This document shows, piece by piece, positions 1 through 64,000 of a stretch of DNA of 64,000 nt. The stretch is from Thermoplasmatales archaeon (GTDB taxonomy: Archaea; Thermoplasmatota; Thermoplasmata; Thermoplasmatales; Thermoplasmataceae). Position numbers and translations under genes: made by a program. How positions within the stretch are numbered: the first letter of the stretch is position 1; each line of letters begins with the position of its first letter. The stretch covers positions 62,001-126,000 of the forward strand of contig JAJSLM010000002.1 in NCBI GenBank assembly GCA_026127925.1, read 5' to 3'. The notes beneath the pieces are model-generated. The model saw nothing but the letters and a program-made list of their open reading frames with translations. It ran no database searches and was not told where the DNA came from.

Positions 1-1089
1 TCTTTTTTCCTTTGTGGGCCTCAAGGCAAAGGTCACGGTGTTTCTCGAGAATTCTTTTTCTCCGATCTCAATTCTGAGCGGGACGCCTTTCATCTCCCAC
101 TCATTATATTTGAATCCAGGGGTATAATTGTCCCTGTCATCTGTAGATGCCCTGATACCCATTTCCTTGAGCATCCTCTCGATGTTGTGAGCATATTCTT
201 TTACCTTTGGGTTTTCTGAAGGTATTGTGACAATAATCACCTGTATCGATGCTATTGATGGAGGAAGGATTAATCCCTTATCGTCGCCATGTATGCCTAT
301 AACTGCCGCAAGGAGTCTCTCGCTCATACCGAATGTTGTCTGGTTGGCATAATCGTGCGTTCCGTCATCTTTCAGGTATGTGATGTTGTAATTTCTGGAA
401 AAATTCGTCCCATACTCATGCATAGTTGCAACCTGCAGTGAACGCCCTCCAACCAGAGTATCGCCGGCAAGTGTGTACATTGCGCCAGGGAACTTGTCCC
501 ATTCAGGTCTCTTGTTGACGATATAAGGTATACAGAGTTCCGAGCTAACCTTTTTCCATATATCAAGGTAATCCAGCAACTGGTTCTCTGCTTCCTCAAA
601 AGTGGCATGTGCAGTGTGTGCTTCGAAAAAGTGGATTTCTCGGACTCGAATGAAAGATCGTGTGTGTTTTGTCTCGTACCTGTATACGTTCACAATCTGG
701 TATATCCTAAGCGGGAGGTCTGTGTGCGATCTTATCCATAGGGAAAACATTCCGTACATGGCAGCTTCGCTTGTTGGTCTTAATGCCATTTCAACATCAA
801 GTTTATCATTACCTCCTTTTGTAACCCAGTAGACCTGATTCTCGAAACCCTTTACATGTTCAAATTCTACTGAAAGCTGGTCTCTTGTGATAAGAACTGG
901 AAAATTAACCTCTTCAATGCCATGAGCCTCAACGCTTTCCCGGATTATCCTGTCAATTTCCCGCATTATTTTCATTCCGTAAGGGAGCCATACGTTCATT
1001 CCCTTGACCGGATATCTCTTGTCTGATAAACCGCTTATCTCAACAATTTCGTTGTACCATTCACTGAAGTTTTCCTTCTTGTTTTCCAT
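1..1089 (-). CDS. proS: Prolyl-tRNA synthetase, archaeal type (3' part outside window)
   Basis: Charges tRNA-Pro with proline in the cytoplasm. I translated the minus strand from the ATG at 1089. The product begins MENKKENFSEWYNEIVEI and runs open to the window edge, giving 363 residues, about three quarters of the family length. Class II motifs are recognisable: motif 2 around RIYQIVNVYRYETKHTRSF and REIHFFEAHTAHAT, plus the ALRPTSEAAMYGMF stretch typical of the archaeal/eukaryotic ProRS type that lacks the bacterial editing insert. A TATA-like box lies 24-32 nt upstream (1112-1121, minus strand) and there is no Shine-Dalgarno, so the mRNA is probably leaderless. The C-terminal anticodon-binding and zinc-like domains are not in the window. 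Confidence 0.95.
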   Translation of the reverse strand, partial: MENKKENFSEWYNEIVEISGLSDKRYPVKGMNVWLPYGMKIMREIDRIIRESVEAHGIEEVNFPVLITRDQLSVEFEHVKGFENQVYWVTKGGNDKLDVEMALRPTSEAAMYGMFSLWIRSHTDLPLRIYQIVNVYRYETKHTRSFIRVREIHFFEAHTAHATFEEAENQLLDYLDIWKKVSSELCIPYIVNKRPEWDKFPGAMYTLAGDTLVGGRSLQVATMHEYGTNFSRNYNITYLKDDGTHDYANQTTFGMSERLLAAVIGIHGDDKGLILPPSIASIQVIIVTIPSENPKVKEYAHNIERMLKEMGIRASTDDRDNYTPGFKYNEWEMKGVPLRIEIGEKEFSRNTVTFALRPTKEKR

Positions 1090-1141
1090 GATGCTTACTC
1101 AGCATCAGTACCATATAAATAAAATGATTCAGTTCCATGCA

Positions 1142-1362
1142 CGCGTGAGAAGAAAAGCATTTCCATACCGACCTTACTCCTTCGTCGGGCTGGCCAATCC
1201 GACGACCGATTATAACATGTTTAATCATCCACGTCGATGATTAACTACCGTAGCATTGAATCTGAGTGTGAGATGGAATAAGACCTTTGGACGTCATGGC
1301 AAAGGCACCGCCGATGAAGCAGGGACCTCCGGTGCTTTAGCATGGAGAGGACGTCAGTGATC
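1142..1362 (+). pseudogene. Decayed IS200/IS605-type TnpB (C-terminal relic)
   Basis: In one frame the stretch reads ...TTDYNMFNHPRR, a stop, then ...GKGTADEAGTSGALAWRGRQ and a final stop. This resembles the end of archaeal TnpB/OrfB proteins: an RDYNA(S/C)xN-like motif near the third catalytic Asp, then a hydrophilic tail rich in EAGTS. A neighbouring frame gives IRPLDVMAKA, again tail-like, suggesting an added frameshift. No TnpA, no intact zinc finger and no start are present. It is a short, internally stopped relic. The call rests on motif memory, not on an alignment. Confidence 0.35.
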
Positions 1363-1794
1363 TTTCCCGACACCTATTCAATGGTGTATGTCCTATTATC
1401 CTGATCTATGAATGAGTGCCATCTCGAATGAAACTTGGCGTTCTCACACCATTCATTATCTTGCTCGTTACTGCGTTAATATTTAAATATCGTTAATAAT
1501 TATGATGTCTATGTGTGCTATAAATCCGCACTCTATTTTGTTAGGTCGTTCCTTTCATTTTCTTGCTGTCTATTTGGGGGGTTTTTCTCTCCGGATTAAC
1601 ACAAATATATTCTTCTCTGGTTCTTTTCCCGTTCCCTCCGGTCTCGTTATCCTTTCCACTGCGTTTCTTCGGTATAATGTAATGTTAACACGTACAACGA
1701 CTGCAGAAAGGCCTTATTTATGTGAGGCGTCAACGTTTACAGAGCCAGTTGCTGAAATTGATGTATATACACCGTTACTGGGAGGTAGGTAATA
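1363..1794. other. Gene-free stretch
   Basis: I see no convincing gene here. An open frame at 1502-1792 lacks any recognisable motif and has an unlikely composition. The last 20 bases carry the ribosome binding site of the next gene (GGGAGG at 1780-1785). Confidence 0.5.
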
Positions 1795-2349
1795 ATGTAT
1801 CTAAGAAAATTGACTTTAATCGTGATCTTAATTGTTGTCAGTGTATCGGCAGTTTCTGGTGCAGTAATACTGTACCATCCTTCTGACCCGGCACATGTTT
1901 CATTTAGCAGTTCAATAATGAAACAGGACGAGACCTCGTTTGTAATTTCGCCATTTAACATAAGCCCCAACACAGTTTTAGTCCAGAACTTCACAACTGC
2001 TAATAGCGGGAGATTCAATTTATCCGTTCATACAGCGAAAGGTTCCTCCACCGTTAACGTTAGTGATGGTTTATGGATCTATATTTTCAATGAATCACAA
2101 GGAGTCAAGCTTGTTAACGATTTTGCACATAAATACATGGATAACAACTTCCTTTATGCCGAACTCGCTAAGGGATTCGTCACAATTCACTTAACTCCTA
2201 ATTCTAAATCGAAGAATACAATCGCTGAGGTAGGGCTTTTTGAAAGAAACATCACTGCTGAAAAAGGCAATTACATGATCATAGCTGTAAATCCGTCCAG
2301 TTCATTGAACCACGTTCAGTTTAGTGCTATACTCGCAGTAAAAAACTAA
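1795..2349 (+). CDS. N-terminally anchored extracytoplasmic protein, unknown function
   Basis: 184 residues. Residues about 5-27 form a hydrophobic helix after MYLRK, either a signal anchor or a signal peptide (VSAVSG could be cleaved). The rest is hydrophilic and Ser/Asn-rich with several N-x-S/T sequons (NFT, NLS, NVS, NES, NIT), as expected of a glycosylated surface protein in this group. The predicted body is mostly beta strand. A good Shine-Dalgarno (GGGAGG) lies about 10 nt upstream of the ATG. I do not recognise the family. The same architecture recurs at 14171, 15495, 44239 and 63627. Confidence 0.7.
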   Translation: MYLRKLTLIVILIVVSVSAVSGAVILYHPSDPAHVSFSSSIMKQDETSFVISPFNISPNTVLVQNFTTANSGRFNLSVHTAKGSSTVNVSDGLWIYIFNESQGVKLVNDFAHKYMDNNFLYAELAKGFVTIHLTPNSKSKNTIAEVGLFERNITAEKGNYMIIAVNPSSSLNHVQFSAILAVKN

Positions 2350-2741
2350 TTCCCTTAAAAAATGCTCCCATAAATATATGTTTTCAATGTAATGTTTTTT
2401 CACATTCGTATGCTAGAACATATGGAAATTGATTCGCATTTGTATGAGTTTTGAAGTGAAATTTTTAGTCGGTAAAGGCCAAAATAAGGGGAAAGTAGAA
2501 AATTTGTAATGTCAACGACAAATGAAGTCGAAAGGTAATATTAGACCGATCGCCTAGACAGGGCTGCATTTCTATTTTTCTCGTAACTCAAAGAAGCTTC
2601 ATCAGCTTGTCCATATAACTTCAATACGAACAATGGTGGGCATGCATAGGTGTTATTTGTAATCTTTTGTCCTTACCCATCCCTTGGAGAACGGGGTATT
2701 TTAAAACAAATTCCTTTTATATTTCAAAAAGGTATCATATT
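2350..2741. other. Intergenic stretch with an imperfect direct repeat and the DUF488 promoter
   Basis: No gene seen. It contains an imperfect 14-base direct repeat (TTCACATTCGTATG at 2399-2412 and TTCGCATTTGTATG at 2433-2446, two mismatches). A TATA-like box (CTTTTATATTT, about 2714-2723) sits about 25 nt before the GTG of the next gene. Confidence 0.4.
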
Positions 2742-3092
2742 GTGATCAGGGTAGAAAGAATATACTCGGCTTCAGGCGACGAAAAGGGCATGAGGATTCT
2801 TGTAGAGCGTCTCTGGCCGAGGGGATTTACAAAGGAGAAGGCGAACCTTGGAATGTGGATGAAAAACGTCGCACCCACAGATGCACTGAGAAAGTGGTTT
2901 AACCATGAACCGGCAAAATGGGAGGGATTCAAGCGAAAATATTACGAAGAGCTTGATAAGAATCCGGACACTGAAAAACTGGTAGAAATCTGCAAGAAAA
3001 ACGACGTCATATTTTTGTTTTCGTCAAAGGAAGAAAAAATGAATAATGCTGTCGCTCTCAAGGAATATATCGATCACAAGATCAAGAAATAG
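2742..3092 (+). CDS. DUF488 family protein
   Basis: Small cytoplasmic protein of the DUF488 family (117 residues from the chosen start, the usual size). The family hallmarks are visible: [20 protein letters not shown] near the N-terminus, a central [20 protein letters not shown], and the C-terminal [19 protein letters not shown]. The biochemical role of the family is not established. I chose GTG 2742 rather than the upstream ATG 2667 because the extra 25 residues are not family-like and because a box A lies about 25 nt before the GTG. The 3' end overlaps the convergent pncB by 11 nt. Confidence 0.85.
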
Positions 3093-4278
3093 GTTGAGCT
3101 GCGGACAATCGTTCAATGTTTTTAAGTTCTCTTAGTGTACGTGCCCTTATTTCTTTCGGAGATTCGTACTCTTTTTCCTGTTTTCCGTTGGACAGGAATT
3201 TTTTGAGCAGGTTTTCCATTTCTCCACCACATTCGCATTTTTTCTCTTCAATTGGAGATGTCGATACCTCGACTCTGAGACATTTTTTGCACCTGTATAG
3301 CTCTTTCTTTCCTGAAAATTTTCCTTTCTTTGTGATCGGTGTCCCATTTATCTGAATTATATCCATGGCAAAATCATATGGTTTCGCAGAAGATATGGAT
3401 GTCCCTATGCCAAATGAAGCAACACCCGCTTTTTTTAGTTCTAATAAATTCTCAAGCTTCAGTCCACCTGAAACCATGATCTTTACATTCCTGAATCCAC
3501 GCAAGTCGAGCTCCCACCTCACCTCTCTCACTATATTTGCAAAATTACCTCTTCTTGAGCTGGGCGTATCGAGTCGTATATAGTCTAACTCTGGAAACAT
3601 CTCAGCCGCTTTTATGGCCATGAACTTCTCATCGCCGTACGTATCAATGAGAACCGTTTTCTTCGCAGTATCTCTGGAATTTTTTACAGTATACTCCCAT
3701 GCCTTGTCGTCTCCGAGTAGAAGAGAGAGGGCGTGTGGCATTGTGCCCACCGGTTCCTCGTCAATAAGTTTGGCTCCCAGAATCCCCGACACTCCATCCG
3801 CTCCACCTACGAAAGCTGCACGGTCTATCATTGGGGAAATCGCCGGATGCATTCTCCTTATACCGAATGAAATGAACGTTGTGTCCCCGAGCACCTGCCT
3901 TATTTTAGAGGAGTAAGTCGAAATACCTGTAGACTGGCATATGAAGCCTAGGATTGCAGTTTCAAAAACAGAAATATCCGGATATTTGCCCTCAATGCGC
4001 ATGAATGGAATAGGGACTCCTGAATAATCCCTGGGGGGTAGTATGGTGCCCTCAGGAATGCTATAAAGATCCAGATGTTTCCCGGACAGCAGTTTTACAA
4101 CCTCATCCAGACCAGAGAAATTGACCCATGGGTCAAGAGGGCCTGATAGTGTGAATTCAACGGTAACTCTATCATTGAATTTTACTCCGGAAACAGCCTT
4201 CATGCTCCTCTCAAAATATACGTCCGATGCCTTACCAGCAAGTATATCCTCATCATTGGCAATATTGAATGTAGACAT
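3082..4278 (-). CDS. pncB: Nicotinate phosphoribosyltransferase
   Basis: Converts nicotinate, PRPP and ATP to nicotinate mononucleotide in NAD salvage. The 398-residue protein closely follows the Thermoplasma acidophilum enzyme as I remember it: [28 protein letters not shown], the [20 protein letters not shown] segment, [12 protein letters not shown] in the phosphoribosyl region, and [19 protein letters not shown] at the end of the barrel. A zinc-ribbon-like tail (CKKC ... CECGG, residues about 334-355) is typical of the archaeal enzyme. It starts 1 nt into the stop region of the nicotinamidase gene, so the two are translationally coupled: nicotinamidase makes nicotinate and this enzyme uses it. 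Confidence 0.95.
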
Positions 4279-4811
4279 TAGTTCACTTCCACAAGCAGTT
4301 CACTGTCATTTATTAATCTCACCTGGTAGTTTCTTTCCATGAAAGAAAGGGATTCCTCATGCCTCTTGGGATCGATGGCAGCGCAGAGACTCTTTATAAC
4401 ATTAATCTCGTAATTCCTGAAGAACGCTCCACTTACGGTGTGTTGGACACATATGTCAGTGCTTACACCGCATATGAAAAGGATTGATACTCCCCGCGCT
4501 CTCAAAAAACCGTCAAGGTCGGTATCAAAGAATGCATCATAGTGTCTCTTCCTTATGCGATACCCGGGAAATCCTTTCAGTTCTGGTACCAATTCGCTTG
4601 CAGGAGTCCCTATAAGACAGTGCTCCCCCCACACCTTGAATTCCGGATCATCACTTATATGCGTATCCAGGGTGAAGACAACCTCCATCTTTCCTTCGGC
4701 ATTGCTAATGATCTTCGGAAGTTTCTTTAACACCTCGATCGCACCCTTAGAACCAAATTTTCCCGTGACAAAATCGTTGACCATATCCACAACTATCAAG
4801 GCTGATTTCAT
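4278..4811 (-). CDS. pncA: Nicotinamidase (isochorismatase-fold)
   Basis: Hydrolyses nicotinamide to nicotinate, feeding the next gene. The 177-residue protein has the full active site of archaeal nicotinamidases: catalytic D9 (VVDMVNDF), K88 and nucleophile C121 (GVSTDICV), with metal ligands D49, H51 and H64 (TLDTH, WGEHC). Its start overlaps the end of cysS by 4 nt and its stop overlaps the start of pncB by 1 nt, so cysS-pncA-pncB forms one operon. The isochorismatase superfamily includes other amidases, but the neighbour supports nicotinamide as the substrate. Confidence 0.92.
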
Positions 4812-6226
4812 TCTTCCTCACCCTCAGTATCAGAATACCACCATATAGTCTCGTTCCCCTGATCCTCGATGTGTACGCCAAGCTTCTTCAGACCAGATCT
4901 TATCGCGTCAGAGCTTGCAAAGTCCCTTGCAATCCTGAGGCTCTTTCTTGCAGAAAGAAGGAGGCGGATCAGGTCGTCGCTTCTGGCTGTGGTCTTAGAT
5001 TCCCTTATTATTCCTGTGAACTCGTTTACCCATTTAAGGACTGACAGAGACAAGTAAGCCGCCTTAGGTTCCATTGTATCCAGTTTTTTGTTCCATTCAT
5101 TTACAAAGGACATCAGCTTTGAAAACATTCCCCTGAAATCTAAGTTATTTTCGAGAAACGAATCTAGGGACGCTATGGTCCCCTCGTCGTTCTCGAAGGT
5201 CTCATTTCCAGCCTTCTGCAGCAATTTGTTATATATGGAAGACAGTGCATTCACGTTTTTGCTGGATTCCTCCATTAATTCCCCTGAAAAGCTGAGCTGC
5301 GTATTAAACTGGCAGTTGAGCAGGGCGTACCTTAAATCTTCCGGTGTAAAATCTCTGAGGATCTCATCTATTGTGACATAGTTGTGAAGAGACTTCGACA
5401 TCTTTTCACCTTCTATATTGAGCATCCCTGTGTGTATCCAGTATCTGGAAAGAATCTTTTTTCCACTTGCGGATCTTTCTATCGCTATTTCCGCTTCATG
5501 GTGAGGGAATATCAGATCGGTTCCTCCCCCATGTATGTCATATGTTTTTCCAAGAAACGCATCAGTTATTGCAGTATCTTCTATGTGCCATCCCGGCCTT
5601 CCTTTTCCCCACGGGGAATTCCAGTAAGGTTCGCCGGGTTTCATCTTTTTCCATATTACAAAATCCCTGGAATCTCTTTTATTCTCGTTGATATCTATCC
5701 TTGATCCTGAGCGCAGTGAATTGAGATCCTGGCCCGAAAGTTTTCCGTAGTCTGGAAATCTGGAAACAGAAAAATACACGCCGTCGTCCGTTTCATATGC
5801 ATAATCTTTCCTCACCAAAGTCCTGATTTGTGAAATGATCTTCCTTATCTCCATGGTCGCAGGAACGTAAATGTTCACACTGTCTATCTTCAAAGCTCTC
5901 ATGATCCTGAGATAATCCATGAAGTACCTTTTGCTAATTGTCTCAGTTGGCAGACCCTCCTGAGCTGCCTTTGCTATTATCTTATCATCCAGATCGGTTA
6001 TATTCTGGACATAGAAAACGTAGAATCCCTTGATTCTCAGGTACTTCGCGAGAGCATCGAAGAATACGTATGTTTTAGCATGTCCGATGTGAGGGCTATC
6101 GTATACTGTTGGGCCGCAGACATACATCTTCACTATCCTGTTTTTACTCAACTTGAACGGAACAACTTTTTTCTGCATTGTGTCGTATATCTTCATGGAA
6201 CCAACCGAATTAGTTTCTATTTGCAT
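4808..6226 (-). CDS. cysS: Cysteinyl-tRNA synthetase
   Basis: Charges tRNA-Cys. The 472-residue class I synthetase has the HIGH motif (H46-I-G-H49, PHIGHAKT) and KMSKS at 275-279. The zinc-site neighbourhood is seen at C37 (YVCGPTVYDSP), the WHIEDTAI segment (about 213-220) and GGGTDLIFPHHEAEIA (233-248). The zinc ligand that is Cys in the E. coli enzyme (WHIEC) is Asp here, which I recall from some other archaeal CysRS. An in-frame ATG at 6196 is an alternative start. I kept 6226 because an AT-rich box (TTTAATACT) sits upstream. It is the first gene of the NAD-salvage operon. Confidence 0.95.
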   Translation of the reverse strand: MQIETNSVGSMKIYDTMQKKVVPFKLSKNRIVKMYVCGPTVYDSPHIGHAKTYVFFDALAKYLRIKGFYVFYVQNITDLDDKIIAKAAQEGLPTETISKRYFMDYLRIMRALKIDSVNIYVPATMEIRKIISQIRTLVRKDYAYETDDGVYFSVSRFPDYGKLSGQDLNSLRSGSRIDINENKRDSRDFVIWKKMKPGEPYWNSPWGKGRPGWHIEDTAITDAFLGKTYDIHGGGTDLIFPHHEAEIAIERSASGKKILSRYWIHTGMLNIEGEKMSKSLHNYVTIDEILRDFTPEDLRYALLNCQFNTQLSFSGELMEESSKNVNALSSIYNKLLQKAGNETFENDEGTIASLDSFLENNLDFRGMFSKLMSFVNEWNKKLDTMEPKAAYLSLSVLKWVNEFTGIIRESKTTARSDDLIRLLLSARKSLRIARDFASSDAIRSGLKKLGVHIEDQGNETIWWYSDTEGEEE

Positions 6227-6249
6227 TTTATAGTAAGTATTAAATCTAT

Positions 6250-6843
6250 TTACTTTTTGTCGATCAAATCAGAAATGTATTCCAGATTCTTCGGAGTCAC
6301 GTAGAGCGAACCGAGGGAAAGAAGCTTACCTCTCTCTACATCGATCATTGATATGGAACAGTTTCTTATCTCAACGCCATAACTTTCAACTTCCCCAAGG
6401 TCCATGTATTTGGACACAGCTGACCTGATGGGTAGGGCGTGGGATACAAGGACTTCTATGCCTGAGACAGATTCAATGGCGCGCAGCATCCTTTCCTGAT
6501 GCTCTTCCCAGGTTTCGACTCCAAGTCCAGCCCTTGACCTGCCTACTGCAGGGAACGCCCCAATCTCTGTGTTATTGAATTTTCCAAGGTAAGATTCTCT
6601 CAACCTCTCGTCGGTTTCAACGCGAATACCACGTTCCGCTCCGATAGTTTCTGCAGTTTCACGGGCTCTCTGAACTGGTGAACTTCTTATTCTATTGATC
6701 TTCAGGAGAGAAAGTTGCTTGGCGGCAAATTCGGCCTGTGAATGTCCCTTCTTTGTTAGCGGGTAACCTTCGATATCGCTCGATATTATTCCCTTTGTGT
6801 TTGATATGCTTTCACCATGCCTCACAAGTACAGCTATTTTCAC
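6250..6843 (-). CDS. Histidine phosphatase superfamily (phosphoglycerate mutase-like) protein
   Basis: Phosphohistidine-type phosphatase or mutase of 197 residues. The N-terminal RHGES motif supplies the catalytic H9. SSPVQRARETAE (about 55-66) carries the second conserved Arg, and LVSHALPIRSAV (about 135-146) the second catalytic His. The substrate cannot be told from sequence: candidates include sugar phosphates, nucleotide derivatives and phosphoproteins. A perfect 6-bp-arm palindrome (CGAATC-CGT-GATTCG) sits just before the ATG. The gene is separate from cysS (gap of 23 nt) but could be cotranscribed with it. Confidence 0.85.
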   Translation of the reverse strand: MKIAVLVRHGESISNTKGIISSDIEGYPLTKKGHSQAEFAAKQLSLLKINRIRSSPVQRARETAETIGAERGIRVETDERLRESYLGKFNNTEIGAFPAVGRSRAGLGVETWEEHQERMLRAIESVSGIEVLVSHALPIRSAVSKYMDLGEVESYGVEIRNCSISMIDVERGKLLSLGSLYVTPKNLEYISDLIDKK

Positions 6844-6857
6844 GAATCCGTGATTCG
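6843..6857. promoter_or_regulatory. Palindrome at the start of the histidine phosphatase gene
   Basis: CGAATC CGT GATTCG, two perfect 6-bp arms with a 3-nt centre, abuts the start codon. It could be an operator or a small hairpin in the leader. No regulator is known. Confidence 0.3.
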
Positions 6858-6982
6858 AGCATCGTTAATAAAGAAGAACGAAGTTGTTTTGAAAATTTTT
6901 AGGGTTCTGAGCCTTGGGCACAGCTGTCTATTGTCTTAACTGCTACATTGAGTATAATTATGAAGACGAAATTACCGTGCCG

Positions 6983-9067
6983 ATGCCAGATTTCGCAAAT
7001 AAACTAATAACGGAGAAGAGTCCGTATCTGCAACAGCATGCTCACAACCCTGTTAACTGGTACCCATGGTCAGATGAGGCCTTTAGCGAGGCGAGGAACA
7101 AAGACAGACCTATCTTTTTAAGCATAGGATATTCGACATGCCACTGGTGCCATGTAATGGAGCAAGAGTCATTCGAAGATCCGGAAGTGGCAAGAGTGAT
7201 GAACGAAACATTCATCTCAATTAAAGTGGACAGGGAAGAACGGCCAGATCTTGATTCGTTTTATATGAAAATATGCCAGCTGATGACAGGGTCCGGTGGA
7301 TGGCCAATGAACATTATAATGTCACCAGATAAAGTTCCTTTTCTGGCACTAACTTATGTGCCAAAAGAAAGCAGGGGAGAGCAGATCGGACTTATCGAAC
7401 TGACAGAGAGGATAAAAGAATTCTGGAAGGAAAAGAAGGATGCTTTAATAAAAGGTGGATCAGAGGCGCTGGCAGAACTAATGCGAGTAGAACAGAAGAA
7501 ACCAGCCTTATCCGTTACACCTGAAATCAGGAAAAAAGCCTTTGCAGGATTAACCTCAATGTTCGATTCCAGTAACGGTGGTTTCGGTTCCAGACCCAAA
7601 TTCCCAACACCCCATAACATAATGTTCCTCTTCAGAGTTTTTTTCTCCACGGGAGATAGAAATGCTCTTGAAATGGGTGTAAAAACACTGACTTCTATGA
7701 GGCTGGGTGGCATATATGACCATGTAGGGGGTGGCTTCCACAGGTACTCAACCGACGAAGGCTGGATTTTGCCCCATTTTGAGAAGATGACTTATGATCA
7801 GGCCCTGCTTTCCATCGCATATACTGAAGGGTACCAGATGTCCCACAACGAACTCTTTAAAGAGACTGTGCTGTCGATTCTTCGATTCATGACTAAGGAG
7901 ATGCGATCTCAGGAGGGGGGATTTTATTCTGCCATAGACGCGGACAGCGATTCGGAAGAGGGGAAGTTCTACGTTTGGGAATACAATGAAATTTTACGCG
8001 TTCTTGGAGAAAAGGACGGGAGCTTATTCGCAGAGCTGTATAATGTGAGACCTGATGGGAACTATCTCGACGAAGCTTCGGGAAGGAATCCAGGAAAGAA
8101 TGTGCTTCATCTTAACAGGACACTCCGTGAAGAAGCACTTCAAAGGAGAATTGAACCCAAAAGTTTCGAGCAAAATATTTATTCCATGCTTGAAAAATTG
8201 AGGCTAGGCAGATCAAAAAGAAACCCTCCGTTTAAAGATAAAAAAATACTTGCGGACATCAATGGCCTTATGATAACCGCACTCGTCAGGGCTTATAAAG
8301 CGTTTAACATGGATGAATTACTCAATTATGCAATCGAAGCTGAGCAATTTATAAGAAATAAAATGTTCGAAGGTGACAGACTTCATCACTTTTACATGGA
8401 TGGTTTTGTTTCACCTGACGGTTTTTTGGACGATTATGCCAACGTTATACAGTCTGAACTTGAGTTATTCTCTGCTACAGGTAAATCAACCTACTTGGAA
8501 TTCTCCCTGAAACTTGCTGAAATAACAGACGAACTGTTCGAAGACACTGAAAATGGCGGATATTTCTTCAGTTCAAGAGATGATACAGGTAGCTCTGTAA
8601 GGCTGAAGGAGGGCTACGACGGAGCTGTTCCATCAGGCAACTCAGTTCATATGCTCAACCTGCTCAGACTTTCGCTGATCACAGGAAATAATGATATGTT
8701 TGAAAAGGCAAAGAACATAGCAAACGCATTTAACGCCGAGATCGAAAGAGGCGCTCCTTTCCATTCGTACATGATGATTGCCATTGATCACGCTATCTCA
8801 AAACCATATCTTGTTACTGTTCCGGACAACACTCCTGAGTTAGAAAAAGTAAGAAGATCTGTTTGGGAAAATTTCTTTCCACATGCTGAATTTGTTTTTG
8901 CGAACAGTGAACTTACCGATCTACTTGCAAAGCTGAATCATTTCATTGAGAAAGATGTTACAAAGAACCAGATATCAGTATGCAGCAGAACTGAATGTCT
9001 CCTTCCGCCAAAGAACGACAGGGAACTGATTGATATCTTGTCGGGAGTGAATGAAAACAGATCGTAA
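6983..9067 (+). CDS. DUF255 / YyaL-type thioredoxin-fold and six-hairpin glycosidase-like protein
   Basis: Homologue of the bacterial YyaL / human SPATA20 family, 694 residues from the chosen start. An N-terminal thioredoxin-like domain opens with KSPYLQQHAHNPVNWYPW and carries the family's C53-H-W-C56-H motif. A long alpha/alpha-barrel domain resembling N-acylglucosamine 2-epimerases follows (GGIYDHVGGGFHRYSTD, HFEKMTYDQA, DADSDSEEGKFYVWE). The role is unproven, with redox or sugar-related functions suggested for the family. I moved the start from 6914 to ATG 6983 because the protein then begins at the conserved MPDFANKL and a box A (GTATAATTA, 6953-6960) lies about 25 nt upstream. Confidence 0.9.
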   Translation: MPDFANKLITEKSPYLQQHAHNPVNWYPWSDEAFSEARNKDRPIFLSIGYSTCHWCHVMEQESFEDPEVARVMNETFISIKVDREERPDLDSFYMKICQLMTGSGGWPMNIIMSPDKVPFLALTYVPKESRGEQIGLIELTERIKEFWKEKKDALIKGGSEALAELMRVEQKKPALSVTPEIRKKAFAGLTSMFDSSNGGFGSRPKFPTPHNIMFLFRVFFSTGDRNALEMGVKTLTSMRLGGIYDHVGGGFHRYSTDEGWILPHFEKMTYDQALLSIAYTEGYQMSHNELFKETVLSILRFMTKEMRSQEGGFYSAIDADSDSEEGKFYVWEYNEILRVLGEKDGSLFAELYNVRPDGNYLDEASGRNPGKNVLHLNRTLREEALQRRIEPKSFEQNIYSMLEKLRLGRSKRNPPFKDKKILADINGLMITALVRAYKAFNMDELLNYAIEAEQFIRNKMFEGDRLHHFYMDGFVSPDGFLDDYANVIQSELELFSATGKSTYLEFSLKLAEITDELFEDTENGGYFFSSRDDTGSSVRLKEGYDGAVPSGNSVHMLNLLRLSLITGNNDMFEKAKNIANAFNAEIERGAPFHSYMMIAIDHAISKPYLVTVPDNTPELEKVRRSVWENFFPHAEFVFANSELTDLLAKLNHFIEKDVTKNQISVCSRTECLLPPKNDRELIDILSGVNENRS

Positions 9068-9143
9068 AGCTGAAAGTTATAAAAAATGAAGTGCAGAAAT
9101 GGATTGGCATTCAATCCACTTTTGCCCAGCAAAGTGCATTTAT

Positions 9144-9159
9144 ATAACCTGCAGGTTAT
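9144..9159. promoter_or_regulatory. Perfect 16-bp palindrome fused to a TATA-like box
   Basis: ATAACCTGCAGGTTAT is perfectly self-complementary and overlaps TTTATATAACC, a good archaeal box A, in the space between two convergent genes. It looks like a promoter with an operator, yet no obvious gene follows on either strand. Confidence 0.35.
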
Positions 9160-9278
9160 GATTTTAGTTCGTTCTAAATTTCGTGCAATATTTTCACAAA
9201 TTTAATTTTCAGCGACCAACAATAGGCCATAGATATCTGGATTTTCGTTGAAGAAGCAACTCTGTTATAAAACAAATC

Positions 9279-10247
9279 TTAAGAATCCGAACCGTTGTTA
9301 TATATTTCGAGAACGGCTGCCAGGTCCCTTTTTGCAAGGTTTGGATCAAACGGCACTGGGGTATCATTTCTTACAGACTCAATAAATTCAGAGAATTCTT
9401 TCTCAAATACATCATAGAACTCAATATTAGCTGGCTTTCCGTTGAGTATGAGTCCACCAAATGCCGTTTTTCTATCCGGGAATTTGAAATCTAACTGGCT
9501 TCTGGAATTTACATCCTCGTAAAGGGAACCTGCAGAACCTATTATCTCGATTCCTGGAACGGAAGGCGGTTGTCTGTATGCCCATGAATAATAAAAGAAG
9601 CCGATAGATCCACCTTTGAAGTGGAATAAGGCTGTGGCGTTGTCCTCGCCCTGAATTGATGAACCAAGATGTGTGTCTCCGGATTCTATTCTCGAGTAGT
9701 TTCCGCCGAGGTTGAGCAAAGTATCGATATAATGTATTCCACCATCTATGAGCGATCCGCCGCCCATATGATCAGATTCAGTCCTCCATCCAGGCTTGTC
9801 GAAGTATCGCTGATCTCTCACGATAATTGTTCCTATCTTTCCAAGAATCCCATTTTTTATTGTATTCGCAGCATATCTCACCGATGGGTCGAAGAAATAC
9901 TGCTCCGCCACCATGAATTTAATGCCATTCTTTTTTGAAGCTGAGATCATCTCGTCGGCATCTTTCAATGAGGTTGCTATTGGTTTTTCAACTATAACAT
10001 TCTTCCCAGCTTCCATCGCTCTGATCGCCATTTCCTTATGAATATGATGCGGGACCACCAAATCGATTATATCTGCATCGGACTTGATGGCCTCATCGAA
10101 GGTTGAATATCTCTTTTTTATACGGTACTTTTGCATCACTTCCTCAGCGACAGAATCGTTTCTTTCAACTATGCTAATATCAATGTCCTTAATCGATCTT
10201 AAGTGAACGTTCCCAAAACCTTTGCAACCTACAACCACAATTTCCAT
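9279..10247 (-). CDS. Gfo/Idh/MocA-family NAD(P)-dependent oxidoreductase
   Basis: 322-residue sugar dehydrogenase-like protein. The N-terminal Rossmann strand and glycine loop (VVVGCKGFGN, residues 4-13) bind the nicotinamide cofactor. The family's EKP motif is at 87-89 (IVEKPIATS), with the C-terminal beta-sheet domain carrying GGGSLIDGGIHYIDTLL (a DxxxH-type catalytic region). The substrate, probably a sugar, inositol or their acids, is not evident. It lies 91 nt behind the exporter gene on the same strand and may be cotranscribed with it. Confidence 0.88.
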   Translation of the reverse strand: MEIVVVGCKGFGNVHLRSIKDIDISIVERNDSVAEEVMQKYRIKKRYSTFDEAIKSDADIIDLVVPHHIHKEMAIRAMEAGKNVIVEKPIATSLKDADEMISASKKNGIKFMVAEQYFFDPSVRYAANTIKNGILGKIGTIIVRDQRYFDKPGWRTESDHMGGGSLIDGGIHYIDTLLNLGGNYSRIESGDTHLGSSIQGEDNATALFHFKGGSIGFFYYSWAYRQPPSVPGIEIIGSAGSLYEDVNSRSQLDFKFPDRKTAFGGLILNGKPANIEFYDVFEKEFSEFIESVRNDTPVPFDPNLAKRDLAAVLEIYNNGSDS

Positions 10248-10338
10248 GAATAGCTAAGAAGTTCAAGGCATTTAAGAAATTCGTTGCAGCAGGCTGGGAA
10301 ACGCTCAGACAAAAATTCGGAGAACGTTCGCTGCACAG

Positions 10339-11790
10339 TTACCTTTTTGCAATGTAATCACTTTCAGGCGTTTTCAAGGTATTCTCCTCAGATCTGACGA
10401 CTTTTGTACGCACAAGGGAACTGATTCCTGCGGCGACCAGGATGAAAAAGCTCGCTATAAGTGCAGCATGGATTCCAACAAGAAATTTTGAGGAAACTCC
10501 GCCTTCCAGCTTGGTTACTCCAAGAAAGACTTCGAATGCAATGTAACGTGGGATCGACAAGGCAGCTATGGATATTGCTATCACATAGCTGAAGAGTGTT
10601 CCAACATTGCTTAAAGTCCTTAACAATCCAGAGATCGAACCGTAGAGTTCTCTGGGAGCCCCAGACATTACCGCACTATTGTTAGACGGCCAGAACATGG
10701 ACCCTCCGAAACCAGTAACAATTGAACCGGCGATCACGAGGTACAAGGTGGAATTCAGTCCCATCATGAGATAAATCAAGACACCACCCGCCATCAGGAA
10801 TATTCCAATGCTCGCGACTATTCTTGATCCTACCCTATCCGAGAGTTTTCCCATCCTGGGGGCGAACAAGCTTGAAATAATATACCCGGGGACAAGCAGA
10901 AGTGAAGAATCCAGGGGACTGAAACCTCTTATCCCCTGAAGATACATTATCAAAATGAACAGAACGGAAAGATAACCTATTGCCTGCAAAGTAGCCGCAA
11001 GAAGGGAGAACGATAGAACACGATCCTTAAAGGCTTTCAGCAAGATCAAAGGATCCTTAACATGTTTTTCTACAAGTATAAACGGTATTATAAGCACAAT
11101 GCCAACAACAACTAGCACGAGATTCAGGATATCAATGCCATTTCCGGCTATTTCTACTGCGCCATAAGAAATGAGGGAAAGCAATACAAGAAGCAGTACT
11201 GTTCCGAAGTAGTCAATCGTCGTTTTCGTCTTCTTATTATCCTTTATGTACATAATCGAGAAGTAGAAGCCTATCAGACCTACAGGGACATTTATGTAAA
11301 ATATATACCTCCATCCTATAAGTGTGGTAATTATTCCTCCAAGCACTATTCCAAGTGCTCCTCCAATTGTCCAGCCCATGCTTGTTATACCAAATGCTCT
11401 TCCGCGCTCTTTTGGTGGGAAGTAATCTGCAACTATGGCACTGCTGTTTGCCTGAATCAGGACCGCGCCAAAGCCTTGAAACGCTCTGGAAATTATCAGA
11501 AACATTACATTCGGCGAAGCTCCAGATGCTGCAGATCCAGCTATAAACACAAGGAAACCAATGTTGAATATCCTTCCTCTTCCAAATATATCGCCTAGAC
11601 GTCCCAACTGGGTCGTCAAAGCAGCAAGCACCAGTAGATAGATCAGAATTACCCAGATAGTATCGAGAAATGGAGCGTGAAGCTGGTCAGTAATGGTTGG
11701 GAGAGCAAGTATAACAATAGTTGTGTCAATAGCTGACATCAACATTCCGATAAGGACGCTTGCAAGTATCAGATTTCTTCGTTCGACCAT
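10339..11790 (-). CDS. MFS transporter, DHA2 (14-helix drug:H+ antiporter) type
   Basis: Integral membrane exporter of 483 residues with about 14 hydrophobic helices, as in EmrB/QacA proteins. Motif D1-like AIDTTIVILALP is in helix 1 (about 20-31), GRLGDIFGRGR (motif A) follows helix 2, and WRYIFYINVPVG is the usual DHA2 signature after helix 6. It probably uses the proton gradient to export an unknown small molecule, acting in the cytoplasmic membrane. ATG 11790 is preferred; a GTG three codons upstream (11799) is possible. Confidence 0.92.
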   Translation of the reverse strand: MVERRNLILASVLIGMLMSAIDTTIVILALPTITDQLHAPFLDTIWVILIYLLVLAALTTQLGRLGDIFGRGRIFNIGFLVFIAGSAASGASPNVMFLIISRAFQGFGAVLIQANSSAIVADYFPPKERGRAFGITSMGWTIGGALGIVLGGIITTLIGWRYIFYINVPVGLIGFYFSIMYIKDNKKTKTTIDYFGTVLLLVLLSLISYGAVEIAGNGIDILNLVLVVVGIVLIIPFILVEKHVKDPLILLKAFKDRVLSFSLLAATLQAIGYLSVLFILIMYLQGIRGFSPLDSSLLLVPGYIISSLFAPRMGKLSDRVGSRIVASIGIFLMAGGVLIYLMMGLNSTLYLVIAGSIVTGFGGSMFWPSNNSAVMSGAPRELYGSISGLLRTLSNVGTLFSYVIAISIAALSIPRYIAFEVFLGVTKLEGGVSSKFLVGIHAALIASFFILVAAGISSLVRTKVVRSEENTLKTPESDYIAKR

Positions 11791-12151
11791 TGTTGGCACA
11801 TCTTAGAGTCGGAACACTCCAGCGAGGTCGATTCACCCCAGCGCCTTAAGAGATATGTAACCTCTTTAGTCTTCGCACAAAATAAGGCTGTGCTGTATTA
11901 TTTTTTAGTATATAACCGTTGATGGGTAAGAAATTATTTGCGTTCACAATTTCGTAATTATATTAAACGAATTAAGATGGAGATATGTATCATCGTAGGA
12001 TGATTGTCAAGTGAAGCATAGAATCTTTTTGAAAATGATCCTGTTTGGTTGGTGCATCCGATCCGAAGAATCACAATAATTCCATATTCTAAATATAGTA
12101 TGTAGGTAAATTCCGAGCAAACTTTTTATAGGATTATCTCTTTTGATTCTT
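11791..12151. other. Divergent intergenic region
   Basis: No gene seen. It separates the exporter from the surface-protein locus. The right edge holds a box A (CTTTTTATA, about 12122-12130) about 22-26 nt before the ATG at 12152. Confidence 0.5.
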
Positions 12152-14141
12152 ATGCGGAAGATTTTCCTGGCAGTCATTTTGACCGCAGCCATGATCGCCA
12201 CCTCTTTCTTTGTCCTGAATCTAACCCATGATTCGGGGGGGCGTTCCGATATGGTCACCGTATAGTATAGAGAACAAGAGCATAGCCCTATCCTATAACG
12301 TATTTATGGACGAGAACGGGAATCTCATCCCCCAGAACATGACTCCGGAATTCTCCATCCATTCCTCATCGATAACCTATGAGGAATATCGCAACAACAA
12401 TGTAACGCTGATCGTGAACAACGTCATGACAGGAAACACAATAGTGAATTCCTCTGCAATGATCGTAAACAATCTCAATTATCCAGTTGAATATATCGTC
12501 TCCTTCGATCTCGTAGGTGAAAGGAGTTACTTCACCTACGGATCGAGTGTCTCTCTCCTAAACGGAACATCGACAAACATCAGCGGTATACCCGTGAGAT
12601 GGCAGTCAAACGGATTCGTCAGGGGAGTGAAGGCATACAGCAACGGTACGAATGCCCTGATTATCCCATATGCTGTCGATCTTAGATCAGGTGGAGCGTT
12701 CTTCATCGATCCAACCATAGGGAAGAAACCCCTTGGAGAGTCTTGTTCAATCTATTATTATGGAGACATCAGTGCTACGCTTAACGCTCCATCAAGTACC
12801 GCGTTAGGAGACACAATAACCCTAAGTGTCACCATCAACTCCCTCTCAGGTTCATCTCCCCGAAAGGTCAACTTCTATATATCCGGTGGTGGGCAGACAC
12901 AAAATATTCACAGCACCAGCGTGACCGACGGAAATACATATACAGCGAGCTGGACTGACAATATTATCGGAAATATAACATTCTGCGCCAACTATCTTTA
13001 CGACAGAGAGACCTACGACTATCGCGGACACGTATACACAAGTTACTGGTATTCATCCCTAGGAAGTGTCAGTATACACATGGATACTAATCCTTATAAG
13101 TGGATAGGTTACGACGGGAATAACGCTATATACCTAAGTAGTGTTGGATTCACACCTCCAATAAATCTAATTAATGAGAAAGGTTCTACGAAAATAAATG
13201 AAAAGAACGGATATAGAGAAAATGCATTTGCCTTTAATGTTTCATACTCTCAGGCATACACTAGTAATAATAACCAAGAGGGGTGTCTACTTACAAACCT
13301 CTACTTGAGTGGTTCTGGTATAGTTGCTACGGACTGCTACGGAATCGGTGGACCATACGTAATGCTTCAAGGTCAACTTAATAGCGGCCCAAGCGGGTCA
13401 TATTTGAGTGTCGCTTCGGGTAGTGATTACTCTGTTCACATGGGCGATGTGAACTCAAGTGGAAATTCAAACGCTGGTGAAATTGCGTCTTTGATGATAG
13501 GTGCCTTTTCTCTTGCTGCTTCGATCGCTGCACCTGAATTTTCAATTCCATTAGGTGTATTAGGAGTCATCTCATCTGCTCTCATATCCTCGGTACACGA
13601 AACAAGTGGTGCTACCACAAAAGTTGAGGATTCCGGAAAAGTTTGGCAATGTTTTGTTCTGAACGGTGATGATACCTCTACGTATGGTTCAATCGAGAGG
13701 GCAAATTATTCCGCTGGAACAAGACTAAAGCTTACTTTACCTGCAAATGCTCTTAGAAGTACCGGATCCAGCTTAACTATACTCGGTTGCTCTGTCGGCT
13801 ATGACGGGAATGTTAACTTTAGCAAGACAATTCCGTTGGTCCCTGCCTACGCCATATACGGCTCCACAGAAAACAGTAATAATGTATCTATAGGCGGGGT
13901 AAATCTCTACTTTAATCCCGCAGGAACGGACATTTACTATGAAGTTACCAGCAATAATTATGCAGGCAGTTCCAGTTATAGTGATTTTGTGTTCTACGCA
14001 AATTCGTATACGACATACAACGTCTTCTACGGTCCAAATGTATACGATCTATCATACGTTGGGAATTTACCCAACGGGGGTCACAGCATCACTACTGGAG
14101 GTCTGGGTTCGTCTTTTGGGCCCAGAGACTTTAAGGTCTAA
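12152..14141 (+). CDS. Large secreted surface protein, signal peptide out of frame with body at a G7 tract
   Basis: ATG 12152 opens a signal peptide (MRKIFLAVILTAAMIATSFF...) that reads out of frame and stops at 12266 (TAG). The remaining 637-residue frame opens at ATG 12228, overlapping it, and has no signal of its own. Removing one G from the run at 12235-12241 joins the two into a protein of about 662 residues. The body is Ser/Thr/Asn/Tyr-rich with N-x-S/T sequons, beta-rich Ig-like segments (LGDTITLSVTINSLSGSSPR, about residue 195) and a hydrophobic pair of segments (about 413-450, GEIASLMIGAFSLAASIAAP). Family unknown. A box A precedes 12152, so the signal-peptide start is the natural one. 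The next gene begins 29 nt downstream. Confidence 0.75.
12235..12241 (+). repeat. Homopolymeric G7 tract controlling the reading frame
   Basis: Seven consecutive G residues lie exactly where the signal peptide frame and the body frame must join. G6 gives one continuous protein and G7 does not. Such tracts are prone to slipped-strand change in length. Confidence 0.6.
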
Positions 14142-14170
14142 ACGTTGAGTTTAAAGAATCGGGCGAGAAA

Positions 14171-15256
14171 ATGGATCAGAAGAAAAAAGAAAAATTCAGA
14201 ATCCGGCACAAGAGGACATTCGTAAGTCTAGTTGCAGTTATAATTGCTCTAATCGTGATCTCCTCGGTTCTTTTCGTTGGATTTGTATACGTTCCACCAT
14301 ACACACTGCACAACTCTTCAAGTGAGTTTACATTTGCAACAAACAATTCCGAATTCAATGGAACAGGGCCTTGGGTTGGCAATTACTATGTGAATGGAAA
14401 TATAACATCAATAACATACTTGAATCAGAGTAAACCTTCAGCATTTAAGATGTCGCTTGGCCAAATGCAGTTGAATTTGAGACAAAATACTGCTTTTGAA
14501 ATGAATACATTAGTGTTAACAAAGCCAGGTGATTTATTTTATTGCTTTATTTCAGGGTTGTCTGTGAAGGGGCACATTCTGGATAATTTGCATCCTACTG
14601 GGGTAGAATTGCATTTTTACTTGATTGGAAATAACAAAGGAGAAAACTATGTTCACATCATAAACCAGAACAATACCTATGGTTGTATATGGGACAGGTT
14701 CAGTCAGTCTGTAGACAATCTTTCGACTCCTGAGCACGGTTACTACCCTAGTTACCCTTACGGTCCGTCAATCCATAACTTTTCTTCCCCTGTGGTACTA
14801 GGTCTCAGTACAAAAAATGTGACGCATTTCGACTTTTTCTCGAGTGGTTATTATAATTTCGGATTGACTATGTTGGTCAGGCTCACATTTAACGCAACAA
14901 GGAATCTTAGTTCCGTGCAGGGACAAAACTTCGAATTGTGTGCGAGCCTCCTTGGTCTCGGCAAAAAAGTAACTTCATCAGTCGAGGTCAACATTAGGGT
15001 TTTGCCATTAGTTTATATCACTAAAAATATGGGGGTCCCGTTCTTTTATATGAAAAATGATCGTACAAATGTTACTTACATAGTGAATGAAACCAATCGT
15101 TCACTGCCCGTGGAACCATACACAAATTACACTGCTTTTTTCTATCTCAATGGAACAAAGGAGAGCTACACCTTTAATACGGGTCCTCCCTTTGTGGATC
15201 GAGTACTAAACGTAGATCCGGAAAAACCTTATTTTGGATTTCTTTACAATCCATAA
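14171..15256 (+). CDS. Anchored extracytoplasmic protein, paralogue A
   Basis: 361 residues: a basic cytoplasmic N-terminus (MDQKKKEKFRIRHKR), one transmembrane helix (about 16-40), then an external beta-rich domain dense in N-x-S/T sequons. It is clearly related to the protein at 15495: both share SITYLNQS / SISYLNQS, HILDNLHPTGVELHF / HIASNLHPTAVFIIF, F(D/N)F..(Y/N)YYNF and a C-terminal YxFNTGPPF / RTFTAGRPW ending. The family is unknown to me. It starts 29 nt after the secreted protein and is probably in one operon with it. A surface or envelope role is inferred from topology only. Confidence 0.75.
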   Translation: MDQKKKEKFRIRHKRTFVSLVAVIIALIVISSVLFVGFVYVPPYTLHNSSSEFTFATNNSEFNGTGPWVGNYYVNGNITSITYLNQSKPSAFKMSLGQMQLNLRQNTAFEMNTLVLTKPGDLFYCFISGLSVKGHILDNLHPTGVELHFYLIGNNKGENYVHIINQNNTYGCIWDRFSQSVDNLSTPEHGYYPSYPYGPSIHNFSSPVVLGLSTKNVTHFDFFSSGYYNFGLTMLVRLTFNATRNLSSVQGQNFELCASLLGLGKKVTSSVEVNIRVLPLVYITKNMGVPFFYMKNDRTNVTYIVNETNRSLPVEPYTNYTAFFYLNGTKESYTFNTGPPFVDRVLNVDPEKPYFGFLYNP

Positions 15257-15494
15257 TGTCCGGAGTGCAATGACTAGGTAGTGTGAATACTTGGTTGCCT
15301 CAGAATCAACTAATCAAGTGGGAATATTCGGAAAGCGTTAGAGGGATTGTTAAATAATTGGGACAGGATTCCTTTTTATGTTTCGCCATATTGAAGGAAA
15401 CGGAACCTTGGAAAAAGTTCCAAATGGCGATATAAGTACAGGTAATTTCGGCGGAAATGTACTAAAGACTCTGTGTATTTAAGGGATAGAGATA

Positions 15495-16532
15495 ATGGCT
15501 ACGATTATTCCAAACAGGATCAAAAAATATTACAGATTACATAAACGTCTGTTTATTTCTATACTTGTTGTAATTGTTGCAATAACAGTTATCATGGTTT
15601 TTGTTTACAATTATGAACCAGGTTTTGAATATCATTCCTATGTTGGTCGCATATTTGGAAGTACAATCGGTCCAACAAATATACCATCTGACGATCCAGT
15701 GTTCGTCCTTGGAAATAATTCCACATCATACAGATCAATATCTTACCTCAATCAAAGCGGTTCTAGTTCCTATTTTAGTTCAAATTACTCAAAATTATAT
15801 GCGGATTTGAATCCAAGTAATGTTGTATTCAATAATTTCCCAACATACGAAATTAGCGAATGTGTGAGAGTAGAAGGCCATATAGCTTCCAATCTTCATC
15901 CAACAGCTGTTTTCATAATTTTTTCTGCAAAATCATTCAGATCCTCGTTCATTTCTTACCTAGTTCTCAATCCTCTATTTCCTTCGGCCCAGGCTTCGAA
16001 CAATGTCACTATTAATCAGAACTCTTATGGGAGCGAGTTGGCTCTCAACGGTACCCATGGAGTTTCAAAGGTTATGAGTAGAGTTCAACTTGACAATGTA
16101 TCCTATTTCAATTTCAGACAGAACTACTATAACTTTGCATTTAATTATTCAACTGTAGGATATATTTCACCATTTCTATCTAATTCTGCAAAGGTTCAGA
16201 ATCTCGTTGTTAATTTAACAGCTGAACTAATTGGCTTGAGTGAACCAGTTTACACTATGGTATCAATTCACATATCAATACCCCCGTATTACCTTATGAG
16301 AATTCAGACGCCACCACCGAATAACGTTAGTGTGATTCAAATAACACAAAGAAATTCAAGCGTAAGATACGTCGTAAACCCTTATGAAATTGATAGTGGT
16401 AATATATTATCTTTTAATGCGATTCCATACCAAACTTACATTGTCAAATGCCTGTTAACAAATGACACGACTTTAGTCAGGACATTCACAGCCGGTAGAC
16501 CATGGGGAGAAAATAACTCATTTTTCATTTAA
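15495..16532 (+). CDS. Anchored extracytoplasmic protein, paralogue B
   Basis: 345 residues with the same plan as paralogue A: basic tail (NRIKKYYRLHKR), one transmembrane helix (about 19-38) and a sequon-rich outer domain. Weak but collinear similarity to paralogue A runs the whole length, so this is an old tandem duplication. It has its own leader of about 240 nt with an AT-rich box (CTTTTTATG, about 15373-15381), hence perhaps separate control. Function unknown. Confidence 0.72.
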   Translation: MATIIPNRIKKYYRLHKRLFISILVVIVAITVIMVFVYNYEPGFEYHSYVGRIFGSTIGPTNIPSDDPVFVLGNNSTSYRSISYLNQSGSSSYFSSNYSKLYADLNPSNVVFNNFPTYEISECVRVEGHIASNLHPTAVFIIFSAKSFRSSFISYLVLNPLFPSAQASNNVTINQNSYGSELALNGTHGVSKVMSRVQLDNVSYFNFRQNYYNFAFNYSTVGYISPFLSNSAKVQNLVVNLTAELIGLSEPVYTMVSIHISIPPYYLMRIQTPPPNNVSVIQITQRNSSVRYVVNPYEIDSGNILSFNAIPYQTYIVKCLLTNDTTLVRTFTAGRPWGENNSFFI

Positions 16533-16617
16533 CTATAAATTAATGGCGTGCCAACAACGAACTGCTGTTTTACTTGTTGTTTCAGTAAGGGGATTTATCC
16601 GGCACGACCTCTCCTTG

Positions 16618-16624
16618 TTTTTTT
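16618..16624 (+). terminator. T-run terminator after the surface-protein genes
   Basis: Seven T residues about 85 nt past the stop of paralogue B match the oligo-T terminators of archaea. No other gene uses this strand here. Confidence 0.35.
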
Positions 16625-16804
16625 GATCTTTCTGGTATGGGCTCATTGAGTATTGTTTAAATCCTTCCAGTCGCAATATATATTTTAGGAAATGTTAAAA
16701 CAAAGTTATATCTATACTGGAGGATGGATCTAAAGATCAAAAGGGACAAAAAAATGATAGAATCAACTACTTCATGCCATTAGAATTTGATATGAGGATA
16801 CGAA

Positions 16805-16885
16805 CGCCGCGGGAGAGATTCGAACTCCCGATCCACAAGGGAACCAGATCTCAAGTCTGGCGCCGTACCACTGGGCCACCGCGGC
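16805..16885 (-). tRNA. tRNA-Ser (anticodon UGA)
   Basis: On the minus strand GCCGCGG opens the acceptor stem and pairs with CCGCGGC, followed by discriminator G. The anticodon stem is CCAGA/TCTGG with loop CTTGAGA, giving anticodon TGA. A long variable arm of about 14 nt identifies a class II tRNA. The T-loop is TTCGAAT. Discriminator G73 and the loop sequence fit archaeal serine tRNAs rather than leucine. There is no intron and the CCA is not encoded. Confidence 0.95.
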
Positions 16886-16948
16886 TTCATTAGGTAAAGG
16901 ACAGGTGGATAATTAATCTTGCTTGCTTTCCATACGTGCTATAAGCGA

Positions 16949-17302
16949 TTAGACTTTGAGAAGCAAGAAGGACATGGCTACAACTATAGCGATAACAAGG
17001 ATAGAAAAGATAACATTTACCTTTCTCTTGGGTTTATACTCATCGCTCTCTATCTGCTTTTCTGCGACGAGGTAATTATAAGTGCCATAAGCTATTGTCA
17101 ATGCCCCAAGAATTATCATCACTTCACCGTATACCACTGTTCCTGCTCCAAGGGATGATGAATTTTTCAGAATGTCAAGAAATATGGCAAATTTCGCAAT
17201 AACAAAACCAAACGCAATCAATGCGATCCCAGTTCGTATCCACGCGAGGAAGGTCCTTTCGTTCGCCAGATAATCAGAGGGCCTTGCGCTTTTAGATTCC
17301 AT
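16949..17302 (-). CDS. DUF202 (YidH-like) small membrane protein
   Basis: 117 residues with three hydrophobic helices. The hallmark DUF202 segment [22 protein letters not shown] (about 12-33) opens the first helix. It is a membrane protein with no proven function. I took the ATG at 17302, giving the conserved [17 protein letters not shown], over an upstream in-frame ATG at 17359 whose extra 19 residues are not family-like. Confidence 0.88.
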
Positions 17303-17388
17303 TTTTATTTTTTCCCCATAGCAATAGCCATGAAAGGATAAAAACTGTTCCCATAACACGAGTATGGAAAAAGATTAAGGTTCATCAA

Positions 17389-17985
17389 TTATCTTCTAAG
17401 TCTATCATTCGCTCGGATAGATGGTCTGCTTTTAGAGCTTCCCGTCCTGCCCGTTCTAAGGCCTCTTCCTTTGTACCCAGCCGATGTTAGACCTCTGTAT
17501 ACCCGCCCTGTGTTCTGTGGTTCGGAAATCCAAGATATTCTAGAATCATTCGTTATCTGGGGACTCTCTCTGTCAACAAGTATTACTTCATAATACTTGT
17601 ATAAGCCATCCTCACCTACGTAGTAGGAATTAAGAACCTCGGCATTCGGATATTTGTCCGCAGCCCTTTCCTCAGCTATCCACTGTATGCTTTTCTTTGG
17701 TGTCAGCTTGTTGTAGGCCATCCTTCTGGGTCTTCGCCCCCCCATTATCTTGGGTTTCCCTCTTCCTCCTCGTCTTACTCTGGATCTTACCACCAAATAG
17801 CCGTACTTTGCCTTATAACCGAGTGATCTGGCGCGATCTATCCTCGTTGGAAAGTCCACTCTTACGACTGAATTTCCATTTCTCCAAGAGATCATCCGCT
17901 GCTTTTGTAAATTATAAATTTCGGATTTTTTTAGATCTTTCCAAGCATCACCGACTAAACTGTAAGTATTTTTTACTTCGCTCAT
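17389..17985 (-). CDS. rpl15e: 50S ribosomal protein L15e
   Basis: Large-subunit ribosomal protein of 198 residues, the family's usual length. It has very basic composition and conserved segments [38 protein letters not shown] and [26 protein letters not shown]. In many archaea this gene neighbours RNase P subunit genes. Here the Pop5/Rnp2 candidate is divergent, about 210 nt away. Confidence 0.97.
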
Positions 17986-18196
17986 TTTCGATTATCTCCA
18001 ATCTTGTTATAACAAAGTGAATTAACACGCAATATATAGATATTTAGCAATCTTGATCATTCTGGATTACCAAAACGATATCAATTATCTGTCTTAGGAA
18101 TATATATCGCTAATTCCATGGAACAATGGATTAACAGGATGTAGCGGCTATCAAAAACCATGCAGTAACATATTTTATCCTCCTAGCCATTTCATT

Positions 18197-18475
18197 TTGT
18201 TGAAAGGATCGGAAATAAGAAAGAGATATGTTCTTGTGTATTCATCATCTCTTGATAGTGTTCTCAGACAAATGGATTCAAACCTTACAAAACTTGGCTG
18301 CAAGCGGAAATTCAGAAACAACTTCTACGCTATTTACCTTGCTAATCAGTATAACAGAGACGATGTAATAGATTCGATCAACATGATCGATAATGTTAGG
18401 ACTATAATCACGAGTGGCACCATTAAAAAATGCAAAGATGTAATGAATGAGGACATCAAAAGAAATTCAGTGTGA
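18197..18475 (+). CDS. rnp2: Probable RNase P protein subunit Rnp2 (Pop5-like)
   Basis: A 92-residue protein, probably one of the archaeal RNase P protein subunits that process tRNA 5' ends. Evidence: an N-terminal KRYVLVYSS strand as in Pop5, and the C-terminal VRTIITSGTIKKCKDVM, which fits the family's SGTI(R/K)xC signature. Location beside rpl15e is a classic archaeal arrangement. The start is TTG (18197 or 18200). A box A (ATATTTTAT, about 18171-18178) about 24 nt upstream supports a leaderless TTG start. The protein is shorter and diverged. The 3' end overlaps the convergent rfcL by 9 nt. Confidence 0.7.
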   Translation: MLKGSEIRKRYVLVYSSSLDSVLRQMDSNLTKLGCKRKFRNNFYAIYLANQYNRDDVIDSINMIDNVRTIITSGTIKKCKDVMNEDIKRNSV

Positions 18476-19765
18476 TTTCCTTTCTGTCTTCAGCATTGCC
18501 ACTTCCTTCTCTGAGAGCATGAGGAGTTTTTCGACGCTATCTGCAAATTTCCTGTTTCTGGTCATGTATGAAAAGTACCACAGGTTATCGTTTACCTTAT
18601 CGGAACCGGTATGCATCAGTGTTGACAACTTCAGAAATAGAGATTTCCTGGTTTCCCGGGTTTCCCTGAGAGCAGCCATTCTCATAATGTAGCTTGGGAA
18701 TTCATATTTGACATAGCTTTTGTTCGGCTTCTGTATTTCAGAGGATATTCCGGCACTAATTTCCTCGGCAAAGCCCTTGAACGCATAATGCTGCTTCTTT
18801 ATGACTCTGCCCACAAATATGTCCGATATAGAAAGGATATCATATGCCGCAGATAGGTCATCGGCTTCGTCTGCTTCATAAGGCAAATTTTGATCAATCC
18901 ACATCAAATAATCCTCCGTGGTGAAATCTTTGTTCCACAGATCGATAAGAATTTTCTCATAGGTTCGATCTTTGAATGTATCAGAAATCGTGTTATATAT
19001 TGATACGGGTGCATCCCTTTTACTCGCACCTAAACTCAAAACTTTGTCATCCGAATATGGAAGGACTGAAACTATATCATTTATGATGCTCCTGATGTCC
19101 TGTCCATTCTTCTGAATCAGTTCGTCTATACGTTCTGAAGAGAACTCAAGATGTTCGCCCGAGGATATCTCTCTTATCCTGTCTACGAGTTTGTTTCTAA
19201 ATGTTTTATAATCAAGATCCCCTCTTCTATTGTACTGCTTGAATTCTATGGCAAGTGACCGGTTGATTATGTCTCTCCCGGCATTTTTCCTTCTGAATGA
19301 ATAAAAATCGTTTAGCGTTACTATTATGGGGTTATGTGTTGCGGCAATAATCTTTGAAAGCTCTGACAATCCTCCAAAATCCCCACCGGTTCCGCTGTTC
19401 CTACCTTCGAATATGTTATCGGCCTCATCGATAAGTATTATTCTCTGGAAACCTTTTGAGCCCTCCTTGTGATCACTAAAGAGATCCGAATATATGGAAG
19501 CCATGAGCGCAACTCTCTTCATGGCATCAGCATTCCTCTGATCAGAGGAATTCATCTCAACTACTGGAACATCGCTTTCTCTCGCTACTGTGATGGCTGT
19601 TGTAGTTTTTCCGGTGCCTGGCGATCCCCATAACAAAAGTGCACGCTTTGCTGGAATTCCATTTTTCCAACTATCAAGCCAGTTTTGTATCTGCAAAAGG
19701 ATATCCTTTCTTATTATCAGGTCAGCAAATGTCTCAGGTCTGTATTTTTCGGATATGGTATTCAT
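18467..19765 (-). CDS. rfcL: Replication factor C large subunit
   Basis: Clamp-loader ATPase subunit that opens and loads PCNA. 432 residues: Walker A GSPGTGKT at 47-54 and Walker B LIDEAD at 111-116, with the EKYRPETFADLI opening typical of RFC. The small subunit's SRC motif is absent, as expected for the large subunit. The start overlaps the end of the upstream tRNA-binding-domain gene by 4 nt, indicating an operon with metG-beta and the acyl-CoA dehydrogenase. Confidence 0.95.
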   Translation of the reverse strand: MNTISEKYRPETFADLIIRKDILLQIQNWLDSWKNGIPAKRALLLWGSPGTGKTTTAITVARESDVPVVEMNSSDQRNADAMKRVALMASIYSDLFSDHKEGSKGFQRIILIDEADNIFEGRNSGTGGDFGGLSELSKIIAATHNPIIVTLNDFYSFRRKNAGRDIINRSLAIEFKQYNRRGDLDYKTFRNKLVDRIREISSGEHLEFSSERIDELIQKNGQDIRSIINDIVSVLPYSDDKVLSLGASKRDAPVSIYNTISDTFKDRTYEKILIDLWNKDFTTEDYLMWIDQNLPYEADEADDLSAAYDILSISDIFVGRVIKKQHYAFKGFAEEISAGISSEIQKPNKSYVKYEFPSYIMRMAALRETRETRKSLFLKLSTLMHTGSDKVNDNLWYFSYMTRNRKFADSVEKLLMLSEKEVAMLKTERKSH

Positions 19766-20094
19766 TTGATTCTTATTCCAGATGGCATCTCCTTGTCAGT
19801 GGTTAGCAGGCTGAGCGTTTGATCATTTTCTGCAGAAAGAAGCATGGCCTCACTGTCAAGCCCCATGAACCTAGCTTTCTTCAGGTTGTTTATTATGATT
19901 ATCGTCTTTCCGATCATGTCCTCAGGGTCATAATATTCAGATATACTGGAGATCACCTGTTTCCGTGTACCACCGACATCAACTATAATCTTCAGGAGAT
20001 TCCTGGATTTTTCCACCTTTTCGCATTCAACAACCTTTGCAGTCCTAAATTCTATCCTGTGAAATTCATCAATAGAGATTTCTTCTTCCACCAT
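19762..20094 (-). CDS. metG2: Stand-alone tRNA-binding domain (methionyl-tRNA synthetase beta subunit type)
   Basis: 110 residues forming the OB-fold EMAP/CsaA tRNA-binding domain: FHRIEFRTAKVVECEKVEKS opens it, followed by LLKIIVDVGGTRKQVISSISEYY and ARFMGLDSEAMLLSAE (signature for the C-terminal domain of MetRS). In archaea this domain is often a separate MetRS beta subunit that improves tRNA binding. A CsaA-like chaperone role is less likely but not excluded. It overlaps rfcL by 4 nt and starts 4 nt after the dehydrogenase stop. Confidence 0.85.
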   Translation of the reverse strand: MVEEEISIDEFHRIEFRTAKVVECEKVEKSRNLLKIIVDVGGTRKQVISSISEYYDPEDMIGKTIIIINNLKKARFMGLDSEAMLLSAENDQTLSLLTTDKEMPSGIRIK

Positions 20095-20098
20095 ACTT

Positions 20099-21295
20099 TC
20101 ACCCCTTTACGAATTCTCTTCCAAGTGTTTCTCTCGCTATAATTGTCTTCATGATCTCCCTCGATCCTTCCGCCAGCATGAAGGACCTTACCCCTCTGAG
20201 GGCCAGCTCCTGCGGATTGAATTTTGTGTACCCGAAAGCTCCATGCCATTGGAGTGCATCATTTATTGCATCGAATGACCACACTGTCGAGAGCAGTTTC
20301 GCAATGGCGATTTCCTTTGAGACTTCGAACCGAGTGAATCTCTCTTTTCTCTGCTCCTTGTCATACATCCACAGTGCCTTGTAAGCAATGTTCCTTGCAG
20401 CTTCCAATTTTGCTGTGTGGTCCGCCAGGCCAAACTGGATCCCCTGGAATCTGCCGATGGGTTGCCCGAAGGCTTTCCGTTCTTTCATGTATGAGGTTGC
20501 ATTGTCCAGGCACTGTTGTGCTATCGATGCTGATATCAACGCAATCAGGCCACGTGCAAATTCAAATCCCTCGTGAACGATCTTGAATCCCCGGTTAACC
20601 TCGCCTATCATATTACCTTCAGGCACCTCATAATTTAGGAATCGTATCGATCCCCAGGTAGATCCTTCGCGTCCCATCTCTTCAAGGCTGGAGAGTTCCA
20701 TCTCGCTTTCTCGATCAGGCGTATAGAATAAAGAAATCCCTGCTGTACCCTTGTCAGGATCTGTCTTTGCAATGGTTACATAACCTCCGCCTATCTCCCT
20801 TACATCCTTAACAAGACTGATATAGGATTTCTCTCCATTTATTATGTAAGATCTGTGGTCTTTCACAGCAACAGTCTTCATTGACCCCAGATCGGATCCA
20901 GCTCCAGGCTCTGTAGAGGCAACGCCCGTTATTATATCCCCTTTTGCAATCTTCTCTAAAACATTATCTCTTAAAGTATCTTTAGCATATTTTGATAGCA
21001 GGTAGGACCATGCATTGTCAACCAGAAAAAGTACAGATATTGCTGCAGTGACATCCTGGCGCGCGATCTCCTCTGCAACTATTCCTGTTGTGACTGCATC
21101 TGCTCCCATGCCGTTATATTCTTCGGGAATAGTCATTCCTAAGACACCAAGTTTCTTCATGCCAGTTATTATGCTTGATGGTATCCTCTTTGTCTTTACC
21201 ATATCTTGGATTCTTGGCGCAATTTCTTTATTAGCAAACTCTCTCACAGAATCCCTCAGGATTGTCTGTTCTTCCGAAAATGAAAAATCCACCAT
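20099..21295 (-). CDS. Acyl-CoA dehydrogenase
   Basis: FAD-dependent acyl-CoA dehydrogenase, 398 residues, acting in fatty-acid or branched-chain acyl-CoA oxidation. Family landmarks: N-terminal FSFSEEQTILRDSVREFA, signature ASTEPGAGSDLGSMKT for FAD/substrate binding, ERKAFGQPIGRFQGIQF, and LQWHGAFGYTKF. The catalytic base position fits LAEGSREI near the C-terminus (E in the 'YEGT'-equivalent). A box A (ATTATATTC) lies about 28 nt upstream. Acyl chain specificity cannot be judged. Confidence 0.93.
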   Translation of the reverse strand: MVDFSFSEEQTILRDSVREFANKEIAPRIQDMVKTKRIPSSIITGMKKLGVLGMTIPEEYNGMGADAVTTGIVAEEIARQDVTAAISVLFLVDNAWSYLLSKYAKDTLRDNVLEKIAKGDIITGVASTEPGAGSDLGSMKTVAVKDHRSYIINGEKSYISLVKDVREIGGGYVTIAKTDPDKGTAGISLFYTPDRESEMELSSLEEMGREGSTWGSIRFLNYEVPEGNMIGEVNRGFKIVHEGFEFARGLIALISASIAQQCLDNATSYMKERKAFGQPIGRFQGIQFGLADHTAKLEAARNIAYKALWMYDKEQRKERFTRFEVSKEIAIAKLLSTVWSFDAINDALQWHGAFGYTKFNPQELALRGVRSFMLAEGSREIMKTIIARETLGREFVKG

Positions 21296-21389
21296 TAATG
21301 TTAATCAATGGATAGAATATAATCCTATTTTTCTATCGATCTAAAATCTTGTAAACGAATTTAAAATGACGCGCAGATATCTCTCATTT

Positions 21390-22328
21390 TCAGATCCGAG
21401 AGAAGTCTATTTTTCTCTTTGACGGATCTTTGGAAAGCAATGTTACTCTGCTGTCCCTTCTTTCGCCAGACAGAACGTATCCTGTCCTGGATGCAAGTTC
21501 TGATGTGAATTCAAGTATATCATCATGGGACGGCATGTTTTCCCGATCAAGCCTGGCTATTGATTGGCCAACATGGACATATCCCTTTGACTCTATGTAA
21601 TCTGGACTTGCAATGTTGTCCATTTTTGCATATTCCTCAATGTATGGCATATTTATGTATTTGACAAGAGTGTGTCTTATGACTTTTCTTGTGTCGAGGG
21701 ATGGCATTAATTCCAAAGTCCTGTTGAAATTTTCCCAGGCATTGCCTATCGATGGATTAAGAAGGTCGTAGAAGATCTCTTTAGTCGGTCCGGCCGTAGT
21801 AACATAGAGCTGAGTTGGCAATGGATCGAGTCTTTCAAGAACCATAGGAAGGGTGCCATTTGTCACGAGAAAAGTAGACATGCCTCTCTTTTTTGCCAAC
21901 GCTATGAATTCTCCGAGTCTAGAATATAAAGTAGGTTCACCGGTTAGGGATATGGCTATATGCTTTGGATTCTCGGCTTCCTTCCACTTCTCCGGAGACA
22001 CCTTTGGATTGCCCTTGAAGCCTGATATGAGTTTCTTATGTGCTATAATTGATTGTTCCAGGATTAATTCAGGATCATCTTCATCAGCTATGTGCATCCC
22101 ATCAAATCCCTGAAATCTCCAGCAAAATGCACAGTTCTCTGTGCAGGCCGATAGTGCAGGCGTCATCTGAACGCACTGGTGAGAATTTATTCCATAAAAG
22201 TCACCCTTATAACAACCACGCCCTCCTGTTAACTCGCTCTTTGTCCACTGGCACACTTTCACTGCAGAATGCTTGCCTACAAGACCGTAGTGTTGCTTCT
22301 TGTATACCTGCACATAGGCGTTTTCCAT
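21390..22328 (-). CDS. taw1: tRNA 4-demethylwyosine synthase (TYW1/Taw1)
   Basis: Radical SAM enzyme that condenses N1-methylguanosine-37 of tRNA-Phe with pyruvate to form the tricyclic wyosine base. 312 residues. The radical SAM cysteines are C62, C66 and C69 (CTENCAFC). Three more cysteines at 26, 39 and 52 match the spacing of the second iron-sulfur cluster known in Taw1. Also seen: HIAISLTGEPTLY and LYVTTAGPTKEIFYDLLNP. A box A (GTTATATATC, about 22350-22359) precedes the ATG. Confidence 0.95.
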   Translation of the reverse strand: MENAYVQVYKKQHYGLVGKHSAVKVCQWTKSELTGGRGCYKGDFYGINSHQCVQMTPALSACTENCAFCWRFQGFDGMHIADEDDPELILEQSIIAHKKLISGFKGNPKVSPEKWKEAENPKHIAISLTGEPTLYSRLGEFIALAKKRGMSTFLVTNGTLPMVLERLDPLPTQLYVTTAGPTKEIFYDLLNPSIGNAWENFNRTLELMPSLDTRKVIRHTLVKYINMPYIEEYAKMDNIASPDYIESKGYVHVGQSIARLDRENMPSHDDILEFTSELASRTGYVLSGERRDSRVTLLSKDPSKRKIDFSRI

Positions 22329-22815
22329 TTTTGACTTAGAATTACCAGATATATAACATTTTGCAGGAACGGTGTACTCTTCGAATCTTCAAGTAATAAA
22401 TCTCCAAAAATTTCCATGAACAATCATGTCAATGAGTGAAGTGCAAAGCACATTTGTTGTTTGATCCAAGTTTTGCAACCAAACACGTTACAAGTTCTTT
22501 TTTCCTGGCATCATAAGAATAGATTTCTGACGGGATAACTCATTCAAAGTTCGTAAAGCAGATGAAGTGTGTCCACAACATGTCAAAGGGCACTCGAATA
22601 AACACGTGGATCTCACAGCGCATGTATCCTGAGTTATGTATTGTTTGCCTCACTCATAATCCTTGTATATATTCCTTATCGCTTTTCATGGAATCAATGC
22701 GATTGTATTCCAACAAGAATGCCCAAAAGAAATTCTTAATTTCGAAAAATAATAACAAATTTGGAGAGAATGCTGATTTTCCTCTCCTTAGCACAAAAAT
22801 TAGGTAGAATTTAGT
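22329..22815. other. 487-nt stretch without a supported gene
   Basis: Only an unconvincing plus-strand frame (22562-22807) is open; it has no promoter-start relation or recognisable motif. The left edge carries the taw1 promoter. Nothing else is seen. Confidence 0.5.
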
Positions 22816-24447
22816 TTAGTCTTCTCCGCCTTCGCCGCCCTGCGGCATATTTCCTGGGCCAGATCCACCCTTGCTTCCTTTCGTGGCGATAACGTCATCG
22901 ATTCTGAGTATCATAACAGAAGCTTCAGCTGCAGCGTCAATTGCCTGTTTTCCAACTCTTATGGGCTCAATTACGCCAAGTTTCTCAGCATCCGTTACTT
23001 CTCCCTTGAAAAGATCTATGCCTGCGGATTTGTTCCCTTTTGCATGCTCATTCCTTAGTTTTATTAGCATGTCTATTGCATCAAGGCCCGCATTTTCAGA
23101 AAGGGCTCTCGGTATCTCTTCCATGGCATTCGCAAATTTCTCTATTGCTAGCTGTTGCCTTCCCCCAACTTTTGAAGCATATTCCCTGAGTCTTAGTGCA
23201 ATTTCCTCGGCCGCGGCACCAGCACCCGGTGTGTAAGCTCCATCCTCAACGGCTGCAGCAACAACATGCAGAGAATCTGTTATGGAACGCTCAATCTCGT
23301 CAACAACATGTTCAGTTCCACCGCGCACCAGTATGCTTACTGCTTTCGGGTTTTTGCATCCGGTTACAAAGGTGAGATAATCATCTCCAATCTTTATCTG
23401 CTCAACAGATTCTGCAACACCAAGATCCTGTGGAGAAAGCTCCTCTATGGAAGATGCTGTGGTTGCACCAGTGGCCTTTGCAAGTTTATCAATATCGCTC
23501 TTTTTTACTCTCCTAACGGCGTAAATTCCTTCTTTGGAGAGGTAGTGCTGGGCGAGATCATCAATGCCCTTCTGTGTAATCAGTACACTTGCTCCGCTAT
23601 TCTTAACCTTTGAGACCATGTCTTTTAACACATTCTCTTCCTGGGAGAGGAATCTCTGAATCATAGAAGGATCTTCGATCCTTATGTTTGTATCAAATTC
23701 TGGCTTCTTGATCTCTAAGGCAGCATTCATTAGCGCGATCTTTGCATTTTTGACGAGGTTTGGCATTCCGGGGTGCACTTTTTCCTTGTCGACAATTATC
23801 CCATAGATCAAGCTTGTGTCTTCAATCGCGCCGCCCTGTTTCTTGACCAACTGTATGTCATCAAAGTCCACTCTGTATTTTCCATTGTCCTTTTCAGCAA
23901 CGGCCCTAATAGCATTGTAAGATATATCTGAAAGTTTTTCTTTACTGGATGCGGCACTCTTGCTTCCCAGCGATGTCGAGGCCATCTTGACAAGTAGATC
24001 TTTGTCTTCAATTTTTACTGGCTTTGAGAGACCTTCAAGGATCTTCTTAGCCTGCTCGGCCGCCAGTCTGTATCCGGAGGATATTACGGTTGGATGCACA
24101 TTCTGATTTATAAGGCTTTCAGCCTCCTGAAGAAGAGCACCAGCAATGACGACTGCCGTTGTTGTGCCATCGCCAACAAATGCATCCTGTGTCTTCGATA
24201 CTTCCACCATCATCTTCGCCGCTGGGTGTTCAACATCCATCTCTTTAAGGATAGTTACACCATCATTTGTAATGACAATATCTCCAAGCGAATCAACAAG
24301 CATCTTGTCCATGCCTCTTGGCCCGAGGCTTGTTCTTACTGAATTTGCAATGGCTTTTGCGGCGTCGATGTTATTCTTCATAGCATCCTTGCCACTTTCT
24401 CTTTTTGTTCCTTCTCTGAGTATCAATATTGGTTGTCCTGCTAACAT
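22816..24447 (-). CDS. thsA: Thermosome (group II chaperonin) subunit
   Basis: ATP-driven protein-folding chaperonin, 543 residues, cytoplasmic. Conserved segments: [30 protein letters not shown]-like start (about 35-65), [16 protein letters not shown] (nucleotide/catalytic loop), and a C-terminal glycine-rich tail ([15 protein letters not shown]). Thermoplasmatales normally have alpha and beta subunits; only this one is in the window, so the alpha/beta assignment is a guess. A strong box A (CTTATATAG, 24475-24483 complement) lies about 30 nt upstream. Confidence 0.96.
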
Positions 24448-24474
24448 AGTTATCTATCAAGTAAAAATAAACTT

Positions 24475-24483
24475 CTATATAAG
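24475..24483 (-). promoter_or_regulatory. Box A of the thermosome gene
   Basis: GCTTATATAG on the minus strand, about 30 nt before the start codon, is a near-consensus archaeal TATA box, as expected for a highly expressed gene. Confidence 0.6.
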
Positions 24484-24571
24484 CATTTCTAATTTTAGCA
24501 GCATCTTCTCATAAAACGCGTGATTGTAAGCTTTTCGAACAACATTATATTGTCATATGTAATCTCAAAAG

Positions 24572-24859
24572 ATGGTTAATGTTGAAAATGTAAAAATTGG
24601 TGAGCGTCACTTTCAGTATGTAAGCATGAATCTTGGTAATGCGCCTCTTCTGATCCTCAGGGGAGAACAAGGATATGTTATGTGCGGTTACCTGAGTTTA
24701 GAAACAGCCGAAAAGTTAGGGGATGCAGCTGTCAGGGTGACTGGCGTCAAGGATCTTGACAGTTTGCTTGGCGCAGTGGTTTCGGGAAGAACTACGAAAG
24801 CCTCAGAGCTTGGTATAGAGGTGGGCGTTAAAGTTTCGAGTGTTATTAAATTTTTATAA
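24572..24859 (+). CDS. DUF1805 family protein
   Basis: 95-residue protein of the YunC/DUF1805 family: LLILRGEQGYVMCGYLSLETAEKLGDAA is the family core and RVTGVKDLDSLLGAVV the second half. The function is not established. It is followed 20 nt later by a NUDIX gene on the same strand, suggesting one transcript. Confidence 0.88.
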   Translation: MVNVENVKIGERHFQYVSMNLGNAPLLILRGEQGYVMCGYLSLETAEKLGDAAVRVTGVKDLDSLLGAVVSGRTTKASELGIEVGVKVSSVIKFL

Positions 24860-24879
24860 AGCAGGGAAAAGATAGAAAC

Positions 24880-25344
24880 GTGAATGACACAGCCGCAGTT
24901 GGTATAATCCGCAACTCTAATAGAATCATAATAATCAAAAGAAAAGTGTCATCACACGATCCCTGGTCCGGGCAAATTGCTCTTCCTGGTGGTCACATAG
25001 AGAATGGGGAAACCATAAAGGAAGGATTGCTGAGGGAAATTATGGAAGAGGTTAATATTGAACTTTCAATAGAATCTATTGTTGGCGAAATGGAACCGGC
25101 TTCCACCATTATCAGTCCAGAGCTCAAGGTGTTTCCCTTCATACTCGATCATTCGGATCTCGAAGCGGCCCAACCTGGTCCCGAGATAAGCGAGATAAAA
25201 ATCGTTAATGTCTATGAATACGAAGAAAGCACAACAGACAGGGGATTCCCAGCATTAAATTACGATGGATGGTACGTGTGGGGTATGACCTACAGGATAC
25301 TTACCGAATACATAAGAGGAAATTTCAGATCTTATAAGAAGTAG
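24880..25344 (+). CDS. NUDIX hydrolase
   Basis: 154-residue NUDIX pyrophosphohydrolase, probably cleaving a nucleoside diphosphate derivative such as CoA, NADH or a damaged nucleotide. The NUDIX box GGHIENGETIKEGLLREIMEE (about 37-57) has the catalytic REIMEE. The Gly normally after EE is occupied by Asn (EEVNIEL). PWSGQIALPGGH resembles the CoA-pyrophosphatase subgroup. GTG start at 24880. The 3' end overlaps the convergent GHMP kinase by 20 nt. Confidence 0.87.
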   Translation: MNDTAAVGIIRNSNRIIIIKRKVSSHDPWSGQIALPGGHIENGETIKEGLLREIMEEVNIELSIESIVGEMEPASTIISPELKVFPFILDHSDLEAAQPGPEISEIKIVNVYEYEESTTDRGFPALNYDGWYVWGMTYRILTEYIRGNFRSYKK

Positions 25345-26314
25345 TGCCGTTCTTTCTGAATGATATTCTTATTGCGAAATCCGAAAATTCCGACATAGAC
25401 TTCTGCAATTCTTGCAGTTTTCCTTTTTCGGATATGGCTAGAAGAAAACCCTCTCCGCCACCACCCATTAGGCGTATGCCCTGCGCGTGATTATTCTTAG
25501 CCTCTTCTATAAGATTGTCAATCTTCTTGTTTGATATATTTTTGTCCAGTTCCTTTTTGATCTCCCATCCCCTGTTAAGATCGCTGATAAACGCATTTAG
25601 GTCATTCGTCTTTACGGCATCTACCATTTTATATGCAATCGATTTTATCTCAAGTAATTTAGGTATTATCTTGCTATTCTTGTTTTCAGTTTGATCGATC
25701 TGGGATTTTAGAAACGTTGAGCTTTCTCTGGTCGATCCAGTATATATCAAGAGTGTTCTCTTTTCAAGCTCTTGAATGAAGTCAGAATACTCCGAAAGAT
25801 CGAGCATATTCTCAGAATCTCGTGTAAATTCCATCAACTTGAAATGGCCCATGGATATGGCATAAGGGTCCTGCTTTCCTAGGGCTATGTTGAAATAGTC
25901 TTTTTCCAATCTGTAAGATTCAGCTGCAAGCTCATTTGCAGAAATTTCCTTTCCCTTGATAGAATAGATCAACTTCAATATCGCCGTAATCAGGGCGCTG
26001 GAAGAACCCAGTCCAGAACCAGGTGGAACTGCGTTGTTGATTATCACCCTACCTCTTGATACACCTTTTGATTCAAATAACTTATAAAGTTTACTTAATA
26101 CATCGTTCGATTCGGAAACGAGAGTTATGCTCTTGAGAAAATCTCTTGAAGATAGCTCAAGATCATAAGGATCCGGTTCATATGTCACCATGACTTTTCT
26201 ATCGATGGTTGAGTTAAGTACGGCGCCTCCATATCGCTCTATGAAAGGCTCAACATCCGTACCTCCTCCAGCAAAAGTAATCCTGAGGGGGCTAAAGGCC
26301 AGATATCTATCCAT
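25325..26314 (-). CDS. GHMP kinase, D-glycero-D-manno-heptose-7-phosphate kinase-like
   Basis: 329-residue GHMP-superfamily small-molecule kinase. The opening SPLRITFAGGGTDVEPF is typical of the HddA/fucokinase branch of sugar kinases. PPGSGLGSSSALITA (about 92-106) is the GHMP ATP loop and RLMGGGGEGFLLAI (about 278-291) motif 3. The substrate is likely a sugar or sugar phosphate for glycan synthesis. It does not look like a mevalonate-pathway kinase. Confidence 0.85.
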   Translation of the reverse strand: MDRYLAFSPLRITFAGGGTDVEPFIERYGGAVLNSTIDRKVMVTYEPDPYDLELSSRDFLKSITLVSESNDVLSKLYKLFESKGVSRGRVIINNAVPPGSGLGSSSALITAILKLIYSIKGKEISANELAAESYRLEKDYFNIALGKQDPYAISMGHFKLMEFTRDSENMLDLSEYSDFIQELEKRTLLIYTGSTRESSTFLKSQIDQTENKNSKIIPKLLEIKSIAYKMVDAVKTNDLNAFISDLNRGWEIKKELDKNISNKKIDNLIEEAKNNHAQGIRLMGGGGEGFLLAISEKGKLQELQKSMSEFSDFAIRISFRKNGTTSYKI

Positions 26315-26607
26315 GTATGAATCTCACTTGGATTACTAACGTCTCATATAATTGTATTGGTGCAAATTATCGGGATGTATTTCATTGATTATTGACATTT
26401 TTAAATCATTACCCTAACATGAAAGGTATTTCCATTAAATAGTTCTTCTAGTTCAAGAAATTGGATAAGCGTCATGATATTAGAATACATTCTGGAGAGT
26501 AGCACTATTAGAAGAAATTACCCGCGAAGATTGTTTCGCTTCGTGGATATACTTTTGCTCAAGCAATGGAAAAGATATATATCGGACGTTTAAATTGGTG
26601 GTAACAT
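26315..26607. promoter_or_regulatory. Leader of the cupredoxin-Rieske-cytochrome b operon with a hairpin and box A
   Basis: Holds a hairpin-capable inverted repeat (CCGCGAAG ... CTTCGTGG, about 26522-26546), then a box A (AGATATATAT, about 26572-26581) and a Shine-Dalgarno-like GGTGGT (26597-26602) 5-10 nt before ATG 26608. The repeat lies about 25 nt upstream of box A, where archaeal activators or repressors often bind. Confidence 0.4.
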
Positions 26608-27348
26608 ATGGTTTCTGAAAAAGCACTTTATGCAATTATAGCTGCCGTAGTTCTGATAGGAGGCGTTGGTATTGGCGTTGGTTATTATCATGTGATTACA
26701 ACTGCCCCGGTCCCCGTTACTCAAAAGGAGACTTCACTGACATTGGTGATTACGCCAAACAACTATTTCAAAAATGCGACAATAAGTCATAGACAACCGG
26801 CTTATTTCGTCCTTGAACCTAACGGGACTCTGGGATCATCAGCAAAAATAGTTCTCCCCGCTCATACGTTGATTTCTCTGACAATAATAGATTATGATTC
26901 AGGTGTAGCAACAAATATAGGGCCGAATGGAACAGCAAATGTAACTTCTTACACAAACTTCACAGGCACGGTAGGTAATGTAGGATACGTGTACAATGGA
27001 ACTGCACAATATGTGAACGGCACACTCTCCGGCAATTCTACGAATAATATTACGATATCGCATGGTGCCGGCTGGAAAGTTCATCACATGCCTTGGAATT
27101 CGACATTCGGAGGCTGGGAAGTCACGCACACTTTCACCATACTCAATGGAACTCAAATTATGTTAAATGTTCCTTCCTGGGCAGGGGATAATCCGAACGG
27201 TGGTGGCGTGACGCATACCAGTTTCTATATTAACCAGACTGGCACATTTTCCTGGCAGTGTTTTGTTCCTTGCGGTAACGAACTTGATGGATGGGGCGGT
27301 GCAATGGCCACACCCGGATGGATGATGGGAGTAGTTCAGGTAGATTGA
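26608..27348 (+). CDS. Membrane-anchored cupredoxin-fold protein (sulfocyanin / COX2-like)
   Basis: 246 residues: N-terminal transmembrane anchor (about 7-30), then an external domain rich in N-x-S/T sequons. The C-terminal half resembles sulfocyanin or the copper domain of oxidase subunit II: a candidate copper His at H174 (EVTHTFTI) and C218-F-V-P-C222-G near the end. The CuA ligands Glu and His of C-x-E-x-C-x3-H are not present (Val and Leu there), so a binuclear CuA centre is doubtful and a mononuclear or altered site more likely. Followed 4 nt later by Rieske and then cytochrome b, so probably an electron carrier next to a bc-type complex. Confidence 0.78.
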   Translation: MVSEKALYAIIAAVVLIGGVGIGVGYYHVITTAPVPVTQKETSLTLVITPNNYFKNATISHRQPAYFVLEPNGTLGSSAKIVLPAHTLISLTIIDYDSGVATNIGPNGTANVTSYTNFTGTVGNVGYVYNGTAQYVNGTLSGNSTNNITISHGAGWKVHHMPWNSTFGGWEVTHTFTILNGTQIMLNVPSWAGDNPNGGGVTHTSFYINQTGTFSWQCFVPCGNELDGWGGAMATPGWMMGVVQVD

Positions 27349-27352
27349 TCGC

Positions 27353-28069
27353 ATGAAAAGCGAGGATAATAAGCCAGAAGATGAATCTAGGAGAAATTTC
27401 CTGAAATTGATGGGTGTTATCACCGTTGGTGCAGCATCTGTTGGCGCTCTTAGAGGAGTAATACAGAATATAATTCCCCCACCATCAAAGACAATAACTT
27501 CATTTCCTGTTCTAACACTTGTGGGATCAAGCGGATCTCCTATTAAGACCACAGATCTCAAAGTTAACGATCTTTCTATCGTAACTTTTCTCTATCCCCT
27601 TCAGGGCGAGCCTAATTTCCTTCTAAGGCTTGGAAACAGCAGCAACAAGGACATAGCTATTCCATCAATGACTGTTAAGATACCAATAAATGGAAGCACA
27701 TACAAATCGCCTGGCGGTACCGGCCCCTATAATTCCGTGGTCGCTTCAAGCGCAATATGCCAGCACCTTGGGTGCGAACCTCCTGCTATACATTTCTACC
27801 CTCCGTCATCATCTTCTTATTCCGGAAAAATACATTGCAGTTGTCATGGTAGTACATATGATCCGTTTTCCGGTTTCTCTGTCGTCAATGGGCCTACGCA
27901 AAGACCATTGCCTAGTGTGATCATGTCTTATGACAAGGCAAGCGATACTTATTCTGTCAAGAACATGGTTGGCCCGACAATATATGGGAAACCAAGTGAT
28001 CTGAGTGGTGCTGCCTCTCTGCCGTCTTCTACACAAACAACAGTGACAAATTCAGGAGTCCCACCTTGA
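27353..28069 (+). CDS. Rieske iron-sulfur protein
   Basis: 238-residue Rieske [2Fe-2S] protein of a bc1-like quinol oxidase. A Tat-type signal/anchor (S12-R13-R14-N-F-L-K) precedes the hydrophobic segment. Cluster ligands are C136-x-H138 (CQHLGC) and C162-x-x-H165 (CSCHGS), with C141 and C164 for the disulfide. It lies between the cupredoxin and cytochrome b genes. The Tat motif agrees with export of a folded cofactor protein. Confidence 0.95.
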   Translation: MKSEDNKPEDESRRNFLKLMGVITVGAASVGALRGVIQNIIPPPSKTITSFPVLTLVGSSGSPIKTTDLKVNDLSIVTFLYPLQGEPNFLLRLGNSSNKDIAIPSMTVKIPINGSTYKSPGGTGPYNSVVASSAICQHLGCEPPAIHFYPPSSSSYSGKIHCSCHGSTYDPFSGFSVVNGPTQRPLPSVIMSYDKASDTYSVKNMVGPTIYGKPSDLSGAASLPSSTQTTVTNSGVPP

Positions 28070-28079
28070 GGTTATTACC

Positions 28080-29699
28080 ATGGCTGAAGAAAAAGAAAAC
28101 CTAATTGCAAAAATAATGAACGAACCGCAACCGCTCCCACGCAAAGTTCCTGATTACATGCGAAAGAAAGGAGGAATATGGTACTGGACCGGAGCCCTTG
28201 TAATGTTTGCTTTTCTGTACGAGGTTATTACTGGACTTGTCCTTTTGTTTTTCTATCAGCCCTCCAATCCTTATGTTAGCACAGCTAACGTTGCTTACAA
28301 TATCCCTTATGGAACAATATTATTGACCACGCATCTCTACGGAGCCTATGCGATGATCGCACTGATGTACATTCATCTTCTGCGAAACATGTTTGTTGCT
28401 GGATATAAGAAGCCAAGAGAACAGCAGTGGCTAACAGGTGTATTGCTGTTTGTGTTGACTCTTGGTGCTGGTTTCTTTGGGTATTCCATGAGCGGGGATG
28501 TCCTATCGATATCGGCTACCGATGTCGGAAGAGGTATAGCTGCTGGTTTTCCATACATTGGAAACTACTTGAGAAGTATATTCTTCGGGAATGGAACCTC
28601 TTTATCTCTTTTCAGCAGGATGCTTTCCTGGCACATAATAATGGTAGCTCTTATAGGCATACTGTTTCTCGTTCACTTCTTTATGGCGGAGTACAATACT
28701 ATTATGCCTTCTCATAAAAGTGCAAAGTATGTTGCACCGGCAATAGATCATGAAGATTCCAGTTACAAGAAGTGGTATCCGTACAATATGTATTATATGC
28801 TTGAGTTGATGTTCCTATTCTTTGGCGTTATCATCATTCTGCCATCTATCCTTGCAATAATTCCACATATGCCACCACTTTTTTCTCCTTTTCCTCAGGC
28901 TGAGCCAGGTACTCCAGCAGCCTCAATGGTAACTGTCTTCTACCCTCCGTGGTTCCTTCTCTTTCTTTATAAGGAGCTGGACTTTGAATTTTCAGAAGGA
29001 ATGGGTCCATTTTGGGCCACGGTGCTCTTCGCTGGCATGCCCCTTATATATCTGATCATATTGCCAAAACTTGACAGCGGTGATTCTCTTAAACTGAGAG
29101 ATCGGCCTATAATCGTGTCATTTGGCATCCTTGGGATTGCATACATCGTTGGCCTTTCTATCTGGGGGGCTATACAACCAGGTTTTCCAATATCTACAAT
29201 TAAGGTTCTGGCATTTTTCTTTGGTATAGGTTTTGTGATCATTGCTACAACTGCGCTAATCGCTAAGGGATATCGGGAAAAAAGGATAAAGAATGAGAAT
29301 TCAGCTTATACGTTCATTTCTGCGGCTCTTCTGATATTCTCTCTTTTCGGTCTCGCAATGCTCGTATTTTACTCGATAAAATATCCAACGATGATCCATC
29401 TAGTCTCTCTCGCAATAATGGCCGTGATAAGTGCACTTGCAATATTTTCAACTGTTGCCTTTGCCCTTGGAAAACTGCCACGTAAAAGTACACCTAAAAC
29501 GAAGCTTGTTGGAAAGAGAGGACATATGATAGCTGGCGCTGGATTTGCATTTTCTGCAGTTGCCATTCTTTCTATCGTCTCCGTAATCCCTCCAGATGAT
29601 TCATTCAACAACGCCCTTTATGGGATCGGGCTCGGTATCATCTTCCTGCTTGTTGGAGGCATAATAAGGATTCTCAGATCATCCGAACTGGGAGAATAA
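28080..29699 (+). CDS. Cytochrome b (b6-type fused) of a bc1-like complex
   Basis: 539-residue integral membrane quinol oxidase subunit. The b-heme histidine pairs are H85/H99 and H185/H199, each 14 apart. A Qo-site motif reads PPWF at 289-292 where PEWY is usual. There are about 12 hydrophobic helices with extra helices after the bc core. It starts 10 nt after the Rieske gene. With the cupredoxin it should pass quinol electrons onwards. It is larger than most cytochrome b proteins because of the added C-terminal helices. Confidence 0.93.
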   Translation: MAEEKENLIAKIMNEPQPLPRKVPDYMRKKGGIWYWTGALVMFAFLYEVITGLVLLFFYQPSNPYVSTANVAYNIPYGTILLTTHLYGAYAMIALMYIHLLRNMFVAGYKKPREQQWLTGVLLFVLTLGAGFFGYSMSGDVLSISATDVGRGIAAGFPYIGNYLRSIFFGNGTSLSLFSRMLSWHIIMVALIGILFLVHFFMAEYNTIMPSHKSAKYVAPAIDHEDSSYKKWYPYNMYYMLELMFLFFGVIIILPSILAIIPHMPPLFSPFPQAEPGTPAASMVTVFYPPWFLLFLYKELDFEFSEGMGPFWATVLFAGMPLIYLIILPKLDSGDSLKLRDRPIIVSFGILGIAYIVGLSIWGAIQPGFPISTIKVLAFFFGIGFVIIATTALIAKGYREKRIKNENSAYTFISAALLIFSLFGLAMLVFYSIKYPTMIHLVSLAIMAVISALAIFSTVAFALGKLPRKSTPKTKLVGKRGHMIAGAGFAFSAVAILSIVSVIPPDDSFNNALYGIGLGIIFLLVGGIIRILRSSELGE

Positions 29700-29792
29700 A
29701 ATCGGAGGCACAGTCTGAAAAGAAAGTTTACGTTACCCTATAGTTCGGAAAGAATGTAAAAACTAATAAATAGAAAGAGAAAATGAAAGCCC

Positions 29793-30335
29793 ATGCAGAA
29801 AAACAATAGCTACTGGCATACGGTTCCGGTAGGTCCAGATCCTCCTGAGCATCTGTATGTTATAGTTGAAACACCAAAGGGAAGCAAGAACAAGTACGAG
29901 ATGAGCAAACAGTTTCCTGGAATCGTTTTGGATCGTGTTCTTCATTCGTCGGTTATGTACCCAATAGAATACGGCGCGGTTGGCCAGACCCTTTATGATG
30001 ATGGAGATCCGCTTGATGCTATGGTCTTGGTAAATGATCGAACATACCCTGGAGTCGTAATTAAAGCTAGGCCTGTCGGCTTGATGCACATGATCGATCA
30101 AGGTATAGTGGACAATAAGATTCTTACGGTTGCAGAGGACGATCCGGTTTATAGCAATGTTGTAAATTATGACGAACTACCTAATCATGTAATAAAAGAA
30201 ATATCACATTTCTTCGAGACCTATAAGTTGCTTGAAGAAAAGAGAACCGAAGTTCTAAAGTGGGAAGATCATGAGAAAGCCATAGAAGAGATAGACAGAT
30301 CAATAAACCTGTATAAAGAGAAATTTAACAAATGA
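29793..30335 (+). CDS. ppa: Inorganic pyrophosphatase, family I
   Basis: Soluble Mg-dependent pyrophosphatase, 180 residues, cytoplasmic. The signature DDGDPLDAM (about 69-77) carries the metal-binding aspartates, with VMYPIEYGAVGQT before it and the TVAEDDPVYSNV segment after. It drives biosynthetic reactions by removing PPi. It is oddly close to the membrane-bound H+-PPase gene (136 nt between), which also consumes PPi. Confidence 0.95.
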   Translation: MQKNNSYWHTVPVGPDPPEHLYVIVETPKGSKNKYEMSKQFPGIVLDRVLHSSVMYPIEYGAVGQTLYDDGDPLDAMVLVNDRTYPGVVIKARPVGLMHMIDQGIVDNKILTVAEDDPVYSNVVNYDELPNHVIKEISHFFETYKLLEEKRTEVLKWEDHEKAIEEIDRSINLYKEKFNK

Positions 30336-30470
30336 AACCTTTTCAGCCGTTCTTTGGGTAAAACTTTATTTTTGCCATATAAAATCGCTTTATGAGCTCG
30401 TAGAAAAGTAGTGTATTTCGCGCACATATCAGCGAAAAGAATTATAATAATCCTAGAGCTTAAGGAAGTT

Positions 30471-32570
30471 ATGGCGTTCACAATATTCGATTGGGAAATG
30501 CTGGTGCTGGGAGCCGCGGTCGTAGGCCTATTGTATGCGGCTTTGCAGAGTATTTCCCTCCTGAGAATCCCTGTGAAAGAAGAGTTGCCCGCAGAAATTT
30601 CGAAGAGGATAAGGGAAGGTTCTGATGCATTCATGAAACGGCAATATACAACCGTTTTCATTTTCGCAATAATTCTCTTTGTGATAATATTTGTGGCATT
30701 CTACTTTTATCAGGGTTTTGACGTTGCATGGAAACTTGCCTTGGGTTTCATAGTTGGCGCAGTCGGGTCTGCGGTGGCTGGGATAATTGGTATGAGCATA
30801 TCAGTCCGCCTTAACGTGAGGGTTGCCATTCTCGCTAAGAAGGGAATGAGCCCTGCACTCAGGGCAGCATTTAGGGGCGGGAGTGTTACTGGCCTTTCTG
30901 TCGCCTCATTGGCACTCTTAGGCCTAATCGTGTTCTACCTCGCATACAAGAATCCGGACTTGATGATTGGCTACATATTCGGTGCATCTCTTGTGAGTCT
31001 CTTTGCAAGAGTTGGAGGAGGCATATTCACAAAAGGAGCAGATGTAGGAGCCGATCTTGTTGGTAAGGTAGAGGCAGGGATACCTGAAGATGATCCGAGA
31101 AATCCGGCTGTAATTGCTGATAATGTGGGCGATAATGTTGGGGACTGTGCAGGAATGGGTGCTGATCTGTTTGAAACGTATGTTGTAACGATTACCGCAT
31201 CCATGCTTCTTGCTTTCCTTGTAGCCAGAACATATGCAAGTTATAACGGCATTTCTATGCTATCAAACGGAGTTACTTTTCCGCTCGTGATAGGCGCCAT
31301 AGCCATATTCGCAACGATAATCGGCACATTCTTTGTTAGAAAGAACCAGAAACAGCGGATAATGACTGCACTGTACAAAGGACTAATCGCAACCGCTATA
31401 ATTTCTGCAATCGGATTCTATCTGGCGGATTATTACCTAATGAATGGAAATCTCGCCATATTTGGTGACACTCTTGTAGGGATATTTATAACATTCGTAA
31501 TGGTTTACGTAACTGAGTACTATACTTCGGAGAGATACAAACCGGTAGCAAGAATTGCCAAGGCGTCAACAACCGGAGCCGGTACAACTATAATTACAGG
31601 CCTAGGTTATGGCTTGCAGGCGGTCTTCATTCCGGCAATTGTAATAGTCGGTGGGATCCTCGTATCGTTTTCAATCACTTTCCTTTCTTTCGGCAACATA
31701 GCAGATTTCGGTCTTTACGGAATCGGGATTGCCGCGACAAGTATGCTCTCCGTGGTTGGAATGATCATTTCAATCGATTCGTACGGTCCTATAACAGACA
31801 ACGCTGGTGGAATAGCGGAAATGGCTGGATTTGATCAAAAGACAAGGGATGAGGTTACAGATCCACTTGATGCTGTTGGAAATACTACAAAAGCCGTTAC
31901 AAAGGGTTATGCAATAGGAAGCGCTGCTCTTGCTGCTCTTACTCTGTTTGCAGCGTATAAGACACTGATCGCTTCTAAATTCCCAATAATAGAAATCGAC
32001 AATCCACTCGTAATATCCGGACTCTTCATAGGAGCTATGCTTCCATTCTTCTTTACATCATATCTCATGAATGCTGTTGGAAAGGCAGCGTCTGCGATAG
32101 TCGAAGAGGTAAGGAAGCAGTTCCATGAAAGACCAGGGATACTCAAGGGCACCGAAAAGCCTGATTATGGCAAGGCAGTGGATATAGTCACTAAGGAAGC
32201 ACTCAGACAGTTAATGATCCCGGCAATCATAGCAGTTGGAACTCCAATAATTGTAGGTTTTGTTCTCGGGCCGCTGGCCCTTGGAGGAATATTGATCGGC
32301 GTTATACTATCAGGTTTTCCGCTCGCAATAATGATGACAGTCGGTGGTGGCGCCTGGGATAACGGAAAGAAATACATCGAACAGGGGAACTATGGTGGAA
32401 AAGGTTCTGAAGCCCATAAAGCCGCTGTTGTTGGAGATACTGTGGGTGACGCTACAAAAGATACTGCAGGCCCTGCAATAAATCCACTGGTGAAGGTCGT
32501 CAACACAATTTCAATACTCTTCGTGGCTATAATGCTTTCGCACTACCTTCTCATCGGTTTCCATCCATAA
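30471..32570 (+). CDS. hppA: Membrane-bound proton-pumping pyrophosphatase (K+-independent type)
   Basis: About 16-helix membrane enzyme, 699 residues, that couples PPi hydrolysis to H+ translocation. Substrate-binding motifs: DVGADLVGKVEAGIPEDDPR and DNVGDNVGDCAGMGADLFE in the middle, and GDTVGDATKDTAGPAINPL near the end. In the cation-selectivity loop GNTTKAVTKGY there is a Lys where K+-dependent enzymes have Ala, so it is predicted to be K+-independent. I use ATG 30471; an upstream in-frame ATG at 30411 adds 20 non-homologous residues. Confidence 0.95.
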   Translation: MAFTIFDWEMLVLGAAVVGLLYAALQSISLLRIPVKEELPAEISKRIREGSDAFMKRQYTTVFIFAIILFVIIFVAFYFYQGFDVAWKLALGFIVGAVGSAVAGIIGMSISVRLNVRVAILAKKGMSPALRAAFRGGSVTGLSVASLALLGLIVFYLAYKNPDLMIGYIFGASLVSLFARVGGGIFTKGADVGADLVGKVEAGIPEDDPRNPAVIADNVGDNVGDCAGMGADLFETYVVTITASMLLAFLVARTYASYNGISMLSNGVTFPLVIGAIAIFATIIGTFFVRKNQKQRIMTALYKGLIATAIISAIGFYLADYYLMNGNLAIFGDTLVGIFITFVMVYVTEYYTSERYKPVARIAKASTTGAGTTIITGLGYGLQAVFIPAIVIVGGILVSFSITFLSFGNIADFGLYGIGIAATSMLSVVGMIISIDSYGPITDNAGGIAEMAGFDQKTRDEVTDPLDAVGNTTKAVTKGYAIGSAALAALTLFAAYKTLIASKFPIIEIDNPLVISGLFIGAMLPFFFTSYLMNAVGKAASAIVEEVRKQFHERPGILKGTEKPDYGKAVDIVTKEALRQLMIPAIIAVGTPIIVGFVLGPLALGGILIGVILSGFPLAIMMTVGGGAWDNGKKYIEQGNYGGKGSEAHKAAVVGDTVGDATKDTAGPAINPLVKVVNTISILFVAIMLSHYLLIGFHP

Positions 32571-32622
32571 AAACAAAACTATTTGGAAAAGTTCAAAGGG
32601 ATAAAAACAACATCCCGTTTTA

Positions 32623-32630
32623 TTTTTTTT
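32623..32630 (+). terminator. T8 terminator of hppA
   Basis: Oligo-T run about 55 nt after the hppA stop, typical of archaeal termination. Confidence 0.45.
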
Positions 32631-32934
32631 GAATGCAATACAAACCACACCTCTTGATTCTTTTCACTTAAGAATGCAGGAGCTAACGTTGCAAAACGAT
32701 CACAGCCAAACTGAAACAGCATTAATTTTCATGCTTATATGAATTCGCAAGTACGAGCAATTCTTAAGATTCAATTCTGGGCTTAAAGTAAACTTTTGGG
32801 TTAATGTGCGTCCGCAAGCGATCATTGAAAATGGTACAAAAGTAAAAAAAAAAGGAATGGAAAATGGTTGTTAGGAAAAGACTAGATCTGGTCCCATATT
32901 TCATGAGCAGCTATTATCGGGATATAATCAATAT

Positions 32935-32942
32935 AAAAAAAA
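32935..32942 (-). terminator. T8 terminator of ppdK
   Basis: A8 on the plus strand, i.e. T8 on the coding strand, about 10 nt after the ppdK stop. Confidence 0.5.
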
Positions 32943-32951
32943 GAGAAGATT

Positions 32952-35633
32952 TTATTCTTCGTTGTCCGATTCCTTGGACTGAAGTGCAGCTCTTGCTGCC
33001 GCCAACCTCGCTATTGGAAGCCTGAACGGAGAAGCAGATACGTAGTTCAAACCAATCTGATGACAGAACTCTATCGTGTCAGGATCGCCTCCCTGTTCAC
33101 CGCATATGCCTATTTCGAGGGTTTTATTTGTTCTCCTGCCCTTCTTTACTGCAATTTGCATTAATTCACCTACACCTTCACGATCCAAAGAATTGAACGG
33201 ATCATCCTTGAGTATTCCATACTCAAGGTACTTGGCCATGAATTTCCCTTCGGCGTCGTCTCGGCTGTAACCGAATGTCATCTGAGTGAGATCATTCGTG
33301 CCGAAAGAGAAGAACTCTGCATATTTGGCTATCTGGTCAGCGGTTACACATGCCCGGGGTATCTCTATCATGGTTCCAAATTTGTAATCTATTTCAGTGC
33401 TTCCCATGGCTTCTTTGGCAATCTCCCTAAGAGATGTTTTCAGGCGTTTCATCTCGTTTGAATGTCCAACAAGCGGGATCATAATCTCCGGGAAAATTTT
33501 CCTGCCTTCTTCGATAACTTTCTTCGCTGCAGTTATTATTGCCCTGACTTGCATCTCGTATATTTCGGGGTAAAGCAGGCCTAGTCTGCATCCTCTGAAA
33601 CCAAGCATGGGATTAAACTCCTCAATATTCCTTATTACTGTAAGAAGGCTGTTAAGTTCTGCAAGTCTTCCCACAATGGAATCCATTTCCTTGTTGTCTG
33701 TGGTCTTGGTAAGCTTCAATTTGAGATCGAATTCCTCCTGAAGAACATCTTCCTTGCTTGGAAGGAATTCATGAAGTGGTGGGTCGAGCAAGCGGATTAT
33801 CACCGGAAATCCTTCCATTGTCCTGAAAAATTCAGTGAAATCCGATACCTGCATCGGAAGAAGCTGATTGAGATACTGAATCCTTTGTTCCCTGGTCTGG
33901 CTCATGATCATGGCACGCATTATGGGGATTCTATCTGTTCCTAGAAACATTCTCTCGGTTCTCGCCAAACCTATACCTTCAGCTCCGTTTTCACGGGCCA
34001 TTTTTGCTTCAGCCGGCGTATTGGCATTTGCACGTACTCCAAGTTTTCTGAAACTGTCAGCCCATTCCAGAATGATTTTAGTTTGCTCGTTTATTGCAGG
34101 TATCTCTACCTCCAGTCTTCCTTTGAAGAACTCGCCAGTGGCTCCGTCGATTGTAACGACGTCGCCCTCTCCCAGCACGAGGCCGTTCACGGTTGCCTTT
34201 TTCTCCCTGACGCTAACAACCAGCATTTCGGCTCCCACAACTGCAGGTTTTCCCATAGCCCTTGCAACGACTGCGGCGTGAGATGTCATCCCGCCTTTCT
34301 GCGTCAAAAATCCTTCAGATGCAGCCATACCCCTGACGTCGTCCGCAGTAGTTTCAGGTCTTACCAGGATCACCTTCTTTCCGTCTTTGGATTTGGCGAC
34401 AGCATCTTCAGAGGTAAACACTATTTCACCAACCGCAGCACCAGGCGAAGCTGCCAATCCCTTACCGATAGCTTTCTCATGTTTGGACTTCTTTACCTGT
34501 GGATGCAGTAAAAGATCAAGGGTCGACGGTGTTATTCTCAATACTGCAGTTTCTCTTGTAATAAGACCTTCATTTGCCATTTCAACAGCCATACGCACTG
34601 CTGCAACTGCAGTTCTTTTTCCGTTCCTTGTCTGCAGCATGTAAAATCTGCCCTTCTCTATGGTGAATTCCATGTCCTGCATATCCTTGTAATGGTTCTC
34701 CAGAATTTCTGCAGAACGGACGAGATCAGAATATGCCTGTGGCATAAGGGTCTTCATATCATCTATGTACTTTGGCGTCCTTATTCCGGCAACCACATCT
34801 TCTCCCTGTGCATTCTGAAGAAACTCCGCAAACAGTTTATGTTCCCCGGTGTTTGGATCGCGGGTAAACGCAACGCCAGTAGCTGAATCTTCACCCATAT
34901 TACCGAAGACCATTGTAACAACACTCACAGCTGTACCAAGGGTATCAGGAATTTTGTTTATCTCCCTGTAGGCTATGGCTCGCTCGCTGTTCCATGATCG
35001 GAATACGGCTTCAACGCATAATCTCATCTGTTCAACAGGTTCCTGCGGGAATTTCAGACCCTCTTTTTCATATACACCGAAGTAGAGGTTGATCAACTCC
35101 TTAAGCTGGTCAGCACTGAGTTCATAGTCTTCCTTCTTACCGTACTTCTTCTTTATTGCTGTGAGGTTTTCCTCAAAATTCTCCTTGGGCACGTCCAAAA
35201 CAACATTCCCAAACATCTGGATCAATCTTCTGTAAGAATCGTAGGCAAAGCGTTCGTTGGAACTCGCCTCTGCTAGACCCTGAACTGTTTCATCATTTAA
35301 TCCAACATTGAGAACTGTATCCATCATACCTGGCATGCTGATCTTTGCACCTGACCTCACGGAAACAAGGAGTGGCGAAGATCGTGAACCAAACTTCTTA
35401 CCGGATTCCTTCTCAATGGTTGCTAGAGCCTCAAGTGTCTGTTCCCACATTTGATCAGGGAACTCCTTCTTCTTGAGATATTGCAGACATGCCTCGGTTG
35501 TTATTGTGAATCCGGGAGGGACATTCAACCCGATTTTCTTCATTTCTGCTAAGCCGGCTCCTTTTCCACCCAGAAGGTCCACCATCTCTTTGCTGCCTTC
35601 CGAAAAAAGATATACATATTTGGCTGACATCAT
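32952..35633 (-). CDS. ppdK: Pyruvate phosphate dikinase
   Basis: Interconverts pyruvate + ATP + Pi with phosphoenolpyruvate + AMP + PPi. 893 residues with three regions: N-terminal ATP-grasp domain (LLGGKGAGLAEM near 21; SVRSGAKISMPGMMDTVLN near 94), central phosphohistidine domain (GGMTSHAAVVARAMG with the catalytic His) and C-terminal PEP barrel (GAEGIGLARTERMF; SFGTNDLTQMTFG; CGEQGGDP with the catalytic Cys). The PPi it makes or uses links it to the two pyrophosphatases just upstream on the other strand. Confidence 0.96.
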   Translation of the reverse strand: MMSAKYVYLFSEGSKEMVDLLGGKGAGLAEMKKIGLNVPPGFTITTEACLQYLKKKEFPDQMWEQTLEALATIEKESGKKFGSRSSPLLVSVRSGAKISMPGMMDTVLNVGLNDETVQGLAEASSNERFAYDSYRRLIQMFGNVVLDVPKENFEENLTAIKKKYGKKEDYELSADQLKELINLYFGVYEKEGLKFPQEPVEQMRLCVEAVFRSWNSERAIAYREINKIPDTLGTAVSVVTMVFGNMGEDSATGVAFTRDPNTGEHKLFAEFLQNAQGEDVVAGIRTPKYIDDMKTLMPQAYSDLVRSAEILENHYKDMQDMEFTIEKGRFYMLQTRNGKRTAVAAVRMAVEMANEGLITRETAVLRITPSTLDLLLHPQVKKSKHEKAIGKGLAASPGAAVGEIVFTSEDAVAKSKDGKKVILVRPETTADDVRGMAASEGFLTQKGGMTSHAAVVARAMGKPAVVGAEMLVVSVREKKATVNGLVLGEGDVVTIDGATGEFFKGRLEVEIPAINEQTKIILEWADSFRKLGVRANANTPAEAKMARENGAEGIGLARTERMFLGTDRIPIMRAMIMSQTREQRIQYLNQLLPMQVSDFTEFFRTMEGFPVIIRLLDPPLHEFLPSKEDVLQEEFDLKLKLTKTTDNKEMDSIVGRLAELNSLLTVIRNIEEFNPMLGFRGCRLGLLYPEIYEMQVRAIITAAKKVIEEGRKIFPEIMIPLVGHSNEMKRLKTSLREIAKEAMGSTEIDYKFGTMIEIPRACVTADQIAKYAEFFSFGTNDLTQMTFGYSRDDAEGKFMAKYLEYGILKDDPFNSLDREGVGELMQIAVKKGRRTNKTLEIGICGEQGGDPDTIEFCHQIGLNYVSASPFRLPIARLAAARAALQSKESDNEE

Positions 35634-35751
35634 GATCTTGAATTGTTACAGACAATAAAAGGTTCTTTGTTTCGCACGACAAAGGCGCGTATAAAAAAAA
35701 TCAAGGAGAAAGAAGGAATCGTAAAGGTTAGGGCGATATAACTTGCAAAGA

Positions 35752-36450
35752 ATGTCATTTCAATCTGATTTAGGGAAGATCTCTTATCTCTACAGAGATG
35801 GGCATTTTCCATTGATCATGCTACATGGCCTTGGCGGAACTGGAAACAGTTTTTTGAAGGTTGCACTTCAATTACCGAGTGATTTTGCACTAATTATGCC
35901 CGATCTCCTCGGACATGGAAAGACAGTATCGAACGTGGATAACATTACTATTGAGAACCAGGGACTTCTGGTTAAAAGGATTGTTGAACATCTTGGTGCG
36001 TCAGAATTTGGTCTTTATGGGCATTCGTATGGTGGCTGGATATCTCTCTACTTCAGCATAAACATCGGGAAACCTCGGATCCTTATCCTGGAAGACTCCG
36101 CTGGTTTGAATCCAACAGTTGGGGAAGAGGGGGACGTTGAGAAATTTCTCGATGCAATTATGAGAACAAGCCCATGGAACAGCAGGGATACGTTAAGGTC
36201 AATAATAATAAACAATGCAACGGCTGAAAAGAAGATCACGAATGACCAGTTGAACTCTCTCACCCAAAGAACGTTAATCATGTGGAGTGAAGAGGATAGG
36301 GTTATACCGATTTACTTCGGTAAATTGATGCATGAGAACATAAAATCAAGCATCCTTATTACGTTCCCAAATGCTGCGCACGTACCGCATGTAAAATATC
36401 CGGAAAAGGTTGCCAGTTCAGTAACATCCTTTTTCAGAGGTACAATCTAG
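35752..36450 (+). CDS. Alpha/beta hydrolase
   Basis: 232-residue alpha/beta-fold hydrolase. Oxyanion region LHGLGGTG (24-31), nucleophile elbow GHSYGG with S92, an Asp in MWSEEDRVIPIYFG, and the catalytic His in NAAHVPHVKYP near the end. Possible esterase or C-C hydrolase, substrate unknown. I use ATG 35752; a TTG three codons earlier is possible. Its 3' end overlaps the convergent nitrilase gene by 4 nt. Confidence 0.85.
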   Translation: MSFQSDLGKISYLYRDGHFPLIMLHGLGGTGNSFLKVALQLPSDFALIMPDLLGHGKTVSNVDNITIENQGLLVKRIVEHLGASEFGLYGHSYGGWISLYFSINIGKPRILILEDSAGLNPTVGEEGDVEKFLDAIMRTSPWNSRDTLRSIIINNATAEKKITNDQLNSLTQRTLIMWSEEDRVIPIYFGKLMHENIKSSILITFPNAAHVPHVKYPEKVASSVTSFFRGTI

Positions 36451-37202
36451 ATATGGCCGGTAGAGTATTCTCCAGGATCTTCGAGCATTCTCCTTTCAAT
36501 CATTGGGATGTGTGATTCCAAATCGATCTCGGAGAGCATGCTCACACTTCTGCCTGCATTTGTATAATTGAGCAATACAGCAGAGTCATCCTGCGTCATG
36601 TGCGTGGCCAGTGATCCTCCGCCAAGCGGATCGCTTATAGAATTCACAGATACTACCGGTACTCTGTTCTCCAATGATCTTAGCTTGACATAGAGGTGCC
36701 ACATTTCCCGGTAGCGTTTTAAAATCAGGGAAGGGTTGAATATGATTCTCGCGCCTTGCCTAACCTGGACCTTAACATAGTATGGGAAATCAAGATCGTA
36801 GCATACTGCGATTCCGAAGGCAATATTTTGTGCACGAAAAACCTTTAACTCATTTCCGCTCCTGTATTTTGATTTCTCAGGCCCAAAAAGGGAGATCTTA
36901 TCCTGGTAACCTTTAAGTTCTCCCTTATAGAAGACTGGAGCAGAATTAAAGAGCCCATAAGATCTTTCTACGGAAAAACTTCCAGGGATTACCAGACAGG
37001 AAAAAGAATCAGATATATTAGTGAACATATCCATAACCCTTCTGTATTCTGCAGATTTCTCCTCCAGAACAGTATTCAACCATTTTTCAGGCATTATCAG
37101 ACTGTCTGCTTTCGAGGTCTCCAATTTTCTTTCTATTTTCTTCACTATAGAGTCGAGTTCTGAATATGCAGAAATCCTCGCCTGGAAGCTCAGGATTTTC
37201 AA
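36447..37202 (-). CDS. Carbon-nitrogen hydrolase (nitrilase superfamily)
   Basis: 251-residue amidase of the nitrilase superfamily. The catalytic triad is in place: E39 (IMPEKW), K102 (GYQDKISLF) and C134 (AVCYDLDFP). The substrate is unknown. The start overlaps the end of coaBC by 4 nt, so it is translated in the coaBC operon, which suggests, but does not show, a role near coenzyme A or pantothenate metabolism. Confidence 0.87.
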   Translation of the reverse strand: MKILSFQARISAYSELDSIVKKIERKLETSKADSLIMPEKWLNTVLEEKSAEYRRVMDMFTNISDSFSCLVIPGSFSVERSYGLFNSAPVFYKGELKGYQDKISLFGPEKSKYRSGNELKVFRAQNIAFGIAVCYDLDFPYYVKVQVRQGARIIFNPSLILKRYREMWHLYVKLRSLENRVPVVSVNSISDPLGGGSLATHMTQDDSAVLLNYTNAGRSVSMLSEIDLESHIPMIERRMLEDPGEYSTGHI

Positions 37203-38416
37203 TTTTTTTCACCGTGAGAATTTTTCTCTAGGTATAAGAATAGTTTCATAACCATCTCTTGCTTTGTAATGTTTCCGATGTCACTCGGGCCGTTCGCATC
37301 GATCAGGAAATAATGGTTCTGAACTCTGCCGTATGGATCGTGCTTCTCAGAGAATGAATTGTAAACAATATAATCGCCCCCTTGACTACTCAGGAGTTTT
37401 TTCCAGTTTCGTGGTATTTCAGAGCCCTCAAGTTTGAAGGTCACAAATTTACCCTTGTGTTTCTCCCTAATCAATCGGTTCAATTTTCGCTCCTTCTTTA
37501 GCTCTATCTTCCAATCGCTGTCACTGTCCAGCTTCACTTTGCTTGGTTTAGAGACAGAGAAATCCGGAAGAGACGCTGAATTTATAACGATATCAAATCT
37601 TTCACTGTCCAGTATCTTTCTCACGGAATCGAAGTATTCATCAAGTGTGTGTGCTTCGTGAAATTCCACGTAATCCGGAATTTCATAATCTGAATTACCG
37701 ACATATACCACGTGTGAAGACCCGAAGATAAAAGCGTACCTGGAAAGGTAATATCCAGTAAGTCCTGTCCCTCTGTTAGTGATCACTCTTACGGGATCTA
37801 TCGGCTCATCTCCTCGTCCGCCTATTATGAGTGTTCGGGTCCCGTTCAACAATGTCCTGAAGAATGCCAGCTTGACGAAATCGATAATTTTGCTTGATTG
37901 TGAGATCTTTGCTTTTTCCTCTTCAATTAGTGGCGGCATTATAATCGCACCTGCACTTTCCAAAGTGGCTAAATTATTGGAATTTATTTTATTAGACATC
38001 ATGGCTTCATGCATAACCGGGCAAATGACTACCGGATTGTTATTACCAAGAGCAAATGAGAAAAAGAGTGAGACCACATCATCAGCTATTCCGTTTGCCA
38101 TCTTCCCGACAGCATTATAGGTGGTAGGGCATACAAGGAGCATTCTCTCCTTTTCTTTGTGAAGAAACAACTCGACATGTTCCACATTTCCACTAATCTC
38201 TGTCACAACCGTATTCCCAGAAGCCCATGCAAAGAGTCTTGGATCGATCATCTCCTGAGCTTCATTGGTCATTCCGACTATAACATTCGCTCCTTCCCTG
38301 CGCAAATCCCTTACTACGTCAAGGGTTCTGTAGATAGAAATGCTTGCACATACCCCCAGTATCACGGTCTTGTCTTTCAAGGATCCTTCGTATCCTGTTT
38401 CAGTCGTCATTTTCAA
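37199..38416 (-). CDS. coaBC: Bifunctional phosphopantothenoylcysteine decarboxylase / phosphopantothenate-cysteine ligase
   Basis: Makes 4'-phosphopantetheine for coenzyme A. 405 residues: N-terminal flavin decarboxylase (CoaC; VILGVCASISIYRTLDVVR near 18, GNVEHVELF with the active His, VVICPVMHEAMM) and C-terminal ligase (CoaB; RTLIIGGRGDEPIDPVRVITNRGTG from about 198). A variant ASIS replaces the common GGIA near the start. It overlaps the upstream hotdog gene by 17 nt and the downstream nitrilase by 4 nt. Confidence 0.93.
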   Translation of the reverse strand: MKMTTETGYEGSLKDKTVILGVCASISIYRTLDVVRDLRREGANVIVGMTNEAQEMIDPRLFAWASGNTVVTEISGNVEHVELFLHKEKERMLLVCPTTYNAVGKMANGIADDVVSLFFSFALGNNNPVVICPVMHEAMMSNKINSNNLATLESAGAIIMPPLIEEEKAKISQSSKIIDFVKLAFFRTLLNGTRTLIIGGRGDEPIDPVRVITNRGTGLTGYYLSRYAFIFGSSHVVYVGNSDYEIPDYVEFHEAHTLDEYFDSVRKILDSERFDIVINSASLPDFSVSKPSKVKLDSDSDWKIELKKERKLNRLIREKHKGKFVTFKLEGSEIPRNWKKLLSSQGGDYIVYNSFSEKHDPYGRVQNHYFLIDANGPSDIGNITKQEMVMKLFLYLEKNSHGEKN

Positions 38417-38807
38417 GTCTCCTTATAAGCCAGTTTCCTGTTGCATAAGCACAAAGATTTCCCTTTCCGTCATAAAGCTTCATCTTCACAAAATAAATCT
38501 TTTTCCCACCTTTGGCGACACGTGAAGTAACGGTCACCGGTCCTTCTTTGGCAGGACGTAGAAAATTTACAGTCATATTAACAGTGAGCTCATCTATTGC
38601 TTCCCCGTATGTCATTACCGACAGTCCGCCGGCGGCATCCATTATACTCATGATCGCACCTCCGTTCATTATCCCCCCAGGCCTAAGCAGATTCCTTTCC
38701 AATGGGAATTTAAGTTTAAGAAACCCTTGGACAGCTTCAACAATATCGATATCAAAATTCTTAAGAAAATTATCAAGTTTAAGGATCTCAGAAAGCTGCT
38801 CTTTCAT
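38400..38807 (-). CDS. PaaI-type hotdog thioesterase
   Basis: 135-residue hotdog-fold acyl-CoA thioesterase. Core GGIMNGGAIMSIMDAAGGLSV (about 44-64) is the helix of the family, with VNFLRPAKEGPVTVTSRV in the second half. It probably hydrolyses aryl- or acyl-CoA. Overlap with coaBC makes it the first gene of a CoA-related operon (thioesterase, coaBC, nitrilase). Confidence 0.85.
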   Translation of the reverse strand: MKEQLSEILKLDNFLKNFDIDIVEAVQGFLKLKFPLERNLLRPGGIMNGGAIMSIMDAAGGLSVMTYGEAIDELTVNMTVNFLRPAKEGPVTVTSRVAKGGKKIYFVKMKLYDGKGNLCAYATGNWLIRRLENDD

Positions 38808-38853
38808 GTTGTGGATAGCTATTACGGTTTCTTAATAATTTTCAAAGCGTTGT

Positions 38854-38874
38854 TAGTAGCTTTTAGAGCTACTA
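38854..38874. promoter_or_regulatory. Inverted repeat between the thioesterase and TrmB genes
   Basis: TAGTAGCT-TTTAG-AGCTACTA: two perfect 8-bp arms, 5-nt centre. It lies in the divergent promoter region of the thioesterase operon and the TrmB regulator, so it is a candidate operator for that regulator. Confidence 0.45.
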
Positions 38875-38985
38875 TTTCCCGCAATTCTGAAATAATAAGT
38901 TAAATATGTTTAAAAGGTAATTCTAAAGCTTCTAATGAAATTAATTGCATAGAAAAAACTTTATGTTAACATCGCATTATTAGTT

Positions 38986-39705
38986 ATGGAGACTACTAAC
39001 GATGAATTTTCAAAGATCTCTGAGTTGCTGAGGCTTTTGGGTCTGTCGTATTATGAGGCGCAGGGCTTTGCTGCGCTTGTCTATCATGGTATCGCTGACG
39101 CAGATACCGTAGCAGATTCCGCTAAGATTCCAAGAACATCTGCATACAAGGTGATGGAGTCTCTGGTCGAAAAGGGTTTCGCAAAAGAGACACAGGGACG
39201 GCCAAGGATGTTCAAGCCAGAAGACATGAACAAAATTAGGAACGAATTCACTGAAAAAATTGACGATCTGTTCCGAAGGCTAAAAGCGCTTCAAGACGTT
39301 CTTCCATCAAAGGGGGAACCGCAACTGATCTACACGATTCATGGGACGGACAAAGTTTATGACAAAATTAAAGAAATGATAAACCTGACCGAGAGGGAAC
39401 TTATAATATGCACACCAAGGATAAGAGACATTCGAACAGCATTCAAGAAAAATATCGAGAATGCCGTGAAGAGGGGGGTCAAGATCATTTTCATTACACC
39501 GCCTAATAAGAGAGTACCCTCACCATCAACTGTTTATAGAAAAGAAGGCCTTATCGCCACCGATGTAGTAAGTGATCAGGAGAGAGCTATGCTTGCCGCT
39601 CCTGAAATGGATGCATGTGGTTATTCCGATAATCCCGCTCTTGTGGCGCATGTTTTCCAGTTTGTGAACATGATGATGAACGGCGAAACGCCAAAGACGG
39701 TGTAG
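38986..39705 (+). CDS. TrmB-family transcriptional regulator
   Basis: 239-residue regulator. A winged helix opens the protein (LLRLLGLSYYEAQGFAAL, then PRTSAYKVMESLVEKGFAKE as the recognition helix, about 16-66), followed by a coiled coil (about 78-100) and a C-terminal phospholipase D-like ligand domain, the TrmB layout. It probably responds to a sugar or another metabolite. The box A is about 25 nt upstream (TTTATG). The inverted repeat at 38854 may be its site. Confidence 0.87.
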   Translation: METTNDEFSKISELLRLLGLSYYEAQGFAALVYHGIADADTVADSAKIPRTSAYKVMESLVEKGFAKETQGRPRMFKPEDMNKIRNEFTEKIDDLFRRLKALQDVLPSKGEPQLIYTIHGTDKVYDKIKEMINLTERELIICTPRIRDIRTAFKKNIENAVKRGVKIIFITPPNKRVPSPSTVYRKEGLIATDVVSDQERAMLAAPEMDACGYSDNPALVAHVFQFVNMMMNGETPKTV

Positions 39706-39729
39706 GGTTTGAAAGATATCACCGACATT

Positions 39730-40569
39730 ATGCTAATAGGAGGACACATATCCACTTCGGGAGGTGTATCACTTTCACCAGAAAGGGCCAGTGTCTTCGG
39801 TTTTCGGACATTTCAAATATTCTCGAAAAATCAGATGCAGTGGAAGAGCAAACCTCTCGATCCTAATGAAATTGAAAAATTCCATGCAGAGGTTAAGAAG
39901 AGATCCCAACAGGGGATAATGGTTCATGCCTCCTACCTCCTGAATCTTGGCACGTCCAAGAGAGACCTCAGGGCAAAGGTTGAGGTGGGATTTGAAGAAG
40001 AGATAAGAAGGGCGGATCAGCTCGGTATAAGCTATCTCGTGATTCACCCCGGATCGTCATTCGATTCTGAGCCAAACGTTGCGATTAAAAATATTATTGA
40101 AAACCTTAACAACGCGATCTCAGAGGAGCAAAAATGTATAATACTTCTTGAAAATTCGGCTGGTCAGGGGAACACAGTGGGCAGGACATTTGAGGAGCTT
40201 TCTGGAATTATTGGGGGAGTCGAGATGAAAGACAGGATCGGGGTGTGCATTGATACGTGCCATGCCTGGGCCGCCGGATATGATATAAAATCAGAAGCGG
40301 GTTACAACGAGACAATGGATCAGTTCGACTCTATTATTGGCTTGAATAAGTTATACGGTTTTCATCTAAATGATTCTAAAAATGGAAAAGGAGATCGGTT
40401 GGACAGGCATGAGCAGATTGGAAAAGGCAGAATAGGCGACGAAGGTTTTGCTAATTTTGTCAATGATAAAAGGCTCCGACCAAAATCTTTTGTCTTCGAG
40501 ACCCCACTTGGTGAAGCCGGGTATTCGAATGACCTGGATCATTTGCGAAAGATACTGAGGTCAGATTGA
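39730..40569 (+). CDS. nfo: Endonuclease IV (AP endonuclease)
   Basis: DNA repair enzyme cutting at abasic sites, 279 residues. TIM-barrel metal motifs are evident: GGHISTSGG, HASYLLNLGT, LLENSAGQGNTVG, CIDTCHAWAAGYD and FHLNDSKNGKGDRLDRHEQIG. It begins 24 nt after the TrmB gene and ends overlapping the DUF1015 gene by 4 nt. I chose ATG 39730; a TTG at 39709 is the alternative and would add seven non-conserved residues. Confidence 0.93.
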   Translation: MLIGGHISTSGGVSLSPERASVFGFRTFQIFSKNQMQWKSKPLDPNEIEKFHAEVKKRSQQGIMVHASYLLNLGTSKRDLRAKVEVGFEEEIRRADQLGISYLVIHPGSSFDSEPNVAIKNIIENLNNAISEEQKCIILLENSAGQGNTVGRTFEELSGIIGGVEMKDRIGVCIDTCHAWAAGYDIKSEAGYNETMDQFDSIIGLNKLYGFHLNDSKNGKGDRLDRHEQIGKGRIGDEGFANFVNDKRLRPKSFVFETPLGEAGYSNDLDHLRKILRSD

Positions 40570-41747
40570 TGAACATCATATCTTTTAGGCCATTATTTTT
40601 CAACACGCAGTGGCAAAAGTCAATTTCTCCTCCTTATGACGTGATCAGTAAGGACGAGGAAGTCGAGTTAAAGAAATTTCCATTTAACATTACACACATA
40701 ACGCTTCCGGTTACCAATGCTATTGGTTCCGATCTCTTTAATGAGTGGATATCTAGGGGAGTTCTTTACCGGTACCCGAAGGAACTCTTGATTGTAATTA
40801 TGCAAGAGTTTGAATACAATGGAAAGAAAATGAAACGATTCAGTGTGATGGCCCCTGTACAAACTTCACCGCCAGACGAAGATATTTTAACGCATGAACA
40901 CACTTTTGGAAAATATGTCGGTGAAAGGAAAGACTTAATGAAGTTGACAAAATGTCAGCTTGAGCCCATATTTCTCCTATCCGAGAAAGGAGATCTTCTT
41001 GACAAATTAAAGAGGTACACAGAATCTACACATTTTCAGAACTCTGTTGAGGAGCCGAAAGGGGTAATGAACTACGTATACCTTGTGGAAGATAAAGAAA
41101 GAATCAGTGAGATATTATCTTCAGTTTCCAGTTCAAGGGCTATCGTCGCGGATGGCCATCACAGGCTCCAGGCGACAAGAGAGCTTTACGAAGAGGATCA
41201 ACGGAACAAAGACTTCTGGAAATTCAGTCTTTCATACGTTGAACCCGCGGATCAGGATTCGCTTCTCATTCTTGGGATTCACAGGGTGATATCTTCTGGC
41301 CACAGTTTGAGAGATTATATGGCTCGCATTAGAGACTATTTTGAAGTTTCTGAAATAGATAATGCAAATGATGCAAAGACCGTTGTTCTCTATGATGGGA
41401 AATACCATTCATTAAGACCTAAAGATAAATCGTACAATGAAGCCGGCATAGACGATATAGAAGCATATGAGGCTTCAAATCCATTACTTATAGATCGAGT
41501 TCTTATTAGAAAGATTCTTGAAATTGATGAATCGACAATACTTACGGACGTTTATTATACCGGCGACGAGAGTGAAGCCAAAGAGCTTGTTGATGACGGA
41601 AACAGTGGTTTTGCAGTCATAATGCCGCAGTGGGACAAGAAAAAACTGTTCGCCTTAATGGATAAGGGCGTACAGTTGCCTCGCAAATCTACATATTTCT
41701 TTCCAAAGATTCCTTCTGGGCTGGCACTTTATTATGATGTAACGTGA
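40566..41747 (+). CDS. DUF1015 family protein (ParB/Srx-like fold)
   Basis: 393 residues. The family's opening SPPYDVISKDE (about 21-31) and DGHHRLQATREL (about 193-204) are both present; the latter resembles the motif of ParB/sulfiredoxin and free-serine kinases. It is possibly an amino-acid kinase-type enzyme, but no activity is proven. Translationally coupled to nfo (4-nt overlap). It is the last gene before tRNA-Thr. Confidence 0.85.
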   Translation: MMNIISFRPLFFNTQWQKSISPPYDVISKDEEVELKKFPFNITHITLPVTNAIGSDLFNEWISRGVLYRYPKELLIVIMQEFEYNGKKMKRFSVMAPVQTSPPDEDILTHEHTFGKYVGERKDLMKLTKCQLEPIFLLSEKGDLLDKLKRYTESTHFQNSVEEPKGVMNYVYLVEDKERISEILSSVSSSRAIVADGHHRLQATRELYEEDQRNKDFWKFSLSYVEPADQDSLLILGIHRVISSGHSLRDYMARIRDYFEVSEIDNANDAKTVVLYDGKYHSLRPKDKSYNEAGIDDIEAYEASNPLLIDRVLIRKILEIDESTILTDVYYTGDESEAKELVDDGNSGFAVIMPQWDKKKLFALMDKGVQLPRKSTYFFPKIPSGLALYYDVT

Positions 41748-41810
41748 CAAAATGTAATACCAACCACATATTTATTTATCCACAGATGCCATTTAACTAG
41801 ACAGATTTAG

Positions 41811-41883
41811 GCCGTTGTAGCTTAGCTGGTTGAGCAGCTGATTCGTAATCAGCAGGTCGGGGGTTCGAATCCCTCCAACGGCT
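41811..41883 (+). tRNA. tRNA-Thr (anticodon CGU)
   Basis: Acceptor GCCGTTG/CAACGGC with discriminator T, D-loop AGCTGGTTGAGC, anticodon stem CTGAT/ATCAG with loop TCGTA giving CGT, and T-loop TTCGAAT. No intron and CCA not encoded. U73 is usual for archaeal tRNA-Thr. A box A (TATTTATTTATC, about 41768-41779) precedes it. Confidence 0.96.
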
Positions 41884-42522
41884 TATTGACCGGCACAAGA
41901 AATTTATTCAATTACCAATAGAAATTGTTACGGATCGTAAAGGATTTCGGTTCATTCTGTATAGTATACAATCTCAGTACAATAAGGTACTAAGGAAAAG
42001 AGAATGATCTTGCAGAGTACGGTAAGCGCATTTACCATCTCCAGCATGAAAATGCATGGGGGCGGTAAACATTAAATGGCCGAAAATGGGTAAATTTGAT
42101 TGGGCGATTGCACTGATAAACATGGGTTTCCAGGTACATGTGATGAATCTTTCAAAGTTACCCCAGATATTTCAGACTGTCACGAAGCACCCTATAACAA
42201 GTTTCCTTAACTGCAATTATGAATGAGGATTTTAGAAGAGAATGGATAGAAAAACAGATGCATAGCAGTGCATAATATTTCAGGAACGGATGTCAAATGT
42301 GAAGGCTTGAGAAAAGACCAGGGGGATAATGAAAATCGTCAGTTCTTGAAAGATGAGACATCTTATAAGAATTTATACGTAAGATGAAAAAAGGTGTGAA
42401 TTTGCATTCAGTGGATATTAGTTAACAAATGATCCTTTGCGAAGAGCTAGTATGGATTTATCCGTATAATTTCATCAAATGTTTATTCATTGACCAACCA
42501 GTAGCCTATTCCTGCTGCATAT
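41884..42522. other. Gene-poor stretch behind tRNA-Thr with a transposase relic
   Basis: 639 nt with no intact gene. A degraded IS110-like fragment lies at 42086-42390. No copy of the tRNA 3' end was seen to the right, so no attachment site is supported. Confidence 0.5.
42086..42390 (+). pseudogene. Relic of an IS110-family-like transposase
   Basis: ATG 42086 opens a 46-residue frame with FDWAIALINMGFQVHVMNLSKLP followed by QIFQTVTKHP. This resembles the G-x-x-V-x-V-x-x-P...K...K-T-D block of IS110-type DEDD transposases. After the stop, another frame gives KTDA and then HNISGTDVKCEGLRKD, like the K-T-D-x-x-D-A segment that follows. Stops and frameshifts break it throughout. The call is from motif memory. 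Confidence 0.35.
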
Positions 42523-43134
42523 TCATTCAGCTGTTGTTTCTGTTCCTAATTTTTCAGTCTCTGCGAGTGCATTGACTCGTTTCCTCAAGTACTCAGGAAG
42601 CATGAGAATATACTCCTGGAGTTTCTCTTTGTTAACAGCCCTCAAAATCTCGTTTTTAACTTCCTCAGGCAAAAACTCATGATAATACACCATATCAATT
42701 AGGATCTTTTCCGGATCTGCAACAGGAATGAAGAAACCGCCATATTCAACAAAAGAGTAACCAAAAAACATGCTTCTCTCTATCCACCGTAACAGATAAT
42801 TCCTTCCCAGAAAAGTTCGTATACCGCTTCTTACGCGTCTGGGCGTAATTATGATTGGATTTGTTTCTTGCTCCCATAGATTCCGGATAGATAACGCATC
42901 CTGTAATCCATAATAAAATGGTTTGAAGGCAAATCCCACATACTGAATCTCATCGTAGAAAGAATATTGACCCCTAGTGATCCTGTATAATCTTCCTGAT
43001 CTCACAAGATTATTCAGCACCAGCTTGTAGTAACCTTCTGGACCATGCCTGTAAGTGAAGAAATTTCTGGCTTCGTAAGAAGAGAAGACTGGTTTAGAGG
43101 AGAACCTGGAAACAAATTCCTTCATGAATTTCAT
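42523..43134 (-). CDS. AbiEi-type antitoxin / wHTH repressor
   Basis: 203 residues, the partner of the nucleotidyltransferase toxin. The N-terminal winged helix (about 1-55: SSYEARNFFTYRHG then VRSGRLYRITRGQYSFYD) and the following FAFKPFYYGLQDALSIRNLWEQ fold fit AbiEi antitoxins, which repress their operon and block the toxin. It overlaps the toxin gene by 4 nt (ATGA), and it lies second in the operon; in most described AbiE pairs the antitoxin comes first. Confidence 0.82.
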   Translation of the reverse strand: MKFMKEFVSRFSSKPVFSSYEARNFFTYRHGPEGYYKLVLNNLVRSGRLYRITRGQYSFYDEIQYVGFAFKPFYYGLQDALSIRNLWEQETNPIIITPRRVRSGIRTFLGRNYLLRWIERSMFFGYSFVEYGGFFIPVADPEKILIDMVYYHEFLPEEVKNEILRAVNKEKLQEYILMLPEYLRKRVNALAETEKLGTETTAE

Positions 43135-43775
43135 CTAATATGCCTCTTCATTTCTCTTATCATGTTTTCAAAGGTAGGAGCCAGCCCAGTGTAAACAAGT
43201 GTCCGCAGTACGTGCTCATCAATGGGTGACGGCAAGTTGGAGAGGAATTCCATAAGATTCAGCCGAGTCGAAGCCTGCAATTCATAATTGGTTGAAAGGT
43301 GGTAAATATCATAAATGTCCCTTATGTAACGACGATCAGCATAAGCCAGCATCTTCTCTTCTATAAACTGGTCAGCTGTCAGACTTAAGACCTCAATATG
43401 GCTTCCATCTGTGAGTTCATATGCTATCTGGTTGCCTGTCGCATTGAATACGTGGTTGACCTCGACTCCTACAATTGCGTTATTGTTCTTTATACTTGAA
43501 AATATTACATTTCCAGTATCTTTAATCTTTAAGACCGACAAACCGTGAGACATAACTGATTTCTGAAATTTAGTCAAGATTCTTGGAAAAGAACGAGAAT
43601 AAAAATCAAGATCCTCGGAAAATCTTTTACCATTGTAGCACCTCCATATGGCTGTTCCCCCATGAAAAATTAACTCATCTGTAAGCGAATAGAGAATGTC
43701 CATGATTTCGTCCTGAAGAAAGGCAACCTGAACCTGAGATTGCTTTTTTAGTTGCTTTGCAATAGGTAATTTCAT
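43131..43775 (-). CDS. AbiEii/AbiGii nucleotidyltransferase toxin
   Basis: 214-residue nucleotidyltransferase of the AbiEii type: G39-G40-T-A-I-W-R then S53-E-D55-L-D57 (HGG...FSEDLDF), the catalytic Asp pair. A further Asp appears in RDIYDIYHL (about 165-173). These toxins inactivate tRNA or other targets by adding nucleotides. Start ATG 43775 (a TTG three codons upstream is possible). Promoter and inverted repeat lie directly upstream. Role in phage defence or plasmid stability is inferred from the family. Confidence 0.88.
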   Translation of the reverse strand: MKLPIAKQLKKQSQVQVAFLQDEIMDILYSLTDELIFHGGTAIWRCYNGKRFSEDLDFYSRSFPRILTKFQKSVMSHGLSVLKIKDTGNVIFSSIKNNNAIVGVEVNHVFNATGNQIAYELTDGSHIEVLSLTADQFIEEKMLAYADRRYIRDIYDIYHLSTNYELQASTRLNLMEFLSNLPSPIDEHVLRTLVYTGLAPTFENMIREMKRHIR

Positions 43776-43788
43776 GCCTAGCAATTAA

Positions 43789-43816
43789 CCTAAGATATAT
43801 AAATGTATATCTTGGG
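43789..43816. promoter_or_regulatory. Inverted repeat covering the toxin-antitoxin promoter
   Basis: CCTAAGATATA-TAAATG-TATATCTTGGG: two 11-nt arms with one mismatch and a 6-nt centre. On the minus strand it contains ATTTATATA, a box A about 24 nt before ATG 43775. A repressor bound here would block TBP, so it is a strong candidate site for AbiEi autoregulation. Confidence 0.6.
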
Positions 43817-44238
43817 TTTATTAGTATCCACTGTAAATCTATTTTATAAGATCTCTAAAAATAGGTAAAGTTGTCTATAGAAGCGATAAGCATTTCATTA
43901 ATATGGACGAGAATCTGGGATATACAGGATCTTTTGGAAATCACAGCAAACCATGTACACTATCAATATTTCCCGTCTCTGATCAACTAACAGCTACGAC
44001 TACAGCGTATAAAATTCTTGCTTTTTTATTCATGTAAAACAAAATACACTTATACATATGTGGTTACTGTTACCGCATCAGTTACATTTTCAACAAAGAA
44101 CTTAGCATATGGTTACCGTATAAACAATTAGGTCAGATGTTAATAAAACCTCGCTTAGAGAAATATTGTAATGTTCATTTAAAATTGAAGACAAACTAAT
44201 TCGAAGAACCAGCGTGTTGTATTGGTGTAATAGGAATG
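43817..44238. other. AT-rich stretch without a gene
   Basis: No gene, RNA or repeat seen. Composition is AT-rich, as in the accessory patch around it. Confidence 0.5.
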
Positions 44239-44784
44239 TCAGATGTTAAATGATGTCATGCTTGAAAGTGTAGTGTTAAAAGTTGCCTGCGCTCCTGAAA
44301 GTGGAACTCCGTAAGAGATCAGAAAAACAGCATAGGAACCAGAATGTGCGAACAAAAGAGTAACACCTAAGAGAGAAAAGCCAGAATATTGGAAAATGCC
44401 ATGCGTTGAATTTACTGCAATCTTGGTATACAAGGAAATTACGTCAAAGATCCCCAGTACATCAGAATATGCTGTTGCAGCTTTAGACGAAGATGAAAAG
44501 TGGTACTCGAGCAAACTTATGGAAGAACCATTACTGCTGTTCGTGAACGTTACATATTCTGAACTGACAATCCCAGTGAAGTTGAATGTGCTGTTTCTTG
44601 AACTATTAGTTTCAGAAGTACTTGTGTTCTTAAAGTCCTGATGGGTTTCGGAATTAACTTGATTTTTGCTTGGTACGCCGAAGTGAGGTTGATTCACAAC
44701 AAAACCATAAACCATCACTACTACCAATATGACAACAACTACTGCGACTCCTGCGACAACTATCTTGCTTTTTTTGGATACCAC
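44239..44784 (-). CDS. N-terminally anchored extracytoplasmic protein, unknown function
   Basis: 181 residues: MVSKKSK then a transmembrane helix (about 8-30), a Ser/Thr/Asn-rich linker with many N-x-S/T sequons, and a globular C-terminal domain with hydrophobic strands. It matches no family I recognise. It shares only architecture with the other anchored proteins in the window. There is a long AT-rich leader on both sides. Confidence 0.65.
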   Translation of the reverse strand: MVSKKSKIVVAGVAVVVVILVVVMVYGFVVNQPHFGVPSKNQVNSETHQDFKNTSTSETNSSRNSTFNFTGIVSSEYVTFTNSSNGSSISLLEYHFSSSSKAATAYSDVLGIFDVISLYTKIAVNSTHGIFQYSGFSLLGVTLLFAHSGSYAVFLISYGVPLSGAQATFNTTLSSMTSFNI

Positions 44785-44852
44785 GTTTCTTAAGTGGCGT
44801 AGTATATTTAAATATTTCTTAAAAAAATAATATCCCGTTAAGAAGCTGCAAT

Positions 44853-45593
44853 TTATCTTGCTGTAATCTTTTTCTTGGGAATATTGTACGTTGCGTAATA
44901 ATAAACTATTCCAAAGAATATGGCGAAGAAGAGTAAAATAAACAAATCCGATATCTGGCGAACTGCTTCAATGTACCAGAACGTGGCGAACGACAGAAGA
45001 ATTGCCGAAACAGCAACCTTCACGTCGGCTTGTTTCACTTTTCTGACTTGAGATCTCAAGACATAAACCGCTATGACCACGGCAATCAAGCCCAATATAA
45101 GGCCAGTTAGGGTATAATAATAATTCTGGGGAAAAAGTGCTACGAGCACTATTGCCGCTTCAAATGCTTCCACAACACCAACAGAGTAAGCGGTAATAAG
45201 GATGCCGTGTTCCTTCTCTTCCTTCTTTGTCGGAAATCCGAGACGCTGGTACCTCATTGATCTTTTTGCGCTTCTCATTAGCCTCAAGCCAAAATACAAA
45301 AGCAAAGTCGCGGAAACAAGTCTCACATAGAAAATTGGTAGAAGGGCAATATAATTACCGATAAATGCCGTTGGAACAAGTACAGTAATGACTCCTAAAG
45401 AGACAGCGTAGAATGGTTCTGCGGTTCTAGTCTCTGCATAAAGTGCAACACCGACAGCAGATGCTTCAGACATTTCTAACAAAGTTATTCCGAAAGCTGC
45501 CAAAAGAATAGCAATTTCAATCAAGTTGCCTGTATATGCCTTTTTCTTTAAAGCTTTTTTTATGAGCTTTCTTTTCCCCGAAGGAATGTCCAA
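44853..45593 (-). CDS. Multi-pass membrane protein with duplicated ExxEA motif
   Basis: 246 residues with about seven hydrophobic helices. Two intramembrane motifs, E40-M-S-E43-A and E142-A-F-E145-A, each in the first helix of a half, indicate an internal duplication like that of cation transporters (GDT1/UPF0016 or LysE-like folds). A conserved Lys/Arg loop follows each half (LRLMRSAKRSMR; VLRSQVRKVKQ). I recall similar predicted membrane proteins of unknown function in Thermoplasma and Sulfolobus. A metal-cation transport role is inference only. Confidence 0.7.
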   Translation of the reverse strand: MDIPSGKRKLIKKALKKKAYTGNLIEIAILLAAFGITLLEMSEASAVGVALYAETRTAEPFYAVSLGVITVLVPTAFIGNYIALLPIFYVRLVSATLLLYFGLRLMRSAKRSMRYQRLGFPTKKEEKEHGILITAYSVGVVEAFEAAIVLVALFPQNYYYTLTGLILGLIAVVIAVYVLRSQVRKVKQADVKVAVSAILLSFATFWYIEAVRQISDLFILLFFAIFFGIVYYYATYNIPKKKITAR

Positions 45594-45770
45594 AACGCCA
45601 TAGTTTTACGGACAAATCTAAGAGGTTAGCAACTTTTTTCGAGATTTAAAGTATCCCTCAATTAGCATGTTGGAAAATAAGTAATCCATTATTTTTTAAA
45701 ACTATAAAACAGGCAAACGTTTCCTTTTATAGCCCAAACAATAGAACACGAAATTACTGAAAAAATTATA

Positions 45771-46412
45771 TCACGGTTCGATCTTAAAATAGAATTCCGA
45801 ATGTTCAATTATATCCTTGAGCCCGTTGGCCGCTTCTTCAACTTGAAGCATGAATTTACCTTCATCAAGATTTTCTCTTCCTATTTTCTTTAAAGAGATC
45901 ATATTTTCGTCCAGCTGTTCTCCAAGTTCTTTTGCAATATTCTTTAATACCGTCGCATCGTGATCTAGACTCTCTGAAATGAATCTAGATTTTCTTATAA
46001 GCTTCCGGTATAAGTGAAAATTCCTATCTGGCTTCATGAGGATATTGAGAATCCTGGTAAGCTCACTGAAAAGTAGCAACCTTGAGCCATAAAGCACCGG
46101 AAGGTAGTATACACGAAATGTCCTTTTTTTGCTCATCACAGGAGACAGCAACTGCTCCCTCTTACTGAGATCAGCTTTTGGATCCGTTAAGTCATAATTT
46201 CGGATCTCACCGAGAAGTTTCAAGATCTTGCCAGTTTCATGCACTACCCTGGCATTTTTATGAAGAGGATACAAGGTTTGCAGGACCGTAAAATATTTTC
46301 TGAGTTCGACACGTTCATCGTGGATTTTTTCCACAGTGTATTCATTGATAGAGAGGAAATTGCTCAACGCAGTGTTGGCATAATCTTCAGGCCTCAAGCT
46401 TACTCTCCACAT
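45771..46412 (-). CDS. CHAD domain protein (polyphosphate-binding type)
   Basis: 213-residue all-helical CHAD (conserved histidine alpha-helical domain) protein. The start of the domain reads IHDERVELRKYFTVLQTL (about 30-47), followed by conserved His/Arg/Lys-rich helices typical of CHAD proteins, which bind inorganic polyphosphate. The cationic surface is expected to bind a polyanion. It is the last gene of the five-gene operon and overlaps the gene before it by 26 nt, so translation is tightly coupled. Confidence 0.82.
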   Translation of the reverse strand: MWRVSLRPEDYANTALSNFLSINEYTVEKIHDERVELRKYFTVLQTLYPLHKNARVVHETGKILKLLGEIRNYDLTDPKADLSKREQLLSPVMSKKRTFRVYYLPVLYGSRLLLFSELTRILNILMKPDRNFHLYRKLIRKSRFISESLDHDATVLKNIAKELGEQLDENMISLKKIGRENLDEGKFMLQVEEAANGLKDIIEHSEFYFKIEP

Positions 46413-47019
46413 ATCTTATAAGTTCTAATCTAACATCTTCAAAATTGCTGTCAGTTATGATATATTTTTCTTTTGGAAAAGCTGTCTTAATAGTATTCTG
46501 AAAAACATTTATGTAATTTCTATATGATTCATAAACGTCCCATTTTGTGAGCACATCCATTCCAGCTTCTAGCGGATCCAGAAACCCCCTTTTTGATATT
46601 AGCCTCCTCATTATTTCATCAGGAGATGACACGAGTACAACCTTGATGTCAGGTTCAGGTAGTATCGATAGAACATCTGACATCCATGTGTCCTCTAGGC
46701 CCCTTGCAGCACCCCAGGTCTTAAGAGAAAGGGTGTAACCGTCTGCAATTGCCATAAAACCTGATTCCACGCCGGATCTTATTGAAAGTTCTACCTGATC
46801 AGCAAGATCCGTAACGTACGAGAGAAACAAGGTCCTTCTCCTGAATATCATCTCCTTTTTCATTTTTGTTATGCGTTCTCCGATGAGTTTGGACATTTGC
46901 AACCCAAAGGCCAATACTCCATAACCCTGACCTTCAAGATATTTTTTCAAATCCTGAGAGTGAATTGTTCTTCCGGAGCCATCTATTCCTTCTATTGAAA
47001 TCAGTTTTCCTCTATTCAT
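46387..47019 (-). CDS. Thymidylate kinase-like P-loop protein 2 (altered motifs)
   Basis: 210-residue thymidylate-kinase fold protein: GIDGSGRT at 11-18 has Arg where the Walker A Lys should be, and the DRY/F motif that contacts the nucleotide monophosphate is D93-[25 protein letters not shown] keeps the family spacing. It is probably a pseudokinase or an enzyme with a changed substrate. It follows the intact paralogue in the same operon (4-nt overlap), implying that the two act together. Confidence 0.75.
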
Positions 47020-47642
47020 AAAATCCCTCGTATGTTACTCCTTATTTCCATTTGGACTTCTCTCGGTGTCCGTGTTCCATCGATAATCACGAAGTTATTT
47101 TCTTCAGCTATTTCATCATAAGTTTCTAGAATCATAGACTGATACTTTAAGAATCCATTTCTCTGGTCGAGATCCGGAAAAATATCATGGCCAGATTCTT
47201 GTGGGTTTATCTGCTGCCGTTGCGATTTTATTCTGCTATAGGCGACCTCAGGCTTCACCCGAATATAAAATGTAATGTCAGGTTTTGCTGCAAATGAATA
47301 AAGCTCTCTTATCCACTTACTATCCACACCTCTTGCCTTGTCTCTCGCATAGGCCGTGTAAATGTACCTATCTGCTATTATAACATATCCAATCCTCATT
47401 AGTGGCAAGACAAACTTTTCGTAACGATCACAAAAATCAGTGGCGTGTATCAAACTGAAAGTTATAGGAGTCAATAATTCCTTCTTCTTTGATTCTTTTA
47501 TTATGTCATGTACCCATTCGGATGAATTCCATTCTGTAAGATAGGCATCTCTGGATTGGGCTATCCAGTCTCTCAACAAAGCGGATTGGCTGGATTTCCC
47601 AGAACCATCCATACCTTCAAACGCAAAAAGTTTCCCTTTCAT
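47016..47642 (-). CDS. Thymidylate kinase-like P-loop protein 1
   Basis: 208 residues with intact Walker A G10-M-D-G-S-G-K-S17 and DRY at 91-93 ([17 protein letters not shown]). The REPGGT segment of true thymidylate kinases is missing (TEWNSSEWV at the expected place), so the acceptor may not be dTMP. It resembles both thymidylate kinases and the related P-loop polyphosphate kinases (PPK2). Overlaps ppx upstream and its paralogue downstream by 4 nt each. Confidence 0.75.
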
Positions 47643-48913
47643 ATTGTCCTGCCCGAATAGTTTTTGCTCGTAATCGACTTCATCTCTTTAGCTGCCTGGA
47701 GCAAGTCGCGAGCAGAAAATTTGTCGCTAGCAAAATTCAGGATGTTTCTGTCAGGTTTCGATGTGGTGGAACCCAATATGGCCGCTACTATCAGGCTTTC
47801 CTCAGATGTGAATCCTGGCATAACGGAATGCTTGACAAAGTTGAAACCCATTTCATATGGGTTCAAGAAGCCGAACTCCTTTAGCGTTAGTGCAATAAAA
47901 GAAGAAGCGGCAAGATAAGGTGTGATTTTTCCGTATCTGGTCGAATCATCTGCTATGCTGTCGTAAATGGCGGGTGAGATGTGCAAATTGAGATTCAGGG
48001 CTATATTCTCAAGCCAGTCTCTTCTCAAGGTCTTTCGATCAATCTCAGTTCCAGTGAGGACTCCTTCGCGCATTCCGTATGATGACACCATTAATTCCTT
48101 TGATTCGGCATATTTCATGAATTCATCTATTACAACAGCCGCAACGTGTACAGTTGCGGATCGATCTTTGTTCACCCCAGAAATATTTCTTCTATCTTCT
48201 GGATCAATAGATAAAAGATGTCTAGCATGCTTTGAGATACGCTGAATGGGTAGTGAATATCCGTGGAATGATAGCAATGGGTATTTGCGAGAATTAAGAT
48301 CTATTTTTGCCAGGGCCCTAACATTGCCGCCAGTTCCAACAATTTGTTTTCCTCGAGGCAGATATATATTTTCTAGTTGTTTTCTGATTTCTTTTCTAAG
48401 TTTCTTTTCATCCTTTTCAAACTTCTTGAGCTTAAGGGCACCCAGGCCATACAGTTTCACTTTTCCAATTCTGCCATTCTTAACGGTTGCAACTTCTAAC
48501 GAACCGCCACCAAGATCAAATATCATGGCATCTTTTATTGGCAGGGTATTAATCGTCCCCAGAGCAGCGAATTTTCCCTCCTCTTCTCCGGAAACAACAT
48601 TTATCTTTATGCCTGTTTCTGAAAGTATCTTATCAACGATATAATCTGAATTTGACGCATATCTGAAAGCACTGGTGCCAACAGCAACTGTATCTGAAAT
48701 ATTCTCTAATTGAACGATGCTTTGAAATCTGCTCAATGTAGAGATAGCATTATCGATTTTTTTCTCTGAGATCGCTGACCCACTTTCAACTCCGGCCCCA
48801 ATTCGTACAAATTCTTTTACGGACCGCCTTATCTTGAATGTTTTGTTTTCATAGAAATCGTATGTACACAACCTGAATGAATTATATCCTGCATCAATTA
48901 CTGCTTTAATCAT
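47639..48913 (-). CDS. ppx: Exopolyphosphatase / guanosine pentaphosphate phosphohydrolase
   Basis: 424-residue Ppx/GppA enzyme that removes terminal phosphate from polyphosphate. Actin-like ATPase fold signatures: [17 protein letters not shown] at the start, [34 protein letters not shown] with the catalytic Glu, and [12 protein letters not shown] (about 139-150). The C-terminal helical part (from about 290) has HD-like segments. It sits between the SixA-like and the TMK-like genes with gaps or overlaps of 4 nt. Confidence 0.92.
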
Positions 48914-48917
48914 ACAT

Positions 48918-49406
48918 CTATCTCTGAAGAACTTTCTGGTCTATGACAAGTTTGACTAGGCTCTCTCCGTCGGAAGGATTATAGCTCAATAGAACAAGGC
49001 TACCTTTGCTCGTTTCAATGTTCGCGCCAGTGATAGCTTTTAGTAGTTTAGAAATCAAAGGTTCATGCGAAACAACGAGGCAGGACAGGTTGTCAAATTC
49101 CTTGATTCTGTTTATAAACTCCAAGGGTTTTCTCCCCGGCTCCAGTTCCGGAATAGTCTCTATTTTTACATCGAGTTTCAGTTCATCGCAGATCACATCA
49201 GCCGACTGGTATGCTCTCAGGAAACGACTGGAAAATACCCTATCAACAGTAACATTAATGTCATCGAGCAACTCAGCAACGCGCTTCATTTGTTTGATTC
49301 CACGCTTTACCAGTTTTCTGGCCTCATCAGACTCACCCTCAACAGAGGGCTCAGAAGCACCGTGCCTCACGAAAATTAGAGTTATCACGTTAGTTTGATT
49401 TGCCAA
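48918..49406 (-). CDS. SixA-like histidine phosphatase
   Basis: 162 residues (154 to 162 depending on start), a small histidine phosphatase: FVRHGASEP with the catalytic His, SRFLRAYQSADVI carrying the Arg, and VVSHEPLISKLL with the second His. SixA proteins dephosphorylate phosphohistidine. I keep the TTG at 49406 because a strong box A (TATATAAAAT on the plus strand, 49422-49432) fits a leaderless mRNA near it; GTG 49388 is an alternative. It opens the polyphosphate-type operon. Confidence 0.82.
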   Translation of the reverse strand: MANQTNVITLIFVRHGASEPSVEGESDEARKLVKRGIKQMKRVAELLDDINVTVDRVFSSRFLRAYQSADVICDELKLDVKIETIPELEPGRKPLEFINRIKEFDNLSCLVVSHEPLISKLLKAITGANIETSKGSLVLLSYNPSDGESLVKLVIDQKVLQR

Positions 49407-49532
49407 ATTGATTTAAACATTATGTATATAAAATATATTGTCTATAGTTTTTATGTAGCTTAGCCCTTATTATCAGTATTTCAGGCAACGAGGTTCTTGG
49501 AGCCAATTGTTAACCTTTTTTCCCAACAGACA

Positions 49533-49549
49533 GGATTAAGCTTTAATCC
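49533..49549. promoter_or_regulatory. Inverted repeat over the promoter of the HTH_10 regulator
   Basis: GGATTAA-GCT-TTAATCC: perfect 7-bp arms, 3-nt centre, containing CTTTAA as a box A about 25 nt before GTG 49571. Suggests autoregulation, or control by the neighbouring regulator. Confidence 0.45.
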
Positions 49550-49570
49550 AAGAACTAAATACTTCATGCA

Positions 49571-50191
49571 GTGAAGAAGCACGGAGAAATCATCGAAACC
49601 TATGTTCGAGCCCTAGAACCAAATTGTCCCATCCTTACCCCATTGATTAATTCTAGATCGGAATTCGAGATAGAACAGCTCAATGCAGGGATTGAATCGA
49701 CAAACCACCTTGTATGGATGGAGAAACTTACTGAAGGCTTGAGATCGGATCTCAAAAAAAATGCAACATTCGTAAAGGCAGTATCAAGGCACAATTTCTG
49801 GATAGAGGCTCACAGCTGCACAATTTGCAAGGTAATTTCAACGATACAAGCTATTCCAATTAGTGTCAAGCCATCAGATTCTGGTGGCCTCATTTACAAA
49901 CTTTTTCTTCCAGACAGCAGACTTGTACCAAAGCTGGGAACCATGCTTGAAGACACTCGGGAAAAGTTCGTCGTGTACGAAGGAAATGATAACACTGCGG
50001 GAACAAGCTTGACAATGAGGCAAAGAGAATTGCTTCTGTTAGCGTTCAGGGAAGGTTATTTTGATTCTGATCGTAAGATAAGCCTCACAGATTTAGCTGA
50101 AAAAATAGGGATCTCCACGAAAACACTTCAGGAAACATTAAGGCGGGCTACTAAAAAGGTGGTTCAGGATTACGTTACTGAAAAATTATAA
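49571..50191 (+). CDS. Bat-type HTH_10 transcriptional regulator
   Basis: 206 residues. The C-terminal LTMRQRELLLLAFREGYFD and ISLTDLAEKIGISTKTLQETLRRA (about 142-190) form the HTH_10 domain of archaeal bacterio-opsin-activator-like regulators. The N-terminal sensing part (about 1-130) contains an SCTICK Cys pair (C81, C84) that might bind metal or respond to redox, but this is inference. GTG start. It is divergent from the polyphosphate-type operon with 164 nt between them, so it could regulate that operon. Confidence 0.82.
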   Translation: MKKHGEIIETYVRALEPNCPILTPLINSRSEFEIEQLNAGIESTNHLVWMEKLTEGLRSDLKKNATFVKAVSRHNFWIEAHSCTICKVISTIQAIPISVKPSDSGGLIYKLFLPDSRLVPKLGTMLEDTREKFVVYEGNDNTAGTSLTMRQRELLLLAFREGYFDSDRKISLTDLAEKIGISTKTLQETLRRATKKVVQDYVTEKL

Positions 50192-50253
50192 AAAAAGCAC
50201 ACATATGAGGTCATAAGTTGATATACTATTCCTAGATAAGTAGATTGATAAAC

Positions 50254-50439
50254 ATGACATATGTGTTTAAATGCAAGGATATAGGAATGAAAGACGCATT
50301 CGAAGTACAGGCTGACACAAAAGAAGAACTTCTGCCGGTTATACAGGCTCATGCCAAGGCATCTCATGGCATAAATGAAGTAACGCCAGATCTGTTGCAG
50401 AAAATAAATGCCGCAATAAAGAAAAAGGGAATGTTCTAA
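50254..50439 (+). CDS. DUF1059 small protein
   Basis: 61-residue protein of the DUF1059 family: YVFKCKDIGM opens, then AFEVQADTKEELLPVIQAHAKASHGINEVTPDLLQKI. The family is widespread and unassigned. I use ATG 50254; the in-frame TTG at 50245 adds only three residues. Confidence 0.83.
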   Translation: MTYVFKCKDIGMKDAFEVQADTKEELLPVIQAHAKASHGINEVTPDLLQKINAAIKKKGMF

Positions 50440-50563
50440 GCGGACAAACAGAGCATTATCATTCCCTAATTAATTATTTTATAAATTTATTTTAATTGAA
50501 CTTTTTCATTTTTCAAAGATCAGTATTTTCGAAACAAAATTGATCGAGATAGAAAAATAATAT

Positions 50564-51199
50564 ATGAACAAAAGCAATCTGATGTCCATGACTGTGACAC
50601 AGCAGGAAGTTTTAAGTTGGTTGTCTGGTGGGGACGAAAAATCTGGCAACCTTGTTGATGTACCCTGGAAGATACAGCAATTTCAAAAGTATGCTATTTT
50701 AGAAAATGACAAAGTACCATTTTCCGTGTACCTCATATTTGAAAATGATATTATGAGGATATTCCTGAAAACAGGCATAGAAACAGCTGTTCTCGAGAAT
50801 CAGGAAAGGTTGAGCATTTACAGGACCCTCCTATTGCTCAACAGGCAGCTTGATCTAGTAAAATTCATGCTTGACGGGATGAATGAAGAGGTCGTCAGCA
50901 GAGTTGATCTTGAACTGGATGAACTCTCAAAAAATGAACTTAACGTGGGGTTGAGTACTCTTCTCTCTTCTCTTTATCTTATGGTAAAGGCCCTCAAACT
51001 TGAGGATGAGTTCCAGGCCGGTATTGTTGAGCGAATGGTTCTCATGGTAAAGGATATGCTGAAGCAGGGAAAGAGCAAAGATGATATAAAGCAATATCTT
51101 ACAGAAAAGATGGGGTTAACAGCTGATCAGGCTCAGAGTGTTATTGACCAGATAGTAGGAAGCCAGGAAAAGAAAATGCCAGGTGAAATGTACGGATGA
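50564..51199 (+). CDS. Conserved protein of unknown function in the RPA operon
   Basis: 211 residues, acidic. The first half has alternating strands (PFSVYLIFENDIMRIFLKTGIE) like the YbjN/chaperone-like fold; the second half is helical, ending in a UBA-like helical hairpin (KQGKSKDDIKQYLTEKMGLTADQAQSVIDQIV, about 166-200). I cannot place it in a family. It overlaps the RPA gene by 4 nt, so a role with single-stranded DNA-binding proteins is likely, but unproven. Confidence 0.72.
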   Translation: MNKSNLMSMTVTQQEVLSWLSGGDEKSGNLVDVPWKIQQFQKYAILENDKVPFSVYLIFENDIMRIFLKTGIETAVLENQERLSIYRTLLLLNRQLDLVKFMLDGMNEEVVSRVDLELDELSKNELNVGLSTLLSSLYLMVKALKLEDEFQAGIVERMVLMVKDMLKQGKSKDDIKQYLTEKMGLTADQAQSVIDQIVGSQEKKMPGEMYG

Positions 51200-52290
51200 G
51201 TGAGAAGCAGAGCTTTTTAAAAATTTCAAGTATAGATGCCGTATCATCCGACGTGTCCTTGATCACCAAGATATTATCCCTTCAGCAAAAAACTCTAAAG
51301 AATGATAAAGGGGAGTCCGTGTATTATTATGGTATACTTGGTGACGAAACAGGAACGATCCAATTTACTGCTTGGACCTTTTCTTCATCTTTAAGGGCAG
51401 GAGATGTTATAGAGATTGAACACGCGTCTGCCAGAGAATATAACGGCACAATTCGCCTCAATATTGACGCGAGATCCCAAGTTGTAATGAAACCCGGAAC
51501 GGATATTGAAGTTAAGAGATCATATTCAGAAAAAAAGATTAGGGATCTGAGTTTGAAAGAACCTTTTGTCACGGTCAAAGGAAAGATTTCAGGTGTCATC
51601 GAAAAGGAGAAGGAGAAGAATGGAGAAAAGATCACGCTCTATTATGGTAATCTTGAAGATGACACTGCAGTCATCAGAGTCACTTCTTTCAGCAGGAAAC
51701 TGGAGGAAGGCGAGACAGTAAAGATAGTGGGAGCCAAAGTGTCTGAGTATAATGGACGACTACGCCTAACTATCAGCGATAAGACGCAGGTGGAGCATGC
51801 TGATCTTGACTTCAAGATTGGAATCAGACTGTCAAATATTTCGGACGTTAAATCTCCCATCAGCGGCGTTTCCATTGCTGCTGTTATAGTAAACATTGGA
51901 CCGAAGAGCGGTATAATAAAACGATGCAAAACGTGCAACAGAAAAATTGACGATGACGCGTGTGAAGAGCATCCAAATGATGGTTTCTACAAAGACCTAT
52001 TTGCGTATTTTACTGCCGAGGACGGGACAGGATACGTTCACTGTACCTCCGGTAAATCCCCTCTGGGCGGTGTCCTTGGTCTGACTCCTGATCCTCTGGA
52101 GACACAAAATATCACGACCAGCCAGGTGATCAAGAAGCTTAATGAAACGCTCCTTGTGAAACCGGTTATTATCAGTGGCGACTTTGTAAAAAATAATGAT
52201 TCTATGGCATTTAGGGTCAGAACAATAAAGCAGATGTCCGAAGACGATTTAAGGATCGTGCAGATGTTTGAGGACGAGGAAATTATATGA
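51196..52290 (+). CDS. rpa: Replication protein A, archaeal, with OB folds and a zinc finger
   Basis: Single-stranded DNA-binding protein, 364 residues. Three OB-fold stretches are readable (TGTIQFTAWTFSSSLRAGDVIEI about 49-72; DDTAVIRVTSFSRKLEEGE about 154-172; EDGTGYVHCTSG about 275-286). A zinc finger CKTC-x8-C-x2-H (about 240-256) precedes the last. Cytoplasmic role in replication and repair. Overlaps both neighbours by 4 nt. Confidence 0.9.
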   Translation: MSEKQSFLKISSIDAVSSDVSLITKILSLQQKTLKNDKGESVYYYGILGDETGTIQFTAWTFSSSLRAGDVIEIEHASAREYNGTIRLNIDARSQVVMKPGTDIEVKRSYSEKKIRDLSLKEPFVTVKGKISGVIEKEKEKNGEKITLYYGNLEDDTAVIRVTSFSRKLEEGETVKIVGAKVSEYNGRLRLTISDKTQVEHADLDFKIGIRLSNISDVKSPISGVSIAAVIVNIGPKSGIIKRCKTCNRKIDDDACEEHPNDGFYKDLFAYFTAEDGTGYVHCTSGKSPLGGVLGLTPDPLETQNITTSQVIKKLNETLLVKPVIISGDFVKNNDSMAFRVRTIKQMSEDDLRIVQMFEDEEII

Positions 52291-53108
52291 TCTCACAGAA
52301 GCGAGAAGTATCTAATTGGATTTTTGCCCTTGAACTTAGGGATTCAAAAGTAACAGAGAAAAATGATGAATGGGCAAATGCAAAGCCGGTTGTAATAACT
52401 CCACTTGGAACTAGGGTTAGGCGTGTCCTGATCAACGGGATCATATCCCAGAAAAGTGTCCAGGACGATATGGCAAAACTTACAATTTCAGATGGAACAG
52501 GTAACTTCTACCTCTCTGCTTTTAATAACGACTTCAACAGGCCTGGCAGGGATGAGCTCAATGAGTTTCAGATAAACGAATCGGTTATTGTCATGGGGCG
52601 TGTCAGTTCATTCGGAAATGAGGATAAGATATATTTCAGCATATCTCCTGAGTTGATTGAGAAGTCCGGCGATATAACGCAAAAATTCTGGAGTTCCAGG
52701 GCCAGATATATAGCTACACGAAAGATATACGCCATAAGAGAGGCGGGAAAGGAACCTGAATCAAGCCGCGAAGCGCTGATAGGCAAGGGATATTCTCCGT
52801 ACGAAGCTGATTGCGCTCTGAGATCGTTGAAAAACTATCCGGATTACGATATTCAGAACTTTGAGCGTGTAATTGCTTCTTCACCTGCTCCCGAAAAGAA
52901 AGACGATGAAGAGCTGAGGATGAAGGAGGCAATAATTAACTACATAAAACAGAATGATGAAAATGGAAAGGGATGCAGGTATGAGGATATAGCTGCAGCC
53001 TCGAAACTTCTTGGATTCGAGGAGAATAAGGTAGACGAAATTCTCAACGAGCTTGGGTCCGATGGAGAAATTTACGAAGCATCGCTGAAACGATACAGAG
53101 TTATCTAA
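52287..53108 (+). CDS. RPA-associated OB-fold protein
   Basis: 273 residues, the partner often encoded just after archaeal RPA. The N-terminal OB fold (LGTRVRRVLINGIISQKS, LTISDGTGNFYLSAFN, VIVMGRVSSFGNEDKIYFS; about 35-120) is followed by a linker and a C-terminal winged helix (ENGKGCRYEDIAAASKLLGF, about 230-270). It probably forms a complex with RPA on single-stranded DNA. The family was described from other archaea (COG3390). Confidence 0.85.
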   Translation: MISQKREVSNWIFALELRDSKVTEKNDEWANAKPVVITPLGTRVRRVLINGIISQKSVQDDMAKLTISDGTGNFYLSAFNNDFNRPGRDELNEFQINESVIVMGRVSSFGNEDKIYFSISPELIEKSGDITQKFWSSRARYIATRKIYAIREAGKEPESSREALIGKGYSPYEADCALRSLKNYPDYDIQNFERVIASSPAPEKKDDEELRMKEAIINYIKQNDENGKGCRYEDIAAASKLLGFEENKVDEILNELGSDGEIYEASLKRYRVI

Positions 53109-53884
53109 AAAATCTTTGCTGGAACATTCTCTGTTACACTCTTCTCCCTTGACAGGGTGTAATATGCTTTTTCTTTATCGTAATCCACAACTATAAATCC
53201 GAAATCAAAAAGTGATTCGAAGATTAAGGCACTGTTTTTTCTGAACAATGAGGATATATCCCGAGAATTCTTCTTCAATTCAACAAAATTGGATGGAATC
53301 CGAACACCAACCACATCACTAGAAACTGATAATTTAAGTGGATCTATTGACATGGGATCAATAATAAGATCTGGCGTCCTAGTCCTTATAGGGTTCATGG
53401 AGAGCCATCTTTCAGCGATAAAACGATCGGTTGGCAGGCCAAAGTTAAGCGAATCTTCCATGTTTCCGTAAAAGTTGCGCAGATATTTCCTGGATATTGC
53501 CCCGATCTTATGTATATTAAAATTCGCATTAAGTGACATTAATGGATCAAACGTCCACACTATCAGCCGGTAACCATTATTTTTGGCCCACTCTTCCTGA
53601 GCCTTTTTCAGCTTGAATCCGGTTCCATTGTATTTCTTCTCTTCGAGTACTCCCGTCATGTGAGAATACAGGTAGACCTGGTCATTTTTATATCCCGGAA
53701 AACTGAAATTTATTCCTATAACCTTGCCGTTTTCCTTCGCCATGAGAACAACACCGCCGTGGAATTTCATCGCGGTCAGTGTGTCTTTAACAAGTTGATC
53801 TGCATTTTGCATTCCCCATGCTGACTGAACAATTGGAAGTACATTCCTCAGCTCATCAGGATCGTTTACGATATCTATATTCAC
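53105..53884 (-). CDS. GNAT-like acetyltransferase-fold protein
   Basis: 259 residues. The first half follows a GNAT N-acetyltransferase fold: VVLMAKENGKVIGINFSFPG, LYSHMTGVLEEKKYNGTGFKLKKAQEEWAKNNGYRLIVWTFDPL, as in the COG3375 group. The C-terminal half is unusual and family-specific. Substrate unknown. It overlaps the convergent RPA operon end by 4 nt. Confidence 0.78.
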   Translation of the reverse strand: MNIDIVNDPDELRNVLPIVQSAWGMQNADQLVKDTLTAMKFHGGVVLMAKENGKVIGINFSFPGYKNDQVYLYSHMTGVLEEKKYNGTGFKLKKAQEEWAKNNGYRLIVWTFDPLMSLNANFNIHKIGAISRKYLRNFYGNMEDSLNFGLPTDRFIAERWLSMNPIRTRTPDLIIDPMSIDPLKLSVSSDVVGVRIPSNFVELKKNSRDISSLFRKNSALIFESLFDFGFIVVDYDKEKAYYTLSREKSVTENVPAKIF

Positions 53885-54207
53885 AGGAGAATATCGCCAA
53901 TGACAATAAAATGTATTCTACGGTGCTGCAGGCTCATTGAAAATTTAAAGAAAAAAACTTCAAATAGAACAGGGTAAACAAAGCATCTATTTTTTATTTT
54001 CTCAGCAGAATACCAAGTGAGAAAACAATCTTTACAGTGTTAGTAAGAAAAATCTCCCCTCTACCTAATGCATCTCAAATAAATCAAGGAAAATTATCCA
54101 AGACGTCTTCAGTTCTAGGAGAAATTTATCATTTCAACTTTGTGCTGAAAGCATAATTAACTGAGCGATCGAAAAAGAATAAGTTTTATCATGCAATACC
54201 CTGAATC
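53885..54207. other. Divergent intergenic region
   Basis: No gene seen in 323 nt. A box A (AGTTTTATCA, about 54181-54190) about 22-26 nt before the ATG of thioredoxin suggests a leaderless mRNA. Confidence 0.5.
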
Positions 54208-54543
54208 ATGCAGAATAACGAAGACGGGAAAGTAACGGAATTAAGTGATCAAACCTTTGATGAATTTACAAAAACTCATAAATTCGTGGTGATTGATTTC
54301 TGGGCCGAATGGTGTGCCCCATGCCTGATTCTTTCGCCGGTAATCGATCAGCTTGCTGAGGAGATTTCTTCTGTCTCATTCGGAAAGCTAGATTCCCAAA
54401 ACAATGAGAATACGGCAAATAAGTACAGCGTTATGAGTTTACCTACTATTATGCTTTTTAAAGACGGAAAGGAAGTCGACCAGGTAATCGGAGTAACTTC
54501 AAAAGGTAATCTGGAGAGATGGATCAAGAAAAATGTGGCGTGA
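54208..54543 (+). CDS. trx: Thioredoxin
   Basis: 111-residue thiol-disulfide protein, cytoplasmic. Active site W35-C36-A-P-C39 in FWAEWCAPC, cis-Pro in SLPTIMLFKDG, and the Trx fold throughout (VVIDFWAEW, SVSFGKLDSQNN). It overlaps the next gene by 25 nt. Confidence 0.93.
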   Translation: MQNNEDGKVTELSDQTFDEFTKTHKFVVIDFWAEWCAPCLILSPVIDQLAEEISSVSFGKLDSQNNENTANKYSVMSLPTIMLFKDGKEVDQVIGVTSKGNLERWIKKNVA

Positions 54544-55193
54544 TCGTTATGGGGAATTTACTTCTTGGAATTAATGGTTTGAGCTATTCAAGTTTTATGG
54601 AATGCAATCCCAAGTTTCTTCTTTCGTTGTTCGGAGCTACATACCGCGGAGTTGTCCTGAACAGAGACTCCTTGCATCCGTCGCCTGCTTGGCTATCTGT
54701 ACTAAAGATGAAAGATGTAACGGGCAACAGTTTCATTGCTGCATCAAATGACGAGTTGCCTCTTGTCATGGATACGAAATCAAAACTTGTTAACATACCA
54801 ATAACCGATCCATCCCTTGGTCTCGCGAGCATGCATTATTCGGCGCAAGTGTCGGCAGAGAAAGAGATAGACGATGTGAAGCAGATGGTTTCTGAACTGT
54901 TGCCAGACAACAATGTTATCGCCTCAATAAATGCAATCGATCGCTTGATGTCCAATGGGGAACAGAACAAGTGTCATCTCTATGAACTTGTGGATTCTTC
55001 CATAAGGAGCATGACATCAAGGGCTGACGACTTCATAGTTTTCTCACCGTTTGGGGGTGGTGTGAAGAATGGTAAGTACGTTCGAGAGGTTCACGGAATA
55101 TATATGGGTACGATAGATAGGCCTTCCGAATTCGAGACCATACGCCCCGCTAATGTTGGTGCGCTCTTTCGTGAACTGGCAAGTAAAAAATAG
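54519..55193 (+). CDS. Unknown protein overlapping thioredoxin
   Basis: 224 residues, soluble, mixed alpha/beta (GVIVMGNLLLGINGLSYSS near the start; DDFIVFSPFGGGVKNGKYV near 176). No family recognised. Starts within the 3' end of the thioredoxin gene (25-nt overlap; GGAGAG just before ATG), so the two are cotranslated. A later in-frame ATG at 54549 is a possible start. Redox partner role is only a guess from the overlap. Confidence 0.62.
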   Translation: MDQEKCGVIVMGNLLLGINGLSYSSFMECNPKFLLSLFGATYRGVVLNRDSLHPSPAWLSVLKMKDVTGNSFIAASNDELPLVMDTKSKLVNIPITDPSLGLASMHYSAQVSAEKEIDDVKQMVSELLPDNNVIASINAIDRLMSNGEQNKCHLYELVDSSIRSMTSRADDFIVFSPFGGGVKNGKYVREVHGIYMGTIDRPSEFETIRPANVGALFRELASKK

Positions 55194-55218
55194 AATTATG
55201 GTTTATTAAATCAAGGTT

Positions 55219-56229
55219 TTACAGAATCCGGTCTCTTGTCTGTTGATCCTCTGCACGTTGATCATATGGATAAGTAACGCCCAGTTCACTTGCATTATTC
55301 AGTTCTCTTATCTGAGTCTCATTCAATGACCAGCCCGTTGATCCGAGATTATCCGCAAGTTGATCTATTGTTCTTACACCAATTATTGGAGAAGTTATGT
55401 CCTTATTGGAGAGGAGCCAGTTCAATGAAATCTGTGGAATCGATTTGCCAGTCTCCTGGCTTATTTTCTCCAGTACTGAAAGAACCCTTTCGGTTCTTTC
55501 ATTATCGAATCTGCTATAATTCTCTGGAGCCGAAGAGTCCCCGATACGTGTACCCTTCGGTGCATTCCTAATACCGTTTCTGTATTTACCAGAAAGAATG
55601 CCTCCTGCAAGAGGACTCCATGGTAGCACGGCTATCTCATCCGCATGGGCCATTGGAAGAAGTTCGAACTCAACCGCCCTCGTAAGCAAGTTGTAATTTG
55701 GCTGTAAACTCACGGGTTCATTCCATCCATTCGATCGGCATATCTGCAACGCTTTTTCGAATTGCCAGGCCCTGAAGTTGCTGGCGCCAATGTACCTTGC
55801 CAGTCCATCTTCAACAATTGTATTCAGTGTTCTCAGAGTTTCCTCAAGAGGTGTAAGGGGATCCCATGCATGAATTTGAAGGAGATCTACGTAATCTGTG
55901 TTCAATCTCTGCAGGCTCTCCCTGATTGAATGAAGTATATGCTTCCTTGATAGGCCGACTCCGTTGGGGTGATCTGCTGTTCTGAACCTAACCTTTGTTG
56001 CAACAAATATCTCTTCCCTGTTGTTCTCTGCTAGCCATTTCCCTATTATCTGCTCGGAACGTCCCGAAGAATAAACGTTGGCTGTATCGATAAAATTGCC
56101 TTTTTCTTCGGCAAATTTTGTCATAATCTTCATGGCAGCGTCCTCATCAGTCTGCCATCCGAAAGTCATTGTTCCAAGGCACAACTCGCTGACCAGGGCT
56201 CCAGTCTTACCAAATCTTTTCATATTCAT
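55219..56229 (-). CDS. Aldo/keto reductase
   Basis: 336-residue NADPH-dependent reductase, (beta/alpha)8 barrel. Catalytic tetrad: D48, Y53 (IDTANVYSSG), K79 (VATKV) and H in LLQIHAWD. C-terminal ISLNWLLSNKDITSPIIGVRT is the cofactor-binding signature. Substrate unknown. The start is an ATG with no Shine-Dalgarno. Confidence 0.92.
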   Translation of the reverse strand: MNMKRFGKTGALVSELCLGTMTFGWQTDEDAAMKIMTKFAEEKGNFIDTANVYSSGRSEQIIGKWLAENNREEIFVATKVRFRTADHPNGVGLSRKHILHSIRESLQRLNTDYVDLLQIHAWDPLTPLEETLRTLNTIVEDGLARYIGASNFRAWQFEKALQICRSNGWNEPVSLQPNYNLLTRAVEFELLPMAHADEIAVLPWSPLAGGILSGKYRNGIRNAPKGTRIGDSSAPENYSRFDNERTERVLSVLEKISQETGKSIPQISLNWLLSNKDITSPIIGVRTIDQLADNLGSTGWSLNETQIRELNNASELGVTYPYDQRAEDQQTRDRIL

Positions 56230-56342
56230 ATTTTTTTATTACATTCACGCTTAAAAAAGTATCTAAGTCCGTCCATCATCCTGGCTCACTGTTCGATACT
56301 AAAGATGAAAAAGAATAATAGATACAATCTGTTAACATTTAT

Positions 56343-57431
56343 ATGGAACTAAATTGTTATCGTGTATCACTTCCATTAATTGTTCCGTTCACTACGAGCT
56401 TTGGAACACAAAAGTTTAGGGACGCATTGATTTTTGAACTTAACAAGGATGGCACAACTGCTTATTCTGAATCCGTCACGGAAGAATCTCCCGGCTATAG
56501 CTATGAGGATAATGAAACGGCAATTCATGTGATTAGGGATTTTCTGATAGAGAACATCAAGGACATTCCGGAACCGAAAGAGTTTCTTGAAAGGACAGGT
56601 TGGATCAAAGGCCACAACATGGCAAAGGGAGCATTAGAAATGCTGCTCTGGGACTATTATTCGAAAGAAGCCGGTATTCCGCTTTATAAATATATTGGAG
56701 ACACAAAGGGAAGCGCAGAAGTCGGGGTTTCCATAGGGATGGACGAGTTGGAGTCGATGAAGGAGCGGGCAAGGGATGCTGTGAAGAAGGGATACAAAAG
56801 GATAAAGGTCAAGATCAGGAAAGGTATGGAAGAAAAGATCGTTTCATCTGTAAGATCTACTATTGGAGAATATCCAATGAGTGTTGACGCGAATACAGAT
56901 TACACTCTCGATGACACGGACTCCCTTAAAGCTCTGGACAAATACAACCTCAAATATATCGAACAGCCTCTTTCCTATGATGATCTGATTGACCATTCAT
57001 ATCTTGCATCAAAAATCTCAACACCTATCTGCCTGGATGAATCGATAACCTCTTTTGACAAAGCAAGAAAGGCAATATCTATCAACGCATGCAAGGTTAT
57101 AAATATAAAACCCGGCAGGGTCGCTGGATTTACAGAATCATTGAAGATAGCGAAATACTCGCACGATCATGGTATCCATGTTTGGATTGGAGGAATGCTG
57201 GAAACCGGCATTGGCCGGGCGTTTAATGTATCCCTCGCTTCAAGCCGGTTTATTGACTATCCCGGAGACACCTCGCCGAATGACAGATACTTCGAAAAGG
57301 ATATTGTGAAGAATCCTTTTACAATGTCAGATGGATTGATCGAGCCAAACGATGCTCCTGGAATTGGCGTAGATGTGGATCACAGGTTCCTTGTTTCTGT
57401 CACGTCTGAACGTTTCAAGCTCCTAGAGTGA
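56343..57431 (+). CDS. menC: Enolase-superfamily protein, o-succinylbenzoate synthase / N-acylamino acid racemase type
   Basis: 362-residue muconate-lactonizing-type enolase. Catalytic Lys pair K155/K157 (IKVKI), metal ligands D182, E207 (EQPL) and D232 (LDES), and opposite K256 (INIKPGR). GGMLETGIGRAFN (about 279-291) is typical of the MenC/NAAAR branch. The group makes o-succinylbenzoate for menaquinone or racemises N-acyl amino acids; I cannot separate the two. Overlaps convergent gcvPB by 9 nt. Confidence 0.83.
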   Translation: MELNCYRVSLPLIVPFTTSFGTQKFRDALIFELNKDGTTAYSESVTEESPGYSYEDNETAIHVIRDFLIENIKDIPEPKEFLERTGWIKGHNMAKGALEMLLWDYYSKEAGIPLYKYIGDTKGSAEVGVSIGMDELESMKERARDAVKKGYKRIKVKIRKGMEEKIVSSVRSTIGEYPMSVDANTDYTLDDTDSLKALDKYNLKYIEQPLSYDDLIDHSYLASKISTPICLDESITSFDKARKAISINACKVINIKPGRVAGFTESLKIAKYSHDHGIHVWIGGMLETGIGRAFNVSLASSRFIDYPGDTSPNDRYFEKDIVKNPFTMSDGLIEPNDAPGIGVDVDHRFLVSVTSERFKLLE

Positions 57432-58862
57432 CCATGTTATTTTCATGTCTCTCGCGGCTTTCACTTCATCAACCCTGCCAACAGCAAGATTCTTTGGGAG
57501 TTTAGAAATCTCGTCCTGCGACAGTTCCAGCCCGCTCACGAGTATTTCTGCGAAAACATCGAGATCCTTCTTAGATGCACTTTCTGTAGGCTCAATCATC
57601 ATGGCTTCGTGTACGATCAGTGGGAAGTATATGGTTGGTGCGTGTATTCCATTATCGATGAGGAATTTAGCAAGATCCAATGCCCGCTTCCCAGTATTTT
57701 CAGTTGAGAGGACGAATTCATGTTTCTTGAGTTTTTCATACGGTATTTCAAACCTTTCAGAAAGTTTCTTCGCGAGATAATTGGAGTTGAGCACAGCTCT
57801 TTCCGATGCAGATTTAAGGCCATTTCCGCCCATATACTTTATGTAAGACCATGCCCTGAGCATTGTGTTGAAGGAACCGTAATAGGAGCCGACCTTGCCA
57901 ATGGTTTTTTTTGCGGAGTAGTCCAGGAAGTAATTTTTCTCATTTTTAGAAACTGTTGGAACTGGGAGGAATTCTTTCAGGAATTTCTTGACCGCAATTG
58001 GGCCGGCACCGGGACCTCCACCTCCATGCGGCGTTCCAAAAGTTTTATGGAGGTTAAAGTGAACCACGTCAAAACCCATCTTTCCTGGCGATGTTACACC
58101 CATAATCGCATTCAAGTTTGCTCCGTCGTAATACAGAAGAGAGCCGTTTTCGTGAACCAACCTTGCTATTTCGACGATGTTATGTTCAAAGATTCCAAGT
58201 GTATTCGGGTTTGTAATCATGAGCGCAGCGGTTTTTTCCGTCAGTGCAAACTTCAGAGCATCCAGATCAACGGTGCCATCCTTTCCAGAAGGAATCTCCA
58301 CAACGTCAAACCCTCCCATGCTTGCAGAGGCAGGATTTGTACCATGAGCCGAATCCGGTATTATGATTTCTCTCCGTTTTTCTAGTTCTCCAATATCCTT
58401 AAGATAGTTTCTTATTATCAAGACACCAGTAAATTCCCCATGAGCACCTGCCCTCGGTTGTAGAGTGATGGCATCCATGTCAGATATCTCCTTGAGATAT
58501 TCCTGAAGTTCGTACATTATCTTCAGATATCCCTGAATTGTTGTTTCATCCTCTAGTGGGTGTCCAGAGGTAAGCCCCGGAAATGAAGAAAGCTTGTCAG
58601 CGAATTTCGGGTTGAACTTCATCGTGCATGATCCAAGCGGATAGATTCCCTGATCAACGGAATAGTTCATCTGGGAAAGCCGTGTAAAATGCCTGACGAC
58701 ATCATATTCAGCAACCTCTGGCAATTTGAGAGACTTTCTTTTCAATCCTTCCGGAATTAACATTTTAGATTCGCTCAGATAGCTTGGAAGCTTATAGTCG
58801 TTCAAGGAGGACATTTCTGATATAAGCGGTTCATCATACTTTGCTTGCTGATACGACATCAA
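57423..58862 (-). CDS. gcvPB: Glycine dehydrogenase (decarboxylating) subunit 2
   Basis: PLP-dependent half of the glycine cleavage P protein, 479 residues. The PLP lysine is K273 (HFNLHKTFGTPHGGGGPG). Also seen: YPLGSCTMKFNPK, QPRAGAHGEFTG and IIIPDSAHGTNPASA. Archaeal split form. Overlaps gcvPA by 4 nt. GcvT, GcvH and L protein are not in the window. Confidence 0.95.
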   Translation of the reverse strand: MMSYQQAKYDEPLISEMSSLNDYKLPSYLSESKMLIPEGLKRKSLKLPEVAEYDVVRHFTRLSQMNYSVDQGIYPLGSCTMKFNPKFADKLSSFPGLTSGHPLEDETTIQGYLKIMYELQEYLKEISDMDAITLQPRAGAHGEFTGVLIIRNYLKDIGELEKRREIIIPDSAHGTNPASASMGGFDVVEIPSGKDGTVDLDALKFALTEKTAALMITNPNTLGIFEHNIVEIARLVHENGSLLYYDGANLNAIMGVTSPGKMGFDVVHFNLHKTFGTPHGGGGPGAGPIAVKKFLKEFLPVPTVSKNEKNYFLDYSAKKTIGKVGSYYGSFNTMLRAWSYIKYMGGNGLKSASERAVLNSNYLAKKLSERFEIPYEKLKKHEFVLSTENTGKRALDLAKFLIDNGIHAPTIYFPLIVHEAMMIEPTESASKKDLDVFAEILVSGLELSQDEISKLPKNLAVGRVDEVKAARDMKITWSL

Positions 58863-60196
58863 AGCACCTCCAGAGTGTCAATTAGTTTTCCTATATGTTC
58901 CTTTGTGGTGCGCTCTGTTACCGAAAAGAAATGGGCATTGTTTATACTGTCGTACTTTTTATTTATTAATCTGGACATTTCAAGACCGCCAAGTATCATC
59001 TTTTTTGCAAGTTGTTGCTGAAGGCCATTCTGTTGTTTTTTAAAGCTTACGAGGACATCAGAAAATGGTACACCCGTTACTGTATTCGGATCTATAAGGT
59101 TGTGTTTAATCATCTGATTCTTCAGGTTTGATGAGGCGGAAACTGTTGCGTCTGCAATTTTTTTCAGTCCATTCTTTCCTACAATGGATAAATACGTGAG
59201 AGCAGTGAGGGCCATCAGAGCTTGATTTGTGCATATGTTACTTGTCGCTTTTGCCCTGCGTATGTGCTGTTCCCTGGTCTGTAACGTCATTACAAAAGCT
59301 CTTTTACCGTTTGTGTCCAAAGTCTCCCCGATAATTCTGCCCGGAGATCTCCTTACGTGTTCCTTCTTAAAGGAGAAAAGTCCTAGAAGGGGACCACCAA
59401 AATTTGGGTGTAATCCAAGCTGTTGTCCTTCGGACACCGCAATGTCTGTGCCATATTGGCCCGGTGGAATAACTGATCCCAGAGATATTGGATCATAATA
59501 CGATATTAGTACCGAATCTTTCTTTATCTCCTGGATTCTGGGAATATTTTCATCAAGAATTCCATACGCGTTTGGAAGTTCACAGACAATGGCCGCTGTA
59601 TTGTCTGTCATTTTTTCCTGGATATCATCCAGATTCACATATCCCCTGTTATGATCTAGGGAATATCTCACAAACTTCATGTCAAGGCCCTCCGTGTAGC
59701 TCTCAATAACTTTGACCTTGTCATCGTACATGTTTGCTGGAATCAGTACTTCCTTTTTTCCGTTAATCCTGAAAGCCATTCTTACTGCTTCGCCGAGCGC
59801 ACTGTATCCATCGTACATGGACGAATTTGTCATATCCATTTCTGTTAGATCAGATACGATACTCTGATACTCAAACAGGGACTGAAGCATCCCCTGGGAT
59901 ATTTCCGCCTGATAGGGGGTATAGGAAGTTTCAAACTCGGATCTACCTACAATGGCATCAACTGAACTCGGTATAATTCGATCATAGATTCCGTTACCAA
60001 GGAAGTTATAATACTCATGGTTCCTGTTCAGATGTGAGATCAGGTTTGCTTCTCCTATCAACTCGTCTTCCGAAATCCCGTTTGGTATTCGAATGATTTT
60101 CCCTTTAATGCCTTCTGGAACATCGGCAAAAAGATCGTCAATGTCTCTAATACCAAGTAACTTCATCATTTCAGATTCTTCATTATTGGACATCAT
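58859..60196 (-). CDS. gcvPA: Glycine dehydrogenase (decarboxylating) subunit 1
   Basis: Partner subunit of the split P protein, 445 residues. Conserved YNFLGNGIYDRIIPSSVDAI, TSYTPYQAEISQGMLQSLFEYQ and MTNSSMYDGYSALGEA-like segments (about 82-150). The operon is gcvPA then gcvPB. Divergent to the MFS gene to the right. Confidence 0.95.
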   Translation of the reverse strand: MMSNNEESEMMKLLGIRDIDDLFADVPEGIKGKIIRIPNGISEDELIGEANLISHLNRNHEYYNFLGNGIYDRIIPSSVDAIVGRSEFETSYTPYQAEISQGMLQSLFEYQSIVSDLTEMDMTNSSMYDGYSALGEAVRMAFRINGKKEVLIPANMYDDKVKVIESYTEGLDMKFVRYSLDHNRGYVNLDDIQEKMTDNTAAIVCELPNAYGILDENIPRIQEIKKDSVLISYYDPISLGSVIPPGQYGTDIAVSEGQQLGLHPNFGGPLLGLFSFKKEHVRRSPGRIIGETLDTNGKRAFVMTLQTREQHIRRAKATSNICTNQALMALTALTYLSIVGKNGLKKIADATVSASSNLKNQMIKHNLIDPNTVTGVPFSDVLVSFKKQQNGLQQQLAKKMILGGLEMSRLINKKYDSINNAHFFSVTERTTKEHIGKLIDTLEVL

Positions 60197-60365
60197 AATT
60201 TTCCCAGCGTATGTAATATCGCAAGTGTGTATTTATTTTAATGGCAAAGGATAAACCTGATATCTGCAATTTGTTAGCAACGGAAATTGAGGCAAATCTG
60301 CAGCCCTACGAAATCTGATCTCGACTAGGAAATTTATATAGTTTATAAAGTGATAAATATATTAA

Positions 60366-61681
60366 ATGGTCAAAGATGGGCATTTAATGTTAATGAAAGA
60401 ATACAATAAGTCACAGCTTTACAAGGGGAATTTCTTTAATTATTCCATCTATAGAATGATAAGTCTCACAAGTCTTGGCCCAGCATTCATAATTGCAAGT
60501 TTCATGCTGGCTTCAGGCTACCTACAGAGAGAATATCTGGGGATGATCAGCATTTTAATTCTTTTTATAGAGTTGGGTCTTGAGCCATTTTTTGGTTTTG
60601 CAATTGACAAATTTCCGAGAAAGGCAGTATTGAAATACTGCGCGATTGGCATGATTTCACTGGCTCTGGGCACTTTCTTTTTAGCCAGTATGTTAGGGTC
60701 AGGAAGCGTATTTGTTCTTCTGAGTTTACTAGTTTTCGGAGACGTCATTACGGGCGTTGTCTTTTCGGCTCAGAGAGCACTTCAACAATCTATCTCATCC
60801 GAATCGGAAATGGGGAGGAACAATGGGATAGCAGAAGTTACGAGTCAGATTCCACAGGCGATTGGCGCATTTCTAACGATCCCAATAATAATCTATGTCG
60901 GCTTTTTGGGGGCTATTGTATTCGCCATTGTCACATCTTTTCTGTCTATCTTGCTACTTTCCAGAATCAAAGAAGAAGTTAAGAAAAGCAAGCCAGCGAA
61001 AAATTCCCCAAAAATAACGTCCCGAGGTGGTTACAGAGCCACGCTCCATTTCATTAGAGAAAATATAACTTCCGTGATGTTCGTAACGACTCTAAATTTT
61101 GCCTTCGTTTGTCTTATGTCCGGTAACTACCTTACTCCTGTTTACATTTACAAACTCGGAGGTGGGGTTTCAGATCTTGCTATTGTGGAATCTCTCTATG
61201 CACTGTTCGCTATTTTTTCAGGTTTAATGGCACCCAAGTTTGCAAAATACAAGAGAAATCTTCCGTTGATCTGGATATTCATGGGAATCTTTGCCTTAGG
61301 GAACATATTAGCTTCCTTGGGGGCCCACTTTTATTCTTCATGATTTCGCAGCCCATATTTTTTGGCGTAGGTAATCCCTCTGTCAGGATACTCAGGAACA
61401 CATTTGTAATGAACAGGATCCAACATGAGGTCTCTGGAAAATTTTTTGCAGGAATAAACATAATTTCCACAATTTCAAGAATATGCATGATGACATTTAT
61501 GACGCTGGCCATAAACATCATTCCCATTGAACTATTGTGGAAAATAAACGGAATAACGGTAATCGCAGCGATTTCCTTGTCAGTTTACATGTCGATTAAA
61601 GTTAGTGAAGTGCGCAGGTTTGCGTCTTTAAAGGGCACTACACTTATAAATAAGAAATATCCAGCAGATATTCATGGATAA
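60366..61681 (+). pseudogene. MFS transporter split by a frameshift in a G tract
   Basis: Two overlapping frames: 60366-61343 (325 residues, about 10 helices, opening LYKGNFFNYSIYRMISLTSLGPAFI, with DKFPRKAVLKY motif A) and 61340-61681 (113 residues, the last two or so helices). Adding one G to the run at 61319-61323 joins them to about 438 residues, the normal size of a 12-helix MFS protein, with no stop between (ASLG-GPLLFFMISQPIFFG). Either a real frameshift, a -1 slip in translation, or a sequencing error. Substrate unknown. It resembles the multidrug/siderophore (MFS_3) branch. Confidence 0.8.
61319..61323 (+). repeat. G5 tract at the MFS frameshift
   Basis: Five G residues at the point where the two transporter frames must join; one more G restores a continuous reading frame. 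Confidence 0.55.
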
Positions 61682-61715
61682 ATGGCAAAGAAAATTCATA
61701 TTTGAGGTACCGTTC

Positions 61716-62729
61716 ATGTATCACTTGATTAAAGAAGACTCATTGGCATATTCTGAGGCAATTGCCTATCCAACAATTGGAATTATATTGCTGTCTGGGA
61801 TATCAGACAAGAACAATAGAATCCCTTTGCACACCTCAGCTGGTATAGCTTATACCGGGCTTGATTCGGAAATTTTTACTGATACAATAGTATACTTAAA
61901 TCATGGCAAACAGGAAGGTTTTCTTGATGGCAATCCTGTGGAATATTCTGATTCAAAAAGATCTCCTTTCACGATTATAAACAATCACAAGAGCAGTATT
62001 TTTGAGCATTTGAATCTCAGTTCAGAGAATATTAATGTGTCATTTCGATCAGATAATAGGAATATACTGAGCGGAAGTTCTGACGCCGGTGCAGCTGCAA
62101 TCGGGGCTAACATAGTTCAGCTTTCTGGTGGGGTAGCTGATACAGAGAAATTTGAAAACGAATTAAGGGGTATTTCAGAAAGTGTAGGAAGAAGTTATCA
62201 TGGTGGTTTGACTCTCACATGGTCATCTGGGAAAGAATGCTCAACTGAAGTGCTTCTTCCGCCAGAAAGTTTCAGAGATTATATCATCTTGGGGTGTAAT
62301 TTCAGAGATCGGCGTAATCCATCGGACACAATTCATGAATCCGCTGTAAGACATCCTGCATACGCGGAACGTGTTAAAAGAACAAAAGAAAGAGCGAATA
62401 CCCTTAAAAAATACTCAGAAGAAAAGGATATTAAGTCTATATTTGAACTTTCAATGAAAGACACGGATGATTACCACAACTTACTCGAACAAGTCAATGT
62501 TAGAGTTATAAATGACAGGATGCGAAAGCTGATGAACAAGGTCAGGGAATTGAGAACGGAGACGTGGATGACCTATATAATTACCGGAGGCAGCAATGTT
62601 TTCGTCCCGATTGAAAAAAAGGATCTAAAGACAGTATCGGAAAACCTAAGAGGAATGTGTGATAGCTTGATCCCGTTAAAAGTTGCAGGAAACGCTCATG
62701 TCATAGACTCTTCAATTAGCATAAAGTGA
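61716..62729 (+). CDS. Mevalonate 3-kinase
   Basis: ATP-dependent kinase of the GHMP superfamily that makes mevalonate 3-phosphate in the modified mevalonate pathway of Thermoplasma (descended from mevalonate diphosphate decarboxylase). 337 residues: IAYPTIGIILLSGISD, LHTSAGIAY, ILSGSSDAGAAAIGAN (ATP loop) and GGLTLTWSSGKE, very close to the T. acidophilum protein. I moved the start to ATG 61716 because a Shine-Dalgarno-like GAGGT (61703-61707) lies 8 nt upstream and the upstream ATG at 61674 would overlap the MFS tail. Confidence 0.87.
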   Translation: MYHLIKEDSLAYSEAIAYPTIGIILLSGISDKNNRIPLHTSAGIAYTGLDSEIFTDTIVYLNHGKQEGFLDGNPVEYSDSKRSPFTIINNHKSSIFEHLNLSSENINVSFRSDNRNILSGSSDAGAAAIGANIVQLSGGVADTEKFENELRGISESVGRSYHGGLTLTWSSGKECSTEVLLPPESFRDYIILGCNFRDRRNPSDTIHESAVRHPAYAERVKRTKERANTLKKYSEEKDIKSIFELSMKDTDDYHNLLEQVNVRVINDRMRKLMNKVRELRTETWMTYIITGGSNVFVPIEKKDLKTVSENLRGMCDSLIPLKVAGNAHVIDSSISIK

Positions 62730-62838
62730 AGCGCGGTGAGCCGTCTGGGCATTAAAGTACTTCTTACATGTGGAATAAATCGTCCACAAGTCCGGTATAG
62801 AAAAATATTAATTGTTTGATTATCTTTACCTTTTAGAG

Positions 62839-63003
62839 ATGGCAGAGAAAAAGAATGAAGGTTTTCAGTCCGGAGCTGGACTTATACGATACTTTGAGGA
62901 AGAGGAAATCAAAGGTCCGGCGCTAGATCCTAAACTTGTCATTTATATCGGGATCGCTATGGCCGTCATAGTTGAGTTGGCTAAGATATTCTGGCCAATA
63001 TGA
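62839..63003 (+). CDS. Protein translocase subunit Sec61 beta (SecG-like)
   Basis: Single-helix subunit of the archaeal SecYEbeta translocon, 54 residues. SGAGLIRYFEEEEIKGPALDP precedes the transmembrane helix (about 32-52), exactly the family layout. ATG 62839 gives MAEKKNEG; the longer frame from 62812 is less likely. A box A lies about 30 nt upstream. Confidence 0.95.
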   Translation: MAEKKNEGFQSGAGLIRYFEEEEIKGPALDPKLVIYIGIAMAVIVELAKIFWPI

Positions 63004-63133
63004 AGTATTTCTGCCAATAGTTTCGCTTCAATACATTTTTCTGAAAGAAAGATACCATCCAAATTAGTTTGAGATACAAGGCTTGATCTTCTCGCCGCAA
63101 AGAATTAAATTCAATTTGTCATTGCCCCTGTAA

Positions 63134-63208
63134 GCTCCGGTGGTGTAGTCCGGCCAAGCATAAGGGACTCTCAATTCCTCGACTCGGGTCCAAATCCCGA
63201 CCGGAGCA
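63134..63208 (+). tRNA. tRNA-Glu (anticodon CUC) with an odd T-loop
   Basis: GCTCCGG pairs with CCGGAGC, discriminator A. Anticodon stem AGGGA/TTCCT with loop CTCTCAA gives CTC. D-arm TGTAGTCCGGCCAAGC. T-stem TCGGG/CCCGA; T-loop reads TCCAAAT, so position 55 is C, not the nearly universal U (pseudouridine). No intron. Confidence 0.93.
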
Positions 63209-63626
63209 TTACAAAACTCACACAATGCACTTTCAGGGGAAAATCGCTTTATATAAACGAAATTGAACCTTTTAATTATTGGAAAAGAACACCAATACGA
63301 AAAATAGATACCTGAATTAGATCAGTTGATTCTCAAAAACAATCCAAGGAATTGTATTATGGATAGTTACCATGAAAATTCAGATGCATTGCAACACCGA
63401 TACTTATAGATTGGGCATTGAAATCATCATTTCCACATCGAGGTTTAGAGCCGCAAAACATGAAGCTTGAAATTGTATTCGGACATAAGCTGCTTCGAGA
63501 ATCTGCGGTTCCTATGGCTCAGCAGAGACCATGAAAAGAGGCAACGGAAATTAAATGGCACATCAATAGTTCGCTATATTTCATATAGCGACAAATCTAT
63601 ATCAAGGAGGTGAATCACGTGACGGA
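63209..63626. other. Gene-free stretch with ribosome-binding site
   Basis: 418 nt without a recognisable gene. The right edge has a very strong Shine-Dalgarno (AAGGAGGTGA, 63604-63613). It precedes an 11-codon GTG open frame (63619-63654) and, 13 nt away, the ATG of the next gene. Confidence 0.5.
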
Positions 63627-64000
63627 ATGTCGTTTAATAAACTTTATGTTGTAGTAATAGTGATAGTGCTGGTAGCTGTTGCGATCGGGGGCGTTTTCAT
63701 TATCAAGGATCATTTTCCTGGGCCATCATCCAAGAAAAGCTCTGCTCTCTCGTCCCCCGGGTACCTTAATATAACGGTGGACAAAACCATAAACGATAGT
63801 GCGTACGCTAATTTTTTAGCTGAAAGTTATTTGGATTCAGGTTTTAATTCATCGTACCTTAATTCCACAGGTCTGTTTCTAAACAAAACCAGAATGCTTT
63901 ACAACTTGACTATAACTTACCACGGTATTGGAACTACCTATTTTGCCTGGCCTGATATACAAATACATACTACCGAAGGGAATGCCACAGAAGGGATTTT
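63627..64000 (+). CDS. Anchored extracytoplasmic protein (truncated at window end)
   Basis: Reads open to the edge, 124 codons. A transmembrane helix (about 7-28, VVVIVIVLVAVAIGGVFII) follows a short basic tail (MSFNKLY), then a Ser/Asn-rich outer domain with several N-x-S/T sequons (NIT, NSS, NST, NKT, NLT, NAT). Same plan as the other anchored proteins; no family recognised. Strong Shine-Dalgarno at 63604-63613, 13 nt from the ATG. Confidence 0.75.
   Translation, partial: MSFNKLYVVVIVIVLVAVAIGGVFIIKDHFPGPSSKKSSALSSPGYLNITVDKTINDSAYANFLAESYLDSGFNSSYLNSTGLFLNKTRMLYNLTITYHGIGTTYFAWPDIQIHTTEGNATEGI

Follow-up and report, generated by a model that had tools for sequence, protein, structure and literature searches.

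The polyphosphate (polyP) kinases PPK1 and PPK2 are absent from the Crenarchaeota (PMC6864096), and the Sulfolobales were described as being without a known PPK (PMC7831078). Two papers that cite the work of Hofmann et al. (bioRxiv 2024.08.28.610084; J Biol Chem 2026 302:111283) refer to a distinct polyP-kinase family in Sulfolobus (PMC11677633, PMC13318637). In biomining archaea, SixA, PPX, dTMP kinase and CHAD are drawn as a conserved gene context (PMC10892726, Fig. 2). The preliminary description of the locus studied here had called the source of archaeal polyP an open question, which is out of date for the Sulfolobales, where the distinct kinase family is cited as published. Judging from these citations, a polyP kinase that resembles thymidylate kinase (TMK), which is the central idea here, seems to have been published for Sulfolobus already. 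The Sulfolobus enzyme is reportedly TMK-related, with a catalytic and a non-catalytic subunit, and may be encoded by orthologues of the genes tmk1 and tmk2 described below. New here are the extension to the phylum Thermoplasmatota, the residue signatures of the pair and its partition among the genomes.

The window, a stretch of 64,000 nucleotides from a Thermoplasmatales archaeon, contains a compact operon with the order sixA-ppx-tmk1-tmk2-CHAD. As first described, all five open reading frames are on the minus strand (Table 1). The 4-nt gaps or overlaps were recovered as a gap of 4 nt between sixA and ppx and overlaps of 4 nt at both ppx/tmk1 and tmk1/tmk2. For the last junction the preliminary description had given 26 nt before CHAD; the figure was right, but the 26 nt are an overlap of tmk2 and CHAD and not a gap if ATG 46412 is the CHAD start, which is also the start in the same-genus relative L035. 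The longest reading frame of sixA covers 48918-49406 with a TTG start at 49406. Comparison with the same-genus relative L036, whose sixA starts at the corresponding residue, makes the GTG at 49388 the more likely start.

Table 1. Position and assignment of the operon features in the window
Feature	Position	Strand	Assignment	Basis
sixA	48918..49388	-	histidine phosphatase	RHG motif; TIGR00249; PDB match E. coli SixA 1ujb
ppx	47639..48913	-	exopolyphosphatase, short form, 424 aa	PF02541, TIGR03706
tmk1	47016..47642	-	TMK-like, probable catalytic subunit	Walker A Lys16, WNSS 38-41, DRY 91-93, ARD 99-101; PF02223
tmk2	46387..47019	-	TMK-like, probable non-catalytic subunit	Walker A Arg17 for Lys, DG for DR 93-94; PF02223
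CHAD	45771..46412	-	putative polyP-binding helical protein, short form, 213 aa	H31, R34, R38, R71; predicted fold and basic-residue spacing
putative archaeal promoter	49424..49433	-	TATA-like stretch TTTTATATAC upstream of sixA	seen by eye

The operon is flanked upstream by the gene of an HTH_10 regulator (49571-50191, plus strand), which is divergent from sixA here as well as in L036 and may control the operon. At the other end, CHAD is followed after 177 nt by an OFeT_1 iron permease gene (44853-45593, minus strand), which adjoins CHAD in L035 too. At 42523-43784 on the minus strand, a gene for a nucleotidyltransferase toxin of the AbiEii type (PF08843, 56 bits) is overlapped by a gene whose 203-aa product gave no Pfam match and which occupies the position of an AbiEi antitoxin gene. 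A second gene of the histidine phosphatase superfamily (6250-6843, minus strand; PF00300, 106 bits) is unlinked to the operon. About 14 kb from the operon, another phosphoanhydride enzyme, a membrane H+-pyrophosphatase (30411-32570; PF03030, 843 bits), is encoded close to Rieske and cytochrome b genes (27353-29699) in a plus-strand region of 26608-32570.

The SixA product scored 77.7 bits with the NCBIfam model TIGR00249, over its curated cut-off of 74.5. The Ppx product carries the Ppx-GppA domain PF02541 (135.9 bits, over the Pfam cut-off), and its best NCBIfam model is the exopolyphosphatase model TIGR03706 with 235 bits, below the cut-off of 307 for this model. Ppx and GppA form one superfamily and the window protein also matches the NCBIfam GppA model, so Ppx might act on guanosine pentaphosphate and the module might handle alarmone nucleotides instead of polyP. 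We consider this extremely improbable, since the exopolyphosphatase model is matched best, CHAD binds polyP and not nucleic acid, and the Ppx of S. solfataricus is described as an exopolyphosphatase.

The product of the last gene scored below the Pfam gathering score for the CHAD domain PF05235 (12.4 against 25.6 bits, E=0.16), which is passed by the orthologues at the same gene position in other families. A PDB sequence search with the window protein found no CHAD relative, and only the fold search found them. The predicted structure has eight helices over the 213 residues (pLDDT 82), and a Foldseek search of the PDB ranked three CHAD proteins first, namely R. communis 6qv5, C. tepidum 3e0s and S. 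chartreusis PptA 6rn5, each with a probability of 1.00 and with E-values of 0.003-0.006 that are modest as a fold match alone. The basic residues H31, R34, R38 and R71 were invariant among the four CHADs first aligned, but only H31 and R71 stayed invariant when the CHADs of families f7, f18 and f34 were added. The four residues have exactly the spacing of H29, R32, R36 and R69 in the S. solfataricus CHAD, which binds polyP with a KD of 45 nM and loses this binding when the four residues are jointly mutated (PMC6537752). The predicted fold and the basic-residue spacing place the window product in the CHAD family despite its low Pfam score. An apparent TMK2-CHAD fusion in family f34 (L082, L083) was rejected, as the 200 extra residues are an upstream extension of the frame and not a CHAD domain.

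The two TMK-like proteins are not equivalent. With the thymidylate kinase profile PF02223, TMK1 scored 86.8 bits and TMK2 44.8 bits. The Walker A motif is GMDGSGKS in TMK1 and GIDGSGRT in TMK2, and the DRY of TMK1 is DGY in the window TMK2. Among the tandem pairs examined in the phylum, one wrongly cut row being omitted, the Walker A lysine was present in every TMK1 and replaced by arginine in every readable TMK2. The DR motif is retained in most TMK2s and lost in the genus of the window. Because of the arginine in all readable copies and the loss of the DR motif in this genus, TMK2 is probably non-catalytic. The structural comparison proposed in the preliminary description returned a TMK fold for TMK2 (pLDDT 84), with S. 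tokodaii ST1543 as the best PDB match. TMKs are dimers, and a TMK1-TMK2 heterodimer is therefore the obvious guess. Neither protein matched the PPK2 profile PF03976; they score as TMK and are not PPK2 proteins. In structural comparisons of a PPK2, thymidylate kinases come next in similarity once other PPK2s are set aside, with ST1543 (2PLR, 4NZY) among the closest (PMC4748334). In a scan of viral contigs the TMK2 profile gave weak matches only (23-33% identity), presumably to ordinary viral Tmk.

TMK1 was then compared with ordinary dTMP kinases. With the NCBI dTMP kinase model TIGR00041 (cut-off 83.25), TMK1 scored 95.7 bits and TMK2 47.7 bits, and several pair proteins from other families exceeded the cut-off like TMK1; they will therefore be annotated as dTMP kinase, and for most pair proteins tested the model gives a wrong name. 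In an alignment of 21 TMK1s, ST1543 included, with nine canonical Tmks of the phylum, at positions that are invariant or nearly so in Tmk, the dTMP site was changed in all 21 (EP to WN, F66 to H, R70 to F, S/T97 to A, Y100 to R and Q101 to D). We take these to be the base-stacking, base-binding and sugar-discriminating positions of TMK structures. The preliminary description had counted the lack of any other Tmk in the genome, together with normal dTMP kinase activity, against its proposal; a separate canonical Tmk was found in the same genome (G000:C5, 125.8 bits), and 46 of 48 pair genomes contain at least three PF02223 loci. By its residues, TMK1 does not look like an ordinary dTMP kinase. 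The score of TMK1 over the NCBI cut-off and the deposition of its orthologue ST1543 as a dTMP kinase would fit a true dTMP kinase, or a kinase acting broadly on nucleoside monophosphates, with TMK2 as its decayed copy and both merely placed in a phosphate-related operon. This reading is unlikely, as it would have to accommodate the canonical Tmk, the dTMP-site residues altered in all TMK1s, a TMK2 conserved with its invariant arginine across eight families, and the exact partition of the pair and PPK1 among Ppx genomes described below. The non-canonical TMK1 and its probably inactive partner can be told from true Tmk by simple signatures, which are WNSS and ARD in the first subunit, the Walker A arginine in the second and the tandem order.

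The spread of the pair was determined by a profile search of 390 genomes, all of the phylum Thermoplasmatota. Tandem pairs were found in families f1, f7, f18, f34, f36, f38 and f44, and a search of close relatives added f3, which gives eight families. The preliminary description had proposed to look for the five-gene order in other Thermoplasmata, and the order indeed recurs in another family of the same order. Because it does so at protein identities of only 20-34% for ppx, tmk2 and CHAD and 45-48% for tmk1, the conservation of the gene order is far above chance. The ppx gene lies beside the tandem pair in six of the eight families, often together with CHAD. At the loci read from f3, f7, f18, f34 and f38 ppx is nearby, mostly directly before the pair, and in f38 it follows CHAD and sixA. 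Of the 30 genomes with pair and ppx, 21 encode a CHAD that passes the Pfam cut-off no more than about 5 kb from the pair; this count leaves out the two genomes from the genus of the window, in which CHAD scores too low. Neither ppx nor CHAD was detected in the pair genomes of f36 and f44. At the loci read from these two families, the neighbours include genes for CYTH proteins (L084, L088), a SixA-like phosphatase (L087) and PhoU (L085), and 13 of these 18 genomes have PPK2. One genome of f38 (G128) carries two copies of the tandem pair on different contigs (L081 and G128:C20), possibly from a mixture of strains.

Among the 390 genomes, PPK1 was found in 52, Ppx over the cut-off in 73 and the TMK pair in 44. 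The 73 Ppx genomes fell into 47 with PPK1 and 26 with the pair, none having both and none having neither, and in no genome of the 390 did pair and PPK1 occur together. Fisher values for this partition are below 1e-26, which is overstated since the genomes cluster by lineage and the independent events are few. By family, Ppx is accompanied by the pair in f1, f7, f18, f34 and f38, and in f3 outside the sample, and by PPK1 in f8, f9, f10 and f35, with no exception. The window's own genome, which is 98% complete, gave no match to PPK1 (PF02503) or PPK2 (PF03976). For genomes outside the Sulfolobales, the partition supports the proposed function of the pair by an independent, genomic line of evidence. 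In f8 and f9, many of the PPK1-bearing genomes also have a double-domain PPK2 of about 470-550 aa, the second domain of which scores far lower; this is possibly another tandem of an active and an inactive unit.

The partition also bears on the direction of the reaction. The reaction preferred by PPK2 enzymes, which are structurally related to TMK, is the synthesis of NTP driven by polyP (PMC4748334), and such reactions are reversible, so the pair could use polyP to phosphorylate nucleotides while another enzyme makes polyP in the cell. We regard this as very unlikely: the pair was always present in Ppx genomes without PPK1, which points to a synthase, PPK2 is already present in 20 of the 44 pair genomes, and in Sulfolobus an enzyme responsible for making polyP is described.

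The origin of the window TMK1 was analysed in a tree, in which the row L082_T2, cut in the wrong frame, was ignored. The window TMK1 grouped with S. tokodaii ST1543 with 100/100 support. Its identity to ST1543 is 65%, whereas Thermoplasmatota TMK1s from outside this genus are 43-52% identical to ST1543. Within its own family f1, the pair was found only in the genus of the window among the genomes searched. A transfer between the Sulfolobales and this genus, suggested by one Sulfolobales sequence, would be the simplest reading.

Taken together, the operon is very probably a polyP module in which TMK1 and TMK2 would be the catalytic and the non-catalytic subunit of a polyP kinase of the reported crenarchaeal kind. 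The earlier claim that the TMK-like pair moves phosphate between a nucleotide and polyP thus gains support at the level of sequence from the ppx and CHAD context, the loss of the dTMP site, the separate Tmk, the absence of PPK1 and PPK2 and the partition. From the observed anatomy, conservation, residue changes and phyletic pattern we infer the activity of the pair, its complex formation, its reaction direction and the roles of its subunits. TMK1, with its complete P-loop, would transfer phosphate between a nucleoside triphosphate and the polyP chain. TMK2 would keep the fold without normal P-loop catalysis and, because arginine replaces the catalytic Walker A lysine, may serve as a structural, regulatory or polyP-holding partner of TMK1. 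Ppx would hydrolyse polyP and return phosphate, CHAD would bind and tether the chain, and the pair would stand in the place of PPK1 in this phylum. More tentatively, the invariant change of lysine to arginine may have turned the nucleotide site of TMK2 into a site that holds or gates polyP. The pair might then be a heteromeric polyP polymerase that replaces PPK1 in about half of the Ppx-bearing Thermoplasmatota families and that operates in lineages lacking Ppx too, where PPK2 or CYTH enzymes would be the consumers; we find this extended reading conceivable and rather doubtful. If the polyP kinase assignment is true, the bacterial polyP synthase is replaced in many archaeal genomes by a non-homologous enzyme that is labelled dTMP kinase in automatic annotation, and surveys restricted to PPK1 and PPK2 miss a polyP synthesis that exists.

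The module can be set beside several known systems. In the biomining archaea the cluster consists of the same gene families, but the paper gives the kinase no polyP role and in its text does not remark on the unequal pair. S. tokodaii ST1543 (PDB 2PLR, 4NZY, 4RZX, 5H70) has the WNSS and ARD signatures in common with the window TMK1; it was deposited as a dTMP kinase, whereas a polyP-related function is proposed for TMK1. The PPK2 family has a P-loop kinase fold related to TMK and uses polyP, but its profile does not recognise TMK1 or TMK2. PPK1, a synthase unrelated to the TMK pair, co-occurs with the exopolyphosphatase in its own genomes as the pair does with Ppx here, and is never found together with the pair in the 390 genomes. 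A further close system is the crenarchaeal polyP kinase of Hofmann et al. The window pair, whose polyP kinase activity is predicted, differs from it in belonging to another phylum and in the loss of the DR motif from the TMK2 of its genus. As cited, the crenarchaeal enzyme provides for polyP synthesis in an archaeon that has neither PPK1 nor PPK2, and the window genome likewise has neither of the two.
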